NCBI GenBank assembly: GCA_016872115.1
Contig: VHBC01000003.1
Location: forward strand, 1 to 64,000
Origin: Sphingomonadales bacterium
GTDB lineage: Bacteria > Bacteroidota > Bacteroidia > Flavobacteriales_D > Crocinitomicaceae
Length of the DNA stretch: 64,000 nucleotides
Reading direction: 5' to 3'
The translations under genes were made by a program, and so were the position numbers. This document shows positions 1-64,000 of the stretch, one piece after another; within the stretch, counting starts at the first letter, position 1; each line of letters starts with the position of its first letter. Below the pieces are notes generated by a model. That model did no database searches. It worked only from the letters and a program-made list of their open reading frames with translations, and had not been told where the DNA came from.

Positions 1-948
1 GAATCTGAAATCAAGGCTATAGAAAACGACCTCACACCTGCAGCATCTGTTGCTTACGGCCGTGCATCTCAAAGTGCTGCACACGCACTCATGGCAAAAA
101 TGTACCTCAATGCGAAAGTGTATACTGGCACCGAGCGCTACACAGATTGTGCGACGTACTGTGAGAAAGTCATCAATACCAACACATTCCAACTCGACGA
201 CGTATACCAGGATGTTTTCTTAGCAGATAACCATACTTCCCCAGAGATCATTTTCCCTGTTGTTTATGACGGCTTGTATGCACAAACTTGGGGTGGCACA
301 ACCTTCATGATTTGTTCTACTTTGGGTGGAACCATGGTAGCTGCAGATTATGGCGTCAATGGCAAATGGGCTGGTAACCGCGCCACACGACCATTTATCG
401 AGAAATTTGCAGATACTTCTGTTGATTCGCGTTGGTTGTTCTACAATACTGGACACCAATTGGACATTACTTCTATGAGTACCTTCATCCAAGGTTATCC
501 AAATCCGAAGTATAAAAACAAAACCAAAGATGGTTTAAACGGTTCTAACAATGCGACTTCAGCACATGTTGATGTGGACTTCCCGATGTTCCGCTTGGCT
601 GATGTATTTTTAATGTATGCAGAGGCTAAGTACCGAACTGGTGACCAAGCAACAGCTGTTCTCTACATGAATAAAATCCGCGAAAGGGCATTTGGAGATC
701 AATCACACAACTATTCAAGTGTTGTGCTCCAAGATTTCTTAGATGAGCGCGCACGTGAGCTCAATTGGGAATGTACCCGTCGTACAGACCTTATACGTTT
801 TGATCAGTTTACAGGAGATTCTTATTTGTGGCCGTTTAAAGGTGGTTTAGACGTAGGTCAGGCAACTGCAGACAAATACAATTTATATCCGCTTCCAACA
901 GCTGATATCGTACTCAATCCGAATTTACAACAGAATTCGGGTTACTAA
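1..948 (+). CDS. SusD/RagB-family outer membrane nutrient-binding lipoprotein (5' truncated by window)
   Basis: Only the C-terminal part is present. The reading frame is open from base 1, and the Met at 91 is internal, because the codons before it read like normal SusD sequence leading into an AKMYLNAKVYTG stretch. SusD-like proteins are surface lipoproteins that bind glycans or peptides and cap a TonB-dependent SusC channel. The typical late SusD blocks are visible: PMFRLADVFLMYAEA, and DERARELNWE followed by RRTDLIRFDQF near the C terminus, ending in a YPLPTADIVLNPNLQQNSGY type tail. The SusC partner would be expected upstream, outside the window. A hairpin terminator follows the stop. Confidence 0.93.
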   Translation, partial: ESEIKAIENDLTPAASVAYGRASQSAAHALMAKMYLNAKVYTGTERYTDCATYCEKVINTNTFQLDDVYQDVFLADNHTSPEIIFPVVYDGLYAQTWGGTTFMICSTLGGTMVAADYGVNGKWAGNRATRPFIEKFADTSVDSRWLFYNTGHQLDITSMSTFIQGYPNPKYKNKTKDGLNGSNNATSAHVDVDFPMFRLADVFLMYAEAKYRTGDQATAVLYMNKIRERAFGDQSHNYSSVVLQDFLDERARELNWECTRRTDLIRFDQFTGDSYLWPFKGGLDVGQATADKYNLYPLPTADIVLNPNLQQNSGY

Positions 949-974
949 TATTCAAGATGTTGATTGATGGAAAG

Positions 975-1003
975 GGGGGAGTCTTCGGATTCTCCCTTTT
1001 TTT
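975..1003 (+). terminator. Rho-independent terminator after the SusD-like gene
   Basis: A 9-bp stem with two G-U pairs (975-983 with 988-996) closes a TTCG tetraloop and is followed by seven T residues. It lies 27 bases after the SusD stop and before the convergent DUF2490 gene. Confidence 0.85.
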
Positions 1004-1015
1004 GTGCTTTTGATG

Positions 1016-1693
1016 CTAGAGTTGAATGCCGTGTGAAGCTCTTATTAACGGTTGTATTCCACTTGAGCGTTCACGCAAGCCGAATTGGAATTTGAGGCTT
1101 TGTTTTTTAGGAAGTTCTACGCCAAACCCAACAAAATAGCGCCATTGAACGGTAGCGCCTGTTACAATAACATCTGTGGGAGTATAAACGATGTTTGCAT
1201 TCCAGCGGTAGAAGTGCTCGGCACTGAGTTGTGGGCTGAGTGGAAAATTTTTAATATCGTAGCTCAGACTGAGTTTATTGCGCCAAATACTACTCGTTTG
1301 TTTGCCTGTTTGGACACTCCATTGTTGGATGCTACTCCATGATAAATCTAAGCGTTTAGGTCCAATATCGAAAGCGTCAAGTATGGAGAAGTCAGCGCCA
1401 ATTTGAAATCGTTGCGAGAGGCGATCTGCTTGAAGCACAAATTGGTCTCCTTTTTCATTGGATACAAGTCGGTACGCGCCCACTAATTTGATGCCATCCC
1501 AAATTTGAATAGAGGGACCAACATCAAAATAAAGCCTGTCAAATCCAACACCTATGTTTTGGCGTTCGCCAATTTCAAAAGAAGTTTTAAATGATTTATT
1601 CCATTTTTTGGTGAGGCCAGCGTCCATCCAAAGTCCGGTTTGTGCACTCGCAATTTGGCAATAAAAAAGTATTGGAAGGAGTATTTTTTTCAT
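1016..1693 (-). CDS. DUF2490 family outer membrane beta-barrel-like protein
   Basis: The 225-residue product has a signal peptide (about residues 1-17, ending in SAQ) and is then rich in alternating aromatic and polar strands typical of a small outer membrane barrel. The pattern LWMDAGLTKKWNKSF, ERQNIGVGFDRLYFDVGP, then GAYRLVSNEKGD resembles the Bacteroidota family DUF2490, whose role is unknown. The start codon overlaps the stop of the upstream lipoprotein gene by one base, so it is probably the last gene of the lnt-CotH-lipoprotein operon. The family call comes from recognising the sequence pattern; no function can be given. Confidence 0.8.
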   Translation of the reverse strand: MKKILLPILFYCQIASAQTGLWMDAGLTKKWNKSFKTSFEIGERQNIGVGFDRLYFDVGPSIQIWDGIKLVGAYRLVSNEKGDQFVLQADRLSQRFQIGADFSILDAFDIGPKRLDLSWSSIQQWSVQTGKQTSSIWRNKLSLSYDIKNFPLSPQLSAEHFYRWNANIVYTPTDVIVTGATVQWRYFVGFGVELPKKQSLKFQFGLRERSSGIQPLIRASHGIQL

Positions 1694-2472
1694 TAGAAGA
1701 TAATTTGCAGTGTGCCAATATCTTTGATGCTTTCTTTTACTTCGATAAGCACATTTTGACTCACTTCTTCAGGTATATTTGAGCTATTTGCTTGATCACC
1801 TATCACATAAACTTTATAGTTACCTACTTGCAGATTTTCAAAAATAAATTCTCCATTCGAATTTGTCCTTACATCGTCGCTTGGATGGGTGTCGTCTCCG
1901 TAGCAGATATAAACACGTTTTTCGGCCATAGGTACAAGCGCGGTACTTAGAAAATTGGCGCTGCCTTGATTGACAACATCTGTTGCAAAATTAGTATTCC
2001 CATTGTCTAAATCGGGAATATCGCCGACTTGTTTATATACCATTGTAAGGAGATCTTGATTTAAGGACATTGTAAAATTTAAAGGGTTCACAGTCGTTAA
2101 CTTATTTTTAACCGCTTGCGCAATGTCTAAATTAGAATCGCTATAATTGAAAATTACTTCTAATCCGATTCTACCGTCCAAACCAGGATCAGCAACAGAT
2201 ACCCAATTTGGGTTCTTGAAGTAGATGTAATAGTTATCGTTGTTACTCACTTTATTGAGTAAGAAATAGTCGCCATGCTCTATTTGATTCCCACCGGTAA
2301 AAATGAGTTGCTGAATTTCTACTTCTCCTGGTTTAAACTCCTGCCCCATAATTTTTCCTCTAATGGCTGAAGTGCCTCCCGGACCTGGGTTTTTCTTGAC
2401 ACAAGCGCTTGTAAGCAGGCTTAATGACAAAATTAATATGGAAAGAAAGCTAATTTTTAATAATTTTTTCAT
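1693..2472 (-). CDS. Predicted lipoprotein with a carboxypeptidase-regulatory-like (CnaB-type) C-terminal domain
   Basis: The 259-residue product starts with MKKLLK and a hydrophobic segment ending in a lipobox-like LTSAC, so Cys24 is the likely lipidated residue. The C-terminal part (about residues 200-240: VRTNSNGEFIFENLQVGNYKVY) looks like the beta-sandwich repeat found in carboxypeptidase-regulatory and SdrD-B domains of surface proteins. The middle shows no domain I recognise. The start lies 23 bp inside the 3' end of the CotH-like gene in another frame, and the stop overlaps the start of the DUF2490 gene by one base, which suggests translational coupling. The function is unknown. Confidence 0.75.
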   Translation of the reverse strand: MKKLLKISFLSILILSLSLLTSACVKKNPGPGGTSAIRGKIMGQEFKPGEVEIQQLIFTGGNQIEHGDYFLLNKVSNNDNYYIYFKNPNWVSVADPGLDGRIGLEVIFNYSDSNLDIAQAVKNKLTTVNPLNFTMSLNQDLLTMVYKQVGDIPDLDNGNTNFATDVVNQGSANFLSTALVPMAEKRVYICYGDDTHPSDDVRTNSNGEFIFENLQVGNYKVYVIGDQANSSNIPEEVSQNVLIEVKESIKDIGTLQIIF

Positions 2473-4615
2473 GAATGGCTTTGTTGGGTTCTGAGATAAA
2501 ATAGATGCCGTTGGATAAATTTGTTAAGTCTAGTTCAATAGTCTGCGAATGATACGGAAGCGTCAGAAGTAATTTTCCGTAAAAGTCTGTTATTTCGAGT
2601 AAACCGTTTTCAGGCAATCCTGAAATGGTTAGTTTAGTCGAACTTGGATTTGGAAAAATTTGAAGGTCTGGCTTCTTTTGATCAGAAATACTTGCAGTAC
2701 AGGTACCGAACATGTTGGCATCCATCCAGGCTGTTCTGTTGCTTATCCAAGTTTTAAAATAGGTAATTTCTTCTAGGTAGGTCTGACCAATAAAATTATT
2801 TGGCCAAACGTAATTACCCAAGATAGGCCATTTTTGATAGTGTCTCTGGGCCGGGATTTCTAATAAATTCGCCATGGAATCTATAAATTGAAATAAAACA
2901 CTATCGCTTAGTGTGCTTTGTCGGAGTGCGGTCCAACGGCAATTGACTTCGTTGGCGTACAAAGTGTCCTCGAGCATGCGGTTCCACCAGAATGGATTCT
3001 GTAAGGCGCCGCTGCCGCCACAGATGCTATTGAAATTTATTTCCCATCCAGTGGTATTACCTCCCTGACAATAATTTGCGTTCCCCCATGCGATATTATA
3101 ATCCCAGAGGGGGCCGGCTACAAGTTTTCCACCCTCACTAAAACGCTGCTTATGCAAAAAGGTGGAGATACGATAACCATCGACATTCTTTGAAAGTTCT
3201 GTCAGCAAGAAATAATCAATAAATGAGGCAACATCGATGTAAGCTTTGTAGCCGTTAGCTGGGTCTGTGAAAGTGGGACTTTTGAGCGCGACCTCCCAAT
3301 CAGTGATGTAATCTTGAATGTAGGCCTTTTGTATAGGGTGAATTGAGTCAATTTCAGGATCGTGAAGTTGATAATTGATTGGCCCTGTGCCAGGTGCTTG
3401 GCAGGTGTAGGGTGAGGTCCAGGCAATCACGCCCCCTGCTGTTGTTTTATCAATTTTTAGGATGTATCCACCAGTGAGGTGGTTATCAAGGGTGTCTGCG
3501 TAATTGAGTGGATCGATGTTCACACGTCCAGGATTGGTTTTAATTCGTTCCATGAGTACATAGACGCCGATGTAATTTCCATTTAAAATGACTTCACAAA
3601 ACTGCGTGCGCGGTGCCCAACGACCCATTTCATTGCCAAGTTTATAGGTCAAGACATTTCGCATCAGCGCTTTGTCCGTATAGGGCGCATAGAGGATCCA
3701 GTCGTTGTCTGAAGGCCAGTCAAAAAGTGAAACGTTGTAGTTCACAGAATCTGGTCCCCTGGTTTCAAGGCCATAAGACTGTTGCGGAAAACCACCGCTC
3801 GAAGAACCGCGTTTTTCAATAGCAATTTGTCCATAGAATTCGTTGTATGCGTCGTTGATATAATTGACTTGGCCTGGCCCGTTGTAAATGATGCCCATTA
3901 AGGCATCGATTTTGGGTTCGTCAGGGATGTTAACGCCATCAGTATCAATGACAACAATTGGAAGTGTGGAGCTGTCAAAAATAGCCGGATCACTAAACCA
4001 AGATGGGGTATTGTAGTATGTTTGATTCGCGTTTGAAGTGCCCACGCTTAAAAAGGGTCTGCAAGAGAAGTCAGAGGAGCTGTTGTTCTGATTGAAAACG
4101 GCAATACACAAAATATTGGGCCCTTGAATTAAAATATTTTGAAATTGGTTTGCCGTGAGCAAAACAAGTTCAGGTTGACCATTTTGATATAATTGCGCTT
4201 CATGCGAAATATTAGCAAGTGTATTGTAGCTCGGGACACCGCTTGGAATTCCATTTCTTGCAATTTCAATACCATTCAGATAAGCGATATAGCCATCGTC
4301 GTAGTCTAAATGCAAAGCAATAGCAATAATTGAAGAAAGATCAGAAATGCTAAAAGACCGCCTCAAATAGACTGCGGTAGTATTCGTCGGTAAAACAGTG
4401 AAGTCGTCGTTGTCTCCAAAACCAAAACCACCTTTGGCTGAACTCCATGCTGCATCATTGAAGCCCGTTGCTTGCCAGTTGTTTGGGGTATTTACGTTTG
4501 GAATTTGGTATTTCCAAGTGGTAGAATCATATAAAATGGTTTCCCAGTGGTTGAGTTGGGCATTTGATTGAAACACAACGAACCCCCAAAAAAAGGTGTA
4601 AATCCAAAACCTCAT
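2450..4615 (-). CDS. CotH kinase-family protein secreted by the type IX system
   Basis: The 721-residue product has a signal peptide (residues 1 to about 19, ending in SNAQ). The N-terminal 200 residues look like a beta-sandwich. The CotH-like domain spans about residues 230-560, with FYGQIAIEKRGSSS, a SWPSDNDWILYAPYTDKALMRN-like block, NYIGVYVLMERIKT and PLWDYNIAWGNANYC. The last 75 residues carry a type A T9SS sorting domain (IFPNPSSTKLTISG to NGIYFIS, ending EKIIKN), so the protein should be exported to the cell surface or medium. CotH proteins of Bacillus spores are atypical protein kinases; whether this one phosphorylates anything is unknown. The start overlaps the lnt stop by four bases (ATGA). 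A different start is unlikely because the signal peptide begins at the first Met. Confidence 0.88.
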   Translation of the reverse strand: MRFWIYTFFWGFVVFQSNAQLNHWETILYDSTTWKYQIPNVNTPNNWQATGFNDAAWSSAKGGFGFGDNDDFTVLPTNTTAVYLRRSFSISDLSSIIAIALHLDYDDGYIAYLNGIEIARNGIPSGVPSYNTLANISHEAQLYQNGQPELVLLTANQFQNILIQGPNILCIAVFNQNNSSSDFSCRPFLSVGTSNANQTYYNTPSWFSDPAIFDSSTLPIVVIDTDGVNIPDEPKIDALMGIIYNGPGQVNYINDAYNEFYGQIAIEKRGSSSGGFPQQSYGLETRGPDSVNYNVSLFDWPSDNDWILYAPYTDKALMRNVLTYKLGNEMGRWAPRTQFCEVILNGNYIGVYVLMERIKTNPGRVNIDPLNYADTLDNHLTGGYILKIDKTTAGGVIAWTSPYTCQAPGTGPINYQLHDPEIDSIHPIQKAYIQDYITDWEVALKSPTFTDPANGYKAYIDVASFIDYFLLTELSKNVDGYRISTFLHKQRFSEGGKLVAGPLWDYNIAWGNANYCQGGNTTGWEINFNSICGGSGALQNPFWWNRMLEDTLYANEVNCRWTALRQSTLSDSVLFQFIDSMANLLEIPAQRHYQKWPILGNYVWPNNFIGQTYLEEITYFKTWISNRTAWMDANMFGTCTASISDQKKPDLQIFPNPSSTKLTISGLPENGLLEITDFYGKLLLTLPYHSQTIELDLTNLSNGIYFISEPNKAIHEKIIKN

Positions 4616-6213
4616 GCTTGCAAGTTACGATTTTTTCGGGCTTTGTCCATGAGAATAATACTGAACGCATATAAAATCCATGATACCGAAAGCCCTGCAG
4701 GCCAGTCGCCATACTTGGTATAAAAGGTTTGGTCAGTGCGCAATTCTACAACCTGAGAAAATGCAGCTTTGGTCCAGTAGGCAGTTTTCTTGATGATTTT
4801 TCCCCTAGGGTCAATACTGCCGCTCGTGCCGGTGTTCGCACTGCGCAAAACCCAGCGGCGGGTTTCGATGGCGCGCAAGCGGGCAAACGAAAAGTGTTGT
4901 TGGTAACCAGGAGTGTTGCCCCACCAGCCGTCGTTGGTAATGATACACAGTAATTGTGCGCCTTTTTGTACTTGCTGGCGCACTAAATCGCCATAGATAG
5001 ACTCATAGCAAATAATAGGCGCAAGTTTAACTTGATCTAAACTCAATATTTTAGGTTCTTTTTCAATGCCCAAGGTGCCAGATGTGCCGCCATTTTCGAT
5101 GGCAAGCGCCGAGAGAAAGGGAAGATAAGTCGAAAACGGAACGAGTTCTACACCGGGAACTAATTTGGATTTATGTGCATACTGCGGCGCTTCTTTTTTG
5201 GTCAGTAGTACAGAAGAATTGTAGCTTTCGTACCATTGGCTTGTGTTTGGAATAGGTGTGCTAGCGACGGATTGCTTGGCATCAAAAATCTTGACTGTAG
5301 AGGCACCGATTAACAAATCCACTTTTGGCCATTTGCTAACTTGCTCTTGAAGTTGTTGACCAAAGGCAAAAGTGTGAAGTTTGTCTTCCAAAAAAGAAAG
5401 CGGCAAGGCCGTTTCTGGGGCTATGACAAGGTTCGTTTGAGAAGTAACGTGTCTATTGGCAAGATTGATCAAAGAATCGGTGAAAGCTTCGTTGCTTGCA
5501 CTCGCTGCAAATTTTTCTTTATACGGGTCTATGTTCGGTTGCAGAACAACAGCATTTAAATAGGTCGGTTTTTTAGCTGCATCAGAAAATGTAGCAAAGG
5601 GAATCAGTATTTGACTGATCACAATTGGCAACAGTAAAATTCCGATGATAGTGAAAATATTTTGGTTTCTTTTGGCTACATTTCTATACACATTATATAA
5701 ACGGAATAATAAAAGATTGACCAATAAAATCCAAGCACTGCCGCCGAGCGTACCAGTCCATTCATACCACTGCACCCAGCCCGTGCGCACTGAGAAGTAA
5801 TTACCCAGGGTGAGCCAAGGCCAAGAGAGGTCCCAGCGGTGATGACCGAATTCAAATAATATCCAAATAGGGATGAGCAGTAAAAAGGAATAACGCGTAT
5901 TGATTTTTCTGTCGATAAAACTCCAGGATCCAAACACAAGGGTCATGAGCAGTGCGTTCACTGTGAAGGCAAAAATGCCACCGCTAATGGACGCGTTGGC
6001 CACCCACCAAGTGGTGCCAATATTCCATAATAAGAAGGATAGGTAGGTCCACAATCCAAGTTTCCATGGTTTTTTGTCACCCGCTAAAAATTGTTGTCGC
6101 AATAACAAAAGCGGCACAAAACCAATAAACACGAAAGGCGTAAAACTACCCGTGTTGGGAAAGCTTAAAATGAGCAGTGTACTTGATAGGAGTGCGAGGA
6201 GGTAATTTTTCAT
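4612..6213 (-). CDS. lnt: Apolipoprotein N-acyltransferase
   Basis: This enzyme adds the third acyl chain to lipoproteins in the inner membrane. The N-terminal 200 residues hold about six membrane segments, then comes a nitrilase-like domain. The three catalytic residues are visible: Glu in VIAPETALP, Lys in YAHKSKLVPGVELVPF, and Cys in APIICYESIYG, followed by TNDGWWGNTPG. The length of 533 is normal. It appears to be the first gene of an operon with a CotH-like protein, a lipoprotein and DUF2490. Coupling of lnt to a lipoprotein gene makes sense, since the lipoprotein is a substrate of the pathway, but a regulatory link is only inferred. Confidence 0.96.
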   Translation of the reverse strand: MKNYLLALLSSTLLILSFPNTGSFTPFVFIGFVPLLLLRQQFLAGDKKPWKLGLWTYLSFLLWNIGTTWWVANASISGGIFAFTVNALLMTLVFGSWSFIDRKINTRYSFLLLIPIWILFEFGHHRWDLSWPWLTLGNYFSVRTGWVQWYEWTGTLGGSAWILLVNLLLFRLYNVYRNVAKRNQNIFTIIGILLLPIVISQILIPFATFSDAAKKPTYLNAVVLQPNIDPYKEKFAASASNEAFTDSLINLANRHVTSQTNLVIAPETALPLSFLEDKLHTFAFGQQLQEQVSKWPKVDLLIGASTVKIFDAKQSVASTPIPNTSQWYESYNSSVLLTKKEAPQYAHKSKLVPGVELVPFSTYLPFLSALAIENGGTSGTLGIEKEPKILSLDQVKLAPIICYESIYGDLVRQQVQKGAQLLCIITNDGWWGNTPGYQQHFSFARLRAIETRRWVLRSANTGTSGSIDPRGKIIKKTAYWTKAAFSQVVELRTDQTFYTKYGDWPAGLSVSWILYAFSIILMDKARKNRNLQA

Positions 6214-6288
6214 TCAAGGTTGCGTCTGTCCAAAATTAAGGATTATACGGAGAAACGCGCTTGCTTTTCTTCTGCGAAAAACTTGGGC

Positions 6289-6317
6289 AAAAAAAAGCCC
6301 CCAATCAGGGAGCTTTT
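6289..6317 (-). terminator. Rho-independent terminator after rpmA
   Basis: On the minus strand an 8-bp stem (AAGCTCCC with GGGGGCTT, one G-U pair) with a 5-base loop is followed by a run of T residues. It sits 19 bases after the rpmA stop and separates the ribosomal protein operon from lnt. Confidence 0.85.
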
Positions 6318-6335
6318 CAGAAATATTGCGTTGAC

Positions 6336-6605
6336 TTAAGCTTCGGTTGTCTCAAAAGGAACAACTGAAACAAATGAACGATTGTCTTTTTTCTTGCGGA
6401 ATTCAACAAGACCGTCTGTTAAAGCAAATAAGGTATGATCTTTACCAATACCAACATTGTTGCCTGGGTGGTGTTGAGTACCACGTTGACGAACGATGAT
6501 GTTACCAGAAATAGCAGCTTGACCACCAAAGATTTTTACACCTAGACGTTTGCTATGTGATTCACGACCGTTTTTCGAACTACCGACTCCTTTTTTGTGT
6601 GCCAT
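6336..6605 (-). CDS. rpmA: 50S ribosomal protein L27
   Basis: The 89-residue basic protein starts with [20 protein letters not shown] and contains the VRQRGTQ and [16 protein letters not shown] blocks diagnostic of L27, which lies near the peptidyl-transferase centre. The start is fixed by the conserved N terminus; no Firmicutes-type cleaved extension is present. It follows rplU by 30 bases, in the common bacterial rplU-rpmA order, and ends at a terminator. Confidence 0.98.
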
Positions 6606-6635
6606 GGTTTCTAATATTTAGTTCCCGAAGGAAAA

Positions 6636-6947
6636 TTATGCTTTGATACTTTTAATTGTGATAGCAGTAAATTGCTGACGGTGTCCGTTTTTAACGCGGT
6701 AACCTTTGCGACGCTTCTTTTTAAAGACGATGACTTTGTCTCCTTTTACATGATCGATAACTTCTGCGGTGACTTTTGCACCTTCTATAGCTGGGGCGCC
6801 AAGGGTAACTTTGCCAGCATCTTCGATCAATAAAACACGGTCAAAATTAAGTTTTTTACCTGCTTCAGCGTCAAGACGATGTACAAAAACCTTTTGGTCT
6901 TTTTGCACTTTAAATTGCTGCCCTGCTATCTCTACAATTGCGTACAT
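6636..6947 (-). CDS. rplU: 50S ribosomal protein L21
   Basis: The 103-residue product starts [15 protein letters not shown] and ends in the [19 protein letters not shown] signature of L21, a 23S rRNA-binding protein. It is the first gene of a two-gene operon with rpmA. A strong Bacteroidota-type promoter lies 40-70 bases upstream (6987-7017). Confidence 0.98.
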
Positions 6948-6986
6948 ATAGCTTTAATTAATGTTTGATATTCCAAAATTGGTTTG

Positions 6987-7017
6987 CAAAGATAGTGTTT
7001 TCAATGCGATTGCCAAA
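6987..7017 (-). promoter_or_regulatory. Bacteroidota-type promoter of rplU-rpmA
   Basis: On the minus strand TTTG (7014-7017) is followed by exactly 19 bases and then TATCTTTG (6987-6994). This fits the known Bacteroidota consensus TTTG-N19-TAnnTTTG in full. The predicted transcription start gives a leader of roughly 35 bases before rplU. Confidence 0.8.
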
Positions 7018-7048
7018 AAAAATGACAAACTTTCTTACGCAGTTTGCT

Positions 7049-7957
7049 TCAATTTGTTGCTTTGGTATTGGCAAAATTGATCAGCAGAACGCCGGCAATA
7101 ATTACGAACATGGCAACAAATTGCTGCCAAACCAGTGTTTCACCAAAGGCGAGTCCGAGAAAAACCGCAACAATCGGGATAAAATAAGTGACAGCACTTG
7201 CCGCTAATGCACTCGTTTGGGCAATGATTTTATTGAACAGAACGACCGCAAATGCAGTTCCAACTATGCCTAAAATACCGATAGCAAGAAGGCCTTGTGG
7301 CGCTTTGGAATGGTTGCATATGACATGAGGTGTGTCAAATGCGAAAAAGCAAATGAGTGCAGGCAATAAAGCAATTGAAAAGCCACCTGTTGCAACTTCT
7401 ATGGGTTGATAGTGTTGGAGTTTATGTTTGATTGTATTTAGACTTAGGCCATAAAGTACCGTAGCAATAATAATTGCAAGGGCAGGAATTATTTGTGCTT
7501 GCGTACTCGTGGATTGCCCAGCCAGTAACAGCCATGAAATACCACCGAATCCGATGAGTGTACCTAGTATTTGTTGGAGGACAATCTTTGTTCGGAAAAT
7601 GAAATAGCCAATAATGAGTGTAAAGACGGGTGTAAAGCTGTTCATGATGCCCGCAATACTTGAATCGAGGCTTTTTTCGGCATAGGTAAAAAGAAAAGCA
7701 GGAATAAGATTTCCGCCAAGACCTACAATTGAAAAGAAAAGCAAGTCCTCTTTGCACTCCATTTTTTTAAAGAGTTTTGGAAACCAGGGTAAGAAGACCA
7801 AGCCTGCTAGAACGATTCGAATACTAGCAACCTGTGTGGAGCTAAAAATTGTATTCCCGGTTGCGTCGAACATGCCGAATTTCATCAAGATAAAAGAGCT
7901 CCCCCATATGCTGGCTAAAACGGGGATGAGCAAGTAGCTGAGTTTTTTATTTGGCAT
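7049..7957 (-). CDS. EamA/DMT-superfamily membrane transporter
   Basis: With the start at 7957 the product is 302 residues, normal for a ten-helix DMT permease of the EamA (RhaT/YdcZ-like) type. Features include LIPVLASIWGSSFILMKFG in helix 1, paired EamA halves, and a C-terminal helix VAMFVIIAGVLLINFA. The frame stays open to 8044, but the extra 29 residues would precede the typical first helix and overlap the predicted regulatory region, so I chose the internal ATG. The substrate cannot be told. It is transcribed away from mraZ; its promoter region also holds the MraZ-like boxes on its own strand. Confidence 0.85.
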   Translation of the reverse strand: MPNKKLSYLLIPVLASIWGSSFILMKFGMFDATGNTIFSSTQVASIRIVLAGLVFLPWFPKLFKKMECKEDLLFFSIVGLGGNLIPAFLFTYAEKSLDSSIAGIMNSFTPVFTLIIGYFIFRTKIVLQQILGTLIGFGGISWLLLAGQSTSTQAQIIPALAIIIATVLYGLSLNTIKHKLQHYQPIEVATGGFSIALLPALICFFAFDTPHVICNHSKAPQGLLAIGILGIVGTAFAVVLFNKIIAQTSALAASAVTYFIPIVAVFLGLAFGETLVWQQFVAMFVIIAGVLLINFANTKATN

Positions 7958-8024
7958 ATGCAAAAGTAGCTTAAAACCAATGATAAATGGAGGCTTAAAA
8001 TTGGATATCAACAAAATGTTGAAA

Positions 8025-8044
8025 AAACTCCCACTATTTCCCAC
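8025..8044 (-). promoter_or_regulatory. Candidate MraZ operator, minus-strand pair
   Basis: Read on the minus strand, GTGGGAAATA is followed directly by GTGGGAGTTT, giving two TGGGA cores at a 10-bp period. MraZ is known to bind tandem TGGG-type or GTGG-type repeats with this spacing upstream of its own gene. The orientation points towards the DMT transporter. Binding is inferred. Confidence 0.55.
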
Positions 8045-8154
8045 TAAAGATACTTAATGTATTGTTTTACAACGCTTTTGACATGTAAATAATTGTTAAT
8101 ATGTAACCTTTATTTGCTCTTTACGTTAGAAGTTATCAACATTTAAAATAGATG

Positions 8155-8174
8155 GTGGTAAAAAGTGGTAAGAA
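8155..8174 (+). promoter_or_regulatory. Candidate MraZ operator, plus-strand pair
   Basis: GTGGTAAAAA is followed directly by GTGGTAAGAA, two near-identical 10-bp units ending 27 bases before the mraZ start. The 10-bp period is that of known MraZ boxes, so this is likely the autoregulatory site of the dcw cluster. Between the two box pairs I see no perfect TTTG-N19-TAnnTTTG promoter. Confidence 0.6.
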
Positions 8175-8201
8175 TCCGCTAAATTTACCCATTATAACGC
8201 T

Positions 8202-8660
8202 ATGTCAGGACTAGTAGGAGAATTTGAGGTCAAAATAGATGAAAAGGGGCGCTTCCTCTTTCCATCTGGTTTGCGCAAGCAATTGCCTGCTGTTTCCCAG
8301 CGTGATTTCATGCTCAACAAAGGATTTGAAGACTGTTTGACTTTATTCCCGTTACCAGAATGGGAGCGCATAAGTCAGAAGTTGTCTAAGATGAATTTGT
8401 TTAAGCCCAAAAACAGGATGTTTTATCGTTTGTTTCATCAAGGCGCCAAGCAGGTATCCTTGGACAACGCGGGTCGCATCTTGGTGCCTAGTACTCTAAT
8501 GGAGCGCGTGGGTTTGGTTGCGGAGGTAATGCTTATTGCCTACAATGATCGTATTGAAATCTGGGATAAGTCTAAGTACTTCGAAATGATCGAAGGCAAC
8601 ATGGCGGATTTCGCTGATTTAGCGGATGAAGTAATGGGTGATTTAGACAATGAAGATTAA
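8202..8660 (+). CDS. mraZ: Transcriptional regulator MraZ
   Basis: The 152-residue product has two AbrB/SpoVT-like swapped-hairpin DNA-binding domains, each with the DxxGR signature: DEKGRFLFPSGLR at about residues 13-25 and DNAGRILVPSTLMERVG in the second half. MraZ forms a ring-shaped oligomer and controls its own dcw operon. It is the first gene of the cluster, and its 3' end overlaps rsmH by 11 bp. Repeats with MraZ-box spacing lie just upstream. Confidence 0.96.
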   Translation: MSGLVGEFEVKIDEKGRFLFPSGLRKQLPAVSQRDFMLNKGFEDCLTLFPLPEWERISQKLSKMNLFKPKNRMFYRLFHQGAKQVSLDNAGRILVPSTLMERVGLVAEVMLIAYNDRIEIWDKSKYFEMIEGNMADFADLADEVMGDLDNED

Positions 8661-9564
8661 TACTGACTACCACATTCCCGTCATGTTGCAACCATGCCTA
8701 GAGGGCTTAGCTCTTCAGGCCGACGGCATTTATGTCGATGTCACCTTCGGAGGTGGTGGTCATTCGCGCGCTATCTTCGATCAACTTTCTTCCAAAGGCC
8801 AGCTAGTTGTCTTTGACCAAGACCCAGATGCGAGGAACAATGCTTGGGAGGCCCCAAATTTTCATTTTGTACCCGCCAATTTTGCTTTTTTAAAGAATCA
8901 TTTGCGCGCGTTGCGCATGCCTCAAGTAGATGGCATTTTAGCTGATTTAGGGGTTTCCTCTCATCAATTTGATACAGCTCAGCGCGGTTTTAGTATCCGT
9001 GAAGACGCGCCATTGGATATGCGCATGAACCGCAACGGCGGCCAGTCTGCAGCCGAGTTTATCGCCAAAGCAGATGAACAAACACTTGCCAATATTTTAT
9101 ATGAATACGGTGAGTTGCGCAATTCCAGAGTTCTCGCCGCTGCGCTCGTTCGCCAGCGTGACAACGCACCCATCTCCAGCACATTTGAGCTCATGAAAGC
9201 GCTTGAGCGCTATGCCCCAAAATTCAAAGACCATAAATTTTATGCGCAGGTTTTTCAAGCTTTTCGCATAGAAGTCAACCAAGAAATGCAAGTGCTAAAG
9301 GATTTTTTAGAACAAGCTGCCCAAGTATTGAAACCAGGTGGGCGTTTGGTCGTGATGTCTTATCATTCCTTAGAGGACCGTCTGGTCAAGAACTTTTTAA
9401 AAAGAGGGAGTTTTTCAGGAGAAATAGAAAAAGATTTTTTTGGAAATATTCAAAAACCATTTACCGAAGTAAACAGGCATCCGATTATAGCTGATGCAGC
9501 AGAATGTGCGCTGAATTCAAGAGCGCGTAGTTCCAAACTAAGAATTGCGCAAAAGAATGGCTAA
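8650..9564 (+). CDS. rsmH: 16S rRNA (cytosine-1402-N4) methyltransferase
   Basis: The 304-residue product (MraW/RsmH) contains the SAM-binding motif YVDVTFGGGGHSRAIF at about residues 28-43, DLGVSSHQFD, RGFSIREDAPLDMRM, the FKDHKFYAQVFQAFRIEVN block and SYHSLEDRLVKNF, all diagnostic of the family. It uses SAM to methylate C1402 in the ribosomal P site. It overlaps mraZ by 11 bp, and its last bases overlap the start of the ftsL-like gene by 8 bp. Confidence 0.98.
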   Translation: MKINTDYHIPVMLQPCLEGLALQADGIYVDVTFGGGGHSRAIFDQLSSKGQLVVFDQDPDARNNAWEAPNFHFVPANFAFLKNHLRALRMPQVDGILADLGVSSHQFDTAQRGFSIREDAPLDMRMNRNGGQSAAEFIAKADEQTLANILYEYGELRNSRVLAAALVRQRDNAPISSTFELMKALERYAPKFKDHKFYAQVFQAFRIEVNQEMQVLKDFLEQAAQVLKPGGRLVVMSYHSLEDRLVKNFLKRGSFSGEIEKDFFGNIQKPFTEVNRHPIIADAAECALNSRARSSKLRIAQKNG

Positions 9565-9922
9565 AGACAACACACAACAAACAAAGAACCGCAAAGGGGG
9601 CAAAGCAAATGCGTTTGCGCAGATCCTTAACGGCGAATTTTTGACCAAGTCGTTTGTGCTCGATAACCTCAACTATATCTTTTTTATCATGTTGTTGCTT
9701 TTGCTTTTGGTGGCAAAAGGATATTACGGAAAGCAACTTAATAAAGATATCGATACCGCTCAACGCAATCTAGACCAACATGCCGCCGAATTCATTGAAG
9801 CCAAAGCCAGACTTGAATTGGTCACGCGCCGCTACAAAATGGCAGAGCGTCTTGCTGACAGGGAATTGAAAGAAACTAAAAACGCAACTAAAGTCATCCG
9901 CATTAAAAGCAAACATGAGTAA
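9557..9922 (+). CDS. ftsL: FtsL-like cell division membrane protein
   Basis: The 121-residue product sits where ftsL is found in dcw clusters. It has a polar N terminus of about 32 residues, one membrane helix (IFFIMLLLLLLVAKGYYG) and a charged alpha-helical periplasmic part with coiled-coil character (about residues 58-110). That is the FtsL layout, although the sequence is too variable to prove it. An in-frame TTG at 9545 would add four residues; the ATG at 9557 is preferred. It overlaps ftsI by 8 bp. FtsL forms the division complex with FtsQ and FtsB. Confidence 0.85.
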   Translation: MAKDNTQQTKNRKGGKANAFAQILNGEFLTKSFVLDNLNYIFFIMLLLLLLVAKGYYGKQLNKDIDTAQRNLDQHAAEFIEAKARLELVTRRYKMAERLADRELKETKNATKVIRIKSKHE

Positions 9923-12023
9923 GGATCGCAATTATTTATATTACCGCGCTTACCTCGTTTATTTTGGGTTTGTAGCCCTGATGTTAACAGTGTTGTATGC
10001 TACCATTAACCTTCAAATCAATGGGCCAGGCGGCAGTATGCAAATGGACAAAGGCGAATTACCTACAAGGGTTGCTGACCGCACACCTCGAATGGGTCAA
10101 ATTTTGGATCACAACGAGGTGCCGCTTGTCACGAGTGTCACTTTTTACGATATCTACATGGATCCAACCGTAGTCGACTCGGCTTTATTCGATGAGCAAG
10201 TTGGCGCTTTGGCAGCGGGCTTACATCGTTTGTATCCGGATCAGTCTGCTCGTGCGTATGAAACTAAAATCCGAAAAGCCCGAGCAAATGGTTTTCGATA
10301 TGTATTGATACGACGAAAAGTCACCAATCAAGAGCGCAAAAGACTAAGATCACTTCCAATTTTTAAGTTGGGTCAAATGAAAGGCGGCATTATTGATAAC
10401 GTGGAAGTGATTTTACGCAAAAAACCTTTTGGAAATCTCTTAAATCGGACCTTAGGTTATTTCAAAATCAATAATGGTTCGGATACTTTGCGCGTCGGTA
10501 TTGAAGGCGCATACTATGATTACCTTAAAGGGGAAGTCGGTAAGGAACTTGAACAGCGCATCTCTTCTGGTTGGAAACGTACCGGAAAAATCATCAAAGA
10601 TGCCGTTGAAGGGGCCGACGTAGTGACCACTATTGACAAAGAAATTCAGGAAGTGGCTCATTCTGAGCTTGAAAAACAAATGATCTACATGGATGCCGAG
10701 CACGGAAGTGTGGTACTCATGGAAGTGCAAACGGGCTATGTACGGGCAATTGCCAACCTTACTAAAGTAAGCAGAGGAAAGTATACAGAGAGTTTTAATT
10801 ATGCACTAGGGCATCTGGAAGTGCCTGGTTCAACGTTCAAATTGGCCTCCATTATGGCGGGTCTCGAAGACGAGCGTTTTCAGATCACCGATAAAGTCAA
10901 TGCAACTGGAAGATATTCAATTGGCGGAGACGGCATGTCTGATTCGAATCACGGCATGGGATATGGTGTAATAACCATACAACAGGCATTCGAGAAGTCA
11001 TCAAATGTGATATTACAACTCATTTACCGAAGCTACCGCAAAGACCCAGAAGTATTTATTGAAAGACTCAAACAGTTTGGTCTAACAGAAAAACTAGGCA
11101 TAGACCTCGAGGGCGAACCGCGCCCAAAAGTTACCAAACCGGGTGATCCAAATTGGTCAATTCTTTCCTTGCCTTGGCAATCTGTAGGTTACGAAGTCAT
11201 GCAAACACCGCTTCAGACTTTGGCGTTTTACAATGCAGTTGCCAATAAAGGCAAACTGGTACGTCCACTTTTTGTAGAAAAAATTAAAAGACAAGGTCAA
11301 GTCATTAAAACTTTTGAACCCGTTGTACTCAACCCTGAAATTTGTTCTAGCCACACGCTGCAAATATTACAGCGCTGTTTGGAGGGCGTCATGATACGCG
11401 GAACAGGTAGAGCCTTGACGAGTTCTTTATTTACCATTGCGGGTAAAACAGGTACAGCTCAGTTGCTTGGTGAGAGTGGTTACCGAGACCAAAAAATTAG
11501 GGCATACCAGGCGTCTTTTGTGGGGTATTTCCCTGCGAAAAAACCAATTTACTCTTGTATTGTTGTGATTTCCAAACCGGTACGGGCTTATTATGGCGCC
11601 GCCGTATCTGGAACAGTATTCGCTGAAATTGCCAATAAGGTTTATGCGTCTGCGCTGCAATATCACCGCGCAGTCAATGATCCGCGCAATCCGCTTGCCA
11701 ATGACGTTCCCACTTTCAAAACCGGGCAGCGCAGAGACCTCACTTACCTCTTAAAAGTGCTCAATGTACACCATCAACTCAACACCTCAAGTGAATGGGT
11801 ACAGAGCGATACCGCAGATAAGCAACTGCAAGTACAACGAAAAACAATTTTGCGCAACAAAGTACCAAATGTATCAGATATGAGTGCCAAAGACGCGGTG
11901 TATTTACTCGAAGAGCGCGGCCTCATTGTACAAATTTCTGGCAGAGGTAAAGTCACAAAACAATCAATCAGCCCCGGAGCACCACTAGTTAAAGGACAAC
12001 TCATACATATCAAATTGAATTAA
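9915..12023 (+). CDS. ftsI: Division-specific peptidoglycan transpeptidase (PBP3-like) with C-terminal PASTA domain
   Basis: The 702-residue class B penicillin-binding protein has one N-terminal membrane helix (about 8-28), a dimerisation domain, and a transpeptidase domain with the active-site motifs STFK (about residue 305), SSN (about 361) and KTG in AGKTGTAQ (about 510). The last 60 residues (PNVSDMSAKDAVYLLEERG onwards) form a PASTA domain, as in many Bacteroidota FtsI/PbpB proteins. It cross-links septal murein and works with FtsW. The stop is immediately followed by the murE ATG. Confidence 0.96.
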   Translation: MSKDRNYLYYRAYLVYFGFVALMLTVLYATINLQINGPGGSMQMDKGELPTRVADRTPRMGQILDHNEVPLVTSVTFYDIYMDPTVVDSALFDEQVGALAAGLHRLYPDQSARAYETKIRKARANGFRYVLIRRKVTNQERKRLRSLPIFKLGQMKGGIIDNVEVILRKKPFGNLLNRTLGYFKINNGSDTLRVGIEGAYYDYLKGEVGKELEQRISSGWKRTGKIIKDAVEGADVVTTIDKEIQEVAHSELEKQMIYMDAEHGSVVLMEVQTGYVRAIANLTKVSRGKYTESFNYALGHLEVPGSTFKLASIMAGLEDERFQITDKVNATGRYSIGGDGMSDSNHGMGYGVITIQQAFEKSSNVILQLIYRSYRKDPEVFIERLKQFGLTEKLGIDLEGEPRPKVTKPGDPNWSILSLPWQSVGYEVMQTPLQTLAFYNAVANKGKLVRPLFVEKIKRQGQVIKTFEPVVLNPEICSSHTLQILQRCLEGVMIRGTGRALTSSLFTIAGKTGTAQLLGESGYRDQKIRAYQASFVGYFPAKKPIYSCIVVISKPVRAYYGAAVSGTVFAEIANKVYASALQYHRAVNDPRNPLANDVPTFKTGQRRDLTYLLKVLNVHHQLNTSSEWVQSDTADKQLQVQRKTILRNKVPNVSDMSAKDAVYLLEERGLIVQISGRGKVTKQSISPGAPLVKGQLIHIKLN

Positions 12024-13481
12024 ATGCAGCAATTAGAAACACTTTTAAAAGGTATTTCCTATCAGCTTCTTCAAGGACAAATTGAAGCAAAAATCGCTGC
12101 ATTGGTATTTGATTCAAGACAAGCCCAAGTAGATACTTTGTTTTGCTGTATCGTTGGGACACAAACCGACGGCCACCAATACCTACAAAAAGCCTATGAA
12201 CAAGGATGCAGGTTTTTCTTGGTTCAAAATAAAGTAATTGCACCCTCAGATGCCACAATCATACAAGTTCAAAATACGGGAAGTGCGCTTGCACAATTAG
12301 CCTGTGCTTTTTACGGCCATCCGTCTCAAGAACTTCAGTTAGTTGGCATTACGGGTACAAACGGCAAAACAACGACCGCTACATTATTGCACGATTTGTT
12401 TACAAAACTCGGCCATCATTGTGGTTTGCTTTCAACAGTAGTCAATAAAATTGGCACTTCTTCGCTTACGGCTACCCACACGACCCCAAATCCGATTGCA
12501 TTAAATCAATTGCTACGAGAAATGGTCGACACTGGCTGCACGCATTGTTTTATGGAGGTGAGTTCGCATGCCATTGACCAGCAGCGCATCGGTGGTTTGC
12601 ATTTTGCGGCAGCTGGCTTTACGAATATTACACATGATCACCTGGATTACCACCATACTTTTGCCGAATATTTACGTGTCAAAAAGTCTTTTTTTGATGA
12701 ATTAGCACCTACCGCTTTTGCGTTGGTAAACACCGACGACAAAAACGGCCAGGTGATGCTTCAGAATACAAAAGCCAAGCGTTACACCTATGCCCTGAAA
12801 ACGCCTGCAGATTTCAAGGGTAAAATTATAGAAAACAGCCTTGGCGGGTTGGTATTACAAATCAACGGCCAAGAGGTCCACACGAGGTTGGTTGGCGCCT
12901 TTAATGCGGCTAACTTATTATTGGTATTTGGAATCGCTACAGAATTAGGTCAAGATTCTTTGGAGGTTTTGCGCGTTATTTCCGAGTTGACGCATGTTGC
13001 AGGTCGTTTTGAGCATTTGCGCAGTTCCAAAGGGCTCACGGCAATAGTCGACTACGCCCACACCCCAGATGCCTTAGATAATGTACTCTCGACAATCAAT
13101 GCTTTTCAAAAAGAACCACGTATCATCACTGTGGTGGGTTGTGGCGGAGACCGCGACAAAGAAAAGCGCCCTAAAATGGCTGCAATTGCCGCGGCAAAAA
13201 GCCAGCAAGTAATCCTGACCTCAGACAATCCGCGAAGCGAAGATCCGCAGCAAATTATTGCCGAAATGGAATCTGGTCTAGATGCCATCGGAGCTGCCAA
13301 AACACTTTCAGTAATCGATCGCCAACAAGCGATTAAAACGGCTATTCTACTCGCTCAACCCGGGGACATCATTCTTATCGCTGGTAAAGGTCACGAAACC
13401 TATCAGGAAATCAATGGCGTACGCACGGCTTTTGACGATGTAGCAATAACACAAGAACTTTTTAACCAACTCGATAAATAA
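12024..13481 (+). CDS. murE: UDP-N-acetylmuramoyl-tripeptide synthetase (meso-diaminopimelate type)
   Basis: The 485-residue Mur ligase has the ATP-binding motif [12 protein letters not shown] at about residues 107-118 and the substrate-selecting loop DNPRSEDP at about residue 401. DNPR is the known signature of MurE enzymes that add meso-diaminopimelate, so the peptidoglycan should be of the DAP type. The start abuts the ftsI stop with no gap. Downstream mraY starts one base after its stop. Confidence 0.97.
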
Positions 13482-13482
13482 T

Positions 13483-14727
13483 ATGCTCTACTATTTGTTT
13501 TCTTGGCTCGATCAATTGAATCTACCCGGTGCTGGTCTCTTTCAATTTATTTCATTTCGTGCCTCTATGGCACTCATTACTTCATTGATTGTCTCAGTCG
13601 TTATTGGTAAGCGCATCATTGCCCGCTTGCGCTTACAACAGATCGGTGAAACTGTTCGCGATCTAGGCTTGGCAGGGCAGTTGGAAAAGTCTGGTACCCC
13701 TACGATGGGTGGTCTGATCATTTTGGCGGCAATCCTCATTCCGACTTTGTTGTTTGCTAAATTGCAAAATGTTTACGTCATCACGATGCTCATTGCCACT
13801 GTATGGTTAGGGCTCATTGGTTTTTTAGATGATTACATCAAAGTATTTAAAAAGAACAAAGAAGGCCTTAAGGGGACTTCAAAAATCATTGGGCAAATTG
13901 GTGTTGGCCTAATAGTCGGCAGTATCCTTTATTTCTCTGATTCGGTTGTGGTTCATAAGCGGGTTGCGGCAAATTACCGCTTGCAAGCCGATGAAAAATT
14001 TGTAACCCACGAGCATGCTCAAACCGATGGCGAAAATTACAAATGGATCAAAACCGATGACATGACCACAACCATCCCCTTTTTCAAAGGCAATGAGTTC
14101 AATTACAACTGGCTCATTGGTGACATCAACAAGTCCTACGGCTGGCTCATTTTTATTCCAATCGTCATTTTCATCGTCATTGCCGTATCAAATGGTGCCA
14201 ACATGACCGACGGACTCGACGGTCTAGCTACCGGAACTTCTGCAATTGTCGGCTTAGCGCTGGCTGTCCTCGCCTACGTGAGTTCACATGCCAAATTTGC
14301 CGACTACCTGAATGTCATGTACATTCCAGAGGCCGAAGAGCTTGTGATTTTCATTGCCGCATTTGTGGGTGCATGTGTAGGCTTTTTATGGTACAACGCA
14401 TTTCCAGCGCAAGTTTTCATGGGAGACACCGGAAGTCTTGCACTAGGTGGCATCATTGCGGTTTTTGCCATCGCAATCCGTAAAGAATTACTGATTCCTG
14501 TGTTATGTGGCATTTTTCTAATCGAAAATGTGTCCGTGATGCTGCAGGTAGCTTATTTCAAGTATACCAAAAAGCGGTTTGGAGAAGGTCGGCGTATTTT
14601 TCTAATGGCTCCGCTGCACCACCATTATCAAAAACAAGGCATCCACGAGGCAAAAATTGTAGCCCGCTTCTGGATTGTTGCTGTGCTTTTGGCTGTTGTT
14701 TCGATTGTAACGCTCAAATTAAGATAG
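13483..14727 (+). CDS. mraY: Phospho-N-acetylmuramoyl-pentapeptide-transferase
   Basis: The 414-residue polytopic membrane enzyme makes lipid I. The conserved cytoplasmic motifs [40 protein letters not shown] and [11 protein letters not shown] are all present. It is longer than the E. coli enzyme (360) because of an insertion of roughly 50 residues after the fourth or fifth helix (about residues 150-205), a feature common in Bacteroidota MraY. It sits between murE and murD. Confidence 0.97.
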
Positions 14728-14731
14728 TCGA

Positions 14732-16078
14732 ATGGATGCTCAGAATCGTTTGCTGGTCATTTTAGGCGCTGGAGAATCTGGTGTGGGGGCAGCCATTTTG
14801 GGCAAGCTGAAAGGTTGGCGTGTTTTTGTTTCGGATGGCGCAGCAATAAAAGTGTCTTTTCAACAAGAATTACGAGAAGCGCAGATTGAATTTGAATCCG
14901 GGAAGCATTCAAATGAGCAAATTCTTAAGGCCGACTTGATCATTAAATCTCCAGGTATTCCCGAAAAGGCGCCAATCATTCAAGCCATCCGAGAAAAAGG
15001 TATTCAAGTGATATCAGAAATTGAGTTTGCTGGATTCTATTCCAATGCCAAACACATTTGCATTACTGGTAGTAATGGCAAAACTACTACAACCATGTGG
15101 TGTTATCACATTCTTAAAAAAGCGGGTTTGAATGTCGGTTTGGCTGGAAATGTTGGACAGAGCTTTTCCAAGCAAGTTGCGACTGAAGCACACGATTATT
15201 ACGTTCTTGAACTCAGTTCTTTTCAACTTGATGACATGTTCACCTTTAAAGCGGACATCGCCATTCTCACTAATATTTCAGCTGATCACCTCGACCGCTA
15301 TGACTACAAAATGTCAAATTATGTAGCAGCGAAGTTTCGAATCTTACAAAATCAGCTTGCGGCAGATAGCTTCATTTACAATGCTGATGACGCAATCATT
15401 ACCTCACAAGTAAAGGCGCTTCAGCCCAGCGCTGCTTTGTATCCTTTTTCCATGAAAGAACAACAAGCAAATGGCGGCTACGCAGATGATAAACAACTAC
15501 AAATCAACATAAACAAACAACTACTTACCATGTCTATTCACGAATTAGCCCTTAAAGGGAAACACAACACCCAAAATGCGCTAGCAGCGGGTATTGCAGC
15601 CAGGCTCGTAGAAATTCGCACTGAAGTCGTGCGCGAAAGCCTTCAGGATTTTGTCAATGTTGAACACCGCATGGAATTTGTGGCAAAGGTCAATGGCATT
15701 GAATTTATCAATGACTCCAAAGCAACAAATGTCAATGCGGCTTGGTTTGCACTTGAATCCATGGACAAACCAACGGTTTGGATTGTTGGTGGGGTCGATA
15801 AAGGAAATGACTACAACGAACTCGCCGAATTGGTAGCCCAAAAGGTGACTGCCATTGTATGCCTGGGCACGGACAATCATAAAATAATCGAGGCATTCAA
15901 GAGCCAAGTAGAGGTTATAGTTGAGGCCGGATCGGCAAATGAGGCAGTAGCTTTTGCTTATCAACTTGCCCAAAAAGATCAAACGGTATTGCTGTCGCCA
16001 GCCTGTGCTAGTTTTGATTTGTTTAGCAGTTACGAAGACCGCGGCCAGCAATTCAAACAAGCGGTACGAATGCTTTAA
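14732..16078 (+). CDS. murD: UDP-N-acetylmuramoylalanine-D-glutamate ligase
   Basis: The 448-residue Mur ligase adds D-Glu to UDP-MurNAc-L-Ala. It has the N-terminal nucleotide-binding LVILGAGESGVGAA, the P-loop CITGSNGKTTTTMW at about residue 112, HRMEFVAKVNGIEFINDSKATN and LLSPACASFDLFSSYEDRG. The start gives the usual length. It lies 4 bases after mraY and 7 bases before ftsW. Confidence 0.97.
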   Translation: MDAQNRLLVILGAGESGVGAAILGKLKGWRVFVSDGAAIKVSFQQELREAQIEFESGKHSNEQILKADLIIKSPGIPEKAPIIQAIREKGIQVISEIEFAGFYSNAKHICITGSNGKTTTTMWCYHILKKAGLNVGLAGNVGQSFSKQVATEAHDYYVLELSSFQLDDMFTFKADIAILTNISADHLDRYDYKMSNYVAAKFRILQNQLAADSFIYNADDAIITSQVKALQPSAALYPFSMKEQQANGGYADDKQLQININKQLLTMSIHELALKGKHNTQNALAAGIAARLVEIRTEVVRESLQDFVNVEHRMEFVAKVNGIEFINDSKATNVNAAWFALESMDKPTVWIVGGVDKGNDYNELAELVAQKVTAIVCLGTDNHKIIEAFKSQVEVIVEAGSANEAVAFAYQLAQKDQTVLLSPACASFDLFSSYEDRGQQFKQAVRML

Positions 16079-16085
16079 TAAGCTC

Positions 16086-17279
16086 ATGAAAACCTACCTT
16101 TCTTATCTAAAAGGCGACCCTGTCATCTGGATCATTACGCTGCTCATGATGACCTTTTCACTGGTGACGGTGTATAGTTTTGTGCCTATATTGATCAAAA
16201 TAGAAGGCGGTTCTCCTTTTACCTATTTATTCAAGCATTTGGTTTATGTCATTATTGGGTTTGCTTCCATGTATGCCATCCATCGCGTTCCAGCAAAGTA
16301 TATTTCGCAGGTTGCTAAATTCGCCTATTATGTTGGCTTGGCACTTTTGATTTTCACGTTATTTTTTGGTGCACAATTCAATGGTGCAGGGCGCTGGATA
16401 CGCATTCCTTTTGTGAATCTTACTTTTCAATCTTCGGATTTTGCTAAGTTGGCGCTTATCATTTATGTAAGTAAATTGTTGGTCAAAAAACAGCAAAAAC
16501 TCGACGATTGGAAAGATGGAATTTTACCTTTAATGTTTCCTATTTTAGCCACTTTTGCACTTATTTTAAAGGACAATTTTTCTACTGCAGCCATGATTTT
16601 TATGTTGAGCATGTTGCTGTTATTTATTGGTAGAGTACCCTTAATGAAGTTAATCACGATTGGCGCAGTTGGCGCAGGAGGCCTGGCATTGGTAGTCGGT
16701 TTGCATTTAGCTTTACCCGATGCAAAAATCTTACCTCGCTTTGACACCTGGATGAACCGTATCAATAACCGAGTCGATGCAACCGATCAATCGATTGAAA
16801 GCTTGCAAGCCAACCAACAGGCCAATAACGCAAAGTTGGCCATTTCTGTTGGTGCTGCATTCGGTCAAGGTGTAGGTGACGGCAAACTCAAAGAATTTTT
16901 ACCAGAGGCCTATGCGGATTTCTATTATGCGACTTTTGTCGAAGAATTTGGTTCAGCTGCCGCAATATTTTTGGTGTTATTGTATCTCATTTTATTGTTT
17001 AGAATGATCCGAATTGCACTCAAGACGACGGATTTATTTCAAAGCTATGCCGCGATGGGAATAGGCATTCACTTATTGACGCAAGCCAGTATAAATATGT
17101 TGGTGTGCACCGGGGTATTTCCTGTAACTGGTCAGAACATGCCGTTTTTAGCAATGGGTGGCTCTGCCCTCGTGATGGCATGTGTTTCCATAGGGGTGGT
17201 TCAATCTTTTGCCAAAGAACTACCCAAAAACGATCTAGATGAGTCTTTTGCTAGTACACAAGAAAATGAAATTGAATAA
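16086..17279 (+). CDS. ftsW: Lipid II polymerase / SEDS protein FtsW
   Basis: The 397-residue product has about ten membrane helices and SEDS-family motifs (GAQFNGAGRWIRIPF, QSSDFAKLALI, GVGDGKLKEFLPEAYADFYYATFVEEFG, GVFPVTGQNMPFLAMGGSALV). FtsW polymerises glycan strands at the septum with FtsI. The frame is open from 15954, but the first 44 codons overlap murD and lack FtsW character; the ATG at 16086 gives the normal N terminus (MKTYLSYLKGDPVIW). It overlaps murG by 14 bp. Confidence 0.96.
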   Translation: MKTYLSYLKGDPVIWIITLLMMTFSLVTVYSFVPILIKIEGGSPFTYLFKHLVYVIIGFASMYAIHRVPAKYISQVAKFAYYVGLALLIFTLFFGAQFNGAGRWIRIPFVNLTFQSSDFAKLALIIYVSKLLVKKQQKLDDWKDGILPLMFPILATFALILKDNFSTAAMIFMLSMLLLFIGRVPLMKLITIGAVGAGGLALVVGLHLALPDAKILPRFDTWMNRINNRVDATDQSIESLQANQQANNAKLAISVGAAFGQGVGDGKLKEFLPEAYADFYYATFVEEFGSAAAIFLVLLYLILLFRMIRIALKTTDLFQSYAAMGIGIHLLTQASINMLVCTGVFPVTGQNMPFLAMGGSALVMACVSIGVVQSFAKELPKNDLDESFASTQENEIE

Positions 17280-18369
17280 AGTAATCATTTCTGGCGGGGG
17301 CACTGGAGGCCATATTTTTCCGGCATTAGCGATAGCCGATCAAATTAAGGAACGCAATCCGGCGGCTGCAATTTTATTTGTTGGTGCCGAAGGAAAAATG
17401 GAAATGGAAAAAGTGCCACAAGCGGGTTACGAGATTGTGGGTTTACCTATAGTAGGTTTACAACGTAAATTAACGTTAAAGAACTTGATGTTGCCTTTCA
17501 AGTTGGTTCACAGTTCCATAAAAGCATTTCGTATTTTACGTCGGTTTAAACCTCAGCTGGTGATCGGTGTAGGAGGTTATGCAAGCGGCCCAACCCTCCA
17601 AATAGCTCAAATTTTAGGCATACCTACATTGCTTCAAGAGCAAAATTCATTTGCGGGTAAAACAAATCAATTGCTTGCCAAAAAAGCAAAGGCCATTTGC
17701 GTTGCTTATCCGAATATGCATAAGTTTTTTCCCGCGGATAAAATTTATCTTACCGGGAACCCTTTGCGTGCCAACCTTCATTTGGCTGCACCGGACTTGA
17801 AATTAGAAGCAGCCGCCTTTTTTGGACTCGATATCAATAAGCCCACCCTTTTTGTGATGGGCGGTAGTTTGGGTGCCAAAACTTTAAATGTGGCGCTGCG
17901 TGCGGCAATAGCTAGTTTAACTTCAGCGGATGTTCAAGTCATCTGGCAATGCGGCAAGTCCTATGAGCAAGAACTCAGCACTTTTGAGCAGCAGTTGCCC
18001 TCTTCTATCAAAGTGTTTCCATTTATTCAGCGTATGGATTACGCTTATACTTTGGCCGATGTCGTTGTGTCTAGGGCAGGGGCGTTGTCTGTAAGTGAAT
18101 TGGCATTAATTGGTAAGCCAGTAATATTCGTGCCTTCGCCAAATGTAGCAGAAGATCATCAGACTCAAAATGCACTTTCTTTGGTAGAACGAGGTGCAGC
18201 TCTTATGGTAAGAGATGCAGCTACACAAAAGGAATTACTACCAACTGTTTTAGCGCTTTTCAAAGACCAGCAACGACGCGAAGAACTTACACTTGCCCTG
18301 CGTCAGCTCGCACTTCCAAATGCCAGTCAAGCGATAGTCGATATCTGTCAAAAAATTACACAGCCATGA
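17266..18369 (+). CDS. murG: UDP-N-acetylglucosamine:lipid I N-acetylglucosaminyltransferase
   Basis: The 367-residue GT28-type enzyme makes lipid II. It starts MKLNKVIISGGGTGGHIFPALA, the diagnostic glycine-rich loop, and has GVGGYASGPTL, LQEQNSFAGKTNQLLA, FVMGGSLGAKTLN and SRAGALSVSELALIGKPVIFVPSP. The ATG at 17266 is chosen over an upstream in-frame codon inside ftsW. Its stop overlaps the murC start by four bases. Confidence 0.97.
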   Translation: MKLNKVIISGGGTGGHIFPALAIADQIKERNPAAAILFVGAEGKMEMEKVPQAGYEIVGLPIVGLQRKLTLKNLMLPFKLVHSSIKAFRILRRFKPQLVIGVGGYASGPTLQIAQILGIPTLLQEQNSFAGKTNQLLAKKAKAICVAYPNMHKFFPADKIYLTGNPLRANLHLAAPDLKLEAAAFFGLDINKPTLFVMGGSLGAKTLNVALRAAIASLTSADVQVIWQCGKSYEQELSTFEQQLPSSIKVFPFIQRMDYAYTLADVVVSRAGALSVSELALIGKPVIFVPSPNVAEDHQTQNALSLVERGAALMVRDAATQKELLPTVLALFKDQQRREELTLALRQLALPNASQAIVDICQKITQP

Positions 18370-19745
18370 AGCCAATCCATACATGTGAAAAAATTTATTT
18401 CGTAGGAATTGGTGGCATTGGAATGAGTGCGCTGGCTAGGTTTTTTAAATTTAACGGAAAAGAGGTTGCAGGTTATGATAAAGTGGCAACGCCTCTAACA
18501 AGAGCATTAGAAGACGAAGGAATTTCAGTACACTACGAAGATTTAGGTGCAGACTTGCCGCTAGCCTTCAAGGATCCAGAAGTGACCCTTATTGTTTATA
18601 CGCCCGCCATCAAACAGCTAGATGAACTGGATTACTTTCAGCAAGGTGATTTTACGATTCTCAAGCGCGCTGAGGTTTTAGGAGCGCTCACAAGGACTTT
18701 TCAAGGTTTGTGTGTTGCTGGAACGCACGGCAAAACAACCACCAGTTCTTTACTTGCGCATTTATTGACCGAACTTGGCACAGGTTGCACGGCCTTTTTA
18801 GGTGGCATTGCAAGTAATTTTGATTCGAATCTGGTCTTGCATCCTTCTAGCCCATATGCTGTGATTGAAGCCGATGAATTCGACCGCAGTTTTTTACAAC
18901 TCGCACCTTACGCGGCCATTGTAACAGCAGCGGATCCAGATCATTTGGATATTTATGGTACGGAAACAGCTTTCTTGGAGGGCTTTCGTCAATTTACAAT
19001 GTGCATTCATCCGAAAGGATGGTGTATTCAAAAAGAAGGCCTGAACTTGGATTGCTTAGCGCAAAGCCATACTTATGCCGTGAATTCAGACACTGCTGAT
19101 TACGCTTTTTTTAATCTTCGTTTTGAAAACGGTTTTCAGCTAGCCGATCTGCGCATTGGTTCACAAGAAATACCAGCTATTGAACTAGGTTTGCCAGGAA
19201 TCCACAATACCGAGAATGCATTGGCCTGCATCGCATTGCTTCATCAGTTAGGTTTTCAGGTAGATGAATTGCGTCCTGCACTTCGCAACTTTAAAGGTGT
19301 CAAGCGCCGTTTTGAATACCACATCCGCAGTAATGAATTGATTTACATTGATGATTACGCACATCATCCAAAAGAGATAGATGCCTTACTTAGTTCGGTA
19401 CGGTCAATGTATCCTGAACTCCCACTGATTGGCATTTTTCAACCGCATTTGTATTCGCGAACAAAAGATTTTGCACTTGAATTTGCCGCATCCTTGAGTG
19501 TGCTAGATGAATTATTTCTATTGCCAATTTATCCGGCTAGAGAGCTGCCTGTACCCGGCGTAAGCAGCGATTGGCTTTGTGAACTCACTGCTTTAAAAAA
19601 CAAGCGGGTGTTGGCTCCCCACGAAGTGTTGATTGCGCTTCAAAAGTTGCGCAGAGGTGTGGTACTTACCATTGGTGCCGGAGACATTGATCGCTTGGTT
19701 GATCCGTTAAAAGAGGTACTTAAACTTCAAATTCAGACGACATGA
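18366..19745 (+). CDS. murC: UDP-N-acetylmuramate-L-alanine ligase
   Basis: The 459-residue Mur ligase has the N-terminal YFVGIGGIGMSALARFF motif, ATP-binding AGTHGKTTTSSLLAHLL at about residue 118, EADEFDRSF and IDDYAHHPKEIDALL, all typical of MurC. It starts and ends with four-base ATGA overlaps with murG and ftsQ. No ddl gene lies between murC and ftsQ, as is usual in Bacteroidota. Confidence 0.97.
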   Translation: MKPIHTCEKIYFVGIGGIGMSALARFFKFNGKEVAGYDKVATPLTRALEDEGISVHYEDLGADLPLAFKDPEVTLIVYTPAIKQLDELDYFQQGDFTILKRAEVLGALTRTFQGLCVAGTHGKTTTSSLLAHLLTELGTGCTAFLGGIASNFDSNLVLHPSSPYAVIEADEFDRSFLQLAPYAAIVTAADPDHLDIYGTETAFLEGFRQFTMCIHPKGWCIQKEGLNLDCLAQSHTYAVNSDTADYAFFNLRFENGFQLADLRIGSQEIPAIELGLPGIHNTENALACIALLHQLGFQVDELRPALRNFKGVKRRFEYHIRSNELIYIDDYAHHPKEIDALLSSVRSMYPELPLIGIFQPHLYSRTKDFALEFAASLSVLDELFLLPIYPARELPVPGVSSDWLCELTALKNKRVLAPHEVLIALQKLRRGVVLTIGAGDIDRLVDPLKEVLKLQIQTT

Positions 19746-20536
19746 AAATTTGGCTTATGCGCATTTTTTGGGCGCTTGTTTCAGTTGGTACTATCGTTGT
19801 TTTCTATTTTGCACAGAAGTCAGATGCCAATCGGCTATTAAGTACGCCACGAGTTGCAATTCATTCAGATGACGAAAACACCTTTCTAACCAAGCAAGAA
19901 TTGCTTTATCGTTTGCAATTAAAGCAACTTTTGCATAAAGAGATGCCTGTGAAAGCACTTCAAGTTCAGCGCATTGAGCACGCCATTGCCGCTATGCCAG
20001 AAGTCAAGCATGTCAATGTTTATCGTCACTTGGGGGCTAAACTAGAGATTGATCTCACGCTACGCAAGCCAATTGCCCGCGTGTTTAACACGAAAGGCCA
20101 AAGTTATTACCTTGACCAAGAAGGATTTATGATGTACCGTTCACCACTTCATACGGCGCGTGTGTTGGTTATCTCTGGTGCCATTAACGAACCCTATAAC
20201 CCCCGAAATCATTGCGGTTTTATTAACAATGGAACTTTGAAAAGTTCTCGAAAAATTGATCAAATCTACCACATTTCAAATTATGTTTGTAATGATCCGT
20301 TAATGCATCGTCTGATAGGTCAAGTCCACCTCGATTCGAGTGGTGATTTCATCTTGATTCCTTTGCTTGGAGATCAACAAATCATCTTTGGTGCTGCGCG
20401 CAGTAGCAAAGAGGTAGAGGATAAATTTGAACGCCTCAAACATTTTTACAAAGAAGCCCTGCCCCACGAAGGCTGGAATAAATATAAAGAAATAAGTGTC
20501 AAATATGAAGGACAAATCGTTTGCAGAAAAAAATAA
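19742..20536 (+). CDS. ftsQ: Cell division protein FtsQ
   Basis: The 264-residue product has a single N-terminal membrane helix (about residues 3-22) and a periplasmic part with a POTRA-like segment (about residues 40-110, VQRIEHAIAAMPEVKHVNVYRHLGAKLEIDLTLR in outline). Position between murC and ftsA and the topology support FtsQ, which joins the FtsLB complex to the divisome. Its 3' end overlaps ftsA by 32 bp. Confidence 0.92.
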   Translation: MKIWLMRIFWALVSVGTIVVFYFAQKSDANRLLSTPRVAIHSDDENTFLTKQELLYRLQLKQLLHKEMPVKALQVQRIEHAIAAMPEVKHVNVYRHLGAKLEIDLTLRKPIARVFNTKGQSYYLDQEGFMMYRSPLHTARVLVISGAINEPYNPRNHCGFINNGTLKSSRKIDQIYHISNYVCNDPLMHRLIGQVHLDSSGDFILIPLLGDQQIIFGAARSSKEVEDKFERLKHFYKEALPHEGWNKYKEISVKYEGQIVCRKK

Positions 20537-21896
20537 CACTCCAGAGATCAAGCGCACTCGTGTTGTCGTAGGTTTGGATATTGGCACCACTAAAATTGCT
20601 TGTTTTGTCGGTCGTAAAAACGAACACGACAAAATTGAAATCATTGCCATGGGCAAGGCTGAATCGCTTGGGGTTATGCGTGGCGTTGTCTCCAATATCG
20701 AGCGCACAGTACAGTCGATCAATACCGCAGTAGAGGCCACTCAAAATGCCGTCGAAGGCAATTTGAAAATCAAAAATGTTCATGTGGGCATTGCCGGTCA
20801 GCATATCAAAAGCAAGCAGCACCGAGGTATCTATACCCGCCGTACGGCCAACGGGGAAATCTCCCAAACCGACATCGATGCTTTTGTTGACGACATGTAC
20901 AAATTGGTCATGAATCCAGGAGAGGAAATCATTACAGTCATTCCACAAGAATACATCGTTGATGGCGAGCCTGAAATCAAAGATCCAATCGGAATGGGCG
21001 GTGTTAGACTCGAAGCGAACTTCCATATCATTTGTGGTCAAGTGACCAACGTACAGAACATAACCCGTTGTGTAGATCGTTCAGGCCTGAGCGTCAAAGA
21101 TATTATTCTAGAACCAATCGCTTCAGCACAAGCAGTTTTATCCGATGAAGAAAAAGAAGCCGGTGTCGTTTTGGTAGATATTGGAGGTGGTACCACCGAT
21201 GTCGCTATATTCCACGACGGCCTTATTCGTCATACCGCTGTGATCCCATTTGGTGGTAAAGTCATTACCCAAGACATCAAAGAGGGTTGCCGCATTATGG
21301 AGCGCCAAGCTGAAATGCTAAAAATGAAATTCGGTAGCGCATTAGCCTCCGAAAGCAATGAAAACGAAGTCGTTTGTATTCCCGGCTTACGCGGTCGCGA
21401 TCCAAAAGAAATCACTTTGCGCAACTTGGCTAGCATCATTCAAGCGCGCATGGAAGAAATCATCGAGTTGGTCAACCTTGAAATCAAAAGTTCTGGTTAC
21501 GAAAAAAAACTCATTGGTGGCATCGTGGTTACCGGCGGAGGCTCACAACTCAAGCACCTTACCCAACTTATTGAATACCTAACCGGCATGGATGCACGCA
21601 TTGGTTATCCAACAGAGCATCTTGCCAATACCAATGACCTCGACGCTTTGGCTAGTCCAATGTATGCCACAGGTATCGGTTTAGTACTCAAAGGTTTTGA
21701 GAGCATGGAAGGCGCAAAACCATGGGAACAACCAGACGCTCAAGTGTTTAGCTCGTCTACCTCAGAGGCTGCACAAAAAAATACAATTGACAAACATGAA
21801 AAAATCAGAGAACATTCTGACGGTCAAAAACGCGGTGAATTTTTCGAGCGAATTTTAGGGCCTGTCAAGAAATTCTTCGACGATTCAGAAGATTAA
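20505..21896 (+). CDS. ftsA: Cell division protein FtsA
   Basis: The 463-residue actin-fold ATPase tethers FtsZ to the membrane. It shows VVVGLDIGTTKIACFVG near the N terminus, VLVDIGGGTTDVAIF (about residue 225), and GGIVVTGGGSQLKHL (about 340). The C terminus (ERILGPVKKFFDDSED) has a short amphipathic stretch that could be the membrane-targeting sequence. The ATG at 20505 is preferred to a GTG three codons earlier. ftsZ follows after 41 bases. Confidence 0.97.
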   Translation: MKDKSFAEKNNTPEIKRTRVVVGLDIGTTKIACFVGRKNEHDKIEIIAMGKAESLGVMRGVVSNIERTVQSINTAVEATQNAVEGNLKIKNVHVGIAGQHIKSKQHRGIYTRRTANGEISQTDIDAFVDDMYKLVMNPGEEIITVIPQEYIVDGEPEIKDPIGMGGVRLEANFHIICGQVTNVQNITRCVDRSGLSVKDIILEPIASAQAVLSDEEKEAGVVLVDIGGGTTDVAIFHDGLIRHTAVIPFGGKVITQDIKEGCRIMERQAEMLKMKFGSALASESNENEVVCIPGLRGRDPKEITLRNLASIIQARMEEIIELVNLEIKSSGYEKKLIGGIVVTGGGSQLKHLTQLIEYLTGMDARIGYPTEHLANTNDLDALASPMYATGIGLVLKGFESMEGAKPWEQPDAQVFSSSTSEAAQKNTIDKHEKIREHSDGQKRGEFFERILGPVKKFFDDSED

Positions 21897-21937
21897 AACA
21901 CATTTAGCTTATACCAATCAGGAAATAGATAGCACTT

Positions 21938-23563
21938 ATGGAATTTGATTTACCACAAAACGAAACAAACCGCGCTTCTTCCATCATCAAAGTAATTGGT
22001 GTTGGGGGCGGTGGTTCAAACGCCGTAAACCACATGTACTTGCAAGGTATTGCAGGAGTAGACTTCATAGTTTGCAACACTGATTGCCAAGCGCTAGATC
22101 ACTCACCTGTACCTTACAAAATTCAACTTGGACCTAACCTCACTGAAGGTCGTGGTGCTGGCATGATACCAGAAGTAGGGATGAATGCCGCCATGGAAAA
22201 CATTCAAGAAATCCGCGAATTGCTCTCTTCTGGAACCAAAATGGTTTTTGTAACCGCTGGTATGGGCGGCGGAACCGGAACCGGAGCGGCTCCGGTCATT
22301 GCCCAGGTTGCTCGTGATCTTGGGATTCTTACTGTCGGTATTGTAACCGTTCCTTTTAATTTTGAAGGTCGTAAACGCCGTCAACAAGCAGAAGAAGGTA
22401 TAGAACGCATGCGTCAAAACGTTGATACACTTTTGATCATCAACAATGAAAGACTGCGTGAATACGGCAAAAACATGTCTTTATCTGAAGCTTTTTCGCA
22501 TGCAGACGACGTGTTGACCGTTGCTGCAAGAGGTATTGCCGAAGTTATTTCCGTAACCGGCGCTATCAATGTTGATTTTAATGATGTCAATACCGTTATG
22601 CGCAATTCAGGACATGCCATTATGGGTAGTGCGGTCGCAAGCGGTGAAAATCGTGCAATGGTCGCTGTCCAGAACGCTTTAAATTCTCCACTACTCAACG
22701 ACAACGATATCAGCGGTGCCCGCTATGTTTTACTTAATATCACCTACGGTGACCAAGAGGTCATGATGGACGAAATCACTGATATAACTGATTATATTCA
22801 AGATGCAGCGGGCTCTACTGCCGATGTCATTTGGGGTCATGGCAAAGATGCTTCTTTAGGAGACCAACTGAGCCTAACCATAATAGCCACTGGATTTTCT
22901 TCTTCGCCGCTAACGGGTTTTGAGAAAAGTCCTGAACGCACCGTAGTTGTACTAGAAGAAGAGAAAAAACAAGAGATCCTAAGTCCGCTCAGCTCACCAT
23001 TTGAAAGCATTTCTTCAGTGCCAATTGCCACTGAAGAACCCTTCATCAAAGAGGTACAAGCGCCACTTGCCAATCCATTCGAAGCTACCGAACCAGCTTT
23101 TGACGCAGCTCCGGTAACCAAAACCACCTTTAATTTGTACGACGAGGCACCAGAGCCTGTTGCCGCTTCACAAGCCTCCATGACCTGGGAAGTCTTCGAT
23201 GTACAACCTGAACCAACTCCTGCAACTGTAAGTGAGGCTCCAGAGGTTGTCAAACACGTTCTCGAAGACGACAGCATTCAGCGCGTTGAGTTTGAAACCA
23301 CCAAACGCGTTTTGAGTCCAGAAGAACAGCAACGCAAAGTTCAAGAACGCGTTTCTCGCATCCAAGAGTTTACTTCCAAACTAAAAAAGCCAGAGGGTTT
23401 ACTTGAATTTGAAAACGAACCTGCTTTTGTACGTAGAAATATCCAACTTCAACAACAGAATCCAAGTTCACAAGAACAAATTTCTCGTTTTGGAATCGGT
23501 CTAGACGTAAACGGGCAAACTACTTTGCGCAATAACAATTTCTTACACGATAACGTCGACTAA
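21938..23563 (+). CDS. ftsZ: Cell division GTPase FtsZ
   Basis: The 541-residue tubulin homologue contains [17 protein letters not shown] at about residue 17 and the GTP-binding signature [16 protein letters not shown] at about residue 107. The GTPase core ends near residue 320. The remaining ~220 residues form a long acidic, Pro/Glu-rich linker and end with [12 protein letters not shown], a short conserved-looking tail that probably binds FtsA. Long linkers are usual in Bacteroidota FtsZ. The yqeY-like gene follows after two bases. Confidence 0.98.
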
Positions 23564-23565
23564 AA

Positions 23566-24015
23566 ATGACCTTTACGGAGCGCATTAATTACGACATCAA
23601 AAGTGCCATGCTTGCCAAAGAAAAAGAAAAGCTTGCGGCACTGCGCGATATCAAATCAAAGTTACTCCTAGAGGCAACATCAGGCCCCCATGCCAATGTT
23701 TCCGAAGAAGCAGCGATCAAAATTTGTTTAAAATTGCACAAACAGCGCATGGAAACGCATGCACTGTACGTTGCCCAAAATCGCGAAGACCTCGCAGCTG
23801 AGGAATTATTTCAAGCTCAGGTAATCGAGGCTTATCTGCCTAAAATGCTTTCAGAAGAGGAAATTCGTCAGGAGGTACGTCAGACAATTACTGCACTCGG
23901 CGCAAATGGCCCTCAAGATATGGGTAAGGTAATGGGCGCACTAACAAGCAAACTGGCTGGCAAAGCTGACGGCAAAGTGATTTCGGGTATAGTCAAAGCG
24001 GAGCTCGCTAGTTAA
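23566..24015 (+). CDS. GatB/YqeY domain-containing protein
   Basis: The 149-residue product begins MTFTERINYDIKSAMLAKEKEKLAALRDIKSKL in outline and has EAYLPKMLSEEEI and DMGKVMGALTSKLAGKADGKVISGIVK, the YqeY pattern related to the tail domain of GatB. YqeY proteins are thought to touch tRNA metabolism, but their role is unclear. The gene follows ftsZ in many Bacteroidota. It overlaps the mtnB start by one base. Confidence 0.93.
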   Translation: MTFTERINYDIKSAMLAKEKEKLAALRDIKSKLLLEATSGPHANVSEEAAIKICLKLHKQRMETHALYVAQNREDLAAEELFQAQVIEAYLPKMLSEEEIRQEVRQTITALGANGPQDMGKVMGALTSKLAGKADGKVISGIVKAELAS

Positions 24016-24596
24016 TGAAAGCTGCACTCTCTCAATTGATTAGATCATTGAACGTGCGCGGATGGTCGCCTGCAACGTCAACCAACTATTCATTTATTGA
24101 TGAACACCAACAAATTTGGGTTTCCAAATCAGGGGTAAACAAAGCAGATTTCACGGATTCGGATTTCATGACTATCGATAAAGATGGAATTGGAACCGGT
24201 ATGTTTCATGGTGTCAAACCCTCCGATGAAACACAAATACATTTATGGATTTACAAGCATTTTACTGATGCGAAGGTAGTGTTGCACAGCCACAGCAAAT
24301 TTCCGGTCCTGATTTCTCAATTTAATGAAGATTATTTCCCGGTCCAAGGTTATGAATTACAAAAAGGATTTAAAGGTTGCAAGAGCCACCTTGAGTCTTT
24401 GCAAATTCCTATTGTTGATAACCAACAGGATATGCAACTGCTTTGTGCTGCACTCGATCAACGCATTCAAGATATCCAGCACCATTGTTTTATAATTGCT
24501 GAACACGGAACTTATGCCTGGGGAGAAAATCTTTTCGAGGCTCAAAGACATCTAGAGACTTTGGATTATCTTTGTGAATGTGAATTTTTACGTTAA
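24015..24596 (+). CDS. mtnB: Methylthioribulose-1-phosphate dehydratase
   Basis: The 193-residue class II aldolase-like enzyme dehydrates 5-methylthioribulose-1-phosphate in the methionine salvage pathway. The N terminus LIRSLNVRGWSPATSTNYS, the zinc-binding LHSHSKFP (about residues 92-99) and the later EHGTYAWG histidine match the family. It is the first of three adjacent salvage genes and overlaps the yqeY-like gene by one base, so it may be cotranscribed with the dcw cluster. Confidence 0.93.
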   Translation: MKAALSQLIRSLNVRGWSPATSTNYSFIDEHQQIWVSKSGVNKADFTDSDFMTIDKDGIGTGMFHGVKPSDETQIHLWIYKHFTDAKVVLHSHSKFPVLISQFNEDYFPVQGYELQKGFKGCKSHLESLQIPIVDNQQDMQLLCAALDQRIQDIQHHCFIIAEHGTYAWGENLFEAQRHLETLDYLCECEFLR

Positions 24597-24599
24597 GTA

Positions 24600-25145
24600 A
24601 TGGCCATTTTATCCGTCCCCGAAACCGGTCTCGAACTCCGAGAACCCCTCCAAATCAAATCTTTTTTAGCAGAAAAAGGTGTTTTTTTTGATCAATGGAC
24701 CTGCGAGGTTCAATTTGCTGATACAGCAACGCAAGACGAAATTCTTGCGGCTTATGCCAAAGATTTACAACCCTTCATGCAAGCTGGTGGTTATCAAAGT
24801 GCTGACGTCATTTCAATTAACGCGCTAACGCCTAATTACGATCAAATTAGAGCAAAGTTTTTGGCAGAGCATACCCACGACGAAGATGAAATTCGTTTTT
24901 TTGTCGATGGCCAAGGTTTATTTTGGTTCCATTTAGAAAACACACCTGTTTTCAATGTGTTGTGTCAGTGCGGCGACCTCATAAGTGTCCCGATAGGCAC
25001 AAAGCACTGGTTTGATGCCGGAGCTACTGACCCGTTCGTCAAAGCCATTCGTATTTTTACGGACACCAGTGGTTGGACGCCGCTTTATACACAGTCCGGC
25101 ACGGAGCAACAATTCCTCCACTTTCAAATTCCAACACGTGGATAA
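24600..25145 (+). CDS. mtnD: Acireductone dioxygenase
   Basis: The 181-residue cupin has the metal-binding set HTHDEDEIRFF (two His and one Glu, about residues 90-100) and the final His in GTKHWFDAG (about 137). With Fe(II) the enzyme makes the keto acid precursor of methionine; with Ni it makes an off-pathway product. It lies three bases after mtnB and overlaps the mtnC start by 8 bp. Confidence 0.95.
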   Translation: MAILSVPETGLELREPLQIKSFLAEKGVFFDQWTCEVQFADTATQDEILAAYAKDLQPFMQAGGYQSADVISINALTPNYDQIRAKFLAEHTHDEDEIRFFVDGQGLFWFHLENTPVFNVLCQCGDLISVPIGTKHWFDAGATDPFVKAIRIFTDTSGWTPLYTQSGTEQQFLHFQIPTRG

Positions 25146-25821
25146 GCAAATTAAATATATCCTTACCGACATCGAAGGCACAACGAGCTCTGTTCATTTT
25201 GTCTATGATGTACTATTTCCCTATTTCAAGGAACACATACAATTACTTACCCAACATGCACAAATAAACGAAGTCAAACAAGCTTTTGCAGAGGTAATTG
25301 AACTCGCTGCCCAAGAAGACGGTGAGCACCTCACCACCACCGAAGAAGTCCTTGAATATTTGCTCAAGTGGGCCAACGAAGACCGCAAAATTACGCCGCT
25401 TAAAGCACTCCAAGGCATTATTTGGAAAAATGCATACGAAACTGGTGCTATCAAAGGTCATGTCTACGACGACGTACCCACCGCACTCAACCAATGGCGA
25501 ACACAAGGGTTAAAAGTAGGCGTATTTTCTTCCGGATCTATAGCCGCTCAAAAGCTACTTTTTCGATACAGCGATTTTGGCGACATATCCACTCATTTCT
25601 CTAATCATTTTGATACTACCACGGGTTCTAAGCGCGATGCAGCAACCTATCTTAAAATTGTTCAGTTTCTTGGCATAGAAGCCGAACAAATCCTTTTTCT
25701 ATCGGATATTGTTGAGGAACTCGAAGCGGCGCAGCAAGCAGGTCTCCAAACTATACAACTCCTTAGAGAGCAAACAAAGCCCGATTGGCCAAATACGGCA
25801 AGACATTTTCTGGAGATTTAA
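25138..25821 (+). CDS. mtnC: Enolase-phosphatase E1 (2,3-diketo-5-methylthiopentyl-1-phosphate)
   Basis: The HAD-family enzyme performs the enolisation and dephosphorylation step before MtnD. The motifs ILTDIEGTTSSVHFVYD, GVFSSGSIAAQKLLF and FLSDIVEELEAAQQAG are diagnostic. The start is a GTG at 25138 (VDKQIKYILTD), eight bases before the mtnD stop and giving 227 residues, the normal length. The frame is open further upstream inside mtnD, but that extension is a shadow of mtnD. The genes mtnA and mtnK are not in this window. Confidence 0.93.
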   Translation: MDKQIKYILTDIEGTTSSVHFVYDVLFPYFKEHIQLLTQHAQINEVKQAFAEVIELAAQEDGEHLTTTEEVLEYLLKWANEDRKITPLKALQGIIWKNAYETGAIKGHVYDDVPTALNQWRTQGLKVGVFSSGSIAAQKLLFRYSDFGDISTHFSNHFDTTTGSKRDAATYLKIVQFLGIEAEQILFLSDIVEELEAAQQAGLQTIQLLREQTKPDWPNTARHFLEI

Positions 25822-25840
25822 ATTCTATCACATAGTAATA

Positions 25841-25868
25841 AAAAAGCCGCTCAATTGAGCGGCTTTTT
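25841..25868. terminator. Bidirectional Rho-independent terminator
   Basis: A perfect 28-base inverted repeat (AAAAAGCCGCTCAA on one side, mirrored on the other) lies between the convergent mtnC and DUF1573 genes. A-tracts and T-tracts at both ends let it stop transcripts from either strand. Confidence 0.9.
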
Positions 25869-25889
25869 TATTAGCGAGTGTTTTTTGGA

Positions 25890-26333
25890 TTAATTGTTGG
25901 TAGGTGCGCCAGCGTTGTTAACAGGCATACCGCTCTCTGGAGCAGGTCCTACTTCTCCTTTGATGCGAATCACTTTATTGGGCTCATTGATGGCGTTTGA
26001 AGTGATGGTTACGCTCTTATTGATTGGTCCTGGACGATTGGTGTCGTATTTCACGCGAATGGTACCTTTTGCTCCTGGAGCAATTGGTTCTTTTGGCCAT
26101 TCTGGAACAGTACAACCGCAAGATCCTTTAGCATTTGAAATGATCAAAGGTTCGTCACCGGTATTTTTGAATTCAAATAAACAGTAGGGCTCACCACCAT
26201 ATTTGATGTTTCCGTAGTCGTGAACTTCTTTGTTAAATTCGATTTTAGCACCTTTTTCAATTTGTGCACATACGTTGTTGAGGCCAAGTACAGCCATAAA
26301 TACAACGCCAAAAGAAAGCAATAATTTTTTCAT
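25890..26333 (-). CDS. DUF1573 domain-containing secreted protein
   Basis: The 147-residue product has a signal peptide (1 to about 24, ending CAQ) and one Ig-like/ASH-type domain typical of DUF1573: HDYGNIKYGGEPYCLFEFKNTG, then SNAKGSCGCTVPEWPKEPIAPG and VKYDTNRPGPINKSVTITSNA. The Cys-Gly-Cys in the middle is typical. The function is unknown; such domains often bind other proteins in the periplasm. It ends at the bidirectional terminator shared with mtnC. Confidence 0.92.
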   Translation of the reverse strand: MKKLLLSFGVVFMAVLGLNNVCAQIEKGAKIEFNKEVHDYGNIKYGGEPYCLFEFKNTGDEPLIISNAKGSCGCTVPEWPKEPIAPGAKGTIRVKYDTNRPGPINKSVTITSNAINEPNKVIRIKGEVGPAPESGMPVNNAGAPTNN

Positions 26334-26406
26334 AAGTATCAGTTTATCTATTCGAAAGTTAAGAAGCTTCTGAAGAGGTTGAATGTATTTAACACTTCAT
26401 TAACAT

Positions 26407-26541
26407 CTAATCGCGTTTGAGCCAACCGCGCTTCACAAAGAAAATGAAAAGACCAAGGCCAATTGCAAACATGATAGCGACAACTGTATAATAGCCAAAT
26501 CGATAGGATAATTCGGGCATATATTTAAAATTCGTCCGCAC
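26407..26541 (-). pseudogene. 3' remnant of a CorA-type magnesium/cobalt channel gene
   Basis: On the minus strand the frame ending at 26407 reads VRTNFKYMPELSYRFGYY, a hydrophobic helix, and KRGWLKRD. This matches the last ~40 residues of CorA: the GMNF..MPEL loop, the second membrane helix and the KRKxWL tail. The GMN selectivity motif is degenerate (RTN) and a stop codon lies three codons before this stretch, so the rest of the gene is gone. The part from the ATG at 26520 (37 codons) could still be translated as a one-helix peptide. The call is pseudogene; a domesticated small membrane protein is the alternative. Confidence 0.7.
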
Positions 26542-26591
26542 TTGCCGTTTTTACGGCAAAGAAGTCATGGCTAAATTTATATGATTGTGTT

Positions 26592-26738
26592 TTAGATTGC
26601 ATCGTTTTGGATACTTTTTGGCGCAAGCCCGCAACCCTGACAGGCTTCATTTTTTTTGGCAAAAAGTAAATAGAAGTGTCGGATTAAATAGAAGCTAACA
26701 CCGATGAGAATAACTGAGACTATTAGTTTTTGCATCAT
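26592..26738 (-). CDS. FeoB-associated small Cys-containing membrane protein
   Basis: The 48-residue ORF starts with two ATG codons (26738 and 26735), has one N-terminal membrane helix (LIVSVILIGVSFYLIRHFYLLF), then a CxxCG motif (EACQGCG, Cys33 and Cys36) and a short tail. It begins 22 bases after the feoB stop on the same strand. Small single-helix proteins with a Cys cluster next to feoB are a known family (FeoB-associated Cys-rich membrane protein), thought to help iron uptake. This one has only two Cys, fewer than usual. It is shorter than the usual cutoff for gene finding. Confidence 0.72.
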   Translation of the reverse strand: MMQKLIVSVILIGVSFYLIRHFYLLFAKKNEACQGCGLAPKSIQNDAI

Positions 26739-26760
26739 TGAAAGTTAATTAAAAAAGTAT

Positions 26761-28701
26761 TCAAAGCAACATTTGATAGACAATTAACGCACAAGTATAA
26801 GCCACTACTCCCATAAATACCAATTGGATCAATGGCCAGCGCCATGTATTGGTTTCCCGTCTGACTACCGCCAAAGTAGCCATACACTGCAAGGCAAAAA
26901 CATAAAAAATCAATAAAGACAAACCGGTGGCCAAGCTATAAATAGGCTCGCCTGCGGCATTTTTTTCAGCCCTGAGTTTTTGAATCAGTCGTTTTTCGTT
27001 ATCGGTATCGTTGCCAACAGCATAAATGGTAGCCAATGAACCAACAAAAACCTCTCGGGCTGCAAACGAACTCAATAAGGCAACCCCAATTTTCCAATCA
27101 TAGCCAAGTGGCTGAATAACGGGCTCAATAAACCTACCAAAATGCCCAATATACGACTCAGATAACATCAAGGCACTTTCTTGTTCTTGCTGTTTTTGGA
27201 TACTCGCTTGGCGGTAATTTGTACTCGATTTGAGCATTTTTAATTCACGCTCTCGAGAAGACGGACCAAAAGTAGCGAGTCCCCAAAGCAAAATAGAAAT
27301 AGCCACAATTATTTTACCCGCGTCCAAAACGAAAACCTTTACTTTTTCAAGTACGGTGAATAACACATTTTGAATTATAGGAGCTTTGTATTCTGGTAAT
27401 TCCATTAAGTGGTAACCAGGTTCTTTGCTCTTGATGAAAAGTTTAAGAATAAACGCGGTGCCGAGTGCAAAAACAATTCCTAAAAAGTAAAGGCCAAATA
27501 AAACCAAACCTTGTAGATTGAGCATCCCTGCAATGTAAATCTTCGGAACAACCAAGTTGATCAGTAAGGTATATACCGGTATTCGCGCTGAACAACTCAT
27601 AAATGGTGCAACTAATATGGTTATCAGTCTTTCTTTCCAATCCGAAATAGTTCTTGCCGACATGATACCTGGAATAGCACAAGCCACACTAGATAGCAGT
27701 GGGACAACACTTTTTCCGTTCAGACCAAAAGGTCTCATGAGGCGGTCCATGATAAAAACAACTCGAGATAAGTAACCACTTTCTTCAAGTAAAGCAATGA
27801 AGAAAAAAAGTATGGCAATTTGTGGCACAAATACAAGCACACCACCAACGCCTGGTATGAGTCCTTGCGTAAAGAGTTTACTCAGCAGACCACTCGGTAG
27901 CATTTGCGCACTCCAGTTACTCAGTCGCACAAATTGCGCATCGATGTAGTCCATTGGGACGCTTGCAAAGCTGAATATAAATTGAAAGATGATCAAAAGT
28001 AAGGCTGCAAATAGAAGGTAACCGTAAATTGGATGGGTAAGCAGGCGATCTATACGCGTTGAAAAATGTGGTGCTTGAGGCTTACTTTGCTGAACAATAC
28101 CTAGCGTTCGAATTTTTTGCAGACGATCTTCTGTATTTTTTTGTTGGTCTGGAGTTTCTAGATGGATATGGAAAGACCCACTATGAAATGGTTTTTTACT
28201 GCCGACGCTTAACGCATCGATGGCATCTAGGATTCGGGTTTTACCAATAGCTACTCTTGCATTTGCTGTTACAATTTTTGCTGCAGGGAAATTTTCTTGT
28301 AGGATAGCTTCATTGATTTGAAGGCCTTTTTGTTGGGCGCGGTCCCACATATTGAGCACAAGGATGCAAGGAAACCCGAGGTCGTATACTTGACTGAAAA
28401 AAAGTAAATTTCGCTCTAGGTTTGCGGTATCGGCAATGTAAAGGATAGCGTCTGGGTAATCGGTATGGCTTGGGTCCGTTAAGACGTCTTGTACGACTTG
28501 CTCATCAAGCGATTTTGCAAAGATGCTGTACGTTCCTGGAAAATCAATGATTTGATGTTTGTTGACTTTCGTTTGAATGAATCCAGAACGCTTATCTACG
28601 GTGACACCCGGAAAATTGCCTACTTGTTGGCGCATGCCAGTGAGCATGTTGAAAACAGAGCTTTTACCTGTGTTGGGATTACCTAGTAGGGCGATTTTCA
28701 T
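26761..28701 (-). CDS. feoB: Ferrous iron transport GTPase FeoB
   Basis: The 646-residue Fe(II) transporter has the N-terminal G domain with LLGNPNTGKSSVFNMLTG (G1), DFPGTYS (G3) and LNMWD (G4), then two Gate-type membrane halves (about residues 220-640), including a SCSARIPVYTLLI segment in the first Gate region. Length is slightly short of E. coli FeoB, mainly in the linker and tail. feoA lies 24 bases upstream and a small Cys protein is downstream. No feoC is visible. Confidence 0.96.
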   Translation of the reverse strand: MKIALLGNPNTGKSSVFNMLTGMRQQVGNFPGVTVDKRSGFIQTKVNKHQIIDFPGTYSIFAKSLDEQVVQDVLTDPSHTDYPDAILYIADTANLERNLLFFSQVYDLGFPCILVLNMWDRAQQKGLQINEAILQENFPAAKIVTANARVAIGKTRILDAIDALSVGSKKPFHSGSFHIHLETPDQQKNTEDRLQKIRTLGIVQQSKPQAPHFSTRIDRLLTHPIYGYLLFAALLLIIFQFIFSFASVPMDYIDAQFVRLSNWSAQMLPSGLLSKLFTQGLIPGVGGVLVFVPQIAILFFFIALLEESGYLSRVVFIMDRLMRPFGLNGKSVVPLLSSVACAIPGIMSARTISDWKERLITILVAPFMSCSARIPVYTLLINLVVPKIYIAGMLNLQGLVLFGLYFLGIVFALGTAFILKLFIKSKEPGYHLMELPEYKAPIIQNVLFTVLEKVKVFVLDAGKIIVAISILLWGLATFGPSSRERELKMLKSSTNYRQASIQKQQEQESALMLSESYIGHFGRFIEPVIQPLGYDWKIGVALLSSFAAREVFVGSLATIYAVGNDTDNEKRLIQKLRAEKNAAGEPIYSLATGLSLLIFYVFALQCMATLAVVRRETNTWRWPLIQLVFMGVVAYTCALIVYQMLL

Positions 28702-28725
28702 AGGTGCAAAACTAAAGAATTTTGC

Positions 28726-28953
28726 CTAGGCTACCGCAACTTCGATTTGCTTTGCTTCTTCTTTGCGCATCGAAATGATGTGTCCGTTGTGTTCAAAGGC
28801 TATTGGATCGCCGAGAGGTGCTTTAAAAACTGCTTTGATTTTTTGGCCTTTGGTTAGACCCATCTCGATGAGTTTGGAACAAATTAGGTTATCGGAAAAG
28901 TCGATAATTTCAACAACCTGATGAAGATAAACAGAATCGAGTGTTTGAGACAT
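28726..28953 (-). CDS. feoA: Ferrous iron transport accessory protein FeoA
   Basis: The 75-residue product has an SH3-like fold pattern (KLIEMGLTKGQKIKAVFKAPLGDPIAFEHNG and the following strands), typical of FeoA and the C-terminal domain of DtxR-type regulators. An in-frame TTG two codons upstream is possible, but the ATG at 28953 is preferred. It precedes feoB in one operon. The -10-like TACCTTTG lies only three bases before the ATG, so the mRNA may have almost no leader. Confidence 0.93.
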   Translation of the reverse strand: MSQTLDSVYLHQVVEIIDFSDNLICSKLIEMGLTKGQKIKAVFKAPLGDPIAFEHNGHIISMRKEEAKQIEVAVA

Positions 28954-28956
28954 ACG

Positions 28957-28984
28957 CAAAGGTACTTCCGTTTTTGAGATTCAA
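28957..28984 (-). promoter_or_regulatory. Candidate feoAB promoter close to the start codon
   Basis: On the minus strand TTG (28982-28984), 17 bases and TACCTTTG (28957-28964) resemble the Bacteroidota promoter consensus; the second box fits TAnnTTTG fully. It ends three bases before the feoA ATG. Confidence 0.5.
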
Positions 28985-28986
28985 CT

Positions 28987-29004
28987 ATACCATTTTTATG
29001 GTAT
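28987..29004. promoter_or_regulatory. Palindrome upstream of feoA, possible metal-responsive operator
   Basis: ATACCAT and ATGGTAT form a perfect 7-bp inverted repeat with a 4-base T spacer, directly upstream of the predicted -33 box of feoAB and 12 bases beyond the lysC stop. There is no T-run after it on the minus strand, so it is not an obvious terminator. The position suits an iron regulator of the Fur or DtxR kind, but neither consensus is matched exactly. Confidence 0.45.
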
Positions 29005-29015
29005 TTTGAGTTAAT

Positions 29016-30290
29016 CTAAATAATTGGACTTAAAACCAGTCGAGCTGTTGTTCTGGTTTGTTGAAGCACCAAACAAGTTTTATTCTTTTGCATTTGAGAA
29101 AGAATTCCATCATTGTAATGGCGGATTGTGGCAAGTTCCAGATTTTCGTTGTATCGAATGTGGAAATCCTGACCGAGTTGCTGTTGTAGTTGTGCAAGAT
29201 CCATCTTATTATGGTCTACTAAAACAGAGAAATTTAGTGCAGAATTTTGCATCAGATTAATGGGTGCTTTCATGTGGGCCAATGCAGCAAAAATCTCAGA
29301 GAGTTGTTTTTCCGCGATAAATGAAAAGTCTTTACGGCTGAAAGTAACCAATACTTGATTGAATTTGACAATGAAGGAAGGTATTTGTGCATCGCGTTCT
29401 GCATTTTGAGAAATGGTCGTGCCCGGAGCCCCTGGATCTAAAAATGACCTGACGTAAAGCGGTATATTTTTTTGCTGTAATGGCTGAACAGTCTTGGGGT
29501 GAATTACACTGGCGCCATAGTAGGAAAGCTCAATGGCTTCCTTGAAAGAAATGGCTTCTAACAATTGGGTTTGTTCGAAATATTTTGGATCTGCATTGAG
29601 CATACCAGGAACATCTTTCCAAATAGTGACGCTTTGCGCTTGGCAACAATAAGCCAAGATACCCGCGCTGTAGTCTGAGCCTTCGCGTCCTAATGTGGTG
29701 GTGAAGCCTTCAGCGGTATGTCCAATAAAACCTTGTGTGATGGCAATATTTACCTTTTCAAACAAGGTTGTGACTTTTTGCTGACACAATTCTCCGGTTT
29801 TGTTCCAATCTACCTGGCCTTCTTGGTAGGTGTTGTCCGTTCTGATTACCGTTTTCGCATCTAACCAAGCGGAACTGTAGCCTTGTTCGTTGATAAATGC
29901 GGCAAGTATTTTACTTGAAATGTATTCTCCTAATGAAACCAGCTGATCGTATTGGTAGGCGCGGTTTTCTGCCAATGGTTTGAAAAATAATTGCGCGAGT
30001 TGTTCAAATACTTCTTCAATTTCATGGTAAATACCATAGTGCTTTTCTGCAAATAAGCCCGCTAGAATTTCAGCATGATACGCTTTGATGTCGTCGATTA
30101 AGCCGGCGTAAATGCGGTGATCTTGTGCATATAGAGCACTGATGAGCTCTTCTAGTTTATTGGTCGTCTTACCCATAGCAGATACCACGACAATTAATTT
30201 TTGATCGGGGTAACGTGCAAGAATAGCAGCTACATTTTTAACTGCATCGGCGTTTTTAACTGAGGCCCCTCCGAATTTAAATACTTTCAT
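29016..30290 (-). CDS. lysC: Aspartate kinase (monofunctional)
   Basis: The 424-residue product starts MKVFKFGGASVKNADAVKNV, the Bacteroidota aspartokinase N terminus, and has VVSAMGKTTNKLEEL, TTLGREGSDYSAGILAYC and DVPGMLNADPKYF, followed by ACT-like sequence (from about residue 310) that could sense lysine or threonine. It phosphorylates aspartate, the first step towards DAP, lysine, threonine and methionine; DAP is needed by the MurE encoded here. It starts one base after the gpsA stop. Confidence 0.96.
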   Translation of the reverse strand: MKVFKFGGASVKNADAVKNVAAILARYPDQKLIVVVSAMGKTTNKLEELISALYAQDHRIYAGLIDDIKAYHAEILAGLFAEKHYGIYHEIEEVFEQLAQLFFKPLAENRAYQYDQLVSLGEYISSKILAAFINEQGYSSAWLDAKTVIRTDNTYQEGQVDWNKTGELCQQKVTTLFEKVNIAITQGFIGHTAEGFTTTLGREGSDYSAGILAYCCQAQSVTIWKDVPGMLNADPKYFEQTQLLEAISFKEAIELSYYGASVIHPKTVQPLQQKNIPLYVRSFLDPGAPGTTISQNAERDAQIPSFIVKFNQVLVTFSRKDFSFIAEKQLSEIFAALAHMKAPINLMQNSALNFSVLVDHNKMDLAQLQQQLGQDFHIRYNENLELATIRHYNDGILSQMQKNKTCLVLQQTRTTARLVLSPII

Positions 30291-30291
30291 T

Positions 30292-31290
30292 TTAAGCGAG
30301 TTTTTCTGCGAGCAATTTGATTTCTACTGCCGGAGCAATTTTATCGTAAATGATATTGTAAACTGCTTGTAAAATTGGCATATCTACATTGAATTTCTTA
30401 TTGATTTCATACAGACTTTTGGTGGCATAATATCCTTCGGCGATCATGTTCATTTCGAGTTGTGCACTTTTGACAGAATACCCTTTGCCAATCATAAAAC
30501 CAAAGGTGCGGTTGCGCGAAAAATTAGAATAAGCAGTCACAAGAAGATCACCGAGGTAGGCGCTCGTTTTGGTATCGCGGTGCACCGGATGCAAAACGTC
30601 GATGAATCTTTCAATTTCTTGAATAGCATTTGAAACTAAAACCGCTTGAAAATTATCCCCGTAGCCCAAACCATGACAAATCCCAACTGCCAGAGCATAA
30701 ACGTTTTTAAGGACTGCCGAAAACTCAGTGCCAAAAAGGTCATCACTGGTCGTGGTTTTGATGTAGCGGCAGCTAAGGGCATTGGCCATTTGTTGGGCTA
30801 ATGTGGCTTCTGGGCAAGCAAGTGTCAAATAAGACAGGCGTTCCATGGCTACTTCTTCTGCATGACATGGGCCAGAAATGATACCTATTTTTTCATAGGG
30901 AATGCCAAAGCTTTTATGGATAAATCTGGCCGGAATGGCATTGTAGGCAGGAATGATTCCTTTTACTGCAGAAAAGACTACTTTATTTGCAAAATGAGCA
31001 GGCTCTATACCTTCAAATGCCTCTTCTAAAAATGCAGCTGGCGTGGCAATGATGACCCAATCCACTTTTGCAAGTGTAGCTTTTAAGTCGTTGCTTAGAA
31101 CGATTTGTTGGTTGTCAAAAGCAACTGACTGGAGGTATTTGGGATTATGACCAAAGTTTTGAATGTGCGCAATGGCCTCTTGGCTGCGCATCCACCAATG
31201 TACCTGCTTGGTGTTATTGCACAAGATTTTCACCAAAGCGGTAGCCCAACTTCCGCCGCCAAAGACAGCGATTTTTTGCGGTGTTTCCAT
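30292..31290 (-). CDS. gpsA: Glycerol-3-phosphate dehydrogenase [NAD(P)+]
   Basis: The 332-residue enzyme reduces dihydroxyacetone phosphate for phospholipid synthesis. It has the dinucleotide-binding IAVFGGGSWATALVKIL, VVFSAVKGIIP, GPCHAEEVA and FSAVLKNVYALAVGICHGLGYGDN, all GpsA signatures. The frame is open nine codons upstream to 31317, but the ATG at 31290 gives the usual N terminus. TACCTTTG, a full match to the -7 box consensus, ends four bases before this ATG. lysC follows in the same operon. Confidence 0.96.
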   Translation of the reverse strand: METPQKIAVFGGGSWATALVKILCNNTKQVHWWMRSQEAIAHIQNFGHNPKYLQSVAFDNQQIVLSNDLKATLAKVDWVIIATPAAFLEEAFEGIEPAHFANKVVFSAVKGIIPAYNAIPARFIHKSFGIPYEKIGIISGPCHAEEVAMERLSYLTLACPEATLAQQMANALSCRYIKTTTSDDLFGTEFSAVLKNVYALAVGICHGLGYGDNFQAVLVSNAIQEIERFIDVLHPVHRDTKTSAYLGDLLVTAYSNFSRNRTFGFMIGKGYSVKSAQLEMNMIAEGYYATKSLYEINKKFNVDMPILQAVYNIIYDKIAPAVEIKLLAEKLA

Positions 31291-31329
31291 TTGGCAAAGG
31301 TAAACAATCTGTTGCAACTACTTTGTTAC

Positions 31330-31337
31330 TAATTTTG
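31330..31337 (+). promoter_or_regulatory. Promoter -7 box (TAATTTTG) of the AIM24-family gene
   Basis: TAATTTTG matches TAnnTTTG and ends 15 bases before the ATG at 31353. A TTG at 31312-31314 could be the upstream element, though its 15-base spacing is short. Confidence 0.4.
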
Positions 31338-31352
31338 TAAGAAAAACATAAC

Positions 31353-32141
31353 ATGCGTAGCAACCACGAAATCGACTACTTCATCAAAGGAGAAGAAATG
31401 CAGCTCATCGAAATTGAGCTCGATCCACAAGAAACTGCAATCGCTGAGGCCGGCGCATTTATGTACATGGATCAAGCGATCGCCATGCAAACCATTTTTG
31501 GCGATGGCTCTGCTCAAACAGGATTTATGGGCAAATTATTTAGTGCCGGAAAACGCCTTCTGACCGGCGAAAGTTTGTTCATGACCGCCTTTACCAATGA
31601 AGGTTTCGGCAAGGCACGTGTCGCATTTGCCTCGCCATATCCCGGTAAAATTGTTCCGTTCGATCTCTTACAATTCAACGGCAAAATCATTTGTCAGAAA
31701 GATGCTTTTCTCTGTGCGGCAAAAGGGGTGAGTGTAGGCATCGAATTTCAGCGCAAGCTCGGCACAGGTCTTTTCGGTGGTGAAGGTTTTATCATGCAAA
31801 AGCTTGAGGGCGATGGCTTTGCTTTTTGTCATGCCGGCGGATACATTACCGAACGCACCTTGCAACCCGGCGAAGTTTTACGTGTTGATACAGGCTGTAT
31901 TGTGGCCTACACCCAAGATATCGACTACGATATCCAATTTGTTGGTGGCATCAAGAATACTATTTTTGGCGGCGAAGGTTTATTCTTTGCCACGCTGAAA
32001 GGTCCAGGAAAAGTGTGGCTGCAAAGTTTGCCAATTTCTAGATTGGCAGCTCGAATTTTAGCTTACAGCACAACAACGCGCAAGGAGGAGGGCAGTATTT
32101 TGGGTGGCCTTGGTAATTTGCTCGACGGCGATGGACGTTAA
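31353..32141 (+). CDS. TIGR00266/AIM24 family protein
   Basis: The 262-residue product matches the AIM24/TIGR00266 pattern: [18 protein letters not shown] and [10 protein letters not shown] at the N terminus, [21 protein letters not shown] in the middle, and [17 protein letters not shown] and [20 protein letters not shown] near the end. The fold is a double beta-jelly roll related to tryptophan RNA-binding attenuation proteins. The biological role is unknown in bacteria. It is a single gene between divergent gpsA and a convergent cvfB-like gene, which starts right after its stop. Confidence 0.92.
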
Positions 32142-32993
32142 TTATTCGGGCTTTGTTCTCGGATTGTTGAGGTAGCGAATCCCGGTAGGCTCTATTGCAA
32201 CGCGTCGGTATTTGTATAGTTTTCCGAGTGCCTGCTTGAATGTTTTTTTGCTCTGGCCTAGTAATTCCCGTACCACTTCAGGATCACTTTTATCTGTCAG
32301 TGCCAAAAAGCCGTCATTTGCCTCCAAAACAGCCAGGATTTTTTGTTCAGCAGCGTCATAGCGGCTGTCGTTAGGAACTTCTAAACGGATATCGAGTTTA
32401 CCATCTTCTCGAACCTTTGCGATATAACCCTTGCATATTTGTTCGGTTTCTAGGGGTTGAATCTGATGATCTTTAAAAATAAGTCCTTCGTAGCGCATAT
32501 CGACAATGACATTTCTACCAAGCTTGCCTTCATCGCAAATCAACAACGTGACCTCTTGACCTTCAAGGCTTTTATCTTGACACGGGAGCAAGACTTTTTT
32601 GATTTTCATGCTACCGTAGAGGCGATCCGTTTCATAGTCATAAAGCAGTGCAAAGAGCCTGCGTTCGCCAATTTCAAGCCGTTGGCGTTGTTCGGCAAAA
32701 GGAACAAACAAATCTTTGTCGAGCCCCCAATCTACGAAAGCGCCGTAAGGATTTACTTGTACCACATCCAAATAAGCGCATTCTCCAAGAAGTAAATAAG
32801 GCAACTCCTTGACAGCAACCAAGCGTTCAGAGGAATCTTTCATAACAAAAACCTCCACCTCGGTTCCTTCTTCCAAATCGGGAGTGAGGTATTTATTGGG
32901 AAGTAATATTTCGTTTTCTTGAAGATCGATGAGATAAGCTCCTGGAGGTGCAAAGCGCTTGATTGTTAACTTATTTATTTTTCCGAGTTGCAT
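32142..32993 (-). CDS. CvfB-like S1 RNA-binding protein
   Basis: The 283-residue product has three S1-like OB domains (LTIKRFAPPGAYLIDLQENEILLPNKYL; LDVVQVNPYGAFVDWGLDKDLFVPF; GYIAKVREDGKLDIRLE in outline) and a C-terminal winged-helix (VRELLGQSKKTFKQALGKLYKYRRVAIEPTGIR in outline). This is the CvfB/YitL layout, a family linked to RNA metabolism and virulence control in Firmicutes. It is the last gene of a minus-strand run beginning at the L,D-transpeptidase and ends immediately against the convergent AIM24 gene. Confidence 0.9.
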   Translation of the reverse strand: MQLGKINKLTIKRFAPPGAYLIDLQENEILLPNKYLTPDLEEGTEVEVFVMKDSSERLVAVKELPYLLLGECAYLDVVQVNPYGAFVDWGLDKDLFVPFAEQRQRLEIGERRLFALLYDYETDRLYGSMKIKKVLLPCQDKSLEGQEVTLLICDEGKLGRNVIVDMRYEGLIFKDHQIQPLETEQICKGYIAKVREDGKLDIRLEVPNDSRYDAAEQKILAVLEANDGFLALTDKSDPEVVRELLGQSKKTFKQALGKLYKYRRVAIEPTGIRYLNNPRTKPE

Positions 32994-33004
32994 AATAGAG
33001 AAGC

Positions 33005-34054
33005 TTAATAAGATTCTGGATTCTTAGGGCGTCTAAACAGACCAAAACGGCGTTTGCGACTTTTTGATTGGTTCAAATCTGAATTGGTTTCGGGTTCTGG
33101 CAAGGCTGCTGTATGGCTGCCATTTGCAGGATTTTGCTGGTCAGTAGGGTTCATCCAGTCCGCACGCATGCGGTTTTTTTCGACTTTTCCAGTTTTTTGA
33201 TTGAGCGCATAATAATAGCGTTCTCCAATGTCGGCGGGGTTGGTCGCGACTACATCGGACTCTAGCTGCCATAATTCTCGGTCGTAGTCGTAAACATAGG
33301 CATCGTAGGACATATCAGGAAAGTAATAAGAAGCAACACCTTCAAGGGCTGGCGCCTCTGCCGATAGATGGTCAAAAACAATGCGTGCGCGTTTTGGCTC
33401 GAATTCCACAGACATACTGGCCATGTTGGCATACTCAAAAACGACTCTTTTCTTGATTCCTTTTTGATCTTTAAACACGGGACTGCCAAATTTGGCAACT
33501 TGGCCCGTAAAACTCAGGACATCTAAGATTTTATAATTACTCATGGTGGTCCCGCCGTCGTAGCCAAACAACAAGTATTGTGTCTTGCCTTGAAAAGAAA
33601 AATCGATGATTTTAAAATAAACCGCACCGTACCAACTTTTGTGGTCTACAATACCCTCTGGTTTGGTGTTATAGGCGTCTAAAACATCGGTTAATTCCAA
33701 TGCTTGAACGCGTTCTTTCCCTTCTTCACGACGCAGCACAAAGCCGCCATAGGTATAAGATAAATCGGACAATTCGACGTTCCAAGTGAGCAGCCGAACG
33801 GTTTGGTCAGTACTTTTGATATCGGCTATTTTGAGTTGTTGAAGGGGAAAATCAAAGAAGTCTTTGCTGCGAACGAGCTCGGACATGGCTTTTTTAAAAG
33901 CTAAATGCAAAACGCTTATTTGATCGTCGTTTGGCGAGCTGCGAAGAGCAGAAAGTGCTTGTACGGCCGCCTGTTCTTTCTGTTCAAGACTTTGACAAAG
34001 ACTTGAAAAAGGCAGCCATATAAAAAAGAGATTTAAAGCAAGGAGGTGCTTCAT
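33005..34054 (-). CDS. Secreted hypothetical protein, probably Bacteroidota-specific
   Basis: I do not recognise a named family. The 349-residue product has a signal peptide (1 to about 20), a helical N-terminal part (residues 22-75), then a beta-rich central region with several Tyr/Trp-containing strands (VRLLTWNVELSDLSYTYGGF, KSWYGAVYFKIIDF, TQYLLFGYDGGTTMSN) that reads like a soluble periplasmic or surface domain. The C-terminal 50 residues are polar and end in a basic SKSRKRRFGLFRRPK tail, which suggests disorder. It lies between rpe and the cvfB-like gene, with short gaps on both sides. Confidence 0.8.
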   Translation of the reverse strand: MKHLLALNLFFIWLPFSSLCQSLEQKEQAAVQALSALRSSPNDDQISVLHLAFKKAMSELVRSKDFFDFPLQQLKIADIKSTDQTVRLLTWNVELSDLSYTYGGFVLRREEGKERVQALELTDVLDAYNTKPEGIVDHKSWYGAVYFKIIDFSFQGKTQYLLFGYDGGTTMSNYKILDVLSFTGQVAKFGSPVFKDQKGIKKRVVFEYANMASMSVEFEPKRARIVFDHLSAEAPALEGVASYYFPDMSYDAYVYDYDRELWQLESDVVATNPADIGERYYYALNQKTGKVEKNRMRADWMNPTDQQNPANGSHTAALPEPETNSDLNQSKSRKRRFGLFRRPKNPESY

Positions 34055-34092
34055 GTTTCGTTTAACGAAGGAATGCTGCTTAGGTTACGTTG

Positions 34093-34737
34093 TTAGAGGC
34101 TTTGAAGGGCGGCAATTGTGGCGCGGGGATCTGCCGAACCAAAAACAAAACTGCCAGCAACAAGCGCATCTGCTCCGGCTTGAGCTAGCTGGGCGCCTGT
34201 TTCTAGATTAACGCCGCCGTCGACTTCAATCAAAAATTGAGATCTGGTTTGGTTTCGCAAAGCTTTGAGACGGGCCACTTTATCGTTGGCAGCGGAAATA
34301 AAATGCTGCCCGCCGAACCCTGGATTGACGCTCATAACTAAAACTAAATCCAACAGGGGAGCTATTTCGGTTAGGACCTCTATAGGCGTATGTGGATTAA
34401 GCGCCACACCTGCCTTCATGCCAAGTTCTTGAATTCGGCTAATGGTGCGATGCAGGTGCGTACATGCTTCATAATGAACGGTGAGGATATCTGCCCCAGC
34501 TTTTTTAAAGTCTTCTAGATAGGCATCTGGGTTGGCAATCATGAGGTGTACATCTAGCGTTTTGTTGGTGTGTTGCCTGATGGCTTGCAGCACTGGAAAA
34601 CCAAAAGAAATATTTGGTACAAACACGCCGTCCATGACGTCGATGTGCAACCAGTCTGCTACAGAGTCGTGCAACATCAAGGTATCGCGTTGGATATTTC
34701 CGAAATCACAGGATAATACGGATGGAGATACAATCAT
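34093..34737 (-). CDS. rpe: Ribulose-phosphate 3-epimerase
   Basis: The TIM-barrel enzyme links ribulose-5-phosphate and xylulose-5-phosphate in the pentose phosphate pathway. It has VSPSVLSCDFGNIQRD, WLHIDVMDGVFVPNISFG, LDVHLMI, VLVMSVNPGFGGQHF and EVDGGVN, with metal-binding His and Asp residues in place. The ATG at 34737 gives 214 residues with the usual beginning. An in-frame ATG at 34764 would add nine residues and overlap the transpeptidase stop by eight bases; either is possible. Confidence 0.95.
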   Translation of the reverse strand: MIVSPSVLSCDFGNIQRDTLMLHDSVADWLHIDVMDGVFVPNISFGFPVLQAIRQHTNKTLDVHLMIANPDAYLEDFKKAGADILTVHYEACTHLHRTISRIQELGMKAGVALNPHTPIEVLTEIAPLLDLVLVMSVNPGFGGQHFISAANDKVARLKALRNQTRSQFLIEVDGGVNLETGAQLAQAGADALVAGSFVFGSADPRATIAALQSL

Positions 34738-34756
34738 GGTTAATTTTTTATCAAAA

Positions 34757-36349
34757 TTAGCCATAATTTCCCGAATGCAGCAATTCTATCAGGTCTTGTT
34801 CACGTTGATACAAGTCCAGGAAAAAATGAAGGCCATACCGGTCTGCAGTAACTGTTTGGTAATACACAAAAAGGGGAATTGGCTGGAGAAGTCGTATTTT
34901 TTGATGGATTAAATTGGCGGTTAATTTTTGCAGCGAATCACCGCTCACTTCATTGAATTTTGAACCAATATGATCTTGATTCAGAATAGTCATGCCAAGT
35001 TCAATGGGTGCTTCGGTACGCATGCAGCCATGTGAAAAACTTCTGAATGGTTGGCTGAATAAGCTTCGGCTTGGTGTGTCGTGGATATAAACAGAAAAAG
35101 CGTTGGCAAATTCAAATTTGATGAGTCCAAGGCTATTCCAGGGCCCCGGATCTTGTTCAATTTGGTAGGGGAATGTTTTGTCTTTATTTTTTTTCCAATT
35201 AACCATTTTTGGATCGATTTCTCTTTTATTAGCACCATAAATGCGCATATGTTCTTTTTGGAGATAACCGGCATTTCTTTTGAGTGCTGGAAGAACTTCA
35301 TTTTTTGCGATTGAACTTGGCACGCGCCAATAAGGCAAACTGACGATTCGGTTTACATGCGAGCTGAGTTCGGGTGTGGCGTGCTCTATTTTTCCAATAA
35401 TGACCCTGTGCACGGCCCGTAGTGTGTCATCGGAGATAAAATTCAAAACAAATGCGGGTAAGTTAATACCAATATAGGTCTTTGGTTTTTGTTTTTCTTG
35501 ACGCAGGCGGTCCAAAGAAATTTGTGCTTGATATAAACGGTCATGTTTGGATTGTTTGAAGGCATAAACAGTAGCCATACCAATACGGCCATCGGCATTG
35601 AGTCCGTTCTGCTTTTGGAATTGACGCAAAGCTGCCCGGATGGTTAAACTGTCTGCTTGGGCTGAAATGAGGTTTTCTCCAAGGAGTGCCGTTTGGAGTA
35701 GTTCCCATGCTCGTTTTTTGTTATCTTTTTCGGACACAAGTGTATAGCAAACAGTGTCTTGAATGACCGTATCGCAATAGTGGAATAAGTGCTGCGCGAA
35801 AAAGCGGTAATTAGAATCGGCAGGCCCTCTTGTAAGTAAAATGGAATCTGTATTGAGTGGTTTTTCGAGCCAAGCGCTTGGGTATTTTTGCCATTGTTTT
35901 ACTTTGAGTTTTCGCTTGTCAAAATCGATAAAACCGCTATCTAGATCGTGGACAATAGTTCCGATTTGATAACTTATTAGGAGCTCTGAGATCAGTTCGT
36001 GTTGACTCCTATCAATGACTTGCCCTCTTGACTTTGGAAGCCCAAAATGGCCTAATTTGCTGGAAGTTTTCAGCCAATTTTGCTTGATGCATTGGTGTGT
36101 GGAGTCGCTTGAAAAAAAAGGCTTAAAATGGAAAGCAGCATACATATAGAAGAGCTGACCGCGCGCTGCTCTGTTGAGTGGAAGTTGAGGATGCCCTTCT
36201 AAAAGCAAAAGCTTTAATTTCTGCGCCTGATTTAAATTCCTACTATTTAAAAAATCGACTTGCTCAGATGGCTCGTGTGTTTGATGGCAACCTGAAAAGA
36301 GCAGTGCCGAAAATAAAAATCCAAAACAGTAGAGAAGGTGAGCTTTCAT
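34757..36349 (-). CDS. L,D-transpeptidase (YcbB-like) lipoprotein
   Basis: The 530-residue product has a lipobox (LLFSGC, Cys21), so it is probably anchored in a membrane. It carries a peptidoglycan-binding domain 1 segment (ALRQFQKQNGLNADGRIGMAT at about residues 230-250) and then an L,D-transpeptidase YkuD domain with the catalytic SFSHGCMR (about residue 440). This is the YcbB/LdtD order. These enzymes form 3-3 cross-links in DAP-type murein or attach lipoproteins, consistent with the mDAP-type MurE in this window. It starts a run of minus-strand genes with rpe and is divergent from the rhomboid gene. Confidence 0.92.
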   Translation of the reverse strand: MKAHLLYCFGFLFSALLFSGCHQTHEPSEQVDFLNSRNLNQAQKLKLLLLEGHPQLPLNRAARGQLFYMYAAFHFKPFFSSDSTHQCIKQNWLKTSSKLGHFGLPKSRGQVIDRSQHELISELLISYQIGTIVHDLDSGFIDFDKRKLKVKQWQKYPSAWLEKPLNTDSILLTRGPADSNYRFFAQHLFHYCDTVIQDTVCYTLVSEKDNKKRAWELLQTALLGENLISAQADSLTIRAALRQFQKQNGLNADGRIGMATVYAFKQSKHDRLYQAQISLDRLRQEKQKPKTYIGINLPAFVLNFISDDTLRAVHRVIIGKIEHATPELSSHVNRIVSLPYWRVPSSIAKNEVLPALKRNAGYLQKEHMRIYGANKREIDPKMVNWKKNKDKTFPYQIEQDPGPWNSLGLIKFEFANAFSVYIHDTPSRSLFSQPFRSFSHGCMRTEAPIELGMTILNQDHIGSKFNEVSGDSLQKLTANLIHQKIRLLQPIPLFVYYQTVTADRYGLHFFLDLYQREQDLIELLHSGNYG

Positions 36350-36392
36350 TTATTCCTTACTTTCGTTGAAGGTAATTAAACATTGCGAATAG

Positions 36393-36998
36393 ATGGTTAT
36401 TGGTCTGATTCTATTTACTGCGCTCTTGTCTTGGCAGGGCTTTCAAAATCCTACTTGGCGCGCCCGTATGTTGTTTAGCCCTTATTTAACCAAACACAAT
36501 AAAGAGTGGCATAGGTTTTTTACCCATATGTTTGTTCACCTCGATTGGTCGCATTTGCTTTTCAATATGTTGACGCTTTATTTTATCGGGGATTTTTTTT
36601 TCTGGCAACTCACTTCTTTTTTTGGCAACTTAGGAGGGTTCTATTATTTTTCATTGCTCTACCTAATGGGCGGACTATTCGCCACCCTCTATGCGTATTA
36701 CCGTCATCAAGATGACCCGCAGTACCGCAGTTTGGGCGCCTCTGGTGCAGTGACAGCCGTTTTATTTGCATTTATTGCCGTCAATCCTACCCAAGAACTC
36801 TCCCTAATGTTCATTCCATTGCCCATTCCTGCCTATATTTTTGGTCCATTGTATTTACTCATTGAATATTATGCTTTTAGAAAAGGCAATACCGGCATTG
36901 CCCACGATGCGCATATTGCAGGAGCAATTGTAGGGCTTTTATTTGTCCTGCTTTTTATACCAAAGTATTTGCATTTTTTTGCATCTTTGTTTCATTAG
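36393..36998 (+). CDS. Rhomboid-family intramembrane serine protease
   Basis: The 201-residue protein has about six membrane segments. The active-site Ser is in LGASGAVTAVLFA (about residue 117) and the His in HDAHIAGAIVG (about 174); the HLDWSHLLFNM block in the second helix carries the conserved HxxxN. This matches the compact bacterial rhomboid core. Substrates are unknown. It may be cotranscribed with the aminotransferase 14 bases downstream. Confidence 0.93.
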   Translation: MVIGLILFTALLSWQGFQNPTWRARMLFSPYLTKHNKEWHRFFTHMFVHLDWSHLLFNMLTLYFIGDFFFWQLTSFFGNLGGFYYFSLLYLMGGLFATLYAYYRHQDDPQYRSLGASGAVTAVLFAFIAVNPTQELSLMFIPLPIPAYIFGPLYLLIEYYAFRKGNTGIAHDAHIAGAIVGLLFVLLFIPKYLHFFASLFH

Positions 36999-37012
36999 AA
37001 GTTTTATAGCCA

Positions 37013-37864
37013 ATGCTTTATGTAAATAGTAACGGTCATATTTTAGCCGGTGATGCGCCAACCATTTCACCGGGTAACCGTGCTCATCTATACGGAGATG
37101 GCGTTTTTGAGAGCATTCGCATCATTAATGGAATGCCACTTAATCTTGAAAATCATGTTCTGCGTTTATTAGCGGGCGCCCGCGCTATACATATGCGGCC
37201 TTCAGCCACTTTTACAACAGCTTTTTTTGAAGCAAAAATTCTAGAACTTTGCGTTCAATCTAGTATTACAGAGGGTGGACGTTGTCGTCTTTCTCTAGAT
37301 AGAATAAGTGGAGGTGCTTATTTACCAGATGCCAATGAGGCCATTTATTACATCGAAGTGTATCCCTATGAGGTAAATCATTTTGAACTAAATGCCCGCG
37401 GCTTAGAATTAGATATCTACCAAGACATCAAGCTTCAGAAAAACCTGCTTTCTAATTACAAAACAAAAATGGGCTTACCTTACGTTATGGCTGCTTTGGC
37501 CGCTAAAGAAAAAGGCCTCGACGACCTCTTTCTGACCGATTTCCGTGGCCAAATTCTAGAATCTTCGTCTTGTAATGTATTTATTATAAGCAACGGCGTC
37601 TTGTACACGCCTGGCTTGGAAGAAGGTTGCTTGGCTGGTACCATGCGAATGCAGATCATTAATTTGGCACTCGCTAATGGAATCAAAGTTTACGAAAGTG
37701 CCCTGCTCCCGCAGCACTTGCTTGCAGCCGATGAAATCTTTCTGACCAACGCCATTCGCGGCATCAACTGGGTCGGCGGGTACCGCACCAAGCGTTACCA
37801 AAACAATATTGCCCGTAAATTGGTGGTATTACTCAACGCGCATTGGGAAAAATCCATACAATAG
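37013..37864 (+). CDS. Class IV aminotransferase (PabC/IlvE-like)
   Basis: The 283-residue PLP enzyme has the family pattern GDGVFESIRIINGMPLNLENHVLRLLAGA, the Lys region NYKTKMGLPYVMAALAAKEKGLDDLFLTD, ESSSCNVFII and PGLEEGCLAGTMR. This fold covers aminodeoxychorismate lyase, branched-chain and D-amino acid aminotransferases; the sequence alone does not decide. A role in folate or amino acid synthesis is possible. dnaE starts 66 bases downstream. Confidence 0.88.
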   Translation: MLYVNSNGHILAGDAPTISPGNRAHLYGDGVFESIRIINGMPLNLENHVLRLLAGARAIHMRPSATFTTAFFEAKILELCVQSSITEGGRCRLSLDRISGGAYLPDANEAIYYIEVYPYEVNHFELNARGLELDIYQDIKLQKNLLSNYKTKMGLPYVMAALAAKEKGLDDLFLTDFRGQILESSSCNVFIISNGVLYTPGLEEGCLAGTMRMQIINLALANGIKVYESALLPQHLLAADEIFLTNAIRGINWVGGYRTKRYQNNIARKLVVLLNAHWEKSIQ

Positions 37865-37930
37865 TTTTCAACAATCGCACGAGACTGCTGTAGAATTTCC
37901 TAAATTTAAAGTTCCCTTTTTACAGCTGTC

Positions 37931-40900
37931 ATGTACCTCATTTTTGATACCGAAACCACTGGTTTACCGCGCAATTTCAATGCACCTATCACCGACCTAG
38001 ACAACTGGCCGCGTGTGGTGCAGCTCGCCTGGCAGCTCCACGACGAAGCGGGTGAGCTCGTCTCCCAGCAAGATTTCATCATCCAGCCTGACGGCTTCAA
38101 TATTCCCTTTGAATCCGAGCGCGTCCACGGTATTTCGACTGAGCTTGCCCGAGCAGTCGGCGAGACACTCAGCTCTGTACTTGAACGCTTCAAGAAAGAC
38201 CTTGCCAAAGCCAATTTCATGGTGGGGCATAACCTTAAATTCGACATCAATGTTTTGGGCTGTGAATTTGTGCGTCTCGGCCAAGATACACCTTTAACAA
38301 AGCCGGTTCTTGACACTTGTACTGAGCGCAGTGCGCAGCTTTGTCAAATTCCAGGAGGACGGGGAGGCAAATTCAAGTTACCTACCCTTACTGAACTCCA
38401 CGAGTTCCTTTTTGGAGAAGCTTTCAATGAAGCCCATAACGCCACGGCTGACGTTGAATCCACGACCCGCTGTTTCTTAGAACTTTTGCGAAAAGAACAT
38501 TATACTTTAGAAGAGATTCTTCAAGAACCTGGTTACTTTGCCTCATTTCAGACGCTGAATACTACGCCAATTCAAAAAATTGGTCTTCAGCATGTCAACC
38601 TAAAAGCCGAAAGCGAAAAAATTCGAGCTGCACAGCAACCTGCTGCTGCTCCGCCCCGATCAAAAATCATCCCGGCTGCTGCGCCAGAGGGACTTGTTTT
38701 TGCGCATCTACATAACCATACCCAATATTCTATTTTGCAGTCTACCGCAGAGGTAGGGGCACTTATTCAAAAAGCAGTTGCTTTGGGCCAACCAGCAGTT
38801 GCACTTACCGATACTGGCAATATGATGGCTGCTTTTCAATTTGAAAAACAAGCTGCTGCCCACAACGCTAAGGTAAATGCGGCCAGAGAAGAGGCTGAGC
38901 AAAAAGGCGAATCCTTTGAAGGTCAAGAAATCTTACCTATTATTGGTTGTGAGTTCAATGTATGCCGAAATCACCAAGACAAAACCGTCAAAGACAATGG
39001 TTATCAAATTGTTTGTTTGGCTAAAAATAAAAATGGCTATCAAAACCTTATCAAATTAGCTTCCATAGCCTACACCCAGGGCATGTATTACGTACCGCGC
39101 ATCGACAAAGCAGTTCTTAGTCAATACAAAGAAGACCTCATTGTTCTGAGTGGCAATCTTTACGGTGAAATTCCGAGTCTTTTGCTCAATGTTGGGCAGA
39201 AACAAGCGGAAGAAGCACTCCTTTGGTGGAAAGAACAATTTGGCCCTGATTTTTACTTAGAAATAGGCCGACACGGACTTGATGTGGAAGAAAGGCTCAA
39301 CCCAATGTTAGTTGCACTATCAGAACAGCACCAAATCAAATTAGTCGCCACAAATAATACCTATTATGTCGAGCAAGCTGACGCCGTTGCACACGACGTT
39401 TTGCTTTGTGTCAAAGACAACGAGCTTGTTGAAACGCCAAAAGGCCGCGGGAGAGGGTTTCGCTACGGTCTGGAAAACGACACTTACCACATGCGCAGTT
39501 CAGAAGAAATGTTGACCTTGTTTGCAGATCTTCCTCAGGCAATTGAGTCCATTTCCGAAATTATTACCAAATGCGAACACTATGGTTTGGCTAGAGAAGT
39601 ACTTCTTCCTGCATTTGAGATCCCTACAGAATTTATCCACGCACAAGATGCTACAGACGGCGGTAAGCGCGGAGAAAACGCCTATTTGCGCTATCTCACC
39701 TATGAGGGGGCCAAAAAACGCTACCCCGAGCTTACTTCAGAAATCACTGAGCGCATCGATTTTGAATTGGCTACTATTGAAAAGACGGGTTACCCTGGTT
39801 ACTTTCTTATTGTACAAGATTTTTGCAATGCTGCACGTCAAATGGGCGTTTCTGTAGGTCCTGGTCGGGGTTCGGCTGCCGGTTCGGCGGTTGCCTATTG
39901 CACTGGTATTACCAACGTCGACCCAATTAAATACGATCTGCTATTTGAGCGTTTTCTCAATCCTGACCGTATATCAATGCCCGATATCGATATCGATTTC
40001 GACGATGAGGGCCGGGTAAGGGTCATTGACTACGTCATTCAAAAATACGGCGCCAATCAGGTTGCCCAAATCATAACTTATGGCACCATGGCTGCCAAAT
40101 CTGCCATCCGCGATACCGCGCGCGTCATGAACCTACCCCTTCCTGAAGCCGACCGCCTTGCCAAGCTTATTCCAGATTTATCATTGCGCAAGTTGTTTAC
40201 GCTTCCAGAGCCAGAGCTCATTGATAAGCTCCGCAATCAAGAGGCTATTGGAAATGCCAAAGAATTGCGCCGTATCTATAACGGCGTCGATTTACAAGCC
40301 CAGGTCTTGCAAAAAGCGATGGAAATCGAAGGATCGGTGCGCAACACGGGTATTCACGCTTGTGGTGTCATTATTACGCCCGACGACCTCACCAATTTTG
40401 TGCCAGTGGCAACTGCCAAAGATTCTGAAATGGTTTGTACGCAATACGACAACGCGGTTGCCGAGTCGGCTGGTTTGCTCAAAATGGACTTCTTGGGCCT
40501 CAAAACCCTCACCCTTATCAAAGATGCCGTACGTCTGGTCAAAGAAAATCGCGGTATTGACCTCGACCCAGATACCTTCCCCATAGACGACTCAGCTACT
40601 TATGCGCTCTTTCAACGAGGAGAAACGGTTGGGATTTTCCAGTACGAATCTCCCGGGATGCAAAAACACCTCAAAGAGCTCAAGCCTACAGAATTTGCCG
40701 ATCTCATCGCCATGAATGCATTGTATCGCCCAGGTCCAATGGAATACATCCCTTCGTATTGCAAGCGCAAGCATGGCGAAGAACAAATTGTGTACGATCT
40801 CGCTGATTGCGAAGACTACCTCAAAGAAACCTATGGCATCACCGTTTACCAAGAGCAAGTCATGCTTTTGTCACAAAAACTCGCAGATTTCACCAAAGGC

Positions 40901-42283
40901 GAGGCCGACACCTTGCGTAAAGCCATGGGTAAAAAAGACCGCAAAGTGCTCGATAAAATGAAGCCCACCTTCATCGAACGCGCCAGTACAAAAGGGCACG
41001 CACCTGCGGTTTTAAAAAAAATATGGAAAGACTGGGAAGCGTTTGCTTCATATGCATTTAATAAATCGCACTCAACTTGCTATGCTTGGGTGGCTTATCA
41101 AACAGCTTTTCTAAAAGCGAACTATCCTGCCGAATACATGGCATCGGTGCTCAGTAATAACATGTCGGACATCAAGCAAGTCTCTTTCTTTATGGAAGAA
41201 TGCCGCCGCATGGGTATAGAGGTGTTGGGTCCCGATATCAATGAGTCTGGCTTTACTTTTTCTGTAAACACCGCGGGCGCAATTCGCTTTGGGCTCGGCG
41301 CAATCAAAGGAATGGGAAGCGGTCCGGTCGAGGCCATTCTCGAAGAAAGAAAAAACGGTGCCTTTAGCTCGATTTTTGAGCTCACCACTCGTATTAATTT
41401 GCGTTTGTGCAACAAGCGTGCGTTTGAAAGTTTAGCCTATGCCGGCGGCTTTGATTCATTCACTGGAGTCCACAGAGCCCAATATTTTGCAGCAGATGCC
41501 AACGGCAGAACCTTTCTTGAGGCCGCCATGCGTTACGGAGCCAGCGTTCAAGAACAACAACAATCTGCTCAACACAGTATGTTCGGAGAAGCAACAGGTA
41601 CTACCATGCCGGCTCCGACGGTTCCGAAAGCCGACGAATGGCCAGCCATCTACAAGCTCAACCGGGAAAAAGAAGTGGTTGGCATCTTCATTTCAGGGCA
41701 TCCACTCGATGACTACAAAGTTGAAATCACTTCTTTTTGTACTGGAACCGTTGCCATGCTCAATGAACCAAGCGTTTTTCTAGGCAGAGACCTGCTCATA
41801 GCCGCTATAATTACGGGTGTCGAGCACCGCATCACCAAACGCGGAGACGCGTTTGGCTCGTTGGTTATAGAAGATTATCAAGATGCTTTTAAATTGAATT
41901 TATTCAACGAATCTTATCTCAAGTTCAAGCATTTCATGGAGCCGGGTACTTTTGTCGCCATCAAAGGACGCATCGAAGTGCCTCGATTCCGACAATACCC
42001 TGAATTTGTTGTGCATCATATCGAGCTCCTTCAAGAACTCCGAGACAAGCGCGCCAAAATGCTCAAACTGCGTTTTTCAGCCAAACAACTCGATCAACTC
42101 ATTATAGACCAATTGCACGAACTCTTTGAGGCCAACCCCGGCGCTTGTCAGTTGCATTTTACCGTTTATGATTCTTTAGATGGCGTAGAGGTTTCCTTGC
42201 CCTCCAGAAGTATTAAAGTCCAGCCATCAAGCCAATTATTTAAAGAATTGGCAAAATTAGATATCCAATTCAAATTGAATTAA
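37931..42283 (+). CDS. dnaE: DNA polymerase III alpha subunit with fused N-terminal DnaQ-like 3'-5' exonuclease
   Basis: The 1450-residue replicative polymerase starts with an exonuclease domain: DTETTG (Asp6, Glu8), HNLKFDIN (about residue 99) and the His-Asp pair in HNATADVESTTR (about 170), the DEDDh set. A PHP domain follows (about 256-500), then the polymerase core with GPGRGSAAGSAVAYC (about 646) and the catalytic PDIDIDFDD (about 683), fingers (GIFQYESPGMQ), helix-hairpin-helix and a C-terminal OB domain. PHP metal ligands are partly lost: LTDTGN where active enzymes have LTDHGN, and ATNNTYY where they have ATNDxHY. Proofreading therefore likely resides in the fused domain. The gene ends at a terminator. 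Confidence 0.97.
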   Translation: MYLIFDTETTGLPRNFNAPITDLDNWPRVVQLAWQLHDEAGELVSQQDFIIQPDGFNIPFESERVHGISTELARAVGETLSSVLERFKKDLAKANFMVGHNLKFDINVLGCEFVRLGQDTPLTKPVLDTCTERSAQLCQIPGGRGGKFKLPTLTELHEFLFGEAFNEAHNATADVESTTRCFLELLRKEHYTLEEILQEPGYFASFQTLNTTPIQKIGLQHVNLKAESEKIRAAQQPAAAPPRSKIIPAAAPEGLVFAHLHNHTQYSILQSTAEVGALIQKAVALGQPAVALTDTGNMMAAFQFEKQAAAHNAKVNAAREEAEQKGESFEGQEILPIIGCEFNVCRNHQDKTVKDNGYQIVCLAKNKNGYQNLIKLASIAYTQGMYYVPRIDKAVLSQYKEDLIVLSGNLYGEIPSLLLNVGQKQAEEALLWWKEQFGPDFYLEIGRHGLDVEERLNPMLVALSEQHQIKLVATNNTYYVEQADAVAHDVLLCVKDNELVETPKGRGRGFRYGLENDTYHMRSSEEMLTLFADLPQAIESISEIITKCEHYGLAREVLLPAFEIPTEFIHAQDATDGGKRGENAYLRYLTYEGAKKRYPELTSEITERIDFELATIEKTGYPGYFLIVQDFCNAARQMGVSVGPGRGSAAGSAVAYCTGITNVDPIKYDLLFERFLNPDRISMPDIDIDFDDEGRVRVIDYVIQKYGANQVAQIITYGTMAAKSAIRDTARVMNLPLPEADRLAKLIPDLSLRKLFTLPEPELIDKLRNQEAIGNAKELRRIYNGVDLQAQVLQKAMEIEGSVRNTGIHACGVIITPDDLTNFVPVATAKDSEMVCTQYDNAVAESAGLLKMDFLGLKTLTLIKDAVRLVKENRGIDLDPDTFPIDDSATYALFQRGETVGIFQYESPGMQKHLKELKPTEFADLIAMNALYRPGPMEYIPSYCKRKHGEEQIVYDLADCEDYLKETYGITVYQEQVMLLSQKLADFTKGEADTLRKAMGKKDRKVLDKMKPTFIERASTKGHAPAVLKKIWKDWEAFASYAFNKSHSTCYAWVAYQTAFLKANYPAEYMASVLSNNMSDIKQVSFFMEECRRMGIEVLGPDINESGFTFSVNTAGAIRFGLGAIKGMGSGPVEAILEERKNGAFSSIFELTTRINLRLCNKRAFESLAYAGGFDSFTGVHRAQYFAADANGRTFLEAAMRYGASVQEQQQSAQHSMFGEATGTTMPAPTVPKADEWPAIYKLNREKEVVGIFISGHPLDDYKVEITSFCTGTVAMLNEPSVFLGRDLLIAAIITGVEHRITKRGDAFGSLVIEDYQDAFKLNLFNESYLKFKHFMEPGTFVAIKGRIEVPRFRQYPEFVVHHIELLQELRDKRAKMLKLRFSAKQLDQLIIDQLHELFEANPGACQLHFTVYDSLDGVEVSLPSRSIKVQPSSQLFKELAKLDIQFKLN

Positions 42284-42290
42284 ACAAAAA

Positions 42291-42314
42291 AAACGCTCCA
42301 ACAGGAGCGTTTTT
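42291..42314. terminator. Bidirectional terminator between dnaE and the zinc-ribbon gene
   Basis: AAACGCTCC and GGAGCGTTT form a 9-bp stem around an AACA loop, flanked by A-rich and T-rich tracts on either side. It can end both the convergent dnaE and zinc-ribbon transcripts. Confidence 0.9.
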
Positions 42315-42334
42315 CTTTTAGAGCTTTTCTGTTA

Positions 42335-43084
42335 TTAAGCTTCTGTTGCTTCTTGTGGCACCAATACGCGACCGCAGTGCTCACAAACAATGATTTTCTT
42401 TTTAGTCACGATATCTAATTGGCGTTGTGGTGGGATTTTATTGAAACATCCGCCACAAGAACCTCTCATTACTTGAACAACCGCCAAGCCGTTTTTAGCG
42501 TTGGTGCGTAGGCGCTCATAAGCAAAAACCAAACGAGATTCGATATTCTTTTTGGCAGCATCAGACGCTTTGACGAGTTTTTCTTCGTCTTTTTGTGTCT
42601 CGCTGACAATAGCTTCGAGCTCGGCTTTTTTGTTGTCGAGGTCAGACTGTTTCATTTCAACGCGCTCAACTGCCTCGGTAAGCGTTTCTTTTTTAAGGTC
42701 AATTTTCAATTTCGCCTCTTTAGACTTTTTGTCGTGGAGTTTGATTTCGAGTTCTTGAAATTCGATTTCTTTAGAAAGAGACTCAAACTCGCGGTTATTG
42801 CGTACGTTGTTTTGTTGCTCTTTGTACTTGGCAATAGCTGCTTCGGCTTCTTTTACAGCAATTTTACGATCTGTAATTTCGGTCTCAATTTCTTTGATTT
42901 CGTCGTTGATTTTGGAGACACGGGTGTTGAGTCCAACGATTTCATCCTCTAAACTTTGCACTTCTAAAGGAAGTTCACCACGGATGGTGCGAATGCGATC
43001 GATTTCGGAGTCGATTTTCTGGAGTTCAAAAAGCGCATCCAATTTTTCTGCGATGGTACCTTCTTTTTTCGTTGCTGTTGCCAT
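42335..43084 (-). CDS. Coiled-coil C4-type zinc-ribbon protein
   Basis: The 249-residue product has a long charged coiled coil (about residues 10-190) and a C-terminal C4 zinc ribbon (SCGGCFN and CEHCGRVL at about 209-240). This is the bacterial zinc-ribbon family (DUF164, zf-RING_7) often found next to Nif3-like genes; its role is not settled. It follows the Nif3-like gene by three bases and ends near the shared terminator. Confidence 0.93.
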   Translation of the reverse strand: MATATKKEGTIAEKLDALFELQKIDSEIDRIRTIRGELPLEVQSLEDEIVGLNTRVSKINDEIKEIETEITDRKIAVKEAEAAIAKYKEQQNNVRNNREFESLSKEIEFQELEIKLHDKKSKEAKLKIDLKKETLTEAVERVEMKQSDLDNKKAELEAIVSETQKDEEKLVKASDAAKKNIESRLVFAYERLRTNAKNGLAVVQVMRGSCGGCFNKIPPQRQLDIVTKKKIIVCEHCGRVLVPQEATEA

Positions 43085-43087
43085 GGG

Positions 43088-44182
43088 CTATATATAGTTA
43101 ACGGGATTCGTATTCAACTTAGTTAAACGGATCGCAAAGTTAGGAAAATTTTCTGTAAGTTGTTCTGCTAAAAGTTCACTTGTAAATTGCTCGCTTTCAT
43201 AATGCCCAATATCGGCAATGACAAGGTGGTTGTCAGCATCAAAAAACTCATGGTATTTGAAGTCAGAAGATAGATAAAGGTCTGCTCTAGCCGCAATGGC
43301 GTCAGGTACCAAAAAACTACCTGCGCCACCACAAAGCGCAATGGATTGCACCTTTGGTTTAAGAAGCTGCGTATGCTTAATACAACCACAACCAAAGGTT
43401 TGCTTAACTCGTTTGAAAAATAATTGGGTGTCAATCGGTTCAGGAAGTTGCCCAATAATGCCTGATCCTCTATTTTGATTCGGATTTGTTGTCTGCATGA
43501 CGTGATAAGCAACTTCTTCGTACGGGTGCGCTTCGCGCATGGCTTGAATGACCTTATGAAGCAGATTTTCCTCCACAACATACTCTAATTTGAGCTCTTG
43601 CACCTCTTCACGTATGCCCTTATTGCCAGTATGCGGTTTGGCATTTTCAATGGGCGTAAATGTACCGGTACCCAAAGAGCGAAAATGGCAATCTTTGTAA
43701 TTACCTATCTGACCCGCACCCGCACCAAGAATCGCCTTGTCTACATCTAAAAAATGGCTTTGGGGCACATAGACCTCGAGCTTGTGCAATAAGCCACTTA
43801 TTGGCCTTAGGATTCGGACATTTTCCAAACCTAATTTTGCAGCAATTTTTGCATTGACTCCTTGGTAATGGTTATCGAGGTTGGTATGAATAGCATATAA
43901 AGCAATTTGCTGTTGTATGCATTTTTCAAAGATGCGCTCTACATAATTTTTTCGATTGAGTTTCTTGAGCCCGCGAAACAATATAGGATGATGTGAAATA
44001 ATAAGGTTACAATTGTTCGCAATGGCTTCATCAACTATGGCTTCTGTTACGTCAAGAGAAACCAAGACGCCAGAAATTTCCTTTTCTGAATACCCATAAA
44101 TGAGTCCAGCGTTGTCATAACTTTCTTGTAATTGAAGGGGGAATTTAGCTTCTAAAAAGCGACAAATTTCTAGTAATTGCAT
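43088..44182 (-). CDS. Nif3-like dinuclear metal-centre protein
   Basis: The 364-residue product has the NIF3/YbgI fold with metal-binding residues in SHHPILFRGLKKLNR (about 65-80), YAIHTNLDNHYQGVNAKIA, and the later SSDFKYHEFFDA and IADIGHYESEQF. The middle holds the PII-like insertion (HKLEVYVPQSHFLDVDKAILGAGAGQIGNY in outline) seen in the longer Nif3 proteins. The start at 44182 leaves one base after the stop of the barrel gene; an in-frame codon at 44206 would overlap that gene. The function of the family is unproven, with roles proposed as GTP cyclohydrolase-like or in metal handling. Confidence 0.93.
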   Translation of the reverse strand: MQLLEICRFLEAKFPLQLQESYDNAGLIYGYSEKEISGVLVSLDVTEAIVDEAIANNCNLIISHHPILFRGLKKLNRKNYVERIFEKCIQQQIALYAIHTNLDNHYQGVNAKIAAKLGLENVRILRPISGLLHKLEVYVPQSHFLDVDKAILGAGAGQIGNYKDCHFRSLGTGTFTPIENAKPHTGNKGIREEVQELKLEYVVEENLLHKVIQAMREAHPYEEVAYHVMQTTNPNQNRGSGIIGQLPEPIDTQLFFKRVKQTFGCGCIKHTQLLKPKVQSIALCGGAGSFLVPDAIAARADLYLSSDFKYHEFFDADNHLVIADIGHYESEQFTSELLAEQLTENFPNFAIRLTKLNTNPVNYI

Positions 44183-44183
44183 A

Positions 44184-44882
44184 TTAAAGTTTTTTGCTGA
44201 TGCCAAAGTTTAAGCCCCAACCATAACTTTTATGAATGTAGGCCTCGTAGGGGCTGTAAGAATTGTTGAGCTGTGAACGGTAAATTAGACCAAGACGCAA
44301 ATTGAATTTATTGTCTAGTTGGAAATCGAGACCGACACTGGCTATCCACGCAATTGTGAAGCTATTCATGGTGTTATTGATTTTGACTTGGTCGTCGTAT
44401 TTTGCACCAAGGGCGTTTGTCCATTGGAGGTCTTGCCGGTAACCTTGGTATAGAGCTGGTAACAAGCCTGCTCCCGTGTAGAACTGCAACTGTTTTCCAA
44501 AAGTAGCTTTGAGTTGCAAAGGAAGCGCGAGATAGCGGTATTTGGTCTGATAAGCAAAGCTCGAATCGGAGTCTGTTGCTTTAAAAGCGTAAGATTCGCC
44601 ATTTTGCAGCCAAGAGACACCCGCATCTAAGTAAAAATGCTGACTCAGTCCTAAGCCCAAACCGAGTTGCTGAGACCAAACAGGCAGAGGAATTTCAGAG
44701 GCACGCTCACCGAGTGGGGTTGGTAAAAAGGCGTCGTTGGATACCAGGCTTCGATACATGTTCATCCGTTGGCTTTCAAAATAAAAACGTGTTGCGTAAT
44801 TTTTTTTAATGTCTTTATTTAAAATTTGGGCGAATCCATTGGATAGCACCACCATAAATAGAACAGATAAAAGGGCTTTCAT
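44184..44882 (-). CDS. Outer membrane beta-barrel protein
   Basis: The 232-residue product has a signal peptide (1 to about 18, ending GFAQ) and amphipathic strands with terminal aromatic residues (GLGLGLSQHFYLDAGVSWL, YLALPLQLKATFG, FNLRLGLIYRSQLN), consistent with a PorT-like or OmpA-type barrel of eight strands. No more specific family is visible. It is followed by the Nif3-like gene after one base. A 66-base gap separates it from the bcp stop. Confidence 0.82.
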   Translation of the reverse strand: MKALLSVLFMVVLSNGFAQILNKDIKKNYATRFYFESQRMNMYRSLVSNDAFLPTPLGERASEIPLPVWSQQLGLGLGLSQHFYLDAGVSWLQNGESYAFKATDSDSSFAYQTKYRYLALPLQLKATFGKQLQFYTGAGLLPALYQGYRQDLQWTNALGAKYDDQVKINNTMNSFTIAWIASVGLDFQLDNKFNLRLGLIYRSQLNNSYSPYEAYIHKSYGWGLNFGISKKL

Positions 44883-44948
44883 CTTTCAAATTTAAGATTT
44901 TTATGGTCACCTAAAGTCAGCAGATATTTTTAGTCGACCTTCAATTCA

Positions 44949-45419
44949 TCAAGCAGTAAGTAAGCTTCTTGCCACTCTAAGGGCTTCTTCAATGTGCCCA
45001 ACAGGGTTGGTTTGAGAATTAAAAATACCGGCAATTTTTCCGTTGAGCCCCACGACATACGTGACTCTTCCCGGAATTAAGCCAAACAAATTTCCAGGTA
45101 CGCCAAATAATTGGCGTACCTTTTTTTGTGTATCGGCGAGCAATGGATAGGGAAGACCATGCTTTTGGCCGAAGGCTAGATGAGACTTACTCCCGTCCGA
45201 TGAAATGCCAAATACTTCGCAACCGAGAGAAACAAAATCAGCGTAGGCATCTCTAAAAGCACAGGCTTCTTTGGTACACCCCGGTGTATCGTCCTTGGGG
45301 TAAAAGAATAGAACCAATATTTTTTTACTGATAAAATGTTGGATATCAATCAAGCTTCCTTGATGATCAGGAAGACTAAATGCAGGGCAGTCGTCACCTA
45401 CTTGTAGTTCTTTACTCAT
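44949..45419 (-). CDS. bcp: Thioredoxin-dependent thiol peroxidase (Bcp/PrxQ type)
   Basis: The 156-residue peroxiredoxin has FYPKDDTPGCTKEACAFRDAY, with the peroxidatic Cys in TPGCT and the resolving Cys five residues later, as in Bcp/PrxQ proteins. It reduces hydrogen peroxide and organic peroxides using thioredoxin. Its start overlaps the photolyase stop by four bases (ATGA), so it is the last gene of the carotenoid/photolyase operon. That fits a response to light-driven oxidative stress. Confidence 0.95.
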   Translation of the reverse strand: MSKELQVGDDCPAFSLPDHQGSLIDIQHFISKKILVLFFYPKDDTPGCTKEACAFRDAYADFVSLGCEVFGISSDGSKSHLAFGQKHGLPYPLLADTQKKVRQLFGVPGNLFGLIPGRVTYVVGLNGKIAGIFNSQTNPVGHIEEALRVARSLLTA

Positions 45420-46714
45420 GCTTGTAATGCTGTTTTGAAACGATTCAAGACGCGTTCGCGTGCAAATTTATGTTCTATAATGGGTACAGGGTAGGCCGGA
45501 GTTCCAAATTCGGGAACCCATTTTTTGATGTATTTGTATTGCGGGTCAAATTTCTTCTGCTGGGCCTCGGGGTTGAATACTCTAAAATAGGGTGCGGCGT
45601 CGCAGCCACAGCCTGCTGCCCATTGCCAGCCCCCAATGTTGCTGGCCAATTCAAAATCGAGTAGTTTTTCTGCAAAATAACGCTCTCCCCAGCGCCAATC
45701 GATTAATAGGTGTTTGGTGAGAAAACTTGCCACAACCATGCGCACGCGGTTGTGCATAAAACCGGTCGCATTGAGTTCTCTCATGCCGGCGTCCACTAAC
45801 GGATACCCTGTTTTACCTTCGCACCAGGCTTTGAAGTGAGCTTCATTGGTTTCCCAAACAATACGGTCATATTGGGGTTTGAAAGCATGGTCAACAGTCT
45901 GAGGAAAATGAAATAAAATCATTTGATAGAAGTCGCGCCAAATGAGCTCATTGAGGAATTTTTCATTGAGTTGTTGGGCGCTCAGTGCCAATTGCCTGAT
46001 AGAGATGGTTCCAAAGCGTAAATGTAAGCTCAGACGAGAGGTGCCGAGCACTGAAGGAATATCGCGGTTCAAATGGTAATTGGCGATAATTTTTTGAGGT
46101 GTAAGACTTGGTGGAAAATCTTGTGCATTTTGATTTTCAAAGCCCATTTCTTTCAATGAAATCAGTTGTTGGGTAGGTAATTTTGCCAAATGAGCAGCGT
46201 ATTTTGTTGTCGGATACGCTTTGAACTGATAAGGGGAAATTTTGGCCTTCCATTTGCGCGAAAAGGGTGTGTAGATGGTGTAAGGTTTACCATCATCTTT
46301 AACGACCTCATTTTTTTCAAAAATGACTTGGTCTTTGGCACCAATGAATTCAATGTGACTTTTTTGGAGTTCGTCAAATAGAAACTGATCTCGGGAAATA
46401 GCTCTTGGCTCGTAATCTCTGTTGGTGTAGACCCTTGAAGCCTTGTGCTGCTGCACTAATTTGGGAATTTCTATTTTGGCGTCGCCGTAAACAACATGAA
46501 GGTCCGAACCATATTGTTGGTATTCTTTTTTAAGACTTGCTATCTCTTGGTGTATGAATAGAACACGTTGGTCGTTTTGCGGTAGGTGTTCTAGAATTGT
46601 TTGATCAAAAACAAAAACAGGTATAACAAGCTCGTTGTTTTTGAGTGCTTTATATAAACCAGCATTGTCTTCTATTCGAAGATCGCGGCGGTGCCAAAAA
46701 AGCGCAGTACTCAT
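45416..46714 (-). CDS. phrB: Deoxyribodipyrimidine photolyase
   Basis: The 432-residue FAD enzyme repairs UV dimers using light. It starts STALFWHRRDLRIEDNAGLYKAL and has the FAD-binding C-terminal block GGWQWAAGCGCDAAPYFRVFNP and RMVVASFLTKHLLIDWRWGERYF. The frame is open 31 codons upstream to 46807, inside the pterin synthase gene, but the ATG at 46714 gives the normal N terminus and a four-base overlap with that gene. A CPD photolyase of class I is the best guess; a cryptochrome-like role cannot be excluded. Confidence 0.93.
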   Translation of the reverse strand: MSTALFWHRRDLRIEDNAGLYKALKNNELVIPVFVFDQTILEHLPQNDQRVLFIHQEIASLKKEYQQYGSDLHVVYGDAKIEIPKLVQQHKASRVYTNRDYEPRAISRDQFLFDELQKSHIEFIGAKDQVIFEKNEVVKDDGKPYTIYTPFSRKWKAKISPYQFKAYPTTKYAAHLAKLPTQQLISLKEMGFENQNAQDFPPSLTPQKIIANYHLNRDIPSVLGTSRLSLHLRFGTISIRQLALSAQQLNEKFLNELIWRDFYQMILFHFPQTVDHAFKPQYDRIVWETNEAHFKAWCEGKTGYPLVDAGMRELNATGFMHNRVRMVVASFLTKHLLIDWRWGERYFAEKLLDFELASNIGGWQWAAGCGCDAAPYFRVFNPEAQQKKFDPQYKYIKKWVPEFGTPAYPVPIIEHKFARERVLNRFKTALQA

Positions 46715-47115
46715 TTGCCGTCGTATTCGATAATGTTGTTTTGCGTTTCCCAAAGCTTGACGCTTAGGCCATATTTTGAATCTAGTTTTTCGCGCAATAA
46801 GTTCCAAATAACCACTGCAATATTTTCTGCCGTAGGATTCAAGTTGGCAAATTCGGTGCAGTCTAGGTTGAGGTTGCGGTGATCGAAGCGATCCTGAACT
46901 TCCCTGCCGATCAGATCTTTGACCAACTTGAGGTCAATCAGGTAACCTGTTTCTGGATCAATTTGGCCATCAATCCAAACCTCTAGGGTGTAGTTGTGGC
47001 CATGGTAGTTGGGGTTATTGCATTTGCCAAAAACGGCGTTGTTTTGTTCGTCGGACCAATCTGGTCGGTAAAGTCGATGTGCCGCATTAAATGTGGCGCG
47101 TCTACACACTCTCAT
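46711..47115 (-). CDS. queD: 6-pyruvoyl-tetrahydropterin / 6-carboxytetrahydropterin synthase
   Basis: The 134-residue T-fold enzyme has the zinc-binding His residues in TFNAAHRL and NYHGHNYTLEV, the active-site Cys in FGKCNNPN, and the terminal Glu in LWETQNNIIEY. This pattern fits QueD (queuosine pathway) as well as PTPS-like enzymes. It overlaps photolyase by four bases and idi by 14 bases inside a carotenoid/photolyase operon, so a role in making a pterin or related cofactor for a light-responsive process is possible. The symbol is therefore tentative. Confidence 0.85.
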   Translation of the reverse strand: MRVCRRATFNAAHRLYRPDWSDEQNNAVFGKCNNPNYHGHNYTLEVWIDGQIDPETGYLIDLKLVKDLIGREVQDRFDHRNLNLDCTEFANLNPTAENIAVVIWNLLREKLDSKYGLSVKLWETQNNIIEYDGK

Positions 47116-47638
47116 ATGCTGCTTTTGTTAAGGCCTCTACGTTTTGGTTTAAAAGTATTTTAAACCAAGCTGTGTAAGCATGTGGGTAATTTTCGAGGTC
47201 TTGCAATAAATCCGATAGGCTAATCCATTTGTAGGCTTCTACTTCATCTGTATTGATTTTTGGGTCTTCATCGGCGTAGGCAAAAACCACGTGGTCTAGT
47301 TCGTGTTCTGTAAGACCCTGATCGAGTTTGGCTTTATATATAAAATGAAACGCATATTGCATTTTAGCGCTCATACCCATTTCTTCTTGTAAGCGGCGTT
47401 CGGCTGCATTTAAAACACTTTCCTCTGGTCTTGGATGACTGCAACAAGCGTTGGTCCAAAGCAGTGGTGAGTGATACTTATGCGCAGCACGTTGTTGTAA
47501 TAAAAGTTCACCTTTATTGTTGAAAAGAATCACAGAAAACGCCCGATGCAATAAACCCAGGCGATGTGCTTCCATCTTTTCGAGCTGACCGATTTCGCGG
47601 TCGTCTTCATTAACTAATACAACGTACTCTTCTTGCAT
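47102..47638 (-). CDS. idi: Isopentenyl-diphosphate delta-isomerase, type 1
   Basis: The 178-residue Nudix-fold enzyme has the active-site Cys in LLWTNACCSHPRPEE, the Nudix-like stretch NAAERRLQEEMG, and the second active-site Glu region LTEHELDHVVFAY. It interconverts IPP and DMAPP and so feeds the carotenoid pathway encoded just upstream. It overlaps crtB by one base and queD by 14 bases. Confidence 0.95.
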   Translation of the reverse strand: MQEEYVVLVNEDDREIGQLEKMEAHRLGLLHRAFSVILFNNKGELLLQQRAAHKYHSPLLWTNACCSHPRPEESVLNAAERRLQEEMGMSAKMQYAFHFIYKAKLDQGLTEHELDHVVFAYADEDPKINTDEVEAYKWISLSDLLQDLENYPHAYTAWFKILLNQNVEALTKAAYESV

Positions 47639-48474
47639 TACAATAAATTGAGGTTATGGCGAACGTATGAAGTGAGCAATATGCGCATTTTGCGGTAATT
47701 TGGTATGCGAATACGCTCGTTGAGTACCGATTCTGCAGGTGTTTGCTTGATTTTTTTGAAGAGTTTAAAGTAGTATTTGTAGGCCATATAGACGCCAAAA
47801 CGAGCTGTTTTTGGGAGCATCAGGATGCCTTCGTAACCTTTTTGGAAATCAATGGCAATATCTATTTCAATTTCTTTTTTCAGCTCAGCATTGAATTCGG
47901 TTAAATTAATTCCTGGGAAGTAGGTTCGGCCAAGTTCTTGATAGTCTGCTTTGAGATCTCTGAGAAAATTTATTTTCTGAAAAGCTGCACCAAGTTTCAT
48001 GGCGTAGGGCTTGAGTTTGTCGTATTCAGCTTGGTTGCCATCAACAAAAACCTTGAGGCACATCAGGCCAACGACCTCAGCAGACCCCAAAATATAGGTC
48101 TCGTATTTCCCTTGGTCATAGGTTTGTTTTTGTAGGTCCATTTCCATCGAGTCCAAGAAAGTATCGATAAGTTCTTGAGGAATTTGGTATTTATTAACCG
48201 CCCATTGAAAACTATTTAGAATCGGATTGAGTGAAATTCCAGCGGCAATCGCTTCGTAGGTTTGAACTTTAAAATCTGCGAGTAGTTTTTCTTTATCATA
48301 GCCATGGAAAGTATCGACGATTTCGTCGGCAAAACGCACAAAACCATAAATGGCATATATTGGTTTTTGCAGTTCTTTGTGCAAAAAGCTGATGCCTAAC
48401 GAAAAGGAAGTCGAGTACCTTTTGGTGGTGAGCTCGCTCATTTCTTGGCTGATGTTGTCAAATAATGCTTTCAT
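47638..48474 (-). CDS. crtB: Phytoene synthase
   Basis: The 278-residue squalene/phytoene synthase joins two geranylgeranyl diphosphates. The two Asp-rich motifs are present: RFADEIVDTFHG (about residues 48-59) and INFLRDLKADYQELGRTYFP (about 168-187). Other family blocks are TKRYSTSFSLGI near the N terminus and YILGSAEVVGLMC. It lies nine bases after crtI and overlaps idi by one base. Confidence 0.96.
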   Translation of the reverse strand: MKALFDNISQEMSELTTKRYSTSFSLGISFLHKELQKPIYAIYGFVRFADEIVDTFHGYDKEKLLADFKVQTYEAIAAGISLNPILNSFQWAVNKYQIPQELIDTFLDSMEMDLQKQTYDQGKYETYILGSAEVVGLMCLKVFVDGNQAEYDKLKPYAMKLGAAFQKINFLRDLKADYQELGRTYFPGINLTEFNAELKKEIEIDIAIDFQKGYEGILMLPKTARFGVYMAYKYYFKLFKKIKQTPAESVLNERIRIPNYRKMRILLTSYVRHNLNLL

Positions 48475-48483
48475 AGTTTGGGT

Positions 48484-49953
48484 TTAGTGATGCGTGGTTA
48501 TGATGTGCTTGGCAACTACCTCTCCTGAAACAATAGAAGGAGGGACGCCTGGGCCAGGTACAGTTAATTGGCCGGTATAGTAAAGGTTTTTGATTTTTTT
48601 ATGTTTCATTCTGGGCTTAAGAACAGCCGTTTGACGCAATGTATTGGCCAAGCCATAAGCGTTTCCTTTGAATGCGTTGTAATCATTTTTGAAGTCTGAA
48701 ACACAGAAACTACGCTTGTAAACGATGTTGTCTTTGATGTCGTTCCCGGTGAGGTCTTTTAGTCGCTGAACCAATATATCAAAATACTTCTCTCTGGTGG
48801 CTTCGTCGTCCTTGAGGTCGGGTGCTAGTGGGATCAAGAAGAAAAGGTTTTCTGAACCTTCTGGTGCTACGGTTGGATCCGTTAGTGAAGGCACACTCAT
48901 GTAAAACAAGGGCTTTTCAGGCCAACTCGGGTCTTTGTAGATGGTTTTGCCGTGTTCTTCTAGCGATTCATCAAAGAAGAGGTTATGATGCTCGAGGTTT
49001 TCTAGTTTTTTATTCACGCCGACGTAAAACAACAAGCTAGAAGGCGCCATTGTGCGTTTGTCCCAGTAGGAATCGGAATAGTTAGCGTTTGCTTGTAGTA
49101 AGTTTTGATCGGTATGAGCGTAGTCAGCTCCTGATATAACGATGTCTGCTGCATGAAAGGTGCCATTAACAATGGTACCTGTGGCTTTTCCGTTTTCAAT
49201 GACAATACGTTCTACTTTGGAGGCTTTGTGAATGGAAACACCTTGTTCTTGTGCAATGCGTGCAAACGCTTTGATAAACTCGTGCATGCCGTTCATTGGG
49301 TACCATGTGCCGAGTTGGATGTCTGCATAATTCATTAGCGAATAAAGAGCGGGCGTTTCATTGGGCATGGCTCCCAAGAACAAAACTGGAAATTCTAAAA
49401 GAGAAAGAATTTTAGGATGTTTGAAATATTTGCGAATAAAAGTCGAAAAGGAAGAAAACAAATGCATTTTGAATAGCCCACCAAGCACCCTTGAATCGAT
49501 GAATTCGCTGAGTTTTAAACTTGGTTTGTAAACAAGATCTTCCATACCTACTTTGTATTTGTAGGCGGCATCTTTTAAAAAAGCCTGTAATTGTTTAGCA
49601 CTACCCGGTTCAACAGACTCAAACCAAGCTTCAAGTGCTTGCATGTCAGCAGGAACATTCGTGTAAGCGCGATCTGGCCAATAGACACGATACGAAGGAT
49701 CTAGTCTTTTTAGTTCGTAAAAATCTGAAGTGGTGTAACCGAATTGCTTGTAAAATTTTTCGAAGACGTCCGGCATCCAATACCAAGAGGGGCCCATGTC
49801 GAAAACAAATCCTTGGGTTTCAAATTGCCTCGCCCTGCCACCTATGCTGTCGTTCTTTTCAAAAATTTGAACGTTGTAACCAGCTTTGGCTAAAAAGGAT
49901 GCGGTAGATAAGCTCGAAATTCCCGAGCCAATAATGTGTACTTTTTTTGTCAT
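48484..49953 (-). CDS. crtI: Phytoene desaturase (CrtI type)
   Basis: The 489-residue flavoenzyme has the N-terminal FAD-binding motif VHIIGSGISSLSTASFLAKAG, followed by FEKNDSIGGRARQFE, and the C-terminal LYYTGQLTVPGPGVPPSIVSG. It introduces double bonds into phytoene to give lycopene or neurosporene. Start and length are typical. The ECF sigma factor gene ends three bases upstream and crtB follows. No lycopene cyclase or hydroxylase is in the window, so the final pigment cannot be named. Confidence 0.96.
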   Translation of the reverse strand: MTKKVHIIGSGISSLSTASFLAKAGYNVQIFEKNDSIGGRARQFETQGFVFDMGPSWYWMPDVFEKFYKQFGYTTSDFYELKRLDPSYRVYWPDRAYTNVPADMQALEAWFESVEPGSAKQLQAFLKDAAYKYKVGMEDLVYKPSLKLSEFIDSRVLGGLFKMHLFSSFSTFIRKYFKHPKILSLLEFPVLFLGAMPNETPALYSLMNYADIQLGTWYPMNGMHEFIKAFARIAQEQGVSIHKASKVERIVIENGKATGTIVNGTFHAADIVISGADYAHTDQNLLQANANYSDSYWDKRTMAPSSLLFYVGVNKKLENLEHHNLFFDESLEEHGKTIYKDPSWPEKPLFYMSVPSLTDPTVAPEGSENLFFLIPLAPDLKDDEATREKYFDILVQRLKDLTGNDIKDNIVYKRSFCVSDFKNDYNAFKGNAYGLANTLRQTAVLKPRMKHKKIKNLYYTGQLTVPGPGVPPSIVSGEVVAKHIITTHH

Positions 49954-49956
49954 AAA

Positions 49957-50469
49957 TTAATTTGCCGAAAAAGCGAATTCCGGGAGTGCTTCCATCAGTT
50001 TTTTACGTGCGATGAAAATCCGGCTTTTCACAGTTCCGATTGGAATACCTAGTTTGTCAGCGATCTCTTTGTATTTAAAGCCTTGAAAATGCATTTCAAA
50101 AGGCGTTTGATACTCCTCGCCTAATAAATTGATTTGTCTGTTGATGTCGTTTACACCAATCTTCTCGATTGCGCTGTCTTCGTGGCTGTGGATGTTTCCG
50201 ACCAAAAATACTTCTTTGCTGTGGTCGAAGATGGCACCCGATTTTACTCTTCTGCGGTACTGATTGATGAACAAGTTACGCATAATTGTGAACACCCAAG
50301 CTTTAAAATTCGTTTGTGGCGTATAATAATTGCGATACGTAATGGCTTTGAGCATGGTTTCTTGCGTCAAATCCCTTGCGTCTTCTCGGTTTCTAGTGAA
50401 CGAAAGTGCAAAAGATTGCAAGTTATTTTCTAGACCAATTAATGCTTCATTAAATTCGATTGTTGACAT
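49957..50469 (-). CDS. ECF-type RNA polymerase sigma factor
   Basis: The 170-residue protein has sigma region 2 (NREDARDLTQETMLKAI, then NFKAWVFTIMRNLFINQYRRR) and region 4 (MHFQGFKYKEIADKLGIPIGTVKSRIFIARKKLMEAL in outline). It lies directly upstream of crtI in the same direction, as in many Bacteroidota carotenoid clusters, and so probably controls or is co-controlled with them. No anti-sigma gene is adjacent. A region of repeated TGTTTAAC half-sites precedes it. Confidence 0.95.
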   Translation of the reverse strand: MSTIEFNEALIGLENNLQSFALSFTRNREDARDLTQETMLKAITYRNYYTPQTNFKAWVFTIMRNLFINQYRRRVKSGAIFDHSKEVFLVGNIHSHEDSAIEKIGVNDINRQINLLGEEYQTPFEMHFQGFKYKEIADKLGIPIGTVKSRIFIARKKLMEALPEFAFSAN

Positions 50470-50479
50470 AGCGAGTTAT

Positions 50480-50548
50480 TTTGTTTAACATTTGTGGGAT
50501 AAAGTTAAACATTATTTGTTTAACAAAAACAAAAAAAAATTAAACAAA
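50480..50548. promoter_or_regulatory. Repeated TGTTTAAC/GTTAAACA half-sites upstream of the carotenoid operon
   Basis: TGTTTAACA occurs at 50482-50490 and 50517-50525; GTTAAACA at 50504-50511 and TTAAACAA at 50540-50547. The first pair forms an inverted repeat with 8-base arms and a 14-base spacer, and the second repeats the arrangement 35 bases further upstream. They lie 13-80 bases upstream of the ECF sigma start. This is the layout of a repressor binding region, possibly for a MerR-family light regulator (CarH/LitR), but no regulator gene is nearby. Confidence 0.55.
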
Positions 50549-50882
50549 ACAATATTTTTTTTAAATGCCGAGGTCAATTTTCGCTCTTTTCCTAGTATTC
50601 AACAACGTTTGAAGACGTTTGAAAATTTTAAAATTTTGTTGATACTTGTGGGAAACTGTTGAAAAAATTTACACTTTGGTTTTTGTTGAGACCGTAAAAG
50701 GTCCTAAAAACTTGAAAAAAGTAGGGATATTAAATCACCTTGGTATTTATGGGATTTAGTATATGACCTCGATGTAATATTTGTAGTGATTCTTTAAGGC
50801 CTTGTAACATGACATGATGGTGCAGGTAAAACAATAAACAGTCTTCATTAAATAACCAAACCTCATTTTTATAAATGATGAT
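50549..50882. other. Intergenic region with no gene found
   Basis: This AT-rich stretch between the carotenoid operon and tdh holds no ORF with coding character. I see one tandem 10-bp repeat (ACGTTTGAAG then ACGTTTGAAA at 50605-50624) and a weak hairpin with GACC/GGTC arms near 50693-50711. No convincing RNA gene or origin is present. Confidence 0.5.
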
Positions 50883-51821
50883 TTAAGCTGTTACGTTATC
50901 TAACATCACTTTTACCAACGCTTTGGTATCGAAATGTGCTTTCCAGCCCCAATCTTTTTGGGCGTTACTGTCGTCAATTGAATTGGGCCAGCTGTCGGCG
51001 ATGGCCTGACGGAAGTCCGGCGCGTAGTCTATTTCGAATTCTGGCAAATATTGTTGGATTTCGTCGGCTAGTTCAGCCGGTGTAAAACTACAACCGGCTA
51101 AATTATATGCCGATCTGATTTTGATTTTTTCTGCTGGCGCTGCCATGAGTTCTAAGGTACCACGAATGGCGTCGTCCATGAACATCATGGGTAGGGTGGT
51201 GCCCGCGCTCAAAAAACTAGTGAATTTACCTTCTGCTTTGGCTTTGTAAAAAATTTCTACCGCGTAGTCGGTGGTGCCACCGCCTGGCAGGCTTTTATAA
51301 GAAATAAGACCTGGATAACGAATGCTTCGAACGTCTACACCGAATTTGTTGTGGTAGTATTCACACCAACGTTCGCCGGCTTGTTTAGAGATGCCATAAA
51401 CCGTGCTTGGCTCCATAATGGTGTGCTGGGGCGTATAATCGGCTGGGGTCGTTGGACCAAAAACAGCAATTGAGCTGGGCCAAAATATTTTATTGATGTG
51501 TCCTTCTTTGGCTAAGTCAAGTATGGTAAACAGACCTTCCATATTCAATTTCCAAGCAAAATCAGGGTTTTTTTCTGCCTTAGCAGAAAGTAAGGCAGCA
51601 AGTAAATAGACTTCTTTGATTTGTTCATCTATTATATAAGATCTGACGGCTGGTCTGTCTAAGGCATCTAGTTTGACATAGGCGCCGTTATTAAGGATGT
51701 CTGGGTATTCATCGCGTAAGTCTGCGGCTACTACGTTTTCGTTACCAAATTTTTGACGCAGTGCTAAGACAAGTTCGGTTCCAATTTGACCACAAGAACC
51801 TAAAACCAAAATTTTTGACAT
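50883..51821 (-). CDS. tdh: L-threonine 3-dehydrogenase, SDR (epimerase-like) type
   Basis: The 312-residue Rossmann enzyme has KILVLGSCGQIGTELV at the N terminus, SIAVFGPTTPADYTP, the catalytic YxxxK in STVYGISKQAGERWCEYY and VRSIRYPGLISYK, GGGTTDYAVEIFYKA, and the C-terminal PDFRQAIADSWPNSIDD. This closely follows the flavobacterial SDR-type threonine dehydrogenase, which oxidises threonine to 2-amino-3-ketobutyrate. The ATG at 51821 is chosen over an in-frame one at 51845. TATTTTTG at 51843-51850 (minus strand) is a full -7 box, 21 bases upstream. Confidence 0.92.
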   Translation of the reverse strand: MSKILVLGSCGQIGTELVLALRQKFGNENVVAADLRDEYPDILNNGAYVKLDALDRPAVRSYIIDEQIKEVYLLAALLSAKAEKNPDFAWKLNMEGLFTILDLAKEGHINKIFWPSSIAVFGPTTPADYTPQHTIMEPSTVYGISKQAGERWCEYYHNKFGVDVRSIRYPGLISYKSLPGGGTTDYAVEIFYKAKAEGKFTSFLSAGTTLPMMFMDDAIRGTLELMAAPAEKIKIRSAYNLAGCSFTPAELADEIQQYLPEFEIDYAPDFRQAIADSWPNSIDDSNAQKDWGWKAHFDTKALVKVMLDNVTA

Positions 51822-51869
51822 ACTATTGAGTTGATGTAAAAACAAAAATACGAAAACTGACCAAAATCA

Positions 51870-51900
51870 TTTGTTCAATTCGGGGATTGAACTAGTTTTG
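51870..51900 (+). promoter_or_regulatory. Bacteroidota-type promoter of hmgA
   Basis: TTTG (51870-51873), 19 bases and TAGTTTTG (51893-51900) give a full match to the TTTG-N19-TAnnTTTG consensus, ending 19 bases before the hmgA start. The divergent tdh -7 box lies 20 bases to the left. Confidence 0.8.
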
Positions 51901-51919
51901 GAATCTAAAACTTTGCACT

Positions 51920-53077
51920 ATGCCTTTTTACCATAAACTCGGACAAATTCCGCACAAGCGCCACACTGTTTTTCGTCAGCCAGACGGTTCGCTTTACCAT
52001 GAACAACTTTTTGGCACCATCGGCTTTGATGGCATGTCTGCACTTTTATATCACATTCAGCCGCCTACAGTTGTTAAATCTATCGGTACGCAAACAAATA
52101 TTGCTCCTGAAATCGCTGTTCAAAAAAACATGCTGATGCGCAGTCTCCGCGGTTTTGACCTGAAGCCCGTAGCGGACTACGTCAAGAGTCGGGTACCCGT
52201 ACTGGTCAATTCCGATGTATATTTGGAATTAGCAGCGCCCTCCGTGAGCATGAAAGACTATTTCTACAAAAATGCCGACGCCGATGAAATCATTTTTGTA
52301 CACAAAGGTTCTGGCAAGTTGCGTACCCAAATGGGTAACATTGATTTCGCTTATGGCGACTACTTGGTCATACCGCGCGGCATGATCTACCAATTAGAGT
52401 TCAACGACGCCAATAACCGCTTGTTCATCATTCAGTCTTTCCATCCAGTATATACACCCAAGCGTTACCGCAATTGGTTTGGTCAGTTATTAGAACATTC
52501 ACCTTATTGCGAGCGCGACATCAGACCTCCTCATGAGCTAGAAACCCACAACCAAGAGGGTGATTTTCTCATCCGTATTAAAAAACAAGATGTGCTATAC
52601 GATTACACCTATGCGCATCACCCGTTCAATGTAGTGGGATGGGACGGCTACAATTATCCGTATGCATTTTCTATCCACGACTTCGAGCCCATCACCGGAA
52701 GAGTACATCAACCACCACCGGTGCACCAAACTTTTGAAACCGGTGCTTTTGTCGTTTGTTCTTTTGTACCGCGCCTTTACGACTACCATCCGGACTCTAT
52801 TCCTGCGCCTTATAATCACTCAAATATAGACTCAGATGAAGTACTCTATTATGTCGACGGAGACTTTATGAGCAGAAATAATATCGAAAAAGGACAAATA
52901 ACTTTGCATCCTGCAGGTATTCCTCACGGGCCGCACCCTGGAGCTTATGAGCGCAGTATTGGAAAAACGGAAACTGAAGAATTGGCCGTAATGGTCGATA
53001 CTTTCAAACCACTTTCGCTCACCAAACGTGCTTTAGAAATGGAATTACCCGACTATATGTTCTCTTGGCAGCACTAA
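51920..53077 (+). CDS. hmgA: Homogentisate 1,2-dioxygenase
   Basis: The 385-residue cupin-fold Fe(II) enzyme opens the homogentisate ring in tyrosine breakdown. It shows the N-terminal HKLGQIPHKRHTVFRQPDG, the PRGMIYQLEFND block, SIHDFEPITGRVHQPPPVHQTF, and the metal site around CSFVPRLYDYHP and HPAGIPHGPHPGAYE. This is the shorter Bacteroidota form; the E. coli-like fumarylacetoacetate branch genes are not in view. hppD follows after 38 bases. Confidence 0.94.
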   Translation: MPFYHKLGQIPHKRHTVFRQPDGSLYHEQLFGTIGFDGMSALLYHIQPPTVVKSIGTQTNIAPEIAVQKNMLMRSLRGFDLKPVADYVKSRVPVLVNSDVYLELAAPSVSMKDYFYKNADADEIIFVHKGSGKLRTQMGNIDFAYGDYLVIPRGMIYQLEFNDANNRLFIIQSFHPVYTPKRYRNWFGQLLEHSPYCERDIRPPHELETHNQEGDFLIRIKKQDVLYDYTYAHHPFNVVGWDGYNYPYAFSIHDFEPITGRVHQPPPVHQTFETGAFVVCSFVPRLYDYHPDSIPAPYNHSNIDSDEVLYYVDGDFMSRNNIEKGQITLHPAGIPHGPHPGAYERSIGKTETEELAVMVDTFKPLSLTKRALEMELPDYMFSWQH

Positions 53078-53115
53078 ATCGGCATTAATCCCTAATTTTG
53101 ACAAAAATCAATTAC

Positions 53116-54276
53116 ATGGCAGAGATCAAAAACCTCAAAGACATCCAAAACTACGATTACAGTCTCGAAAAAATATTCCACGACGCCGAAGATTTCCTTC
53201 CTTTACTCGGCACTGACTACGTCGAACTTTATGTAGGAAATGCCAAGCAAAGCGCACATTATTATAAAACGGCATTCGGTTTTCAGTCAGATGCTTATGC
53301 AGGTTTAGAAACAGGTATGAAAGACCGCGTGTCGTATGTCCTCAAGCAAGATAAAATCCGCTTGGTACTCACTACGCCGCTCACCGAAGACGGCGAGCTC
53401 AATGCGCATATCAACAAACACGGCGACGGGGTCAAGGTTGTCGCGCTTTGGGTAGAGGATGCTACCAAAGCTTTCGAAGAAACAATAAAAAGAGGTGCCA
53501 AGCCATATATGCAGCCAACCCGCGAAGAAGACGCCGATGGTTGGGTTGTGCGCTCCGGTATTTATACATACGGCGAAACCGTTCATATTTTTGTTGAGCG
53601 TAAAAACTACAATGGCGCTTTCTTACCAGGCTATAAAAAATGGGAATCTCATTACAACCCTGAGCCGGTAGGGATTAAATTCATTGACCACATGGTTGGC
53701 AATGTAGGTTGGAACGAAATGAATGATTGGGTTGAGTTTTATGGCAAAGTCATGGGCTTTGCACAAATTGTTTCTTTCGACGATAAAGACATCTCTACCG
53801 ATTACACCGCCTTGATGTCAAAAGTGATGTCAAATGGCAATGGCCGCATCAAGTTCCCGATCAACGAACCTGCGGAGGGTAAAAAGAAATCCCAGATCGA
53901 GGAATACATCGATTTTTACAATGGCCCTGGTGTACAACACATTGCCGTAGCCACCAACGATATTGTTGCTACGGTTAGTGCCATGCGCGACCGCGGTGTT
54001 GAGTTCTTATATGTTCCAGACACTTATTACGACGATTTATTGGAACGCGTCGGAGCCATTGACGAAGATTTAGAATTACTGAAATCTCATGGCATATTAA
54101 TAGATCGCGACGACGAAGGTTATTTATTACAGCTTTTTACCAAGCCTGTTGTGGACCGCCCAACAATGTTCTTTGAGATTATTCAAAGAAAAGGCGCGCA
54201 ATCTTTCGGAAAAGGAAACTTTAAAGCCTTATTTGAAGCCATTGAGCGCGAACAAGAAAACCGCGGTACGCTTTAA
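53116..54276 (+). CDS. hppD: 4-hydroxyphenylpyruvate dioxygenase
   Basis: The 386-residue Fe(II) enzyme turns 4-hydroxyphenylpyruvate into homogentisate, the substrate of the upstream HmgA. It has two vicinal-oxygen-chelate halves; metal ligands are visible in IKFIDHMVGNVG (His), GPGVQHIAVATND (His) and TMFFEIIQRKG (Glu). An in-frame TTG at 53098 is too close to the predicted -7 box (TAATTTTG at 53093-53100), so the ATG at 53116 is preferred. That box suggests hppD may also have its own promoter. Confidence 0.95.
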   Translation: MAEIKNLKDIQNYDYSLEKIFHDAEDFLPLLGTDYVELYVGNAKQSAHYYKTAFGFQSDAYAGLETGMKDRVSYVLKQDKIRLVLTTPLTEDGELNAHINKHGDGVKVVALWVEDATKAFEETIKRGAKPYMQPTREEDADGWVVRSGIYTYGETVHIFVERKNYNGAFLPGYKKWESHYNPEPVGIKFIDHMVGNVGWNEMNDWVEFYGKVMGFAQIVSFDDKDISTDYTALMSKVMSNGNGRIKFPINEPAEGKKKSQIEEYIDFYNGPGVQHIAVATNDIVATVSAMRDRGVEFLYVPDTYYDDLLERVGAIDEDLELLKSHGILIDRDDEGYLLQLFTKPVVDRPTMFFEIIQRKGAQSFGKGNFKALFEAIEREQENRGTL

Positions 54277-54293
54277 ATCAGCGCGCGTTTATT

Positions 54294-54899
54294 TTATATA
54301 TTTTTCAGAAGAAGTTCAAACGCTGCGTAAATGCCGGCTTGGTCGTCGGCGTTGTATGCTTTTTGAATGGCCTCCACAATTTCAGCAATCTCTGTGACGC
54401 CATCTGCTTTTAATTGGTTCATGACTTCCTGAATCACAGCAGGTCGTGGACCCCATGTAAAAACTTCCTGTTGGTTTTCATCCAAACAGATCAATTTAGG
54501 TATGGACCTACCACCATTGGTCAGATAGGCATCCATTACCTGAGGGTGTTCGTCACGCAAGAGGTAAATGGATTGAATTTCTTTTGAAGCAGCAGCTAAT
54601 TTTTGGATAACGGGCACACACTGAGCAGCGTCACCACACCAAGGTTCAGTAAGCGTAATCCAAGTCCAATTTTTGGCTTTTAGTGTGAGTAAATTTATAA
54701 GTGATACCGGTATTTCAACCGTTTTATTGAGGCGCTTCATGCGCTGTAAATTCAGCTTCGTGTAATGCACATAGGGTGCACTTTGATTTGGACCACTCGT
54801 TTTTCCTTCTGCAACTAAATCAGTAGTGAAATGCATGTATTGTTCATAGGTAAGGCTTTTTTCAAAAAGAGTCGCCGAAAAAAGAGTTGAAGTTTGCAT
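54294..54899 (-). CDS. Thioredoxin-family protein
   Basis: The 201-residue cytoplasmic protein has a thioredoxin fold with WITLTEPWCGDAAQCVPVIQKLA at about residues 80-102, where the CxxC of thioredoxin is CGDAAQC (wider spacing). Similar thioredoxin-family proteins of unknown role are common in Bacteroidota. There is no signal peptide with the start at 54899; an in-frame codon at 54953 is unlikely because TATTTTTG, a full -7 box, lies at 54921-54928 on this strand. Confidence 0.85.
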   Translation of the reverse strand: MQTSTLFSATLFEKSLTYEQYMHFTTDLVAEGKTSGPNQSAPYVHYTKLNLQRMKRLNKTVEIPVSLINLLTLKAKNWTWITLTEPWCGDAAQCVPVIQKLAAASKEIQSIYLLRDEHPQVMDAYLTNGGRSIPKLICLDENQQEVFTWGPRPAVIQEVMNQLKADGVTEIAEIVEAIQKAYNADDQAGIYAAFELLLKNI

Positions 54900-54962
54900 A
54901 GAAAGTATTGATTGATCTTGCAAAAATACGTAGAGATTTGAGGATAAAATCAAAATAGGCGT

Positions 54963-54993
54963 TTTAAGATATCAAGAAGATTTTGTATATTTG
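54963..54993 (+). promoter_or_regulatory. Promoter of tRNA-His
   Basis: TATATTTG (54986-54993) matches the -7 consensus in full; TTTA at 54963-54966 stands in for TTTG with exactly 19 bases between. The tRNA begins 14 bases downstream. Confidence 0.6.
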
Positions 54994-55006
54994 CACCCAC
55001 CAAAAT

Positions 55007-55081
<75 letters not shown>

Positions 55082-55090
55082 CTTAAATAA

Positions 55091-55117
55091 AAGCCAGTTT
55101 AAATACTGGCTTTTTTT
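55091..55117. terminator. Terminator after tRNA-His
   Basis: AAGCCAGT and ACTGGCTT form an 8-bp stem with a TTAAAT loop followed by more T residues. It ends the tRNA transcript and overlaps the last codons and stop of the convergent hydrolase gene. Confidence 0.85.
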
Positions 55118-55938
55118 GTTTGTAAGCAATTCAAAGTTTGCTCGCATAACGTTTTTAAATGGAAGGGCAAGTGCTGTTGTGCCCAAGGATGCTGCGCTCC
55201 AAATACATGATCAGCCCCCTGAATTTGATGAAGTTGCGCACCCGAAACAGCTTGTAGTTCATAACCTTCTGAGATAGGAACCGATGTATCTTGGTCACCA
55301 TGAAAAAGATGAAGCTGTTCGCCAATTGCTTTTGCAGCGGCAAGGATATCAAGCTTATTTTTGCATAGAATATAATCTTCGTACAGGGAATAATATTGAG
55401 GCAATTGTTGTCCAGTGCGGCCATTTTTAATGAGCCGAATTCCGCTTCGTTTCCATTCTTCCAATTCCATTTCTTTTGGAAATCGCCTTTCGATGTCACA
55501 TATAGCAGCCCATGTACAAATCTGACCTAAGTGACTTTTGCACTGCCATTGTTGCGCAGCTAAGATGGACATGCCACCACCTCGGGAATGTCCAATCAGA
55601 TGTATTTTTTGATAAGTTCGTTGTTGGCTTTCGAGGTGGTTTAATAAAGAAGAAATATCTTCAAGTTCTTTGGAATAGGTATTTTGCCCAAAGGCTTTTT
55701 CATCGGTAAAATCAATCGGATTACTTACTGTACCGCCATTGTGAGAGAGATTGAAACGGCAAAAATCAAAACCACGAGCAGTAAAAAAATCTCGAACAAG
55801 ATGCCATGCCCCCCAATCCATAAAACCCATAAAGCCATGTGTAAAAACAATAAGTTCGCGATGCTTTGCCAGTGAGCTGAGCTCATAAAGACTTTTACGT
55901 CCATTTGCTCCGAAGTATATTTCTCGTTGAATTTTCAT
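55099..55938 (-). CDS. Alpha/beta hydrolase
   Basis: The 279-residue enzyme has the nucleophile elbow GHSRGGGMS at about residue 117, the acidic residue in LFHGDQDTSVPISEG, and the His in IQGADHVFGAQHPW. An oxyanion region (FTHGFMGFMDWGAW) is near the N terminus. This fits a soluble esterase or lipase-like enzyme of unknown substrate. Its start overlaps the stop of the small zinc-ribbon gene by four bases. Confidence 0.9.
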   Translation of the reverse strand: MKIQREIYFGANGRKSLYELSSLAKHRELIVFTHGFMGFMDWGAWHLVRDFFTARGFDFCRFNLSHNGGTVSNPIDFTDEKAFGQNTYSKELEDISSLLNHLESQQRTYQKIHLIGHSRGGGMSILAAQQWQCKSHLGQICTWAAICDIERRFPKEMELEEWKRSGIRLIKNGRTGQQLPQYYSLYEDYILCKNKLDILAAAKAIGEQLHLFHGDQDTSVPISEGYELQAVSGAQLHQIQGADHVFGAQHPWAQQHLPFHLKTLCEQTLNCLQTKKASI

Positions 55939-56315
55939 GGAAAAGAGGCGTTGTTTCGTTGAACGATAAACAATTGCTGATCACTGATTCGAAGGTAGCC
56001 AAAATCGTAACAAAAGATGTAAACCTGTCCATTTTTGGCGATTTTTTGATGGGTATGAAACTCAAAGTTATAACCTCGTTTGTGAAGTTCGAGTTCCAAT
56101 ACGTTGCGTTTCTTTTCGTTGAGCAGCAATTGCGCTAATATGCGTTGGTTGTTCAAAAGAATGCGGTTAATTTGACGTTGTAGCGCGAATTTTTGCGCAT
56201 AATTGCGGTTATTAAATTGATTTCGACAATAGTCGGAACAAAATTTTTGATCACGTCGACCTTTGAGTTGCACACCACATTCTTGACAAATACGTTGATG
56301 AAAGTAAAAATCCAT
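55935..56315 (-). CDS. Small Zn-ribbon protein of unknown function
   Basis: With the start at 56315 the product is 126 residues. The N terminus has a Cys4 site (ICQECGVQLKGRRDQKFCSDYCRNQF in outline) similar to zinc-ribbon proteins found across Bacteroidota (DUF2116-like). The rest is basic and helical (LNEKKRNVLELELHKRGY). The upstream in-frame Met at 56432 would add a hydrophobic stretch unlike the family, so I prefer 56315. It is coupled to the hydrolase gene by a four-base overlap and divergent from rpoD. Confidence 0.75.
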   Translation of the reverse strand: MDFYFHQRICQECGVQLKGRRDQKFCSDYCRNQFNNRNYAQKFALQRQINRILLNNQRILAQLLLNEKKRNVLELELHKRGYNFEFHTHQKIAKNGQVYIFCYDFGYLRISDQQLFIVQRNNASFP

Positions 56316-56497
56316 TTGAACCAAACGTCGTCGGACGGGTTTTACATATAAAGTCGAACTAGAAATCTTCGATGAAATCAGTAAAATAAGCACTAGAACA
56401 GGGTGTTTGAACAAATCTTTGTAACGACGCAAAAAAAAATGCGTTCAAGGCGAACCTTTCTGCGTTTTATCAGTAGAAGGGAAAGCAATTAGAAAAT

Positions 56498-57367
56498 ATG
56501 AGGCAGTTAAAAATCGCAAAACAGGTCACCAACAGAGAGACCGCATCTTTAGACAAGTATTTACAAGAAATAGGTCGCGTAGACCTAATCACCGCAGATG
56601 AAGAAGTTGAGCTAGCTCGCAAAATCAAAGCCGGTGACCGCGTAGCGCTCGAGCGCCTAACAAAAGCCAATTTGCGCTTTGTGGTTTCGGTAGCCAAGCA
56701 ATACCAAAACCAAGGTTTGGCATTACCAGATCTCATCAATGAAGGTAATTTGGGTCTGATCAAAGCAGCCGAGCGTTTCGATGAAACCCGTGGATTCAAG
56801 TTCATTTCTTATGCCGTTTGGTGGATTCGCCAGTCTATTTTGCAAGCTTTGGCAGAGCAAGCACGTATTGTTCGTTTGCCGCTCAACAAAATTGGCAACA
56901 TCAATAAAATCAATCGCGCGTATTCAGAACTCGAGCAAAAACTTGAGCGTCCACCAAGTGCTGACGAGCTCGCCGAGTTCTTGAATGTTACACCAGAAGA
57001 AGTGAAACAAACGCTTTCTCAGAATGGCCGTCATATTTCAATGGATGCACCGCTCATCGAAGGCGACGACTCTACATCCACCATGTACGACGTCATGCAA
57101 GGCGACTCATTACCTGGCCCTGAGGCAAGTCTCACGCTTGAGTCTTTGCGTTCAGATATCCGCCGTTCGTTAACAAGTCTTACACCGCGTGAAAGCGAAG
57201 TAATCAGCATGTTCTACGGTCTAGATGGCAAAGCACCTTTGTCACTAGAAGAGATCGGAGATAAATTCGAACTCACCCGTGAGCGCGTTCGTCAAATCAA
57301 AGAGAAGGCCATTCGCCGCCTCAAACATACCAACAAAAACAAAGTACTGAAAAGCTACTTAGGATAA
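56498..57367 (+). CDS. rpoD: Primary RNA polymerase sigma factor (RpoD/SigA type)
   Basis: The 289-residue sigma factor starts [26 protein letters not shown] in outline, has region 2 ([50 protein letters not shown] in outline), region 3 and region 4 ([35 protein letters not shown]). The short N terminus, lacking region 1.1, is the normal form in Bacteroidota, where this sigma reads TTTG-N19-TAnnTTTG promoters such as those in this window. A terminator follows immediately. Confidence 0.97.
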
Positions 57368-57370
57368 ATA

Positions 57371-57398
57371 AAAAAAGGAACCGCGAGGTTCCTTTTTT
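57371..57398. terminator. Bidirectional terminator between rpoD and priA
   Basis: A perfect 12-bp inverted repeat (AAAAAAGGAACC with GGTTCCTTTTTT) around a GCGA loop lies between the two convergent genes. Confidence 0.92.
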
Positions 57399-57401
57399 GT
57401 T

Positions 57402-59885
57402 TTACATCGGATCTACATCAATGCTGATCTGGATGCCTTTGAATTTGACTTGTTGATAGAAGACATCGATGTCTTGTAAGATGCGGGCCTTTACTTTTTT
57501 GTCGGGGGCACCTCTTTCTATTTTAAGTTTGATTTCTTTGAGGAATTTGTTTTGAATGCGCTTGACCAATGGAAACTCTGGGCCAAGTACCCTTTCCTTA
57601 AACACATCTCGGAGCTGCTCTGCAAAAAAATGGGCGCCTTCATTGAGGATTTCTTCTTTTTCGTGCTTGAGGGTGAGTTGGATGATTTTATAGAAAGGCG
57701 GATAAAAAAAGCGCTCGCGTTCTTCGATTTCCACTTCGTAGAAACCAAGAAAATCATGAGCCATGACGCGCTCAAGCACCCAATGTTCTGCTTGGGCACT
57801 TTGTATGACAACTTTTCCTTGCTTTTCTTTTCGACCTGCGCGCCCGGCAACTTGAGACATCAGTTGAAAAGCCCGCTCGTAGGCTCGAAAGTCAGGTCTA
57901 TTTAACAGCATATCGGCATCGAGAATTCCGACCAAAGAAACGTGGTCAAAGTCGAGGCCTTTGGTGACCATTTGCGTACCGATAAGCACATCGATGCGGC
58001 GCTGCGAAAAATCGTCAATGATTTCTTCGTAAGCATTTTTGGAGCGCGTGCTATCGAGATCCATGCGCTTGAAAACGGTGTTTGGAAAAATGAGTTGAAG
58101 TTCGTCCTCAATTTTCTCTGTACCAAAGCCAATCATACGCAATCTATTGCTTCCGCAATTGGTACATGAACCGATTGGTGGGGTGGCATAACTGCAATAG
58201 TGGCATTTGAGCATATTGCTCAGTTTATGGTAGGTAAGGCTGACGTCGCAATGCTGACAACGCGGCGTCCAGGCACAAACTTCACAGGACCATATAGGCG
58301 TATAGCCACGTCTGTTCTGAAACAAAATAATTTGTTCTTTTTTATCGAGAGCTAACTTCATTTCGTCGAGCAATAAACTCGAAAAATGTGATTGCATGTT
58401 TTTGAGTCTTTTCTCGCGTTTGAGATCGGCGCAAAGCATGAGTGGTAATTGAAGTCCTTTGTATCGCTCGCGCAATTCTACCAAATGGTATTTACCTAGT
58501 TTGGCATTTTGAAAAGATTCCAGAGAAGGTGTGGCCGAGCCTAGCAAGACCTTTGCCTCGTACATTTTGGCCAAGACAATTGAGGCGTCTCGGGCGTTGT
58601 AGCGCGGCGAGGGGTCATATTGCTTGAATGAAGCTTCGTGTTCTTCGTCAACGATAACCAGACCAAGGTCAGCGAAAGGCAAAAATACAGAAGAACGCGC
58701 ACCGATAATTATCCTGAATTTAGTTGGGTCATTGGCCAAAACGTGGTTCCAGATTTCAATGCGCTCATTTTGATTGAATCGACTGTGATATACCCCTACG
58801 AGATCTCCAAAATAATGCTGGAGCCTTGTAATAAGCTGCGTGGTGAGCGCGATTTCAGGTATCAAGAAAAGCACTTGTTTACCGAAGTCTAAGTACTGTT
58901 GAATCAGTTGAACATAAATTTCTGTTTTACCCGATCCGGTGACACCATAAAATAAACAGACGTCTTTTTGCAGAAAGCCCGCTTCTATTTCTTCGAGCGC
59001 TGCCTGCTGTACGTCGGTGAGTGGTTTAAATGCACCTTTTCCTTCCCCAATGCTTTTGAAACGATCAATTTGCAGGCGTTCAATTGTAAAAACGCCTTGT
59101 TTTTCGAGTGTGGCCAACGCGCTGGCGCTCAAACCTTCTTGTAATAAGTGTGATTTAGAGACCGGCAGGTGCAATCCTCCGGCTTCACTTGCCTTGTGAA
59201 TGAAACGCAATAGAATTGCAAGTTGTTTGTCTGAACGTGCTTTTCGTTCGAGGGTATTCAAAAAAACAGAAAGTTGTTCTTCTTGTTGGTATTCAGGGTC
59301 GAGAAAAACAAAAAGTTGTGTTTTTGGCGCATACCGTTCTTGGACTTCCTCTGCACTGGCAATAAGCTTAAGATCAAGTAGTTTTTTAAGATAAGGCTGA
59401 ATGGTTTTGATACCGAGTCTTTCGGCAAGCTCTTTGCTGCTAAGTTGCTCCTGGATGTAGAGTAATTCGAGTATTTCTTCAGCTCTGGTACTGAGTGTTG
59501 GTGTTTGTAGGGGTGCGTCTGGATGCAAGCAAAATTTGGCTTCGCTTGCCAATTTAAAATTGGCTGGCAACGCTGCGTTCATGACATCGCCGATGGGGGC
59601 CATATAATAGGTACTGACCCAATCCCAGAAAGCCATTTGCTTGGGGCTTAAAATTGGGAATTCATCAAGAATGGTATCGATGTATTTGGCTTGGTAGTTT
59701 TGCGGCACCAAAGAATGCACGTTGGTAACTATTCCGGTGAGTAATTTACTTTTACCGAATGGAACCAATACCCTTAGACCGGCACCAATTTGTTGATTGA
59801 GTTCAAATGGAACGCGATAAGTGAAAACCTGCCGCATTGGGACTGGCAGCAAGACATCAGCGAAGAGTGTCTGGCGTTCAGTCAT
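57402..59885 (-). CDS. priA: Primosomal helicase PriA
   Basis: The 827-residue superfamily 2 helicase restarts replication forks. It shows the N-terminal DNA-binding domain (FADVLLPVPMRQVFTYRVP), Walker A FYGVTGSGKTEIYVQL, the IVDEEHEASFKQ box, and the zinc-binding Cys clusters (CEVCAWTPRCQHC, CHYC and CTNCGS) before the C-terminal helicase half (TQMVTKGLDFDHVSLVG, MSQVAGRAGR). It starts two bases after the DUF4249 stop and is the last gene of a four-gene run. Confidence 0.97.
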   Translation of the reverse strand: MTERQTLFADVLLPVPMRQVFTYRVPFELNQQIGAGLRVLVPFGKSKLLTGIVTNVHSLVPQNYQAKYIDTILDEFPILSPKQMAFWDWVSTYYMAPIGDVMNAALPANFKLASEAKFCLHPDAPLQTPTLSTRAEEILELLYIQEQLSSKELAERLGIKTIQPYLKKLLDLKLIASAEEVQERYAPKTQLFVFLDPEYQQEEQLSVFLNTLERKARSDKQLAILLRFIHKASEAGGLHLPVSKSHLLQEGLSASALATLEKQGVFTIERLQIDRFKSIGEGKGAFKPLTDVQQAALEEIEAGFLQKDVCLFYGVTGSGKTEIYVQLIQQYLDFGKQVLFLIPEIALTTQLITRLQHYFGDLVGVYHSRFNQNERIEIWNHVLANDPTKFRIIIGARSSVFLPFADLGLVIVDEEHEASFKQYDPSPRYNARDASIVLAKMYEAKVLLGSATPSLESFQNAKLGKYHLVELRERYKGLQLPLMLCADLKREKRLKNMQSHFSSLLLDEMKLALDKKEQIILFQNRRGYTPIWSCEVCAWTPRCQHCDVSLTYHKLSNMLKCHYCSYATPPIGSCTNCGSNRLRMIGFGTEKIEDELQLIFPNTVFKRMDLDSTRSKNAYEEIIDDFSQRRIDVLIGTQMVTKGLDFDHVSLVGILDADMLLNRPDFRAYERAFQLMSQVAGRAGRKEKQGKVVIQSAQAEHWVLERVMAHDFLGFYEVEIEERERFFYPPFYKIIQLTLKHEKEEILNEGAHFFAEQLRDVFKERVLGPEFPLVKRIQNKFLKEIKLKIERGAPDKKVKARILQDIDVFYQQVKFKGIQISIDVDPM

Positions 59886-59887
59886 TT

Positions 59888-61030
59888 TTAGTTGCAGGCA
59901 AAAGATTCCTCTTGCCCAACAACGTTATCTCCTGGATGATTTGAACAGAACAACAAAAAGCCCGTAATCGGACCGCTGCAAAGTTCTCTTGTCGACTTTT
60001 TGTCGATGGCACGGATGTACGCTTGTTGTGGCGAAGTATAGAAGGGTTTGTAATAGGTAACGGTCTGTCTTGAGGAAAAGATTCCGACCACACGCTTGCC
60101 ATTGGAAACACTTAGGTTGGTATAAGTGGGCTTGTTTTGAGCCAAACTCGAGCTTGGTGCATTGACACTCATGTAATTATATAAATCCTCTGCACCGCCG
60201 GTTAGGATCACTCTAATGGCTTTGAATGTTCGTTTGTCGATGGATGGGTTTGCGGTGACATTGCTTTTGATGAGGTCATAAAAGGTGCGTCCGTTAGCAG
60301 AAAAAGTTCTTGAAGTATATGGTTCGACAGGTGCTTCGCCGAGTTTCCATCTAAATGATTTTAAATTAATGGCTGTCCCTTGATGTTCGTTAAAGAGGAT
60401 ATCCAAGTGGGCACTTGTAATATAGGAATTGCCCGTATTGGAAATGGAGACCCCACTCGAAATATATTCTCCTGGATCATCGGCAAATTTGAAGGTAAAA
60501 TTTTGAGAAGCAGCAGGGGAGGTCATGCCGTGAACCAGATCGGTCTGGCCTGTTACTTCGAATTCGCCACCATTGATTACTGCCTTGAAACGATAAGTTG
60601 CTGTCGGAATCAGAGAGCTCATAAGCGGATTCGGAGATGTTTGTATGGCTTCAAGTGGGCCAGTTGGAAGGGTCTTGAAATAATATACTTTTTGTTCTGG
60701 GCCATAAAATAGGCCATTGGTATCTTTATCTTGAACGATCGAATCTTTGAGGGTCCAGGTTCGGGTTACTTGGCCATTGACCACCTCGCTGATTGTTGCA
60801 TCGACTTGATCAAAATAATTCGAGTCTGCAATTTGAGCGATGTCCAGTGCAGAGCCGGGGCCAATAAAGGCTCTTGTAATTTTAATCATGTGGATAGAGT
60901 CGGCTTGATCCAATAGACCATAGACTACTGCAGTCTCGACGAAATCGCCATCGAGGATGATGTCTTCTTCGCAAGAGCTCAGCATAAAAGCGCTGAAAAG
61001 GAGAATGGAGAGGAATTTGAAAAAAGGCAT
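59888..61030 (-). CDS. DUF4249 family lipoprotein
   Basis: The 380-residue product has a lipobox (FMLSSC, Cys20) and the family pattern EEDIILDGDFVETAVVYGLLDQADSIHMIKI in outline, with IRVILTGGAEDLYNYM later. DUF4249 proteins are Bacteroidota surface lipoproteins usually found next to a TonB-dependent receptor; here there is none in view. It lies 17 bases after a lipoprotein FKBP gene and two bases before priA. Confidence 0.9.
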   Translation of the reverse strand: MPFFKFLSILLFSAFMLSSCEEDIILDGDFVETAVVYGLLDQADSIHMIKITRAFIGPGSALDIAQIADSNYFDQVDATISEVVNGQVTRTWTLKDSIVQDKDTNGLFYGPEQKVYYFKTLPTGPLEAIQTSPNPLMSSLIPTATYRFKAVINGGEFEVTGQTDLVHGMTSPAASQNFTFKFADDPGEYISSGVSISNTGNSYITSAHLDILFNEHQGTAINLKSFRWKLGEAPVEPYTSRTFSANGRTFYDLIKSNVTANPSIDKRTFKAIRVILTGGAEDLYNYMSVNAPSSSLAQNKPTYTNLSVSNGKRVVGIFSSRQTVTYYKPFYTSPQQAYIRAIDKKSTRELCSGPITGFLLFCSNHPGDNVVGQEESFACN

Positions 61031-61047
61031 GATTTATATGATAAAAT

Positions 61048-61977
61048 TTATGGTCTTTGGGTCGGCGCAATAGCGGTATTTGGCGCTAGCGCTTTTTCAA
61101 TTTCTAAAAGTTCCATCTCAAAAATGAGTGGGGAGTATGGCTTGATATTGGCACCTTGTGGTGGATTGCCTGCGTAGGCTAGTTCTTGAGGAACAAACAA
61201 GCGAATTTTGGTGCCGACATTCATGAGTTGCACGCCTTCGGTCCAGCCCGGAATTACTTCGTTTAGTCCAAAGCTAATACCTTGTCCTGATGGCGATTGG
61301 TCGAAAATACTTCCATCTGGATTCATGCCAATGTAGCTCATTTTGACGCGTGAATCACGTGTTGGTTTGGGCCCTTTTCCTGTTTTAATTAAGATGTATT
61401 GTAAACCACTGGCTGTGGTAATCACCCCTGGTTTTTGCTTGTTGGCTGCCATGAAAGCATCGCCTTCCGCTTTGTAACCAGCTGTAATTTTTTGATATTT
61501 GACATTCATGAGGGCTTCAAAACCTGCCATGATTTTTTTGCGATCGAGGCCTTTAAGTGCGGCAGCATCACGTTTGTTGAGACCGTCTGCAAAACCCTTT
61601 TTAACGAAATCGCTATTGATAAGGCTTTTGGCATTAAGCTCTTTAAAATAATGATCAAAGCGCTCGCGGTTGATTTTACCAACGGCAAACGAACCTTGTT
61701 CTTTGTATTTTTCGTTGAAACTTTGACCAGTTTGTCCAAGGAGTAATTCGAGGTCGCGGTAGAATTTTTTCAGTTCAACTTCTTTTACAGGGTTCTCGAA
61801 ACCTTCAATCATTTTTTCTTTATCCATTTTGGTAAACGGCGCTTGGGTAATGAAAGGTTTGGCAATTTCTACTCCCAAAAGGTAAGAATAGCGCTCTTTG
61901 TCAGATTTAAAAGTTACGACTTCGTCTCCGCAAGCAAATAGTAAAAATAGAAGGGTAAATATGGAAAGGAATTTCAT
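61048..61977 (-). CDS. FKBP-type peptidyl-prolyl isomerase lipoprotein
   Basis: The 309-residue product starts with a signal and lipobox (LLFLLFAC, Cys16), has an FKBP-associated N-terminal helical domain (DKERYSYLLGVEIAKPFI) and an FKBP domain at about residues 195-300 (ASGLQYILIKTGKGPKPTRDS, GLNEVIPGWTEGVQLMNVGTKIRLFVPQELAY). A frame open to 62073 overlaps the next FKBP gene, but the lipobox fixes the start at 61977. It helps fold proteins in the periplasm or outer membrane. Confidence 0.93.
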   Translation of the reverse strand: MKFLSIFTLLFLLFACGDEVVTFKSDKERYSYLLGVEIAKPFITQAPFTKMDKEKMIEGFENPVKEVELKKFYRDLELLLGQTGQSFNEKYKEQGSFAVGKINRERFDHYFKELNAKSLINSDFVKKGFADGLNKRDAAALKGLDRKKIMAGFEALMNVKYQKITAGYKAEGDAFMAANKQKPGVITTASGLQYILIKTGKGPKPTRDSRVKMSYIGMNPDGSIFDQSPSGQGISFGLNEVIPGWTEGVQLMNVGTKIRLFVPQELAYAGNPPQGANIKPYSPLIFEMELLEIEKALAPNTAIAPTQRP

Positions 61978-61990
61978 AAGAAGTGAGTTG

Positions 61991-62590
61991 TTAAGCGATA
62001 GAGAGTAGTTCGACGTCAAATAATAATGCGGCATATGGTTGGATGGCTCCACCCGGATGTGGGTTGGCACCATAAGCGAGTTCTTGTGGAATGTAGAGTC
62101 GGTATTTGGAACCTTCAGACATGAGTTGTAATGCTTCGGTCCAGCCTTTGATTACCTGATTGACGCCAAAAGTAGCGGGCGTTCCGCGCTGTACAGAGCT
62201 GTCGAAAACAGTGCCGTCAATGAGTGAGCCATGGTAATGAACGGTGACTTGGCTTGTTGGGCCCGGCACTGGGCCGTTGCCTTCTTGCAGTACTTCGTAC
62301 TGTAAACCACTTGCAGTGGTTTGCACCTCTGGCCGCTTCGCGTTGTCGGCCAAGAAGGCCTCTCCGGCCTTTTTAACGGCGTCGTATTTGAGGTGTTTTT
62401 GTGAATCTAAAAAACGCTGAATATGCAGATTTGCTTCTTCTGGTGACATTTCAGTTTGGTCGCCGTTAAAAATGTCACGCATGCCAGCTAATACTTGATC
62501 GAGGTCAAGCGAGGAAAGGTCTTGTTGTTTTAAACTTTCGGCGATACTCATGCCTACACCATAGGATGCTTTTACTTTGTCTGTGTCCAT
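61991..62590 (-). CDS. FKBP-type peptidyl-prolyl isomerase (no signal peptide)
   Basis: The 199-residue protein has an FKBP-N-like helical part (KASYGVGMSIAESLKQQDL) and a complete FKBP domain (TTASGLQYEVLQEGNGPVPG, VTVHYHGSLIDGTVFDSS, VIKGWTEALQLMSEGSKYRLYIPQELAYG). It lacks a signal sequence and so may be cytosolic, unlike the lipoprotein paralogue 13 bases downstream. The two look like products of an old duplication. Confidence 0.93.
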   Translation of the reverse strand: MDTDKVKASYGVGMSIAESLKQQDLSSLDLDQVLAGMRDIFNGDQTEMSPEEANLHIQRFLDSQKHLKYDAVKKAGEAFLADNAKRPEVQTTASGLQYEVLQEGNGPVPGPTSQVTVHYHGSLIDGTVFDSSVQRGTPATFGVNQVIKGWTEALQLMSEGSKYRLYIPQELAYGANPHPGGAIQPYAALLFDVELLSIA

Positions 62591-62690
62591 GTTAACTTAA
62601 AACGCGAATTTACCGAAAAAAGCCCGCTTATCCTTAACACTTTGAATTAATCCAGAAACTTTTTCTGCTTTTTAGCGTATAAGGCCCTCG

Positions 62691-63161
62691 ATGTCAAATC
62701 AATTTCAATTTATTTATCGCACATTCGCCTCCCAAGATGCACTTTCTTTGGCTGATCAAACCTTAGTAAGCCATGCACTAATGGCTATGCAGCAGGCATA
62801 TGCGCCGTATTCAAAGTTTAAAGTTGGTGCAAGTGTATTGCTTCAAAGTGGCCAGATTGTTCAAGGCAATAACCAAGAAAATATCGCTTATCCCTCGGGT
62901 TTGTGTGCTGAACGCGTTGCGTTATTTTATGCCGGAGCTCAATTTCCTTTAGATCCAGTATTGAAGATTTGTGTCGTGGCAGAAGGTGACCTAATGCCGC
63001 AAGGCGCATTGCTTTCACCCTGTGGATCGTGTCGGCAAGTCATGTTGGAGAGTGAGGCCAGACAAGCCCAACCAATAGAGGTGCTGCTGGTGCAGCGCTC
63101 CGGTCAAATCATTGTACTCGATTCCGTTCAAAACTTATTGCCATTTGGCTTTTCTAAATAG
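62691..63161 (+). CDS. cdd: Cytidine deaminase
   Basis: The 156-residue zinc enzyme has the catalytic GLCAERVALFYAG (Cys and Glu) and the second Cys pair in LSPCGSCRQVMLE. It deaminates cytidine and deoxycytidine in pyrimidine salvage. The short Bacteroidota form is homotetrameric like the Bacillus enzyme. It is divergent from the FKBP genes with 100 bases between. Confidence 0.95.
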   Translation: MSNQFQFIYRTFASQDALSLADQTLVSHALMAMQQAYAPYSKFKVGASVLLQSGQIVQGNNQENIAYPSGLCAERVALFYAGAQFPLDPVLKICVVAEGDLMPQGALLSPCGSCRQVMLESEARQAQPIEVLLVQRSGQIIVLDSVQNLLPFGFSK

Positions 63162-63182
63162 TGCAAATTCCAACTAGCGTCG

Positions 63183-63190
63183 TATCTTTG
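63183..63190 (+). promoter_or_regulatory. Promoter -7 box (TATCTTTG) of the DUF4494 gene
   Basis: TATCTTTG matches TAnnTTTG and ends 20 bases before the ATG at 63211. No good TTTG element is found 19 bases upstream. Confidence 0.5.
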
Positions 63191-63210
63191 TAGACCAAAA
63201 AATACAACGC

Positions 63211-63804
63211 ATGAATAGCTGGTTTACCGTCAAAGTCAAATACACCAAACAACTCGAAAACGGCACATTTAAAAGGGTATCAGAGCCCTATTTGCTTGCT
63301 GCCATGACCTTCACCGATGCGGAGGCACGTATCTACGAAGAGTTGGGCTCCAGTATTCGCGGTGAATTTCAAGTTACAGGCATCGCCCGAACTGACCTAC
63401 ACGACATCTTTCAGTACGACGACGCCGAACAATGGTTCAAATGCAAGGTTACCTATGACCGCATCGATGAAGATGGCGAGAAAGCAAAAACCATTTCCCA
63501 AAACTTTTTAGTAAGCGCTGCGCAGGTCAAAGAAGCTTACGAAAGAATTGAAGAAAGCCTTGCGACACTCATGATTGATTTCAATGTGGTTTCCATTACT
63601 GCTTCACCGATAGTCGAAATTTTTCCTTACCGAGAAGAAGACGTTCAGTCACCCGCACACAAAGCACCCAAGCCAGAAGAAGAAGTTAATCATACACCTA
63701 TAAGACAAGTATTCTCTGCGTCGGGGTCAGATTTTGAAGACGACCTAGACGAAGCCCAAAACCCAGACGAAGATTCCGAAATCATCGATCAAACTAATAT
63801 CTAA
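63211..63804 (+). CDS. DUF4494 domain-containing protein
   Basis: The 197-residue protein has the family pattern WFTVKVKYTKQLENGTFKRVSEPYLLAAMTFTDAEARI in outline, then EQWFKCKVTYDRIDEDGEKAK and the acidic tail (EEEVNHTP, DDLDEAQNPDEDSE). DUF4494 is a soluble Bacteroidota family with no known function. It lies four bases upstream of pdxH and probably forms an operon with it. Confidence 0.9.
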   Translation: MNSWFTVKVKYTKQLENGTFKRVSEPYLLAAMTFTDAEARIYEELGSSIRGEFQVTGIARTDLHDIFQYDDAEQWFKCKVTYDRIDEDGEKAKTISQNFLVSAAQVKEAYERIEESLATLMIDFNVVSITASPIVEIFPYREEDVQSPAHKAPKPEEEVNHTPIRQVFSASGSDFEDDLDEAQNPDEDSEIIDQTNI

Positions 63805-63808
63805 CCCA

Positions 63809-64000
63809 ATGAGTGACTGGCTCAAAACATACCGCGAAAACCACGCCGATTTCGATCAGCCTTCTGCAATCGACCAATTATCTGCAGATCCGTTTGTCGC
63901 ATTTTCAAATTGGTTTGATGCGGCTGTTCAAGCACAAGAAATCGAGGCAAATGCTTGTGTGCTCAGTACTTATTCTACCGATACGCAACAGGTTTCTTCG
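63809..64000 (+). CDS. pdxH: Pyridoxamine 5'-phosphate oxidase, N-terminal part (truncated by window)
   Basis: The 64 visible codons are in frame to the end of the window. They read MSDWLKTYRENHADFDQP, then DPFVAFSNWFDAAVQAQEIEANACVL in outline, the PdxH pattern in which a short lid is followed by the FMN-binding domain start. PdxH makes pyridoxal phosphate, the cofactor of the class IV aminotransferase in this window. Confidence 0.85.
   Translation, partial: MSDWLKTYRENHADFDQPSAIDQLSADPFVAFSNWFDAAVQAQEIEANACVLSTYSTDTQQVSS

Follow-up and report, generated by a model that had tools for sequence, protein, structure and literature searches.

Within the window, the whole 64,000-nucleotide stretch of DNA that was analysed, the minus strand harbours a gene cluster in the order ECF-crtI-crtB-idi-PTPS-photolyase-PrxQ, with an array of short inverted repeats directly in front of it (Table 1). 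The Pfam and NCBIfam assignments agree with a preliminary description of this DNA, which had read the cluster as an operon for carotenoids, a photolyase and a peroxiredoxin. About 4 bases are shared between the PTPS and photolyase genes, and the position of a pterin synthesis gene next to the photolyase gene suggests that it may supply the photolyase antenna cofactor.

Table 1. Genes and upstream elements of the carotenoid-photolyase locus, in window coordinates
Feature	Position	Strand	Basis
Peroxiredoxin, AhpC-TSA, PrxQ-like	44949..45419	-	Pfam and NCBIfam
DNA photolyase/cryptochrome family	45416..46714	-	Pfam; start is an internal ATG of the listed ORF 45416-46807
6-Pyruvoyl tetrahydropterin synthase family (PTPS)	46711..47115	-	Pfam
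Isopentenyl-diphosphate isomerase (idi), NUDIX type	47102..47638	-	Pfam and NCBIfam
Squalene/phytoene synthase, CrtB-like	47638..48474	-	Pfam
Phytoene desaturase CrtI	48484..49953	-	NCBIfam CrtID, above cut-off
ECF-type RNA polymerase sigma factor, first operon gene	49957..50469	-	Pfam Sigma70_r2, Sigma70_r4_2
Promoter-proximal operator dyad (putative), TTGTTTAA-N16-TTAAACAt, 1 mismatch	50481..50512	-	Sequence; kept in relatives
Putative -7 promoter element TAACTTTA (TAnnTTTR)	50500..50507	-	Sequence; overlaps a half-site of the proximal dyad
Distal operator dyad (putative), TTGTTTAA-N16-TTAAACAA, perfect	50516..50547	-	Sequence; kept in relatives

A motif scan of the window located copies of TGTTTAAC at 50482-50489 (+), 50504-50511 (-) and 50517-50524 (+), with a fourth half-site, TTAAACAA, at 50540-50547. 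These positions bear out the earlier reading of four half-sites in two inverted pairs about 35 bases apart, and the measured distance of 12-78 bp upstream of the ECF start codon (ATG at 50469, minus strand) compares with the 13-80 bases given before. With one more base included at either side, the two pairs resolve as a single repeated element, TTGTTTAA-N16-TTAAACAa, of identical geometry and with starts 35 bp apart. A lone half-site is not rare, four being found in the window where 3.95 are expected. The two-dyad arrangement, on the other hand, is not due to chance: one dyad with at most one mismatch arose in 6 of 4000 dinucleotide shuffles of positions 50470-50882, and two dyads in none of the 4000. 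Across the 2.22-Mb genome, the ECF array is the single occurrence of the exact dyad TGTTTAAC-N12..16-GTTAAACA, so the concern that the motif might be frequent by chance did not hold. When three mismatches were allowed, the motif gave fewer matches than its reversed control in two genome scans (15 vs 52 and 49 vs 82). Because it is no commoner than the control at this level, weak genome-wide matches are by themselves meaningless, and the three-mismatch matches were rejected as a regulon list. Three closer matches were likewise taken as chance. That at contig 7:81937 has one mismatch and is located in or at an ORF to which no Pfam family was assigned, and those at C5:83748 and C26:15132 have two mismatches and are both inside ORFs.

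To follow the array in relatives we used ECF orthologues from 88 of 150 same-family genomes, together with 80 loci from named contigs, mostly labelled as Crocinitomicaceae, Flavobacteriales or Cryomorphaceae MAGs. In 132 of the 134 distinct 150-bp ECF upstream regions, the corresponding position is taken by a dyad with two mismatches or fewer, against none of the 134 for the reversed motif, and the absence from relatives that would have spoken against the array was not found. Two dyads are present in 110 of the 134 regions, with a start-to-start distance of 34-35 bp in 96 of these and of 63-65 bp in 12, and the spacer is nearly fixed, at 16 in 211 pairs and 17 in 21, with few pairs at neighbouring values. 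Of the two regions that deviate, L178 (genome G078) has a degraded array and L197 has a dyad slightly farther upstream. An array that stands directly before an ECF gene and is conserved with it could in principle be the promoter of that gene, its repeats being read by the operon's own sigma factor in autoregulation. Sigma-factor promoters, however, are not two-fold symmetric, whereas the dyad motif is; dyads also stand before crtI, crtB, rhodopsin, fasciclin and carH genes that have no ECF neighbour, and in genomes without an ECF match at the cut-off used. Since dyads precede so many genes without an ECF gene, self-recognition by the ECF factor was rejected, and we regard it as highly improbable.

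The preliminary description had placed a light-related MerR-type regulator at a distance from the operon and had proposed a search for MerR, CarH or LitR genes. Two MerR_1 genes were found in the genome, on contigs 20 and 9, neither of them near the operon. The contig 20 gene, at 30736-31602, encodes a protein of 289 aa with MerR_1, B12-binding_2 and B12-binding domains, all above the Pfam gathering score and in the domain order of CarH/LitR. Its closest solved structures in a phmmer search are 3whp and 5c8d (E about 4e-18; 4.5e-18 for 5c8d), which we take to be T. thermophilus CarH. Against the NCBIfam CarH equivalog the protein scores 102.2 bits where the cut-off is 400, and because it falls so far below we call it CarH-like, not CarH. 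Among 119 distinct homologues, our protein included, the residues expected to contact the cofactor are almost invariant: in the adenosyl-contacting W-x9-EH motif, W and E are kept in 119 and H in 118, and the lower axial His is kept in 119. In solved CarH the Trp is followed by a His that has not been conserved: our protein has L at this position and its relatives mostly Q or L. The gene itself and its linkage to the dyad (below) support the idea of a distant regulator, and the regulator of the array is most likely the CarH-like protein encoded on another contig.

Gene neighbourhoods offer a first view of this linkage. In 32 of 58 further ECF loci the gene immediately upstream of ECF, on the same strand and across a gap of 98-1179 bp, is carH-like, and the dyad persists in these loci even where ECF identity has fallen to 38-44%. 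The 30 closest loci, our own genus included, have the array as well, yet their carH-like gene is either 17 kb or more distant or on a different contig; in our own genome it is not beside the carotenoid genes. A dyad with at most two mismatches also precedes carH itself in 33 of 119 distinct carH upstream regions, many at exactly -36, compared to 0 of 119 for the reversed control. The carH upstream regions of our own genus contain no dyad and show no sign of autoregulation.

The distribution of dyad and regulator across genomes gives a second view, the regulator being counted as absent where nothing matched at a threshold of E 1e-25 in the family and 1e-20 in the phylum. Among 296 Bacteroidota genomes, a perfect dyad is present in 37 of 62 that have the regulator, 25 being without one, and in 0 of 234 that lack it (Fisher p 8e-31). 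Fifteen of the 75 sites listed, which come from 33 of the 37 dyad genomes, lie within 300 bp of a carH-like gene. For family genomes at least 90% complete, the perfect dyad is found in 69 of 98 with the regulator gene and 0 of 16 without. Within genera holding both kinds the figures are 70 of 91 and 2 of 19 (0 of 200000 permutations), in a tally compiled by hand and with five regulator-negative family genomes assigned by their absence from the match list. In addition, all 36 family genomes with a rhodopsin match have the regulator, vs 125 of 150 overall.

Lastly, two genomes that keep the ECF gene and have no CarH-like match provide a natural-loss comparison. In G078 the array is degraded, whereas G043 retains a near-dyad (1 mismatch, spacer 17), so that one of the two, G078, clearly favours the link to the regulator and G043 does not. 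Both genomes are near-complete (loci L178 and L175, respectively) and may represent regulator losses of different age. A perfect dyad is kept in G021, G028 and G101, which are 59-82% complete and have no regulator match, and the array is kept in G037, G082, G100 and G140 though their CarH-like copy is just 35-44% identical.

The position of the array relative to the promoter bears on how such a protein might act. Of 95 relatives, 82 have the sequence TAnnTTTR, represented here by TAACTTTA, at an offset of +5 relative to the proximal dyad. It resembles the sigma-A -7 consensus of Bacteroidota, TAnnTTTG at -12 to -5, as given in PMC9723704. The array thus appears to overlap core promoter elements, in so far as the consensus defines the promoter, with transcription predicted to start near 50495. 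With this putative -7 element inside the proximal dyad, the array would cover the promoter, as expected of a repressor site. MerR proteins can also activate, and the classical MerR activator site is a single short palindrome within a promoter with an over-long spacer. The dyads might serve activation, by the CarH-like protein or by a different unlinked regulator, for example the product of the second MerR_1 gene (contig 9), or they might act in RNA, where inverted repeats could pair. We consider this improbable. A proximal dyad over the -7 element and the predicted start is in the position of a repressor, autoregulatory sites stand before carH-like genes, the dyads follow the CarH-like gene across genomes, and no effect in the transcript can come from a dyad that lies upstream of the -7 element.

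We then considered which genes the dyads precede. The loci had been chosen for holding a dyad, an ECF gene or a carH gene, and the cluster sizes that follow therefore describe these loci and are not frequencies. Only 5 of the 179 distinct perfect dyads in them fall inside an ORF, as judged by a simple ORF caller, and most lie 0-120 bp before a start codon. The first genes behind the dyads, with Pfam names that rest on cluster representatives, form clusters of ECF (42), fasciclin (27), crtI (14), PTPS (11), carH (8), an unnamed family of 153-162 aa (8), rhodopsin (7), TetR (7), flavin reductase (6), DUF2911 (5), photolyase (5), crtB (4) and glutathione peroxidase (4); SOUL, beta-carotene dioxygenase, GTP cyclohydrolase I and MeaB genes are found in the same position. 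The rhodopsins include proteorhodopsins, and retinal synthesis genes also stand behind dyads. The earlier question whether other light-related genes share the motif is answered by the crt, photolyase and rhodopsin genes, which carry dyads. In our own genome, a fasciclin gene on contig 1 has a one-mismatch dyad whose end is one base before its ATG, and on contig 8 a rhodopsin gene is preceded by a two-mismatch dyad at a distance of about 85 bp. As weak matches these two are worth little, but they are kept in relatives. For rhodopsin, 30 loci were collected and 25 parsed, one of which has almost no upstream DNA; a dyad with at most two mismatches is present in 17 of the 25 upstream regions and in 10 of 12 from our own genus, compared to 0 of 25 for the reversed control.

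The same survey raises another candidate for the DNA-binding protein. Seven genes behind dyads form one cluster whose representative is a TetR-type repressor (TetR_C_23), and such a protein could bind the dyads, with the CarH-like gene as merely another target. TetR_C_23 is found, however, in just 44 of 150 family genomes, and in 0 of 19 searched genomes of our own genus, our own genome included, though the array is present upstream of ECF. This refutes TetR_C_23 as the binder in our genus, unless another TetR subfamily takes over, and we hold this explanation to be extremely improbable.

Secreted fasciclin-domain proteins with a sorting tail, in their cluster of 27, are the second commonest first gene (L392:1534-3032, which is our own contig 1; L245, L246 and L379). 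The eight proteins of 153-162 aa lie directly behind perfect dyads (L298:1024-1491, L239:1544-2032, L306 and L322), some of them divergent to a DUF2911 protein, and two representatives gave no Pfam or NCBIfam match. A gene for a MeaB-type GTPase, a B12-related partner of methylmalonyl-CoA mutase, diverges from carH over a shared perfect dyad (L365:2097-3137 and L369:900-1940). Genomes of genus g19 (L360/G075, L237/G107, L238/G131 and L355/G083) carry as many as eight perfect dyads each, some of them arranged in tandem pairs at a distance of about 42-44 bp, which suggests a larger regulon.

Compared to the preliminary description, the analysis adds that the half-sites form one repeated N16 dyad, that a putative -7 element lies inside the array and that the candidate regulon extends across many Bacteroidota genomes. 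Judged from sequence comparisons, the array is very probably the operator of an unlinked repressor, the CarH-like, cobalamin-binding MerR protein of contig 20 (289 aa). We postulate that the protein, when bound to AdoCbl in the dark, would cover both dyads, and with them the -7 element and the transcription start, and keep the operon off. In the light the cobalamin cofactor would be broken and the protein released, upon which the housekeeping polymerase could transcribe ECF-crtI-crtB-idi-PTPS-photolyase-PrxQ. The ECF sigma factor may add a second layer of activation, as in the light-induced carotenoid systems of other phyla, where such a factor adds gain. Dark binding, light release and the presumed need for AdoCbl are modelled on CarH as outlined in PMC9304148 and PMC8156234.

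More broadly, we think it likely that many Bacteroidota have in common one B12-photoreceptor regulon, in which a repressor of the CarH-like type, together with a new class of operator, TTGTTTAA-N16-TTAAACAA, would control carotenoids, photolyases, pterin and folate enzymes (PTPS, GTP cyclohydrolase I), retinal synthesis, proteorhodopsin, peroxide defence and secreted fasciclins. The open-access literature, with subscription papers mostly outside its scope, yielded no description of a CarH operator or regulon for Bacteroidota, and a search in it for the motif as text returned unrelated papers only. The repeat cluster becomes a testable switch, with a protein, a DNA site and target genes named for light control. 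Proteorhodopsin genes of several genera would come under a predicted B12-dependent light sensor, which offers a way for light to raise their expression. If true, vitamin B12 itself would be the light regulator of proteorhodopsin in these Bacteroidota, and their use of light would be tied to B12 supply.

Among known systems, LitR/LitS of Streptomyces coelicolor combines a LitR/CarH-type regulator with an ECF sigma factor at a light-induced carotenoid cluster; the pairing of regulator and ECF factor is alike, and the phylum differs. Chryseobacterium lacus belongs to Bacteroidota as our genome does and has light-induced crt genes, but appears to use a different route, its authors having found no car or lit genes (PMC7064467). 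Our system shares with CarH of T. thermophilus and B. megaterium a MerR regulator that binds cobalamin, carotenoid target genes and an operator overlapping a sigma-A type promoter, as far as these are set out in the account of PMC9304148, and the half-site TTAAACAA contains TAAACA, which fits the CarH core TnnACA given there. The operators of those two species, in the same account, consist of 3-4 tandem 11-bp direct repeats on one strand, whereas ours is built of two inverted dyads that each have an N16 spacer and are set at a distance of 34-35 bp. Tandem 11-bp repeats of the form nnnnTnnACAn were found twice in a row in 5 of 133 ECF upstream regions (shuffle mean 1.45) and three times in 0 of 133, and with the tandem layout absent from these regions we rejected membership of the array in the direct-repeat class. 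The nearest layout is that of the CarA operator of M. xanthus, a likeness of layout only, as drawn from PMC9304148: the CarA/CarH operator PB/Pcrt spans about 55 bp, contains two inverted repeats to which two CarA dimers bind cooperatively, and overlaps the promoter (also PMC8156234). Unlike our genome, M. xanthus has linked carA-carH genes, the antirepressor CarS and a B12-independent CarA, as PMC9304148 and PMC8156234 describe. The array is thus predicted to work like a CarH/CarA operator from outside the direct-repeat class, with CarH-type recognition units set in an inverted N16 layout rather than in tandem repeats.
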